This document shows, piece after piece, positions 1-21,505 of a stretch of 21,505 nt of DNA (positions are counted from its first letter, which is position 1; each line of letters opens with the position of its first letter). A model generated the notes under the pieces. That model was not told the DNA's origin and searched no databases. It worked only from the letters and a program-made list of their open reading frames with translations. The position numbers and the translations under genes are program-made. The stretch comes from a virus. The stretch lies in the IMG/VR virus record IMGVR_UViG_3300006100_000096, positions 1 through 21,505 of that record; one strand, written 5' to 3'.

Positions 1-493
1 TTCGATGATAAAATTCATAACGAGATTCTGCATCTTCAGTATAATCGTGACCAATGTTAGTATCAAAAGAAACCGATAGTGCTTTAGTCAGCAGTTCTGG
101 AATGGCACCTCGACCAATATCCTTCTTCTCGTTATCAATAATTTCAATTGAATCCACGATAGCATTATAAATTGCTTTATCTTGACAATGTTTCTCAGTC
201 TCTTGCAGAAGCCAATCAATATTCTCTGGTTGAAGATCAACTAAATTATCAACTCTTTCTTTGACTTCTTTATATTGATCTTCAGATAGTCCCTTAAGTT
301 TGTCAATCGAAACTGATATTACTTCTTTGGTAGGCATCTTATTATATGTTTCAACAAAGGCATTAATAATCTTAAATAGTTGTTTTTCTGAATTTGAAGT
401 GAAATAATTCAATTCAAGAAAGGGTAATGCTTTTCTTGCATATTCTTCTGAGCAGATCAGATTATTAATGATAGTCTGTTCAATTTTACTCAT
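1..493 (-). CDS. 41: gp41 replicative DNA helicase, N-terminal part (truncated by window edge)
   Basis: This encodes the first 164 residues of a DnaB-type replicative helicase, which unwinds DNA ahead of the fork and partners with the gp61 primase. The translation begins MSKIEQTIINNLICSEEYAR. It contains the stretch GAIPELLTKALSVSFD followed by GHDYTEDAESRYEF, which parallels the T4 gp41 segment GAIPDIMRQALSISFD...GHDW. The ATP-binding core lies beyond the window edge and cannot be seen. The ATG overlaps the stop of the upstream membrane-protein gene as ATGA, suggesting translational coupling. The uvsX - small membrane protein - 41 order matches uvsX - 40 - 41 in T4. Confidence 0.93.
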   Translation of the reverse strand, partial: MSKIEQTIINNLICSEEYARKALPFLELNYFTSNSEKQLFKIINAFVETYNKMPTKEVISVSIDKLKGLSEDQYKEVKERVDNLVDLQPENIDWLLQETEKHCQDKAIYNAIVDSIEIIDNEKKDIGRGAIPELLTKALSVSFDTNIGHDYTEDAESRYEFYHR

Positions 494-768
494 TCAAATT
501 CCTCATATTCTTTCTGGATATAATAAATTGCTAAAGAAACCCAGATGGTGTTGGATGCTGCTAAGGTTCCGCCAGCAAATAAAGAGAACCATTGTGCTAG
601 GTGCCAATAATAATACACATTCCAATATCCCCATGATGCAAAGAATGCCATAGTTCCCCAATGAACACCTTTGATGGTTTTGTCAATAAGGATCTTTCGA
701 ATGTTAACGAGGGTTGATATGAAACCAACCCCCTCGAAACATCCGTTGATAATATCAGGCAGATTCAT
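490..768 (-). CDS. Small multi-pass membrane protein in the T4 gene 40 position
   Basis: A 92-aa protein, strongly hydrophobic, with about three membrane segments (roughly residues 5-25, 38-58 and 60-85) and a short charged C-terminal tail (QKEYEEFE). The segment WGTMAFFASWGYWNVYYYWH is rich in aromatic residues. The three-helix layout is reminiscent of PQ-loop or SemiSWEET-size proteins, but I see no clear PQ motif. The start overlaps the end of uvsX by 14 nt and the stop overlaps the gp41 start, so it is inside the replication-recombination operon. In T4 this position is held by gene 40, a membrane-associated head-vertex initiation factor; whether the two are related by descent cannot be decided here. 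Confidence 0.75.
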   Translation of the reverse strand: MNLPDIINGCFEGVGFISTLVNIRKILIDKTIKGVHWGTMAFFASWGYWNVYYYWHLAQWFSLFAGGTLAASNTIWVSLAIYYIQKEYEEFE

Positions 769-1843
769 CAGTTAGATCTTCCAATTCATTTTCAAGTTCA
801 ACATCGGCTTCTTCATCACTTAAGAGGGTTCCACCAGATGCTGCAAACTTATGTTCAACAAATTCATTAAAAGACAACTCCTTTAGAATTGGAATCCAGA
901 AATCTGCATTGTCAGTATCAGCAGCACGATATTTCTTCTCGGACACTTCTCCGGTTGTAGGATCAACCTTCTGATACCAACCATTAGATGGTTTAATTAC
1001 ATGACCAGATTCAAGAGCAAGATCTAGTAGACCAGACCAACGAGAGATACCTCCCTTATATGTCACAAGGAAAGTGAACTTAGACTTTTCCTTCACAAAA
1101 CGAGACTTCTCAATATTGATTGTGAAATTCCAGCCAATAAGATCTGTTCCATCTTTTTCTTGTGCTTTACCGATAATAAATACCTGATTTGCGGAATACA
1201 TGCCACCAGTACCACCAGACATAATTGCCTTAGAATATAATTCCATCGACTGATAAGTATGATTCACAACAATACATGGGATATCCTTGGTAGACAAACT
1301 AGGAGTAACAATTCTCCATAGAGACTTCATTTGTCGTGCGCGTGACATATCTGCAACAGTCTTACCATCAAGCGCATCATCTAGTTCTTTCTTTGATGCT
1401 AGATTGCCAACAGAATCAATGAAAATAACAACTTTATCTCCTCGCTTAATTTCTTCCAACCGCTTCGAAATATCAATCTTTAGTTGCTCAAGGTGTTCAA
1501 TTGGAATGTGTAAAACTCGATCTGTATCAATACCATTAGATGAAATATATTCCGGTGTGATACCAAACTCAGAATCATAAAATAAACAAACCGCATCCGG
1601 ATATTTATTCATATATGCCTTAACGAGGACCAAACCAAGAAGTGACTTAAAATGTTTCGATGGTCCAGCGAGAAACGTTAGTCCCGAAGTTAGTCCACCA
1701 TCCAAATGACCAGATAGTGCTGCATTAATAATGGGAACTTCTGTAGGGATGCAATCTTTCTTATTGAAAAATGAAGATTTTGATAAAACTTCAGTTTCCT
1801 TAATGGAACCAGCAGACTTCATACGCTTTAGTAATTCGCTCAT
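755..1843 (-). CDS. uvsX: UvsX RecA-like recombinase
   Basis: A 362-aa strand-exchange ATPase that forms filaments on ssDNA and drives recombination-dependent replication with UvsY, UvsW and gp46/47. The Walker A is GPSKHFKS (about residues 60-67; T4 has GPSKSFKS). It is followed by PDAVCLFYDSEFGITP, which is near-identical to T4, a Walker B-like VVIFIDSVGNLASKKE (about 138-153), and the loop region SGGTGGMYSANQVFIIGK. The C-terminus is very acidic (DEEADVELENELEDLTDE), as usual for RecA-type regulatory tails. The start has AGAGGATATATTATG as its ribosome site. Length is close to T4 UvsX. Confidence 0.97.
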   Translation of the reverse strand: MSELLKRMKSAGSIKETEVLSKSSFFNKKDCIPTEVPIINAALSGHLDGGLTSGLTFLAGPSKHFKSLLGLVLVKAYMNKYPDAVCLFYDSEFGITPEYISSNGIDTDRVLHIPIEHLEQLKIDISKRLEEIKRGDKVVIFIDSVGNLASKKELDDALDGKTVADMSRARQMKSLWRIVTPSLSTKDIPCIVVNHTYQSMELYSKAIMSGGTGGMYSANQVFIIGKAQEKDGTDLIGWNFTINIEKSRFVKEKSKFTFLVTYKGGISRWSGLLDLALESGHVIKPSNGWYQKVDPTTGEVSEKKYRAADTDNADFWIPILKELSFNEFVEHKFAASGGTLLSDEEADVELENELEDLTDESA

Positions 1844-1854
1844 AATATATCCTC

Positions 1855-2259
1855 TCAGTGAACAGTTGGTTTATTAGATCCAGTTTTTACTGGAACAAAA
1901 TCATCTTCATTGTCTTCTTCATCTTCTTCATTCAAGATATCTGTTAACGAAAGATCTTCTTCATCAATTGGATTGCCATCAGAACCAATAACAAGAACTT
2001 TATCACAAATATTATCGAACATGCCTAGTAGTCTAGAGGCAACTTCTCTGGCTGCACAATAACGACATTCTTCAAAAATGTCCAGAAAAATATCAATATA
2101 TTTCTGTTCATCAACATCTTCTGATTCTTCATTTCCATCATTAAGAGAAAATGATATTGCAGGTTGATACAAAACTTCATCATCATGTTCATACTTATGA
2201 AGAACAATCATTACAGATCGTGTTCCAAACATCGACCAATTACTAATTGAGTTTTCCAT
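1855..2259 (-). CDS. Acidic hypothetical protein between gp43 and UvsX
   Basis: I choose the ATG at 2259 (MENSISNWSMFGTRSVMIV), which has AAAGGA six nt upstream. The longer open frame reaching 2322 would overlap the end of the polymerase gene and has no better ribosome site. The product is about 134 aa, with a central EECRYCAAREVASRLLGMFD helix and a highly acidic C-terminal third (DILNEEDEEDNEDDFVPV). I do not recognise a family. Position between gp43 and UvsX suggests a replication or recombination accessory role, but that is only context. Confidence 0.75.
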   Translation of the reverse strand: MENSISNWSMFGTRSVMIVLHKYEHDDEVLYQPAISFSLNDGNEESEDVDEQKYIDIFLDIFEECRYCAAREVASRLLGMFDNICDKVLVIGSDGNPIDEEDLSLTDILNEEDEEDNEDDFVPVKTGSNKPTVH

Positions 2260-2272
2260 ATTCTTTCCTTTA

Positions 2273-4789
2273 TTAAACAAAGAATGCATCCAAAGTATTT
2301 TGTTTTTCTGCATTCCAATCAATTGTATTGAGAATAATATCCAGAGGGTCTAGATAGGTCTTCTCAAATTGTTTATTATAGTCAATGTATTTTTCTAGAT
2401 CAAATTCTGATGGGATTTCTCCGGGAGAAGCAAGAACATTAGAGTGATATGGGTTTGGTTGCTTCAGATATACAAATTTAATCTTATCACCATTTGTGAT
2501 AGTTTCATATTTGCCATGAAGTTTATATTTCTCCACCAATCTGTTATATAACAGACTTCCTTTAACATGGATTGGACACCCTAAGGGAAATTCTCCATCT
2601 TTGGTTTTATACTTAGAAATATCAGAAATTCCTCTTGGGAATGCAATATATTCAAACTTCATTTTACTAAATTCTGATCTAAATGTCTTGATATATTCCT
2701 GAAGGGTTTCTTCGTCTTTGTTCATGATGAGACTTAAAGCATTTTTCAATGCGTCCCGACATGCCTGAGGTGTTGAAGATTTAATGGCCTCAATTCCAGT
2801 CATCTTCAATTTACCAGTCTGATATGTAACCCCCTCCTGATACCAGACATTCATGATATAACGCTTCTTACCAGTCCAGATAGCCTTATCTGCAATACAC
2901 TCCAATTTCATTCTCATTTTCTGTTGATATGCAGACATTCTATTAGCAAGATGTTGATATGAATTATCAATAAATGGATTTATCTTTTGATCACAAACTT
3001 TCTCAAGCCAAGATACGATTTTTTTAGTATCACTTTGATCTTCAAAAACTGCATCAACTAAATCACTAAGATTTAAGTAGCAAGAATCTGTGTCATTTGC
3101 AACCACTCTATCCACATTATTGGTTTCACAAATCTTGTTTAGGTATTCATTAAGACGATCAGAGACCCATCGAATAGAAAGCTGCCCTGAAATGGTAATC
3201 GCTTCAGCATGATTAATATCAAACCAATTGAAGAATCTGTTTCCTAAAGCTCCGTAAGCAGAGTTTAACAAAATTTTAAAAGCCATCTGAAGATTATTCA
3301 GACGAGAAATTTCTTTCTCAAGGTTCTTGTCTTTTGTCTTCTCATATTCCTTCTTAACTGATATCATTTCTTTCTTGTAAATAGATCGGTTAGAATACAT
3401 ACTTTCCATCAAAGCAGGAAGAAACCCTTGCTTATCTTTTCGATACATGCATCCATTTGCTGCATATGAACACCCAGAATTAGGATCAACCAGATCTAGA
3501 TTATAATCTTTATCCAAAAGTTGATCAATGCTGTAAAATGAGGGAAGTCGTTTTACAAATGTATCTGGTGAAATATTATATCCCATAATAAGATGTGGAT
3601 ATAGACTGTCAAGATCGAATGAGGTTACCCACCGATGCATTCCTGTCTGAACTTCTTTGACATATCCACCCGCATATTCCATTGCTGAATTATGTTTCTT
3701 CTGTGGAACAACTCGGCATCGTTCCATCAAATAATTATGAATAATCACTTCCCAGATTTTAACTGTACCCAAAACATCTACATAATTAACTTTACCCAAA
3801 TATGCAATAGTAAAGACCAACTCAATGAGTCCCATCTTATCTTCAAGCATATCCACTAGAGTTACGTCATGCACATTGTATTCGCAAAAAAGTTGAAAGT
3901 TACGATCATGAAGATCATTTAGGCTAGTATAACCAGCATCTCGATAATCTATCTTATTTTGACCAAGTTCTACAAAGGCAATATGATCTAGACGGTAAGA
4001 TTCCTGACTTGAATACGTAAACTTCTTATATAGTTCAAGATAATCAAGAATTGCAATACCACGAAGTTCATAAGAAGTTACAACCTTACCCCGGATCTCA
4101 GTATCATATGGACAAATAATTCCCCATGGGCTAAGTTTATTCGCCGCCTCTTGTCCAAGAATCCTTACAATTCTGCCAACTAGATATGGTACGTCATACC
4201 CATTTACGTTCCACCCGGTAACTACATCTGGGCTATATTCAACAGAATTCCAAATCTCTAAGAATACTTGAAGAAGATGCTCTTCATCCTTACATCTAAT
4301 ATATTTGATATTTGGGTCATCAGTAGTGAACTCACCGCAGCCCATAACAGTTTTCTTACCAGAACGACTAATCGTAATGGCTGTTACTTCATTAGGAGTA
4401 GTCTGAATAGATGTGGCAATATCTTCTTCACCAACTCGGTTTTCAATGTCAATGCTGCATACAGAAATTGTGGAGGGATCATATTTAATTTCTCCACGAT
4501 AATTATCAAACACATAATTGTATGCCCAATTAGTCTGCCCATACACATTAAAATTGTCTACATCTTCATATTGCTTGGAAAATTCACGGGCGTCATAGAT
4601 GGAATCGAAATCCAACTTCTCTACAACCTGATCGTGGATTGTCCGATATTTTGATTCAGAATCTTCTTCCTTAGAAGGCACAAAAAGATATGGTTTATAA
4701 TATTCCTTCTTGGCAAAAGATTTGCCATTATCATATCCACGAAGGTAAATATAATTTCCCTTTTGAAAAACATTAGTATAAAATTTCAT
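2273..4789 (-). CDS. 43: gp43 family-B replicative DNA polymerase
   Basis: An 838-aa polymerase with 3'-5' proofreading exonuclease. The start is taken at ATG 4789 (MKFYTNVFQK), preceded by AGGAGA; an in-frame extension to 4825 lacks a ribosome site. Exonuclease motifs are CSIDIENR (D114, E116), VTGWNVNGYDVPYL, and YNVHDVTLV. Polymerase motif A is DLDSLYPHLI (about residue 390), motif B KILLNSAYGALGN (about 510) and motif C NDTDSCYL (about 565), followed by KKRYIMNVW. The extreme C-terminus NTLDAFFV resembles a clamp-binding peptide, as expected for a polymerase tethered by gp45. It is a single uninterrupted ORF, unlike some T4-like phages where gene 43 is split. Confidence 0.98.
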   Translation of the reverse strand: MKFYTNVFQKGNYIYLRGYDNGKSFAKKEYYKPYLFVPSKEEDSESKYRTIHDQVVEKLDFDSIYDAREFSKQYEDVDNFNVYGQTNWAYNYVFDNYRGEIKYDPSTISVCSIDIENRVGEEDIATSIQTTPNEVTAITISRSGKKTVMGCGEFTTDDPNIKYIRCKDEEHLLQVFLEIWNSVEYSPDVVTGWNVNGYDVPYLVGRIVRILGQEAANKLSPWGIICPYDTEIRGKVVTSYELRGIAILDYLELYKKFTYSSQESYRLDHIAFVELGQNKIDYRDAGYTSLNDLHDRNFQLFCEYNVHDVTLVDMLEDKMGLIELVFTIAYLGKVNYVDVLGTVKIWEVIIHNYLMERCRVVPQKKHNSAMEYAGGYVKEVQTGMHRWVTSFDLDSLYPHLIMGYNISPDTFVKRLPSFYSIDQLLDKDYNLDLVDPNSGCSYAANGCMYRKDKQGFLPALMESMYSNRSIYKKEMISVKKEYEKTKDKNLEKEISRLNNLQMAFKILLNSAYGALGNRFFNWFDINHAEAITISGQLSIRWVSDRLNEYLNKICETNNVDRVVANDTDSCYLNLSDLVDAVFEDQSDTKKIVSWLEKVCDQKINPFIDNSYQHLANRMSAYQQKMRMKLECIADKAIWTGKKRYIMNVWYQEGVTYQTGKLKMTGIEAIKSSTPQACRDALKNALSLIMNKDEETLQEYIKTFRSEFSKMKFEYIAFPRGISDISKYKTKDGEFPLGCPIHVKGSLLYNRLVEKYKLHGKYETITNGDKIKFVYLKQPNPYHSNVLASPGEIPSEFDLEKYIDYNKQFEKTYLDPLDIILNTIDWNAEKQNTLDAFFV

Positions 4790-4846
4790 TTGTTCTCCTA
4801 TCGAATGTAAACGCAACCATATCATATAAAACGGAATATGTAAATA

Positions 4847-4854
4847 TATAAATA
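4847..4854 (+). promoter_or_regulatory. Late promoter box TATAAATA ahead of lysis cassette
   Basis: An exact match to the T4 late -10 element recognised by gp55-type sigma factors. With this box the transcript would start near 4860, leaving a short leader that still contains the GGAG of the i-spanin gene. The phage encodes its own gp55, so late control of lysis genes is coherent. In an AT-rich gap such a match can also arise by chance. Confidence 0.6.
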
Positions 4855-4865
4855 GACGGCCTAAT

Positions 4866-4873
4866 TATAAATA
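4866..4873 (+). promoter_or_regulatory. Second late promoter box TATAAATA
   Basis: A second exact TATAAATA 19 nt downstream of the first. Initiation from it would fall near 4879, after the GGAG at 4875-4878, so it would give a poorly translated message for the first gene. It may be a duplicate or secondary start serving the downstream cistrons. Confidence 0.4.
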
Positions 4874-4885
4874 TGGAGATTTATT

Positions 4886-5404
4886 ATGCCTCAGGCAACT
4901 ATAATCAAATATCTTGTGTCCGGTATTATTGGTCTAGGTATCATCATTGCTGCCTTCTTTTATGGACTACATCTAGGAAAACTAGACGGACAAAAACAAA
5001 TTGATGAACTCAACACAAAACTGATAACACAACAGGATCAGTATGAGAACGAATTGAGTGAGAAGAAAGTTCAAATAGTAACACAATATGTTGATAGATG
5101 GCATACCATCAAGGAGAATCATGATGAAAATTCAAATATTATTCAAAACAATGTTCCTGCCGGTAATATCCTTAGCCTTGGCTTCGTGTACACCCACAAT
5201 TCAGCCGCCAGTAATACAAAGGCTGATCGTACCGCAGCAGCTAACGCAGCGCCCTCAGGCGTTAGAGACAATCAAGCTCTCGCCACCATCAACGACAACT
5301 ACGCCCAATATTATCAATGTGTCAACCAAGTAAACGCTTTACTCGATCTTATTGATGCACACAACAAAACTATTGATGATATAAACAAAGGAGTCAAGAA
5401 ATGA
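4886..5404 (+). CDS. Rz-like i-spanin (inner-membrane spanin subunit)
   Basis: A 172-aa protein with a short cytoplasmic N-terminus, one membrane segment (about residues 8-28, SGIIGLGIIIAAFFYGL) and a long periplasmic part that begins with a coiled-coil-like stretch (DGQKQIDELNTKLITQQDQY). This is the architecture of Rz: anchored in the inner membrane and linked to the o-spanin to fuse inner and outer membranes at lysis. The o-spanin is nested in the +2 register inside it (5121-5333), which strongly supports the call. Its stop overlaps the start of the next gene as ATGA. No sequence family is recognised beyond this architecture. Confidence 0.85.
   Translation: MPQATIIKYLVSGIIGLGIIIAAFFYGLHLGKLDGQKQIDELNTKLITQQDQYENELSEKKVQIVTQYVDRWHTIKENHDENSNIIQNNVPAGNILSLGFVYTHNSAASNTKADRTAAANAAPSGVRDNQALATINDNYAQYYQCVNQVNALLDLIDAHNKTIDDINKGVKK
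5121..5333 (+). CDS. Rz1-like o-spanin lipoprotein, embedded in the i-spanin gene
   Basis: A 70-aa product starting MMKIQILFKTMFLPVISL with AAGGAGA directly upstream (5111-5117). The signal peptide ends in a lipobox LALASC (Cys23), so the mature protein would be an outer-membrane lipoprotein of about 48 residues. The mature part is rich in Pro, Thr and Gln (TPTIQPPVIQ, LSPPSTTTTP), typical of Rz1 proteins. It lies wholly inside the i-spanin frame, the embedded arrangement known for lambda Rz/Rz1. The open frame extends back to 5088, but the lipoprotein signal and ribosome site both favour 5121 (or the adjacent ATG at 5124). Confidence 0.88.
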   Translation: MMKIQILFKTMFLPVISLALASCTPTIQPPVIQRLIVPQQLTQRPQALETIKLSPPSTTTTPNIINVSTK

Positions 5405-5580
5405 TCAACTATCTAAAGAAAATCTGGGAAGCCATCAAGGCTTTCTTCACAAAAGAAAAGACAACTCTGATTGAAGATTTCAAGAAAATCGAGGCTGAAG
5501 CCAAGACCGTGGAAGCAGAAGTTGTGGCTGAAGTGAAGAAGGTTGTCAGCAGGAAGAAAAAGACTGATGGCAGCAAATAA
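5401..5580 (+). CDS. 59-aa cationic amphipathic peptide in the lysis cassette
   Basis: The ORF reads MINYLKKIWEAIKAFFTKEK, then a Lys/Glu/Ala/Val-rich helix and a basic tail (SRKKKTDGSK). I count 15 basic and 10 acidic residues. The first 18 residues would form an amphipathic helix with a hydrophobic face (I, Y, L, I, W, A, I, F, F) and Lys on the other side. It overlaps the i-spanin stop (ATGA) and the endolysin start, so it is tightly coupled in the lysis operon. There is no true membrane segment, so it is not an ordinary holin. Size, charge and location recall the disruptin type of phage lysis peptide, but no homology is claimed. Confidence 0.75.
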   Translation: MINYLKKIWEAIKAFFTKEKTTLIEDFKKIEAEAKTVEAEVVAEVKKVVSRKKKTDGSK

Positions 5581-6085
5581 CTTTGAAAACTGTCTAAAAG
5601 TCACTCTCAAATATGAGGGTGGCTTTGTGAATGATCCTGAGGATCCGGGCGGAATGACAAATATGGGTGTTACTCAGAAAACATACAGTCAATGGATCAA
5701 ACATTCTGCATCAAAAGTAGAAATGCTAGGTCTAACACCAGATAAAGTTTCTCCTCTTTATAAAGCATATTTTTGGGATTTGGTAAAAGGAGATATTCTT
5801 CCTAAAGGCCTTGACCTGTGTATATTTGACTTTGATGTCAATGGAGGAGTTCATTCTGCTAAGGCTCTGCAAACACTTGTTGGAGCAACAACAGACGGTC
5901 ACATAGGTGACGGAACAATCGGCAAACTAAACTCATATATTGCCGCATATGGTGTGGATAAAGCAATCGCAGGATTTCAAGATTTACGCGCACAATATTA
6001 CCATACGCTATCAAAGTTTGATAGATATGGTGCGGGTTGGATTAGAAGAACCAACGAGATAAAAGACATAGCACTAAAAATGTGA
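5567..6085 (+). CDS. Endolysin, glycoside hydrolase family 108 muramidase
   Basis: A 172-aa peptidoglycan hydrolase. The N-terminal domain carries the GH108 signature LKYEGGFVNDPEDPGG followed by TNMGVTQKTY; E17 of the EGG motif is the expected catalytic acid. The C-terminal half (VNGGVHSAKALQTLVGA, DGHIGDGTIGKL) matches the peptidoglycan-binding domain that normally accompanies GH108. I start at ATG 5567 (MAANNFENCLK) with AGGAAG upstream; an extension to 5543 would need a TTG codon. There is no N-terminal signal or anchor, so it is a cytoplasmic endolysin that needs a hole-forming partner for release. It is the last gene before a strong terminator. Confidence 0.92.
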   Translation: MAANNFENCLKVTLKYEGGFVNDPEDPGGMTNMGVTQKTYSQWIKHSASKVEMLGLTPDKVSPLYKAYFWDLVKGDILPKGLDLCIFDFDVNGGVHSAKALQTLVGATTDGHIGDGTIGKLNSYIAAYGVDKAIAGFQDLRAQYYHTLSKFDRYGAGWIRRTNEIKDIALKM

Positions 6086-6113
6086 AGAGGGGATTTCTCC
6101 CCTCTTCTTTTTT
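6084..6113 (+). terminator. Rho-independent terminator of the lysis cassette
   Basis: A 10-bp perfect stem, GAAGAGGGGA with TCCCCTCTTC, closes a TTTC loop and is followed by TTTTTT. It overlaps the endolysin stop. An A-run before the stem means it may also act weakly on minus-strand transcripts coming from hsp20. Confidence 0.93.
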
Positions 6114-6114
6114 G

Positions 6115-6213
6115 TTAAATGATTGGTTGAATAATATATGCGCCCATAAAAAGACACAACGCAATAATTGTCCACGCACAAGTGTGCGAAACTAAAACGA
6201 TGTTACTTGACAT
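6115..6213 (-). CDS. Possible 32-aa single-span membrane peptide
   Basis: A short ORF, MSSNIVLVSHTCAWTIIALC followed by LFMGAYIIQPII, that is almost entirely one hydrophobic segment. Its ATG lies two nt past the hsp20 stop and GAGAAGG sits about nine nt upstream, inside the hsp20 coding end. It fills the only gap between hsp20 and the convergent lysis terminator. Very short hydrophobic ORFs of this kind could be real phage membrane peptides, or chance. It could be considered as a holin or antiholin candidate because no other holin is visible, but that is only inference. Confidence 0.4.
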   Translation of the reverse strand: MSSNIVLVSHTCAWTIIALCLFMGAYIIQPII

Positions 6214-6214
6214 A

Positions 6215-6706
6215 TTACTTAACCTTCTCTGATTTATCTGCAATATCAATCTTGCGGGGCTTCTTATGCTCAGGAATTACATATTCCAGACCAACACGAA
6301 GAATGCCATTTAGAAGATCTGCACCTTTAATCTCGACATGATCTGCGAGTGTGAACTGACGAGTGAAAGGTCGCATAGCAAGGCCTTGATAGATAAATTG
6401 TGGCCAAGTCCACTCACCCTTTGAATCTTGTTCTGCTGGTTCTCCAGAACCTACATTACCCTTGATGACTAGCTTACCATCAGCCAGTTCAAGTTCAATA
6501 TCTTGCTTTCCGAAACCAGCAACTGCCATTTCAATGACATATCGATTATCGTCAACTTTTTTAATATTATATGGAGGATAGTTTTGAGCAAGCTTTGCTG
6601 TTTGCTCTGCGGCTTCTGATAGTTTTTGAACTAGTGGATCAAAGCCAACAAAAAATCGGTCAAATTCCTTTGGAAGGAAGTTATGACGAAAGTCCCATGT
6701 AGTCAT
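6215..6706 (-). CDS. Hsp20 family small heat-shock protein
   Basis: A 163-aa alpha-crystallin-domain chaperone. The core runs from about residue 48 (PPYNIKKVDDNRYVIEMAVA) through GFGKQDIELELADGKLVIKG to RPFTRQFTLADHVEIKGADL and ends in the usual LLNGILRVGLEYVIPE. The short C-terminal tail KKPRKIDI carries an I-x-I-like motif. Hsp20 is a common accessory in marine T4-like phages, where it is thought to protect virion or replication proteins. The ribosome site is AGGAGA before ATG 6706. An 89-nt leader with two hairpins separates it from regA, so it may be separately controlled. Confidence 0.93.
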   Translation of the reverse strand: MTTWDFRHNFLPKEFDRFFVGFDPLVQKLSEAAEQTAKLAQNYPPYNIKKVDDNRYVIEMAVAGFGKQDIELELADGKLVIKGNVGSGEPAEQDSKGEWTWPQFIYQGLAMRPFTRQFTLADHVEIKGADLLNGILRVGLEYVIPEHKKPRKIDIADKSEKVK

Positions 6707-6761
6707 ATTATTTCTCCTATTTAAGCGAGTTTGCGTTTCCCTATCCCATTAGGCGATAGAG

Positions 6762-6785
6762 GTAGGATGTTAAGGTACATCCTAC
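6762..6785 (-). promoter_or_regulatory. Hairpin between regA and hsp20
   Basis: A 9-bp perfect inverted repeat, GTAGGATGT and ACATCCTAC, around a 6-nt loop. It has no following T-run on the minus strand, so it is not a classic terminator. A second, weaker inverted repeat (CTATC...GATAG, about 6741-6759) lies next to it in the hsp20 leader. Possible RNA processing or stability element. Confidence 0.5.
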
Positions 6786-6795
6786 AAAACCATTC

Positions 6796-7197
6796 TTATT
6801 TATGCGTTCCGATTGAATATTTAGACTGCAAATTCCAATTTTTCTTATCTTTATATGAAACAATTTTTAAATAAGATACAGGAACAACCGGCTCCTTTGT
6901 CTTGTCTTTATTGATAATTTCTACTAAACCCCAATCATCGAGTAAATTGGCGATAGTATTTAATCTTGCCTGATCATTTTCAGAGAAGTTACTGGGTTTC
7001 CCATCAAGTTTGAACATCTGAAGAAAATGCATAATAGCATATCTTCCTTGCTTATGCAATATATGGCACGATTGAAAAAGCGTATTATCTTTTTTGGAGG
7101 CAACACCAATTCTAGTCAGAGTTTCTTTTATCACCAGAAAATCATCTGGGTCGAGTAATCTTATTTCTACACCTAAACCCTTAAAAATATCGTCCAT
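6796..7197 (-). CDS. regA: RegA translational repressor
   Basis: A 133-aa mRNA-binding protein that represses early phage messages by occluding initiation regions. Segments closely parallel T4 RegA: PDDFLVIKETLTRIGVASKK (T4 PEDFLKVKETLTRMGIANNK), LFQSCHILHKQGRYAIMHF (T4 LYQSCHILQKKGLYYIVHF) and LLDDWGLVEII (T4 LLEDWGLIEIV); the C-terminus KYSIGTHK matches KYTIGN. It has a short N-terminal extension (MDDIFKGLG) relative to T4. It follows gp62 by a few nt without a strong ribosome site of its own, consistent with coupling to gp62 as in the T4 45-44-62-regA operon. Confidence 0.96.
   Translation of the reverse strand: MDDIFKGLGVEIRLLDPDDFLVIKETLTRIGVASKKDNTLFQSCHILHKQGRYAIMHFLQMFKLDGKPSNFSENDQARLNTIANLLDDWGLVEIINKDKTKEPVVPVSYLKIVSYKDKKNWNLQSKYSIGTHK
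6797..6804 (-). promoter_or_regulatory. Candidate late promoter box CATAAATA ahead of hsp20
   Basis: A one-mismatch variant of TATAAATA, overlapping the regA stop codon. It would give hsp20 a roughly 80-nt leader that includes the hairpin at 6762-6785. Weak evidence because it partly consists of coding sequence. Confidence 0.25.
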
Positions 7198-7202
7198 TAG
7201 TT

Positions 7203-7595
7203 TTATACCCCGCCAGTATCGGTCTTTTTCTTTATCTCTGAGATCTGGTCAGCAGTTAAATACTTGATAGTTTCTTCTGCTCTCCGCAAACTATACCCGA
7301 AATAATCTGATATAGCATGAACTTCATCAGAAGTAATATGTTTTGACTGCTTAGTGAATCTCTTACGCTTACTGATACTATTTATGAGATAATCAAATGC
7401 CATCTGGTTAGGAAGAAAAGAATACTTATTCATCTCTGATGCATATAGTGCAGTATCTGGAAAATATGAAAAGGTTTTATTAGTTAACCATGGCTGATAT
7501 TCTTTCTCATCCAATTCCGGATTATCAGAGTTTCTAATAATATCCTTTTTATTATATGAAATATCATTAATATAGTCGAAAGGATTAATAGTCAT
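7203..7595 (-). CDS. 62: gp62 clamp-loader small subunit
   Basis: A 130-aa protein starting MTINPFDYINDISYNKKDII; the ATG overlaps the gp44 stop as ATGA, the same coupling as T4 44/62. The segment FPDTALYASEMNKY followed by FDYLINSISKRKRFTK corresponds to T4 gp62 FPECMPAVYAMNLI...FNYLMAAVPRGKRYGK. It is shorter than T4 gp62 (187 aa), as in other T4-like phages far from T4. With four or so copies of gp44 it loads the gp45 sliding clamp onto primer-template. Sequence similarity is low, so the call leans on position and on the KRKRF region. Confidence 0.88.
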   Translation of the reverse strand: MTINPFDYINDISYNKKDIIRNSDNPELDEKEYQPWLTNKTFSYFPDTALYASEMNKYSFLPNQMAFDYLINSISKRKRFTKQSKHITSDEVHAISDYFGYSLRRAEETIKYLTADQISEIKKKTDTGGV

Positions 7596-8527
7596 TTGAA
7601 TGATACGCTTGCCATAATCTCCAGAACACATGCTGCCAAATTAATCTCAGCATTAGCCACGAATGCGTGTTGATATTGATAACGAGCAAGGATTAAAACT
7701 AATTCTGGAATACTCTGTGGAACAACAAAATCATGCATATTATCATATAGGCTCTTAAACAGAGAATCAACATCAGTATCTGAATTCTCGCCAACCCACT
7801 TACGAGCATTCGGCCAATCTTTATTCTTAAGATGGTTTACTAGAGACTTAAACGATTCTTCAGAAAAGTTTACAAGGATTCCCTCATCAATCTTGCCTAC
7901 AACAGAATATCGTTGAAGTTCGTTTAGAACTCGTCGCCAGTCTGGATAATGTTGTGTGATAACAGAGGCAATAACCTTCTTTTCATACTCAACCCCTTCC
8001 TTATCCAAAATTCCACAGACCCGTTTTAGGAACTGAGATGCCAGAGAAGGAAGATCAGACTTCTTGATCTTAAAATCAATTACAGAACAGCGAGAATGAA
8101 GTGGCTCAATAATTCGATTCTTAAAATTGCAAGTCATAATAAACCCACAATTACTAGAATACTCTTCCATGAAATTACGAAGTGCTGCTTGAGTCTGCGG
8201 GGTCAGATAGTCGCTTTCATCAATAATGATATACCTACGGCCACCATAAAAACTTACTGCTGATGCATAATTCTTAATTTCATTACGAAGAGTATCAATG
8301 TTTCCGTTCATAGACCCATTGATAACAATATAATCGCAATGTAGTTCTTCTAGCATCGCCTTAGCCACAGTTGTCTTGCCGCAACCAGAAGACCCAGAAA
8401 GCAAAAGGTTAGGAATATTCTTCTGTTCTACAAATTGCTGAAACGTGTTCTTTAGATTTTCTGGTAGAATGCAGTCTTCAATCTTCTGTGGTCGATAATC
8501 TTCCGACCACAAATAATTATCGCGCAT
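7592..8527 (-). CDS. 44: gp44 clamp-loader ATPase subunit
   Basis: A 311-aa AAA+ ATPase. Starts MRDNYLWSEDYRPQKIEDCI, the usual box II. Walker A GSSGCGKTT (about residues 45-53), Walker B IIIDESDYLT (D103, E104), sensor 1 region MTCNFKNRI, and the arginine-finger SRC box LHSRCSVIDF (145-147) are all present. It opens the gp45 ring using ATP together with gp62. The initiation region TATGGAGATTTATTATGC is shared exactly with the i-spanin gene on the other strand. An 85-nt structured gap separates it from gp45. Confidence 0.97.
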   Translation of the reverse strand: MRDNYLWSEDYRPQKIEDCILPENLKNTFQQFVEQKNIPNLLLSGSSGCGKTTVAKAMLEELHCDYIVINGSMNGNIDTLRNEIKNYASAVSFYGGRRYIIIDESDYLTPQTQAALRNFMEEYSSNCGFIMTCNFKNRIIEPLHSRCSVIDFKIKKSDLPSLASQFLKRVCGILDKEGVEYEKKVIASVITQHYPDWRRVLNELQRYSVVGKIDEGILVNFSEESFKSLVNHLKNKDWPNARKWVGENSDTDVDSLFKSLYDNMHDFVVPQSIPELVLILARYQYQHAFVANAEINLAACVLEIMASVSFK

Positions 8528-8551
8528 AATAAATCTCCATAATAAAAAGCA

Positions 8552-8600
8552 GAAGCATCAACGGTGGTACAGGCACCTACGCTTCCGAGTCTTCCTGTAC
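8552..8600 (-). promoter_or_regulatory. Pseudoknot-like or attenuator element between gp45 and gp44
   Basis: On the minus strand a stem GAAGCGT with ATGCTTC (8579-8585 with 8552-8558, one G-U pair) encloses a second stem GGTG with CACC. The hairpin loop CCTGTAC (8567-8573) is perfectly complementary to GTACAGG (8594-8600) just upstream. The hairpin is followed by TGCTTTTTATT, then the gp44 ribosome site. The sequence therefore allows an H-type pseudoknot, two alternative folds, or a leaky terminator that would lower clamp-loader relative to clamp expression. Confidence 0.55.
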
Positions 8601-8612
8601 TACATCACATAT

Positions 8613-9278
8613 TTATTCAAAAGAACTGGAATCTGCCTCAAGACATACCCAATATGTAATATCATCTCCAGTAAATCGGGAAATAAGCTTAGATGAAATA
8701 TCTACCTGATAATTTCCAGAAATAAGCTTAGAAAGATATTCAGGCTTAATTACCGCAACGAATGTCTGATCAGTTTCTCCAAGTTCAATATCAAACTTAT
8801 TGGTTCCAACATCCTTGGTATTAATTGCTCGAATATAGAGCTTTCCGTCTTCGCCAGCAACAGCAATTTCTGGAAGACCAAGAACTCCGGTTGCCTTAAT
8901 TACTGATGAAAGATCTTCTGACTTTAGTTCAAAAGAAACTTCTGGATTAGGAAAATTAATTTCCTTTGATGGGACTGTAACCTTAATCATAGATTCATCA
9001 GCAAATCGAAATACAACTTTCTGCCGACCAGAACTAATTACTGCATCACTATCACGCAATTCAATTTCTGCATCCTTGAGCATCGAAAGAGTGGCAAGGA
9101 ACTGAGGTAGATCATAGATGCAAAACATCTTCTCAAAATCTTCCTCGATAGAAGTCTTTGCGAGAATATTCTTTGTTGGTGAGATTGTTGACAGAGTGCT
9201 TCCTTGATTAATCTTAATACTAGGATTAATCGTTGAAAAACTCTTTAGAATACTCAGGGTCTTTTCACTTAATTTCAT
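8613..9278 (-). CDS. 45: gp45 sliding clamp
   Basis: A 221-aa DNA polymerase processivity ring subunit. It starts MKLSEKTLSILKSFSTINPS, which parallels T4 MKLSKDTTALLKNFATINSG, and ends YWVCLEADSSSFE (T4 YVVALEADSTHDF). I place the start at ATG 9278: the upstream in-frame ATG at 9290 forms part of the ribosome site ATGGAG. As well as tethering gp43, the clamp is the activator that contacts gp55 for late transcription in T4-type phages. It has its own consensus sigma70 promoter. Confidence 0.97.
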   Translation of the reverse strand: MKLSEKTLSILKSFSTINPSIKINQGSTLSTISPTKNILAKTSIEEDFEKMFCIYDLPQFLATLSMLKDAEIELRDSDAVISSGRQKVVFRFADESMIKVTVPSKEINFPNPEVSFELKSEDLSSVIKATGVLGLPEIAVAGEDGKLYIRAINTKDVGTNKFDIELGETDQTFVAVIKPEYLSKLISGNYQVDISSKLISRFTGDDITYWVCLEADSSSFE

Positions 9279-9299
9279 AATATACTCCATGTTATAAGA

Positions 9300-9329
9300 A
9301 GAGGGCCAGTATATTGTATCTGGCCCTCT
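9300..9329. repeat. 10-bp inverted repeat overlapping the gp45 promoter
   Basis: AGAGGGCCAG and CTGGCCCTCT flank a 10-nt AT-rich centre. The repeat is GC-rich in an AT-rich genome. It covers the spacer, the -10 box and the start region of the gp45 promoter. It could be an operator, or the hairpin that terminates minus-strand transcripts from the glycosyltransferase gene (there is no long T-run after it). Confidence 0.85.
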
Positions 9330-9336
9330 GTGTCAA
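9308..9336 (-). promoter_or_regulatory. Consensus sigma70 promoter for gp45
   Basis: On the minus strand TTGACA (9331-9336), a 17-nt spacer and TATACT (9308-9313). Transcription should begin near 9301, giving a leader of about 23 nt with the GGAG of gp45. This is an early host-polymerase promoter for the clamp-loader operon. Confidence 0.85.
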
Positions 9337-9341
9337 TAGTT

Positions 9342-10304
9342 TTATGCCTTCTTCCCCAACTTTCCCGGATCAGCGGTGGCACTGACACCGATGCTGGCAA
9401 TATCGGCAAGAGAACCGGAAAAAGTATAGGTCCCAGTATGGGCTAACTTAATCCAAGGACACAGCCATACCTTCAGACCAATCTTTCTGGCGCGTTGGCA
9501 GAAGAAATAATCTTCTGATAGATATCTCTTAGAATACTTATGACCAAATGCAGAATTTTCAGTATCATCGACAAAATCAATAATATCATCTGGAGTTGCC
9601 TTAGGATTGTTCTTTAGGAACTCTCTCATCTCAGTACGAATGTGAGTGTGCTTATTATCAATAGCAGCATCAAATGCCATACAGATTTCACGAGAACCAT
9701 CAAATGCGGCTGTGCGAACATGATCAGGCTTATACATCAGTTCTGGATGTCCTGCGACAAAAGTTTCGAGTGCCTTACGACTAATCATCATAAAGCCTGT
9801 GCCAGACTCTAGAACCTCTTCTGGTTGGTCTAGACGAATCGATGCCTTGCCACCTGCTGGATTGAAAACATAATCACCAACAAACTTTTCTAGAACATTT
9901 GGATCCTGATCGGCTACACCCATGTCACAAGCCTGCTTGATCTTTTCCCACGAAATGCACTTCTTGGGGTATGGAGCAGCCAGAACATCATATTCGGATT
10001 CATCCGTCATAAGTGCAAGCATACCAATAACATCATTTGCATCAAACGAAATGTCAGAGTCAATGAATAGCAGATGGCTACAGTCCGAACGAAGGAACTC
10101 ATCACAAATATAAGCACGGGCACGAGTGATAAGGCTTTCATTGAAAAGATAGTAGAACCGAATATTGATGCCATAATGGGCACCTAGTGCGGTTAGATCA
10201 TTTGATGACTTAGTGAAGTTCCCAAAACATTGGCCCGCATACATGGGGACTCCGCAGAATATAGACTTCTTCCGAAGTTCCTCGATTGAAACACTAATTT
10301 CCAT
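9342..10304 (-). CDS. Glycosyltransferase-like protein, GT-A fold
   Basis: A 320-aa protein. Near the N-terminus, the sequence SLITRARAYICDEFLRSDC is followed by SHLLFIDSDISFDANDV; the DSD at residues 82-84 is the metal-binding DxD expected in GT-A glycosyltransferases. SGTGFMMISRKALETF is the usual acceptor-side segment (ESGTGF-type). YFFCQRARKIGLKVWLCPWI then HTGTYTFSG is the typical C-terminal part. It would transfer a sugar from a nucleotide-sugar; the acceptor (DNA base, virion protein or cell surface) cannot be told. It sits between the DUF3310 gene and gp45, with GGAG about 10 nt before the ATG. Similar genes occur in marine T4-like phages. Confidence 0.82.
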   Translation of the reverse strand: MEISVSIEELRKKSIFCGVPMYAGQCFGNFTKSSNDLTALGAHYGINIRFYYLFNESLITRARAYICDEFLRSDCSHLLFIDSDISFDANDVIGMLALMTDESEYDVLAAPYPKKCISWEKIKQACDMGVADQDPNVLEKFVGDYVFNPAGGKASIRLDQPEEVLESGTGFMMISRKALETFVAGHPELMYKPDHVRTAAFDGSREICMAFDAAIDNKHTHIRTEMREFLKNNPKATPDDIIDFVDDTENSAFGHKYSKRYLSEDYFFCQRARKIGLKVWLCPWIKLAHTGTYTFSGSLADIASIGVSATADPGKLGKKA

Positions 10305-10353
10305 ATTTATTTATTCTCCATTTTTGCAAAATTGCCATTATGATCTCTTGCGA

Positions 10354-10761
10354 TCAATCTTCCTTATTATGTTCTAAATCGTGGATAAAGAGGGTGATGA
10401 TACCATAATGAACGACTTTCATTAGGTCCTTACGCCAATCTTCAGGAGTTCCCTTTTGACCGTATCTACCTGAATACTTGTCAACATTACCTAGACAGAA
10501 GTGCAATCCTCTGCCACGATCAATAGCGATTTCTGTTGATTGGATCTTGCCTTTGGAATAATGTTCGCCGTATGTGCCGTCGATATATTCGGCAATCTCT
10601 TGAAGAATCTTATCCTCGTTGTATTTATAGTTGATTTTAGAATGGGATTCTGAACCCGCCTGTGTGCTACGTTCCATCTTGTCAAATAATCTCTTATTGA
10701 GATCTTGAACATATTTCTTTGTTTGCTCATTGTCAAAACCGACTGTATTGTGGTGATTCAT
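10354..10761 (-). CDS. DUF3310-like (SaV-like) protein
   Basis: About 135 aa. The C-terminal half EHYSKGKIQSTEIAIDRGRG, then CLGNVDKYSGRYGQKGTPED, then WRKDLMKVVHYGI matches the layout of DUF3310, a small phage domain (HY...P.E.I......F..GN..KY..R...KG...DL.K...Y), here with unusual substitutions such as Q for the usual P. I start at ATG 10761 because GGGAGGAG lies directly upstream; an in-frame GTG at 10809 overlaps the deformylase stop and would add 16 residues. The N-terminus is polar and charged. DUF3310 proteins are linked to nucleotide metabolism genes, as here next to MazG, but the biochemical role is not established. Confidence 0.75.
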   Translation of the reverse strand: MNHHNTVGFDNEQTKKYVQDLNKRLFDKMERSTQAGSESHSKINYKYNEDKILQEIAEYIDGTYGEHYSKGKIQSTEIAIDRGRGLHFCLGNVDKYSGRYGQKGTPEDWRKDLMKVVHYGIITLFIHDLEHNKED

Positions 10762-10805
10762 CTTCTCCTCCCTATCATCATTTTCCTCATAATATTTGTA
10801 AGCAC

Positions 10806-11285
10806 TCACTTCATCTTCTCCATCTTTTTCAGAAGCATATCCCTCTTCAATTTTGAAACATTATCCCACATAGTTTTACCATTTAAAAGATCATACTGGT
10901 GCTGAAAAACTCTGGCAGAAATGCCTTCATATCTAAATGTTTGTGCCTGACCAGATCCTAAATTATACCGAACTTTAACCCACATTGGCCTTTTGATCTT
11001 TAGAAAGTGTTTTGGATATGAAACACACCCTTCTTCCAATTCAACCAATTCTGGTGATGATTCTAGAATCTTAGGGTTGATCACTAGAACCGGCTTCTCT
11101 GCCGCCATAACAAAAATCTGAAGTGGAACCCCAATCTGATTGGCAGATATTCCTAGTCCATAATTATCATACATCACTCGAACCATATTGTCAACAAGTT
11201 CTACAAGATCAGTCTGTGGATTGATGAAATTATATTTTTCACAAGGCTGCTTTAGAATTGGATCATTACCATCAACAAGTTGCAT
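10806..11285 (-). CDS. Peptide-deformylase-like protein with degenerate active site
   Basis: A 159-aa PDF-fold protein. Motif 1 is GLGISANQIG (residues 43-52, Gln50 kept) and motif 2 EEGCVS (Cys87 kept, a metal ligand). Motif 3, which should be HExxH, reads QHQYDLLNG: His129 stays but the catalytic Glu is Gln130 and the second metal-ligand His is Leu133. The DNA (CAC CAG TAT GAT CTT TTA) confirms this. E to Q at this site abolishes E. coli PDF activity, so ordinary deformylation is doubtful. Active PDFs are known from T4-like phages, where they are thought to help process nascent host proteins. The ATG overlaps the MazG-like stop (TGATG). Confidence 0.85.
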   Translation of the reverse strand: MQLVDGNDPILKQPCEKYNFINPQTDLVELVDNMVRVMYDNYGLGISANQIGVPLQIFVMAAEKPVLVINPKILESSPELVELEEGCVSYPKHFLKIKRPMWVKVRYNLGSGQAQTFRYEGISARVFQHQYDLLNGKTMWDNVSKLKRDMLLKKMEKMK

Positions 11286-11662
11286 CAGATTACCCCTAGA
11301 ATTAGCTTAAGATTTGGCTTTTCATAATTTGGACCTTTCTTAATCTTACCATCTTCGCGATAGACCGGATTGCCGTCAGAACCAAGTTTGGTCATATTCG
11401 ATCTTTGAACTTCAGCAAAACATGCATCAAGATCAATACCAAATGCCAGACCCGCTCCATAAGTTACATAAAGAATATCGGTCAATCCATCGGCAACTCC
11501 TACAATATCATGATCTTTAATTGCATCCTTCAATTCTTCAAGTTCTTCTCGAATTAGTTCATAACGAAGGGCCACTACATCCTTAGAGGGAAATTTTGGC
11601 TGATCTTGACATTCTTGTCCAAATGTCTTCATAAAATGCTTAACTTTTTCAAAATTTGTCAT
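11285..11662 (-). CDS. MazG-like nucleoside triphosphate pyrophosphohydrolase
   Basis: A 125-aa all-alpha NTP-PPase domain protein. The metal-binding helices read LRYELIREELEELKDAI (EExxE type) and VGVADGLTDILYVTYGAGLA (the ExxD-like second helix, here DGLTD), which is the MazG/HisE/dUTPase-alpha pattern. A beta-hairpin-like insert, TKLGSDGNPVYREDGKIKKG, followed by PNYEKPNL is typical of the phage subgroup. It hydrolyses NTPs or dNTPs to monophosphates plus PPi; substrate unknown. Sits between gp46 and the deformylase-like gene in one operon. Confidence 0.9.
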   Translation of the reverse strand: MTNFEKVKHFMKTFGQECQDQPKFPSKDVVALRYELIREELEELKDAIKDHDIVGVADGLTDILYVTYGAGLAFGIDLDACFAEVQRSNMTKLGSDGNPVYREDGKIKKGPNYEKPNLKLILGVI

Positions 11663-11671
11663 TATTATTCC

Positions 11672-13384
11672 TTATGCTGAGATTCGTGAAAAATCTTTTA
11701 CCTTTTCAAACTTTATTATATTACTGAACTTATCTATCAGATTCTCTCTATGTGAAATGATGAACACATTTGTATCAGCACAGATTGTTCGAATTATTAT
11801 ATCTAGTTGTTCCATACCTGTGCCGTCCATCGCACCATCCATTATTTCATCAAGAACCAAAATATTTGAATTTGCACTGTTTCTCATCTTAGCGATGGCT
11901 CTCCAAGCAAATAGAATGGAAAGATCGACTCGCTTTTTCTCGCCCTCTGAGAATGATTCGTATGAGAAAGTGTCTCGGAACCTTGATTTGATAGTCTCGT
12001 TGAAGTTCTCATCCAACTCAAAACTGATCGGTAGTTCCATGATAGCTAGATATTTATTGATCAGTTTATTGATGACAGGAACATACTGCTTGATGATCTT
12101 TGCTTTGATGCCACCATCCTTCAACAGAACAGCAGCGACATCCAAAACTCCCTTGTCTTTGAATAGTTCTTCTCTGAACTTTTCCTTCTCAATATATTCT
12201 TTCTTGAGAGATTCGATGACATTTGTTTCATTGGTATCTTCAACATTCTTGACCTTGAGGTCTTCAATTTCTTTCGTTGTATCCTTTATATATGTATATC
12301 CGCTAGAGATATGACCATTATACTCAGAAATCTTTCGTTGTATCGCTGCAATATCCAACACAATAGCACCGATTTCTATAGACCTCTTATCAATATCTAC
12401 AAACTGTGCCTCTAGAGTTTTCAGTCCCTCTTCCGTTTCGCGAAGAGACTTGCGCTTGCCTTCAATCGTCTCGTCCTTGAATGTGTGTTCAATGCCTTGC
12501 TTGCAAGTAGGACAGTTATCATTGTCATGATAGAAAGCAATCTCAGCATTTATCTTTTTGATCTTTTCTCTTAGGCTCTTGATGAGAGAAGCTGCTGTCT
12601 CTCGCTTCTTATTATTTGATTCCTGATCGGAAATAGAATCGCGAAGAGCAATCTCCTCTGTCGTCTTTTCTTGAATGAGAGCCTCATAATCATTGATCTT
12701 TTCTTGTGCAGCAAAAATCTTGTTTTGCAGATCGTCGATTTGTTGATCATTATTCTTCTGAAGTTTCTTGATTAGATTTCGGTGTAGAGTAATCTTTTCC
12801 TTGATCAAATCGATCTGGTATTTTACTTCTTGAATGTCGTTCTTGTTCTGTGAAATACGATCTTTCAGAAGAATATTCATTCTGGAGAAAATCTGAATAT
12901 CAAGAAGGTCCTCAATAATCTCTCTGCGCTGACCTGTTGGTAGTTGCATAAAAGGAACAAAGGTCGAAGAACCCAGAATGATAATCTGACAGAAACTCTT
13001 GTGGTTCAGTTTCAGAATGGTTTTTTCTAGAACATCCTGATAGTCTCTAGCCGCAGCATCTTGATTTAGAAGAGTTCCGTCTTGCCAAATCTCAAACACA
13101 TTTGGCTTCATGCCACGCTTGATGAGATATTCTTTGGTTCCAATCTGGAACTCAACCTCAACCATGAGGTTCTTCTGATTTATGGAGTTCAGAAGTTGAG
13201 GTCGATTGATTTTTCGGAATGGCTTTCCAAACAGAACATAAGAGAGTGCATCTAGAAATGTTGACTTACCTGAGCCATTCTGACCAATGATCAGAGTCGT
13301 AGGAGAATTATCCAGTTCAATCTCTGTAAATGTGTTGCCGGTACTAAGGAGATTTTTCCAACGAAGTTTTCTAAAGAACAGCAT
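11672..13384 (-). CDS. 46: gp46 SbcC/Rad50-like recombination endonuclease subunit
   Basis: A 570-aa ABC-type ATPase that works with gp47 to resect DNA ends for recombination-dependent replication. Walker A GQNGSGKST is at residues 34-42. Two long coiled-coil arms (many charged Lys/Glu/Gln stretches such as KNDIQEVKYQIDLIKEKI) flank the zinc-hook CPTCKQG near residue 290. The signature FSEGEKKRVDLS (about 480) and Walker B ILVLDEIMDGAMDGTG (about 510) follow, then the H-loop FIISHRENL. Length is near that of T4 gp46 (560). Its start overlaps the stop of the 61-aa gene (TAATG). Confidence 0.97.
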   Translation of the reverse strand: MLFFRKLRWKNLLSTGNTFTEIELDNSPTTLIIGQNGSGKSTFLDALSYVLFGKPFRKINRPQLLNSINQKNLMVEVEFQIGTKEYLIKRGMKPNVFEIWQDGTLLNQDAAARDYQDVLEKTILKLNHKSFCQIIILGSSTFVPFMQLPTGQRREIIEDLLDIQIFSRMNILLKDRISQNKNDIQEVKYQIDLIKEKITLHRNLIKKLQKNNDQQIDDLQNKIFAAQEKINDYEALIQEKTTEEIALRDSISDQESNNKKRETAASLIKSLREKIKKINAEIAFYHDNDNCPTCKQGIEHTFKDETIEGKRKSLRETEEGLKTLEAQFVDIDKRSIEIGAIVLDIAAIQRKISEYNGHISSGYTYIKDTTKEIEDLKVKNVEDTNETNVIESLKKEYIEKEKFREELFKDKGVLDVAAVLLKDGGIKAKIIKQYVPVINKLINKYLAIMELPISFELDENFNETIKSRFRDTFSYESFSEGEKKRVDLSILFAWRAIAKMRNSANSNILVLDEIMDGAMDGTGMEQLDIIIRTICADTNVFIISHRENLIDKFSNIIKFEKVKDFSRISA

Positions 13385-13569
13385 TACTTACCATCATCCA
13401 ACAAGTTTCCCATAGCATGTTCATATCCAACTTCGTATGCAGCCTTGAGCCAGTTTATTATGTGTTCAGCATCAATACCATCCATTTTGTAGGTATAAAG
13501 ATCATCGTAAAATCTTTCGCCACGAAGACTATACAATTCAATTTCGTTGAACCATTCTGCAAAAGTCAT
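13384..13569 (-). CDS. 61-aa hypothetical protein between gp47 and gp46
   Basis: MTFAEWFNEIELYSLRGERF, then an acidic, aromatic protein with AEHIINWLKAAYEVGYEHAM. Looks like a small helical protein. It follows the gp47 stop by four nt and overlaps the gp46 start by one, so it is co-translated with the two nuclease subunits. T4 also has small ORFs (46.1, 46.2) here; homology cannot be judged. Function unknown. Confidence 0.75.
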   Translation of the reverse strand: MTFAEWFNEIELYSLRGERFYDDLYTYKMDGIDAEHIINWLKAAYEVGYEHAMGNLLDDGK

Positions 13570-13573
13570 ATAA

Positions 13574-14638
13574 TTATCCTATATCAAGGGCGGAACTGTA
13601 CAGTGATTTGAACAAATTGTCAAGTCTTTTCTTGTCAACATCTGTTGCCATATTATCTATGGAGTTATGTAGAATAGTCAAGGTATCATCCACATTTTCT
13701 AGAATATCTTCGTCATCAACCAAATCTAGATTCAAGTTATCATCAACCACCTGAACTTGAATAGGATTTTCCTTTTCGATCTTATCAACAAATAGATCAA
13801 ACCAATAAGGATTTGTCTTGTTGATGACAATCACCTTGACGTAAGAATCCTTCAGATACGAGAAATCGAAAGACTTCAGTTGATCCGAATCTTTCCACTT
13901 ATTATCGTCATACTTGACCTTATGAAACAGTTTATACGGATTCTCAATAAATGTCAACTCTTTTGTTTCAAGATCAAGCACATGAAACCCCTTTGGATCA
14001 TTATAATCGCTCCATGACATTTCATATGGACATCCAAGATATGTGATGTTGCGAGAAGTTGATCGGTGGTGGAAATGTCCAGACAGAACAAGATGAAACT
14101 TTGAAAATACATTTGCTTCCATACCACCGTGATGTGGCTGTCCTCTGTGCATCTCAAATCCATCCAGTTCTAGGTGTCCTAGAAGAATATCAGCATTTGA
14201 CTTCTCAATAATGTCCAGAGCCTGCTCTCTGTTATCATCACAGATCCATGGCATCATAACTATTTTATGACCACGAATATCTATTTCTGTAGGAGAAGAA
14301 TATACTCCAATATCATATTCACCTAGAAGTAGATCCGGCGAGTTTACTTCATTTGTATTTTTATATGAGGTGCAATGATTGCCCACAATTAAATGCAGAT
14401 TTATATTGTTCTCCCGGATAGGATCAAACCAATATTCACGACAACGCTTCAATGAAACAAAGTTGATAAACTTTCTTCTATCAAAAGTATCGCCCAAATC
14501 CACTACAGTATCTATATCGTTTTCTTTCAAATAAGGAAAAAATACATTCTCATAAAATCTTTGAAAGTGATTGTGCATAACATCTGCATCACCACGCGAT
14601 CCAAAATGTTGATCCGTAATCAGAGCAATTTTAGTCAC
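13574..14638 (-). CDS. 47: gp47 SbcD/Mre11-like recombination nuclease subunit
   Basis: A 354-aa calcineurin-type metallophosphoesterase, nuclease partner of gp46. Motifs in order: LITDQHFGSRGD (DxH), VDLGDTFDRRKF (GDxxD), IVGNHCTSYKNTNEVNSPDL (GNH), LLGHLELDG and SGHFHHRS (GHxH). PWICDDNREQ and DPKGFHVLDLE parallel T4 gp47. The residue after GNH is Cys, where most family members have Asp or Glu. The start is a GTG overlapping the stop of the upstream 53-aa gene (GTGA), so translation is probably coupled. Confidence 0.96.
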   Translation of the reverse strand: MTKIALITDQHFGSRGDADVMHNHFQRFYENVFFPYLKENDIDTVVDLGDTFDRRKFINFVSLKRCREYWFDPIRENNINLHLIVGNHCTSYKNTNEVNSPDLLLGEYDIGVYSSPTEIDIRGHKIVMMPWICDDNREQALDIIEKSNADILLGHLELDGFEMHRGQPHHGGMEANVFSKFHLVLSGHFHHRSTSRNITYLGCPYEMSWSDYNDPKGFHVLDLETKELTFIENPYKLFHKVKYDDNKWKDSDQLKSFDFSYLKDSYVKVIVINKTNPYWFDLFVDKIEKENPIQVQVVDDNLNLDLVDDEDILENVDDTLTILHNSIDNMATDVDKKRLDNLFKSLYSSALDIG

Positions 14639-14796
14639 TTTCTTCCTTCATATTTCGCAATAATATGATCACAATATTCTTTGATATTTCTAATTGTCTG
14701 GACATAATTAAATCTTACATCTTGACGATTGCTTTTATCAAGAGCGTTATCACCCATCTGTCTAATTAATACTGGTACATTATCATACTTTAACAT
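14635..14796 (-). CDS. 53-aa hypothetical protein between gp55 and gp47
   Basis: A small ORF encoding MLKYDNVPVLIRQMGDNALD, then KSNRQDVRFNYVQTIRNIKE and YCDHIIAKYEGRK. It begins three nt after the gp55 stop and its TGA overlaps the GTG start of gp47, leaving no free space, which is strong evidence that it is a real gene. Predicted soluble and helical, basic. No family recognised. Confidence 0.75.
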   Translation of the reverse strand: MLKYDNVPVLIRQMGDNALDKSNRQDVRFNYVQTIRNIKEYCDHIIAKYEGRK

Positions 14797-14798
14797 GT

Positions 14799-15362
14799 TT
14801 ATACATCCTCTATAAAATTCTCCAATCCTCTTTTTTCTTGGAGCTTTGCTTCTTTCTTTAGTTTTGCGTTTTCAATACCTTCTTCATAAGAGGCAATGAA
14901 CTTTTGTGTGTTCTCATAAAATTCTGATGAAAGGGCGTGAGGTACATCTGATACTTGAGCAGAAAAATTATTGTTATGAATAATCATATGCTCCATACCT
15001 TTGTATTTAACATACTGCTGTTTCTTTTCTTTATTGATTCTTGCAACAAATGCATTCCAAGCAGTCTGAGTAAAAAATGCAAATGGATTGCTTCCTCTGT
15101 CTGGATCAAACGTAGAAACATAATTTACAGAATTTTCGATGGCATCACCGATCATTTCATCTTTATAAGAATATGATGAGAAGTTTGGTCGATTAGCTAA
15201 TTTTGTAGCGATCTTATAAAAACATTCCCCAATATAGTTGGGGATAATTGGCTTAATATCACCTCTTTCATCTGCTTCTCGGCAAAGGTGAATATAATCT
15301 TTGATTTCTTGATAAAATCTTTTATTATCAATATAATAAACAGAAGCCTTTTTCTTTACCAT
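14799..15362 (-). CDS. 55: gp55 late-transcription sigma factor
   Basis: A 187-aa highly reduced sigma70-family factor that directs host RNA polymerase to late promoters (TATAAATA) with the gp45 clamp as activator. Seen: YSYKDEMIGDAIENSVNYVSTFDPDRGSNPFAFFTQTAWNAFVARI, the region 2-like segment, positioned as in T4 gp55 (given here as a description of residues about 68-113; key residues FDPDRG, NPFAFFTQ). The basic stretch NKEKKQQYVKYKGMEH follows. Length equals T4 gp55 (185). Ribosome site AAGGAGATATTATG. It is preceded by a 139-nt non-coding gap. Confidence 0.95.
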   Translation of the reverse strand: MVKKKASVYYIDNKRFYQEIKDYIHLCREADERGDIKPIIPNYIGECFYKIATKLANRPNFSSYSYKDEMIGDAIENSVNYVSTFDPDRGSNPFAFFTQTAWNAFVARINKEKKQQYVKYKGMEHMIIHNNNFSAQVSDVPHALSSEFYENTQKFIASYEEGIENAKLKKEAKLQEKRGLENFIEDV

Positions 15363-15501
15363 AATATCTCCTTACCTTAAACAACACTATACCACACATA
15401 TCTTCTATGCCGAATAGAAAAATAAACTTTATTTTACACCAAATCTCTCTTGACATGGTTTGTAAGTATGATATACTCCTATTATAGGGTTGAAAATAAT
15501 A
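15363..15501. other. Non-coding gap upstream of gp55
   Basis: One of the larger gaps in the window. It holds the gp55 leader and ribosome site, an AT-rich stretch with no ORF, and on the plus strand a consensus sigma70 promoter (15450-15477). A possible extended -10 for gp55 (TGTGGTATAGT) lies about 25 nt before its ribosome site, without a clear -35. No terminator seen. Confidence 0.5.
15450..15477 (+). promoter_or_regulatory. Consensus-like sigma70 promoter on the plus strand, antisense
   Basis: TTGACA (15450-15455), 16-nt spacer and TATACT (15472-15477). It uses the same hexamers as the gp45 and EDxHD endonuclease promoters in this window. It points rightwards into minus-strand genes and no plus-strand ORF follows closely. 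It could make an antisense or small RNA, or be chance. Confidence 0.5.
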
Positions 15502-15939
15502 TTACTTATTATCTGATTTAGGTTTACTTAGAAACTCTTTGAACATATCCTTTAGCTTATCTGGATTAAATTCATTATCATCTAGAAAGTCATCTTCCAG
15601 ATCATATCTGTCAATCATTGATTTCCTGAAGTTTTCATATTTAGGATAGTATTTAACCCAAGCCTCATTATAGAACTTTTCGATAATGTCTTTAGGAATA
15701 GTTACAGTAAGAACATGTTGGATATCAAAAACAACCATAGCTGAATCAGAAAGTGGATCATAAGGAGTATAAACATAATATCCTTTAGATGATGGATCAT
15801 CAGAATCTTCATCCAACATTATATGTTGTTCCTTTTTAATGCTCATGGGAGCATATAAAGAAACCATATAATTATTATGATATATGAGTTTTCCAGCAAT
15901 TCTGTCATTATTAGTAAGTCTGATAAGCACCGTTTCCAT
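15502..15939 (-). CDS. Hypothetical protein with possible Sm-like N-terminal fold
   Basis: A 145-aa protein. The N-terminal METVLIRLTNNDRIAGKLIY, followed by HNNYMVSLYAPMSI, has the strand pattern of an Sm/LSm-like barrel (a V.L..G..I.G.L pattern), then an acidic linker and FDIQHVLTVTIPKDI. The C-terminal third is helical and charged (YDLEDDFLDDNEFNPDKLKD, then MFKEFLSKPKSDNK). It lies between UvsW-C and gp55, where T4-like phages often carry a conserved unknown protein. The Sm-like idea rests on pattern only; no function is assigned. Confidence 0.7.
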   Translation of the reverse strand: METVLIRLTNNDRIAGKLIYHNNYMVSLYAPMSIKKEQHIMLDEDSDDPSSKGYYVYTPYDPLSDSAMVVFDIQHVLTVTIPKDIIEKFYNEAWVKYYPKYENFRKSMIDRYDLEDDFLDDNEFNPDKLKDMFKEFLSKPKSDNK

Positions 15940-15940
15940 A

Positions 15941-16186
15941 TTATAATCCTACATTGTAAAGTTTAAAAGAGAACTTCTCTTGAGTATATATCTTAATTCT
16001 TTCCAAGAAATGATTCAAAGTAAAATTCTTATGTGATTTATATTCAAGGTTGTCTATAATATCATAGAGAATTGCTTCATCTTTTGATTCGTGTAGACGA
16101 AGCATTCTACCAATAGACTGAAGAACTTTAATCTTAGATTTAGACGGAGAAGCAGCAATCATATGGTGTAATTTCTTAATGTTCAC
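15941..16186 (-). CDS. uvsW: UvsW helicase, C-terminal fragment
   Basis: 81 codons from a GTG, giving V/M-NIKKLHHMIAASPSKSK, then IKVLQSIGRMLRLHESKDEA, the superfamily 2 motif VI, and IKIYTQEKFSFKL at the end. It matches the C-terminus of T4 UvsW (VKNLHHVVLAHGVKSKIIVLQTIGR...). The open frame continues upstream to 16207 and includes motif V core residues GTTSTG before the GTG, then meets a TGA. So it cannot be read through from UvsW-N in the genomic sequence. No ribosome site lies at normal distance from the GTG; a GGAGGT at 16240-16245 lies beyond a hairpin. Sequence conservation suggests it is still under selection, or was broken recently. Confidence 0.88.
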   Translation of the reverse strand: MNIKKLHHMIAASPSKSKIKVLQSIGRMLRLHESKDEAILYDIIDNLEYKSHKNFTLNHFLERIKIYTQEKFSFKLYNVGL

Positions 16187-16213
16187 ACCGGTTGAGGTTG
16201 TACCCAGTCAAAA

Positions 16214-16237
16214 GTGACCCGATAAGAATCGAGTCAC
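16214..16237 (-). promoter_or_regulatory. 10-bp hairpin between the HNH gene and UvsW-C
   Basis: In minus-strand RNA, GUGACUCGAU pairs with AUCGGGUCAC around a UCUU loop, one pair being U-G (a C/A mismatch on the other strand). UUUU follows. It lies between a GGAGGT (16240-16245) and the UvsW-C frame. It may be a weak terminator, a ribosome-positioning hairpin, or part of a residual self-splicing RNA. Confidence 0.7.
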
Positions 16238-16254
16238 ATACCTCCATTTCTACC

Positions 16255-17358
16255 TTAGTTGGTTTCATCTTTAATCCTTTTCTTACAATTATCAAAATGC
16301 CACCTATGCATTGGAGAAATGTTCCCTATAACATCGCAGTGTGGGCACTTTACTTTTTTTGGCGAAGATTTTTCTTTAGGTGGTTTACTTGGTTTCTTTC
16401 GACCTCGTACCCAATTTTCTCTTGGAGCATCTACAGATTTTATTTCATCTACTCCATTGTTCCACCAAACCTTTCTTGTCTTTTTTCTTTTTTCTAATCT
16501 TTCTGCCTTTTTAATAGGATCTGCCCAAATTTTAAGTTGTATATTTCCCATATTTTTTCTTCTATTTTGTTCTCTTTCGGAATTAGATTTACCGATTTCT
16601 AGGTTTTTGAGATATTCTTCATCTTGCCATTTTGCTTTTATTTTTTTACCGGCATCTTCTCTTTTATTCATATCTCTATTAACAATAGTCATATTATCTC
16701 TGAATTTTTCTCTTTCTTCTTCAGGCATATTATCCCATCTATATTGCATTCTTTCACAAAAGAATTCATAATATTCGGGATCATTATATCTATCTATAAC
16801 CTTTTGAATCATATAATTTCTATAATCTTCATCTTGCCATTGTAATTTCATTTGATTAGATAAAATTTCTGCAGAACCTTCCTTAGCATGTCTGGTTAAC
16901 GACATTTGTTTGCAATGATCTCTAATCAAATCCTGTTCTTCGTCTGTCATTGAGTTCCACCTATCAATTTTCTTTTTTGAAATGTTGTCTCCAAAAAGTT
17001 TCTTGGCTTCATCAGATAATTCTTTCCACCATCTTTTTTGTGCTGTAGAAAGAAGATTTCGAGTGATGTCATCAGATGGAACCATATTATTTAATGGTCT
17101 AGTAAATGGTTTTATGGTATACGCCATTGCCAATAATTTATGGGCTTCTATGTGAGAAGCATACGGCAATCTAACTATATTAAAAGTTTCATTAATATAG
17201 TTAGGAAACATACTTCTTGGTAATATATGGTGGTTTTCACAATATATTTCATTTATTTCTTCAGTCTTATTAGATATACAATAATCTATATATTCAATTA
17301 ACTTGTCTAAAGAATCTGGGGTTCCCAACACACTATAAAAAATTTCAATAAAATCCAT
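16255..17358 (-). CDS. HNH homing endonuclease inserted in uvsW
   Basis: A 367-aa DNA endonuclease. The HNH core is near the N-terminus: YCENHHILPRSMFPN (His43, His44), then NIVRLPYASHIEAHKLLAMAY (Asn60, His69, His73). The middle consists of repeated short helical units around Trp-Asp (LQWQDEDYRN, RWDNMPEEERE, AKWQDEEYLK, IWADPIKKAE), resembling NUMOD-type DNA-binding repeats. VWWNNGVDEIKSVDAPRENW is another recurrent phage HNH-nuclease module. The C-terminus is a zinc finger (Cys338, Cys341, His354, Cys358; CPHC...RWHFDNC). It lies inside the broken uvsW gene, downstream of two late-promoter boxes, with no strong ribosome site. It probably cleaves uvsW of related phages lacking the insert. 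Confidence 0.9.
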   Translation of the reverse strand: MDFIEIFYSVLGTPDSLDKLIEYIDYCISNKTEEINEIYCENHHILPRSMFPNYINETFNIVRLPYASHIEAHKLLAMAYTIKPFTRPLNNMVPSDDITRNLLSTAQKRWWKELSDEAKKLFGDNISKKKIDRWNSMTDEEQDLIRDHCKQMSLTRHAKEGSAEILSNQMKLQWQDEDYRNYMIQKVIDRYNDPEYYEFFCERMQYRWDNMPEEEREKFRDNMTIVNRDMNKREDAGKKIKAKWQDEEYLKNLEIGKSNSEREQNRRKNMGNIQLKIWADPIKKAERLEKRKKTRKVWWNNGVDEIKSVDAPRENWVRGRKKPSKPPKEKSSPKKVKCPHCDVIGNISPMHRWHFDNCKKRIKDETN

Positions 17359-17385
17359 ATAAATATATTCTTATGACTACTGGTA

Positions 17386-17401
17386 TATTTATATATTTAT
17401 A
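17386..17401 (-). promoter_or_regulatory. Tandem late promoter boxes (2 x TATAAATA) ahead of the HNH gene
   Basis: On the minus strand TATAAATA occurs twice head to tail with no spacer (17394-17401 and 17386-17393). Initiation would fall about 20 nt before the HNH start. It overlaps the stop codon of UvsW-N. Late control of phage homing endonucleases is a known T4 theme. Confidence 0.6.
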
Positions 17402-18738
17402 TTTTCACATATCCATATATCTGAAATATCGTCGTCACATGTAATATTTTCTACTAATTTAACAGAACCATCAGATAATAATACCTTTGTTCCTGACGGG
17501 AATGTTTTACTCACATCATTGAAATGTAAAGTTATATTATAATGTATATCTTCAATAGCATGACGAATCTTTTCTCTATCAGATCCTTTTACATCACCAT
17601 CAACATAGAATACATTATGCTTTGTATCACTACTTATAGCATCATAAAGATCCTTACCATGTTCTTTCATTCTGAAGAATACTAGTTTATTGCCTTTAAG
17701 TGACAGAGTTAGATTTTTAATAAAGTTGGTTCTTGGTTGATATGATGTGATGAAATCTATTTCTTCTTGATAAGTCTTTTTCCTATATTTTTTTGTAATA
17801 GGATCGTATATACCTTTTGAATATTCCTTACAAATTTCATCTGGATATTTCAGAACTATGCATTTGATTTTGAGTTTAGTTACATCTCCACGATTCATTA
17901 ATTCTTTGGTGGTTGTTGTTTTATACTTAGCTCCAAACAATCCTTCAATTGTGGCTTCATTTAATGGATGCCCATCTAAAGTTCCGGTCATGCCAAATCT
18001 ATATTTGGTATTTTTCATATTACCAAGAATTTTTATGAGACTGGTTGCTTTAAAAGTGTGGACTTCATCTCCAATAACTAAATCAAACTGATCATACCAT
18101 TCGGCAGACATTCCTCGTTTGCCATGCTCAAGCGATTGCCAAGTTGATATTGATAAATCTGCTGGAATATTATTATCTTTAGAAATTCCATCTAATGATG
18201 TATGAATAACGCCTTTATATCCATAAGATTCAAAATCAGATTTCAACTGAGACACCAGATTTATTGTTGGTACAATAATTAAAGTCTTGTTTTTATACCA
18301 TTGAGTAATAATATATGCAATAAGACTTTTTCCGCTTGAAGTCGGACTAACTAGAGTTCTTCTATTACTTCTGAGACATTTAATAACAGCATCGATCTGA
18401 TAATCTCTAGGCTCAAATGGAAGTTTTAGTGTCTTGATAAAATCAAGAACTTCATGTTCGGAAACATTCTCATATAGAAACTCATCATCAAAGGAAAACG
18501 AATACTCTCGTTCATCACAGAATTTTTTTATTCTTTGTGCCAGACCTTTATATACTAGCCTATTCATTCTTCCTACAAGTGATATATTTCCGTCCCACAA
18601 ACGCGCTTTAAATTTTGGATGAAACTTGTAGTTTTCTGCTTTGAATGTTAGATAATCAGACAACTCCATCAAGAGGCCAGCTTCGCATTCTACTCTGGCA
18701 TGAACTTCATTAAAATGTTTAAGGTGAATATCACTCAT
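17389..18738 (-). CDS. uvsW: UvsW helicase, N-terminal part with a 53-aa foreign tail
   Basis: 449 aa. Residues 1-396 are UvsW: KAENYKFHPKFKARLWDGNI (T4 EADGYRFNPRFRYGNWDGRI), Walker A SPTSSGKSLIAY (131-142), DEVH box (224-227), motif III GMTGTLDG, KTYQEEIDFIT, and VFYVDGDVKGSDREKIRHAIE. Residues 397-449 have no UvsW counterpart; within them TFPSGTKVLLSDGSVKLVEN resembles intein N-terminal block A with Thr where Cys1 is expected. Motifs V and VI are missing here and lie partly in the 15941-16207 fragment. UvsW unwinds recombination intermediates and R-loops to switch replication modes. The start overlaps the uvsY stop (ATGA). Confidence 0.93.
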   Translation of the reverse strand: MSDIHLKHFNEVHARVECEAGLLMELSDYLTFKAENYKFHPKFKARLWDGNISLVGRMNRLVYKGLAQRIKKFCDEREYSFSFDDEFLYENVSEHEVLDFIKTLKLPFEPRDYQIDAVIKCLRSNRRTLVSPTSSGKSLIAYIITQWYKNKTLIIVPTINLVSQLKSDFESYGYKGVIHTSLDGISKDNNIPADLSISTWQSLEHGKRGMSAEWYDQFDLVIGDEVHTFKATSLIKILGNMKNTKYRFGMTGTLDGHPLNEATIEGLFGAKYKTTTTKELMNRGDVTKLKIKCIVLKYPDEICKEYSKGIYDPITKKYRKKTYQEEIDFITSYQPRTNFIKNLTLSLKGNKLVFFRMKEHGKDLYDAISSDTKHNVFYVDGDVKGSDREKIRHAIEDIHYNITLHFNDVSKTFPSGTKVLLSDGSVKLVENITCDDDISDIWICENINI

Positions 18739-19172
18739 ATCAATCCATTCATCATTTTGGTAAAATCAATTGAATTTTTTATCTGGAAACCGCGATTGGC
18801 TAAAGACTTTAGAATAGAATCTAGAGTACTTATCTTCTCTTTCTGGAGACCAATTTTCAGAGACAATTTCTGAATTTGAGGATCGGCGTCAATATGCATA
18901 CCAATATCCCCTTTCAGAATCATCTTCTGATTAGGTTCCCATCCATTTTCCTTAATCGTATCTAGATCCAAAGTACCAGCAAAATATTCTGTCTTTGTCT
19001 TAAATAATATCTTGTATTCTTGTTCAAGACGCTGGAGAGTCAATCTCTCTACGGCAAAGAACTTTAGATATTTTGAGTGGATTTTTGGAATTTCTAAAGA
19101 TTCATTATCAAGTGCATTTTTATCAATAATAGAGTCTTTTGACCAATTTTCGAAGATTTCGTCGAGCGTCAT
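18735..19172 (-). CDS. uvsY: UvsY recombination mediator
   Basis: A 145-aa protein that loads UvsX on gp32-coated ssDNA. Start MTLDEIFENWSKDSIIDKNA parallels T4 MRLEDLQEELKKDVFIDSTK; then HSKYLKFFAVERLTLQRLEQ (T4 YSKWLNKHSSIKKEMLRIEA), YFAGTLDLD (T4 YYSGRGDGD), and DSILKSLANRGFQIKNSIDF near the end (T4 GALDAIKSRGFAIKHIQDM). Helical throughout, consistent with the UvsY heptamer. Its position directly upstream of uvsW agrees with a recombination operon. Confidence 0.93.
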   Translation of the reverse strand: MTLDEIFENWSKDSIIDKNALDNESLEIPKIHSKYLKFFAVERLTLQRLEQEYKILFKTKTEYFAGTLDLDTIKENGWEPNQKMILKGDIGMHIDADPQIQKLSLKIGLQKEKISTLDSILKSLANRGFQIKNSIDFTKMMNGLI

Positions 19173-19189
19173 TATAAACCTTTCTCATA

Positions 19190-19741
19190 TCAAACATCAT
19201 AGGGATTATTTGTTTCCCCATTAACATAAACATAATCATAACTTCTATATGCCAATTTCATACTGGCAGTAATAAATTGAATATCCTTAGCATCTGTCTC
19301 TAATGTAAACCCAGATAGATATACTGGAAGAACATCATAAAACTGAATTGAAATATTCGGATTCATATTTCCATCAAGAATGACTAAAGTAGCATCTGAA
19401 TAAATTGCATTTTTATCATATCTTGGTGTAGTATATATGACTTTAGATTCGTTGAAATTTTCAGGCTTACCTAATGCTTTAATCCAATCATACAATTCAA
19501 AATATCCATTTAAATTTTCATCAAGTTTGAAAGTAATATTTAGGTCATCATAATCCAGATGATCTCCGGGAAGCGGAGTTTTCACGAATGGATTTGGCAT
19601 TTCAGCAGGAGTAAGAGTTACGCCGGGAAAATCCACTTTCTGAATGAAATAGTTAAAATTTGGTGATCTTCCGATCTTAAAACTGAAACCAACTTGACCT
19701 AGAAAATTCAGATTTCCGGGATTGTTTGTGAGTGCATTCAT
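19190..19741 (-). CDS. Tail tube-like protein (gp19 family)
   Basis: A 183-aa beta-rich protein. It has the T4 gp19 layout: FNYFIQKVDFPGVTLTPAEM (the Q-loop strand ending in a P-G turn), GDHLDYDDLNITFKLDENLNG, YFELYDWIKALG, IYSDATLVILDGNMNPNISI, FYDVLPVYLSG and a closing strand IQFITASMKLAYRSYDYV. Such proteins stack as hexamers to form the tail tube; a second copy or a tube-initiator or completion role is also possible because gp19 usually lies next to the sheath gene gp18. The ribosome site is CGGAGAAAACCATG and a late-type box lies upstream, as expected for a structural gene. Confidence 0.8.
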   Translation of the reverse strand: MNALTNNPGNLNFLGQVGFSFKIGRSPNFNYFIQKVDFPGVTLTPAEMPNPFVKTPLPGDHLDYDDLNITFKLDENLNGYFELYDWIKALGKPENFNESKVIYTTPRYDKNAIYSDATLVILDGNMNPNISIQFYDVLPVYLSGFTLETDAKDIQFITASMKLAYRSYDYVYVNGETNNPYDV

Positions 19742-19765
19742 GGTTTTCTCCGATATTCATTGGAG

Positions 19766-19773
19766 TATTTATG
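19766..19773 (-). promoter_or_regulatory. Late promoter box CATAAATA for the tail tube-like gene
   Basis: A one-mismatch late box at the right distance (start near 19760, 19-nt leader with GGAG). A second near-match TATAAATC (19773-19780) overlaps it. A structural gene downstream makes a late promoter plausible. Confidence 0.5.
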
Positions 19774-19782
19774 ATTTATATG

Positions 19783-19811
19783 TTGACACTGATTATATGA
19801 CTCTATATACT
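19783..19811 (+). promoter_or_regulatory. Consensus sigma70 promoter for the EDxHD endonuclease
   Basis: TTGACA (19783-19788), 17-nt spacer and TATACT (19806-19811), start near 19818. It is back to back with the tail tube late promoter and is independent of phage late factors. Confidence 0.8.
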
Positions 19812-19843
19812 ATGTAATATAAACCAGCATAGAAAGATATGAT

Positions 19844-21271
19844 ATGAATTATAAAGAATTATTTATGGTAAACGGTAAGATCCCTGCGAAGAGAACTTCT
19901 GAAAAATATCTTATTAAGCATAATTTGCTTGATGTGGTGGTGAACTATGGATATGGGTTTAACACAGAAGTTCACAATTTATCATTCAAAATTCAATGTA
20001 TGGTTGTTGGTATAACAGAAGCACCAACTTGTGAAGTATGTGGTGAATATACGTTTAGAAATAAAGATGTTGCTGGTATTGAATTTAGGCGGTTTTGTTC
20101 CATAGGATGTTCTACTAAAGTTAGATCTGACGATCATTATTCTAAAAGGGATGCGATTGCTGCCAATGAAATGCGCAAACAAACTATGCTTGACAAATAT
20201 GGATATGAATATAATTCTCAAAGACCAGAAATAAAGAAAATTTTATCTATCACAAGAACGAATTATCATTTAAGTGTTGATACACAAGAAAAACTTACAG
20301 ATAAGAAATGGATGTATAATGAGTATATTATCAACAATAGAACTGCAGTAGATATTGCAGACGAATTGGGGGTATATTATGGTACAGTAATATCATATTG
20401 TAAATCTCATGGATTTAAGATAAAACAAACATCAAATTATTCATTATATGAGGTTGAACTGTCTAGATTTCTAACTGATTTGGGTGTTTATCATGAACGC
20501 AATGATAAAATTCTAGGTAGAAAAGAAGTTGACATTCATATTCCATCTAAGAATATTTGTATAGAAATTGATGGCCTTTATTGGCATTCATATGATATGA
20601 GAGTTTCGGTAAAAGAACGAAAGAAATCATTACAAAAGTCTATAGAATGTGAAGATCAAGGATTACAATTATTGAGGATATTTGAGGACGAATGGATATT
20701 GAAGCGAGATATTTGGAAATCAATTATCAAAGTTAAATTGGGAATTTGTAATAATAAAATTCATGCCCGAAAAACAAATATAATGTCGGTATCTAGTCTA
20801 GAGGCCAAGGAATTTTTGAATAATAATCATCTTCAGGGATTTGTTGCTGGAAAACATTATGGATTATATCATAATGGAGAATTAGCTCAATTGATGACTA
20901 TTGGTAAATCTAGGTTTGAAAAAGATAAGATAGAATTATTGCGTCTCTGCACAATTAAAGATACTGTGGTTGTGGGAGGGTTGACAAAACTACTTAAGTT
21001 CATTAATATAGATCTTGTTTCTTATGCCGATAGAAGATATTCAAATAAAGAAGCATATCATGGGTTTATATTTGAGAAATATACTGATATTGGATATTTT
21101 TGGACTGATAAAAAAATAAGAATTAATCGCTTTAATACACAGAAGAATAAACTATCGAAATTATTAGGTTCTGGGTATGATGAATCTAAAAGCGAGTTTG
21201 ATAATATGATTGACAACAAATATAGAATCATATATGATTGTGGTCAATGTAAGTTTACATATTATTCATAA
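19844..21271 (+). CDS. Vsr-like (EDxHD family) freestanding homing endonuclease
   Basis: A 475-aa protein. An N-terminal zinc-binding module has CEVCGEYT (Cys63, Cys66) and FCSIGC (Cys85, Cys89). A helix-turn-helix-like segment (about 157-192, NNRTAVDIADELGVYYGTVI) follows. The nuclease domain (about 200-290) reads YEVELSRFLTDLGVYHERND, KEVDIHIPSKNICIEIDGLY, WHS and LLRIFEDEW, which is the very-short-patch-repair fold of the EDxHD homing endonucleases (I-Bth0305I type). The C-terminal part (EAKEFLNNNHLQGFVAGKHY, ELLRLCTIKDTVVVGGLTKL) is the acetyltransferase-like accessory domain often attached to these enzymes. It is opposite in strand to its neighbours, between the tail tube-like gene and gp23. 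Confidence 0.88.
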   Translation: MNYKELFMVNGKIPAKRTSEKYLIKHNLLDVVVNYGYGFNTEVHNLSFKIQCMVVGITEAPTCEVCGEYTFRNKDVAGIEFRRFCSIGCSTKVRSDDHYSKRDAIAANEMRKQTMLDKYGYEYNSQRPEIKKILSITRTNYHLSVDTQEKLTDKKWMYNEYIINNRTAVDIADELGVYYGTVISYCKSHGFKIKQTSNYSLYEVELSRFLTDLGVYHERNDKILGRKEVDIHIPSKNICIEIDGLYWHSYDMRVSVKERKKSLQKSIECEDQGLQLLRIFEDEWILKRDIWKSIIKVKLGICNNKIHARKTNIMSVSSLEAKEFLNNNHLQGFVAGKHYGLYHNGELAQLMTIGKSRFEKDKIELLRLCTIKDTVVVGGLTKLLKFINIDLVSYADRRYSNKEAYHGFIFEKYTDIGYFWTDKKIRINRFNTQKNKLSKLLGSGYDESKSEFDNMIDNKYRIIYDCGQCKFTYYS

Positions 21272-21306
21272 AAATAGAGGAGTAAGTTTCCCTACTCCTC
21301 TATTTT
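21271..21306. terminator. Bidirectional terminator between the endonuclease and gp23
   Basis: A 14-bp perfect inverted repeat, AAAATAGAGGAGTA and TACTCCTCTATTTT, with an 8-nt loop. A and T runs on either side let it act for the convergent plus-strand endonuclease gene and minus-strand capsid gene. It begins at the last base of the endonuclease stop. Confidence 0.92.
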
Positions 21307-21331
21307 CAAACTACATAATAATCAGCAACAA

Positions 21332-21505
21332 TTAAAGGATGTTGTTGACAAGAGTTCTGCGATAATATAGGTTAGTGCTCTGGATCAACTGACCGGGAGT
21401 GTAACCATTGGGGTTAGCGCCAAAAGCGAATGGATTGGCGACGACCCCGTATCTGGTTTTGAAGCCGATTTTCGGTTGAAAGGTATCCTGACCAACTGCA
21501 CGAAC
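21332..21505 (-). CDS. 23: gp23 major capsid protein, C-terminal 57 residues (truncated by window edge)
   Basis: Translation of the minus strand gives VRAVGQDTFQPKIGFKTRYG, then VVANPFAFGANPNGY and LYYRRTLVNNIL before TAA. This is the conserved C-terminus of T4-type gp23 (ENTFQPKIGFKTRYGMVSNPF ... YYRRVLVKNIM). It is the hexameric shell protein of the head. The N-terminal part is beyond the window. The gene ends 26 nt before the shared terminator. Confidence 0.95.
   Translation of the reverse strand, partial: VRAVGQDTFQPKIGFKTRYGVVANPFAFGANPNGYTPGQLIQSTNLYYRRTLVNNIL

What the first reader, a model, noticed from the sequence alone, without database searches (positions are those of the whole stretch)
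16187..16250. Frame change, hairpin and displaced Shine-Dalgarno at the UvsW-C start
UvsW-like residues VCDSILIGS (motif V strand) are in one frame and GTTSTGVNIKK (motif V loop) in another. Between TCA and ACA there are 13 nt where about 6 are expected. A 10-bp hairpin (16214-16237) coincides with the first part, with its one imperfect pair being G-U in the sense RNA. A GGAGGT lies just 5' of it. If the hairpin is folded out, the Shine-Dalgarno is 8 nt from an in-frame CTG (16205-16207) that would keep the GTTSTG motif. Options are hairpin-assisted initiation, +1 frameshifting, a relic of a self-splicing or bypass element (compare the mobA/gene 60 bypass cassette of T4), or simple decay.
Basis: partly seen in the sequence, partly recalled or inferred. 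Interest (0 to 1): 0.65.

Follow-up and report, generated by a model that had tools for sequence, protein, structure and literature searches.

The report
Ribosome-hop cassette splitting phage uvsW
A selfish endonuclease gene has split a phage DNA-repair helicase gene and left a few extra bases in its second half; a conserved RNA hairpin and ribosome-binding motif next to them suggest that the ribosome skips those bases, much as in the famous phage T4 gene 60 but in dozens of environmental viruses.

Summary
On the minus strand uvsW is split into UvsW-N (18738-17389), an HNH homing-endonuclease gene (17358-16255) and UvsW-C. UvsW-C starts at ATG 16268, overlapping the HEG. It reads MKPTKVEMEVCDSILIGSL in frame, then hits 7 extra nt (16211-16205) before GTTSTGVN. 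Directly before the break lie GGAGG (16245-16241) and a 10-bp hairpin (16237-16214).
Relatives show a recurrent cassette. Breaks of 4, 6, 7 or 11 nt, or exactly one extra pyrimidine (UUU_Y), sit at the same codons of motif V in 29 distinct sequence contexts, 28 of them in split uvsW. None occurs in 125 unsplit contexts collected by protein similarity; one unsplit gene with a gap (L332) turned up in a DNA pattern scan. Hairpins before the gaps are stronger than in all 115 intact uvsW genes, exceed synonymous-codon controls and covary. GGAGG-like motifs occur in 26/29 broken versus 1/120 intact contexts. With the hairpin folded out, GGAGG lies 9-13 nt from the resume codon. Frame-0 heads change mainly synonymously.
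Best explanation: SD- and hairpin-stimulated ribosomal bypass or +1 frameshift restores UvsW-C, analogous to T4 mobA/gene 60. Initiation at CTG, intron and terminator readings are disfavoured. Translation itself is inferred, not shown.

The parts
17389..18738 (-). UvsW-N ORF (449 aa): helicase up to ...DREKIRHAIED, then a foreign tail
   Evidence: Pfam UvsW_N and ResIII; tblastn to about 2,500 phage records, match ends at residue ~397
17392..17547 (-). Conserved C-terminal tail of UvsW-N (IHYNITLHFNDVSKTFPSGTKVLLSDGSVKLVENITCDDDISDIWICENINI), replaces the native strand EENAIIVAS
   Evidence: tail aligned in 12 split/insert uvsW genes; predicted as a folded small beta domain, block pLDDT ~78-87; weak Hom_end_hint similarity E=0.034
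16255..17358 (-). HNH-type homing endonuclease gene (367 aa, ENHHILPR motif)
   Evidence: phrog_655/phrog_12434 homing/HNH endonuclease, E 7e-19 / 7e-16; tblastn to phage HNH endonucleases
16275..16279 (-). Shine-Dalgarno AAGGA for the UvsW-C ATG
   Evidence: sequence, 6 nt before ATG
16212..16268 (-). Frame-0 head of UvsW-C: MKPTKVEMEVCDSILIGSL (ATG 16268-16266, overlaps HEG stop)
   Evidence: homologous MKPxK...AIIVASY heads in split uvsW genes
16241..16245 (-). Internal SD-like motif GGAGG
   Evidence: 26/29 broken contexts versus 1/120 intact contexts
16214..16237 (-). 10-bp hairpin GTGACTCGAT-TCTT-ATCGGGTCAC abutting the take-off codon
   Evidence: covariation in 9 sequences
16212..16214 (-). 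Proposed take-off codon CTT (Leu)
   Evidence: last codon of the frame-0 head that matches native (A/G)S-L
16205..16211 (-). Coding gap TTGACTG (7 nt); last 3 nt CTG (CTA in L004) = proposed landing codon
15941..16204 (-). Rest of UvsW-C (GTTSTGVNIKKLHHM...YNVGL*), +1 frame relative to the head
   Evidence: phrog_9690 helicase, E 1.8e-28

Best explanation
A homing-endonuclease cassette has split uvsW and carries a translational recoding site. UvsW-C starts at ATG 16268 and is translated to CTT (16214-16212). There the ribosome skips 7 nt and resumes at GGT ACA (16204), giving ...DSILIGS-L-GTTSTGVN..., the native sequence. The proposed drive is the hairpin re-forming behind the ribosome together with GGAGG pairing to 16S rRNA. 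At take-off the GGAGG-to-P-site distance, with the hairpin folded out, is too short; moving forward relaxes it to about 8-9 nt, the usual SD-start distance. In other lineages the same site uses a stop codon plus a 4-11 nt gap, or a single-base +1 slip at UUU_Y. The indel probably arose because it destroys the endonuclease target that the cassette would otherwise rebuild in UvsW-C. Shown here by sequence: the split, the break, its recurrence, the hairpin, the SD-like motif, and selection on the head. Inferred: that the ribosome really recodes, the order of events, and immunity to the endonuclease.
For: Same break site in many lineages: gaps of 7 (window), 11 (L169), 6 (L176, L320, L323, L328) and 4 (L178, L324, L329, L334), and 7 in L332. 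An IMG/VR scan for one extra pyrimidine gave 42 hits, 41 of them UvsW-C with an MKP-type head, 18 distinct heads. 0 of 125 distinct unsplit uvsW contexts collected by protein similarity are broken. L332 is an unsplit uvsW without tail or HEG that has a 7-nt gap, hairpin and AGGAGG. Hairpin: MFE mean -16.7 (gap) and -10.7 (+1) versus -5.8 (intact), p 2e-8 each; synonymous-codon p=0.001 (floor) in 10 gap loci and 0.005 in L332; 9 sequences 100% paired, 6 of 10 pairs with two-sided changes, 0/500 shuffles for the covariation score. SD-like motif 26/29 versus 1/120, Fisher 1e-24; its distance to the resume codon with the hairpin folded out is 9-13 nt in 10 of 11 gap loci. A stop codon directly follows the take-off codon in 10 of 11 gap contexts. 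Heads change mainly synonymously in +1 pairs, e.g. L296/L304 8/15 syn versus 1/48 nonsyn. In-frame split genes of Dickeya and Vibrio phages lack both signals. [quoted passage not shown] an upstream hairpin next to the E site stimulates +1 in a 70S system (PMC6321510).
Against: No protein or ribosome-profiling data. Landing codons match the take-off codon only in L169 (TCG/TCG) and roughly in the window (CTT/CTG); the Tyr-type gaps have mismatched landing codons. The window itself has no stop codon after take-off, and its SD-like motif alone is not significant against synonymous recoding (p=0.11). L194 and the Dickeya phages carry a HEG with an in-frame uvsW-C, which argues against a strict need for immunity. 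Homing moves the cassette between diverged hosts, so selection seen after the break may predate its arrival, and lineages are not independent. The 9-13 nt spacing has not been tested against a formal null.
Confidence: 0.72

Rival explanations
1. Endonuclease scar: the indels are repair scars at the HEG cut site, UvsW-C is dead, and the hairpin/SD are incidental. uvsW is dispensable enough for this to persist.
For: Cassette DNA identity ends at or near the break in pairs such as window/L004 and L169/L170, as expected at a cut site. L004's HEG has an internal deletion. One sister (L194) is in frame.
Against: Frame-0 heads change mainly synonymously within +1 lineages; SD-like motif and covarying hairpin recur with the break; no decay of any post-break ORF seen; the break persists without a HEG in L190/L191, L320 and L332.
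Confidence: 0.17
2. Hairpin-spanned initiation: the folded hairpin brings GGAGG 8-9 nt from CTG 16207-16205, which starts a shorter UvsW-C.
For: Geometry is exact in the window and the spacing recurs in relatives.
Against: The equivalent codon is AAC, GAC, TGC, TGA or TCG elsewhere; the product would lack the strand before motif V, which the conserved head encodes; unsplit L332 has the same elements.
Confidence: 0.05
3. Self-splicing intron or other RNA removal of the insert.
For: Homing endonucleases often sit in introns (general knowledge).
Against: No Rfam group I/II match in the window at E up to 10, nor at gathering thresholds in 8 relatives; the gap is 1-11 nt and persists without HEG; the head encodes the native strand, so removing the whole insert would delete it.
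Confidence: 0.02
4. The hairpin is an intrinsic terminator of the HEG.
For: The window hairpin is followed by TTTT and is flagged as terminator-like.
Against: Relatives' hairpins at the same place lack a T run (CCTATTAG, CTCGTGAATG, CTTATTGAC) and lie inside a coding head.
Confidence: 0.03

Closest known systems
Phage T4 gene 39 - mobA - gene 60 with the 50-nt translational bypass
   Same: HNH homing endonuclease splits a replication/repair gene; the downstream piece carries a short non-coding gap near its start; stop after take-off in most relatives; 5' stem loop thought to pull mRNA; SD-like element near landing
   Different: uvsW not topoisomerase; gap 1-11 nt instead of 50; hairpin lies 5' of take-off instead of holding the take-off codon and part of the gap; codon match mostly absent; only ~19 codons precede the gap, too few for a gene-60-type nascent-peptide signal
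prfB +1 frameshift (SD 3 nt before CUU_UGA) and bacterial UUU_Ynn +1 slippage
   Same: SD-like stimulator plus P-site slip; 18 distinct heads have UUU_C or UUU_U with cognate re-pairing
   Different: SD is placed next to the P site only through a folded hairpin; gap-type members move 4-11 nt
Genes-in-pieces by homing endonucleases (Aeh1 nrdA/mobE; phage 25 and 44RR split gene 43)
   Same: HEG splits an enzyme into two separately started polypeptides
   Different: here the C piece has a conserved frame break and RNA signals
T4 SegE
   Same: GIY-YIG homing endonuclease targeting uvsW; GIY-YIG HEGs of the L192 type hit Pfam SegE_GIY-YIG
   Different: SegE lies beside uvsW and does not split it

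Membership tests
T4 gene 60 / mobA bypass cassette | Gene split by an HNH homing endonuclease gene | tested here: met
   UvsW-N / HNH / UvsW-C
T4 gene 60 / mobA bypass cassette | Non-coding gap with frame change in the downstream piece | tested here: met
   7 nt at 16211-16205
[quoted passage not shown]
   CTT/CTG in window, TCG/TCG in L169, mismatched in Tyr-type gaps
T4 gene 60 / mobA bypass cassette | Stop codon 3' of take-off codon | tested here: not met
   window has CTT TTG; met in 10 of 11 gap contexts, all in relatives
T4 gene 60 / mobA bypass cassette | Stem loop containing the take-off codon and flanking gap sequence | tested here: not met
   hairpin is 5' of and only touches the take-off codon; resembles gene 60's separate 5' stem loop instead
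T4 gene 60 / mobA bypass cassette | Ribosomes actually bypass the gap | not testable with these tools
   needs reporter or proteomics
SD-stimulated +1 frameshift (prfB type) | SD-like motif close upstream of P-site slip codon | tested here: inconclusive
   GGAGG present; close only if the hairpin is folded
SD-stimulated +1 frameshift (prfB type) | Slippery P-site codon with cognate +1 re-pairing | tested here: not met
   not in window; met (UUU_Y) in the +1 relatives
Group I intron | Conserved catalytic core | tested here: not met
   no Rfam hit, window at E up to 10 and relatives at gathering threshold
Split intein | Catalytic first residue, further intein blocks and C-terminal intein part | tested here: not met
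   only a block-A-like strand in the tail, first residue not conserved; UvsW-C starts with MKPxK and has no intein C-part

The most novel reading that the evidence does not exclude
A new class of recoding signal: an SD-like motif separated from the P site by a hairpin that folds behind the ribosome acts as a spring and moves the ribosome forward by 1 to 11 nt, with little or no need for codon match. It spread through environmental phages as the self-immunity part of homing-endonuclease cassettes in uvsW and sometimes outlived the endonuclease.
Probability: 0.45. Interest if true: 0.93.

Novelty: new variant of a known kind. Interest (0 to 1): 0.86.

Why it matters
Natural ribosome bypassing in phages has rested mainly on T4 gene 60. 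Here the same plan (endonuclease split, then a gap that must be skipped) appears in at least ten sequence lineages, with step sizes from 1 to 11 nt, naturally varied hairpins and in-frame sister genes as controls. This makes testable how such sites arise, whether they protect against homing endonucleases, and whether SD pairing plus hairpin refolding can move a ribosome forward. It also means that many environmental uvsW genes would be misannotated as broken.

Tried and rejected
Group I/II intron (Rfam at gathering threshold and, for the window, at E up to 10): nothing. Split intein: the UvsW-N tail has a weak Hint hit, but the first residue is not conserved and there is no C-part. Terminator: only the window has a T run. 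Initiation at CTG: not conserved. Alternative genetic code: TAG and TGA end other ORFs in most of these contigs, and gaps of 4, 7 and 11 nt or +1 are not in frame anyway. Sequencing error: independent contigs. Bacterial and archaeal genome contigs: no match to the tail profile. A profile of the heads was too short to search with. PDB sequence search with the tail profile: nothing convincing. dN is low after the break in most pairs, but homing transfers make that part ambiguous, so the heads were used instead. G-U pairs only and no A-C in the stems (11 to 0) is biased by how stems were chosen, so it was not relied on.

Full report
What is there. On the minus strand the window carries a split uvsW: UvsW-N (18738-17389, 449 aa), an HNH homing-endonuclease gene (17358-16255) and UvsW-C. 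Intact relatives read ...VEDEENAI(I/L)(V/I)ASLGTTSTGV... without interruption. In the window UvsW-N leaves the native sequence after IED and ends in a 52-aa foreign tail. UvsW-C begins at ATG 16268, overlapping the HEG stop and preceded by AAGGA, and reads MKPTKVEMEVCDSILIGSL. After CTT come 7 extra bases, and GTTSTGVNIKK follows in the +1 frame. GGAGG (16245-16241) and a 10-bp hairpin (16237-16214) directly precede the break.

Not an artefact. The same junction is present in several metagenome assemblies. In L004, whose uvsW is about 78% identical in protein, the insert is identical up to ...CACTTTTGACT apart from changes inside the HEG, after which the sequences diverge at once. This is the pattern of a recently mobile cassette whose right edge lies at the break.

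Relatives explain the layout. Dickeya phages (Ackermannviridae) have UvsW-N with a matching tail, an endonuclease-like gene and UvsW-C starting MKPTK, in frame. Vibrio phages D506 and K476 have the same split without a HEG, in frame. Vibrio phage 1.255.O has a single ORF with a roughly 55-aa insert at this place. The tail is conserved across all of them and is predicted as a small beta domain, with block pLDDT about 78-87.

The break recurs. Searching IMG/VR with the tail profile, and then with two DNA patterns, gave many more split uvsW genes. In frame 0 they read MKPxK...AIIVAS(Y/S/F), often followed by GTF, and then most of them break, always at the codons just before GTF or STG of motif V. 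Gap type: L169 TCG-TGAATGATTCG-GGC, L176 TAT-TAGAAC-GGA, L320/L323 TAT-TAGTGA-GGN, L328 TAT-TAGTGC-GGT, L178/L324/L329 TAT-TGAC-GGA, L334 TAT-TGAC-GCA. One-base type: TTT followed by one extra C or T. The unbiased scan for that pattern gave 42 hits, 41 of them UvsW-C behind an MKP-type head and one unrelated. Among 125 distinct unsplit uvsW contexts collected by protein similarity none is broken. The second pattern scan then found one unsplit gene, L332, with no tail and no HEG in uvsW, yet with a 7-nt gap (TAT-TAGGTGC-GGA), a hairpin and AGGAGG in an otherwise complete uvsW.

The signals. The 39 nt before the break fold at -14.5 to -20.6 kcal/mol in gap members, with a mean of -16.7; +1 members average -10.7 and intact genes -5.8 (Mann-Whitney p about 2e-8 for each). 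Against recodings with the same amino acids and the contig's codon usage, 10 of 11 gap members reach the floor (p=0.001) and L332 gives 0.005. In-frame split genes of Dickeya and Vibrio phages give 0.65-0.79. Aligned by their loop, nine stems from gap and +1 members pair completely; 6 of 10 pairs show changes on both sides, and no shuffle reached the covariation score. A strong anti-SD match lies inside the head in 26 of 29 broken contexts and in 1 of 120 intact ones. With the hairpin folded out it is 9-13 nt from the resume codon in 10 of 11 gap members and 9-10 nt in +1 members with a long perfect stem. These counts include related cassettes and are not fully independent.

Is UvsW-C used? 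In pairs of +1 cassettes that have diverged, the head changes almost only synonymously: L296/L304 8 of 15 syn and 1 of 48 nonsyn sites, L284/L302 5.5 of 15 and 1.5 of 48. Gap-type heads diverge more in protein outside the AIIVASY core. A dead head would not keep its protein sequence, and its strand is only useful if joined to the part after the break. Post-break ORFs are intact in all loci examined and have low dN in most pairs, but part of that history may predate the cassette.

Mechanism. Known pieces fit together. [quoted passage not shown]). A hairpin refolding next to the E site stimulates +1 movement in a 70S system and mimics an internal SD (PMC6321510). I propose that GGAGG pairing and hairpin refolding together pull the ribosome forward until the SD-to-P-site distance is relaxed; the 1-base, 4-base, 6-7-base and 11-base members would be variants of one device. 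This step is inference. In the window the likely take-off is CTT, with landing on CTG (CTA in L004), giving GSLGTTSTG.

Why it exists. The insertion rebuilds the conserved motif-V DNA in UvsW-C, which would be a target for the resident endonuclease. An indel there would protect it, as proposed for the T4 bypass sequence and MobA (PMC5009743). HEGs at this site carry either HNH or GIY-YIG catalytic domains with similar C-terminal repeats, and T4 SegE is known to target uvsW (PMC2988022). L194 and the Dickeya phages, with a HEG and an in-frame UvsW-C, show that immunity by indel is not obligatory, so this part is less certain than the recoding itself.

Comparison and novelty. It works like the mobA/gene 60 cassette but fails several defining features (gap length, stem position, stop codon in the window, codon match), so it should be called a related variant, not a member. 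No paper in the searched library links uvsW with programmed frameshifting. The Corndog tape-measure gene, where an HNH insertion goes with non-canonical translation, is a further possible analogue (PMC4351075).

Noticed in passing
19844-21268 (+): A second homing endonuclease, Vsr-like/EDxHD type (phrog_3339; Pfam Vsr E 5e-4), with a strong hairpin at 21275-21302 just after its stop.
   Followed up: no
window 17174-17201 versus L004: Inside the HEG a 12-nt hairpin loop is inverted between the two viruses (AATGAAACTTTT versus AAAAGTTTCATT, flanked by inverted repeats), and L004's HEG has a large internal deletion.
   Followed up: no
17392-17547 (-): The conserved UvsW-N tail (V.L.DG..K.A..IT..DD..D.W) resembles a Hint/intein block A and is predicted to fold as a small beta domain; its role in assembling the two UvsW pieces is unknown.
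   Followed up: partly
L182-L198, L279-L329: At the same uvsW site HEGs with HNH or GIY-YIG catalytic domains share similar C-terminal KEKWKDPEF-type repeats, suggesting swapped catalytic domains on one DNA-binding module.
   Followed up: partly
L178 3323-4123, L325, L329: These uvsW genes also carry intein-like C-terminal sequence (GDVYNLRIKSEDGLNHNYFANDLNVSN) just before the helicase CHKAKS motif.
   Followed up: no
L194 versus L192/L197: L194 has a near-identical cassette and GIY-YIG HEG but an in-frame UvsW-C, apparently a natural recombinant, useful as a control.
   Followed up: partly
L161 1816-3561: Vibrio phage 1.255.O has a single uvsW ORF with a roughly 55-aa insert at the split site, perhaps a re-fused split gene.
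   Followed up: partly
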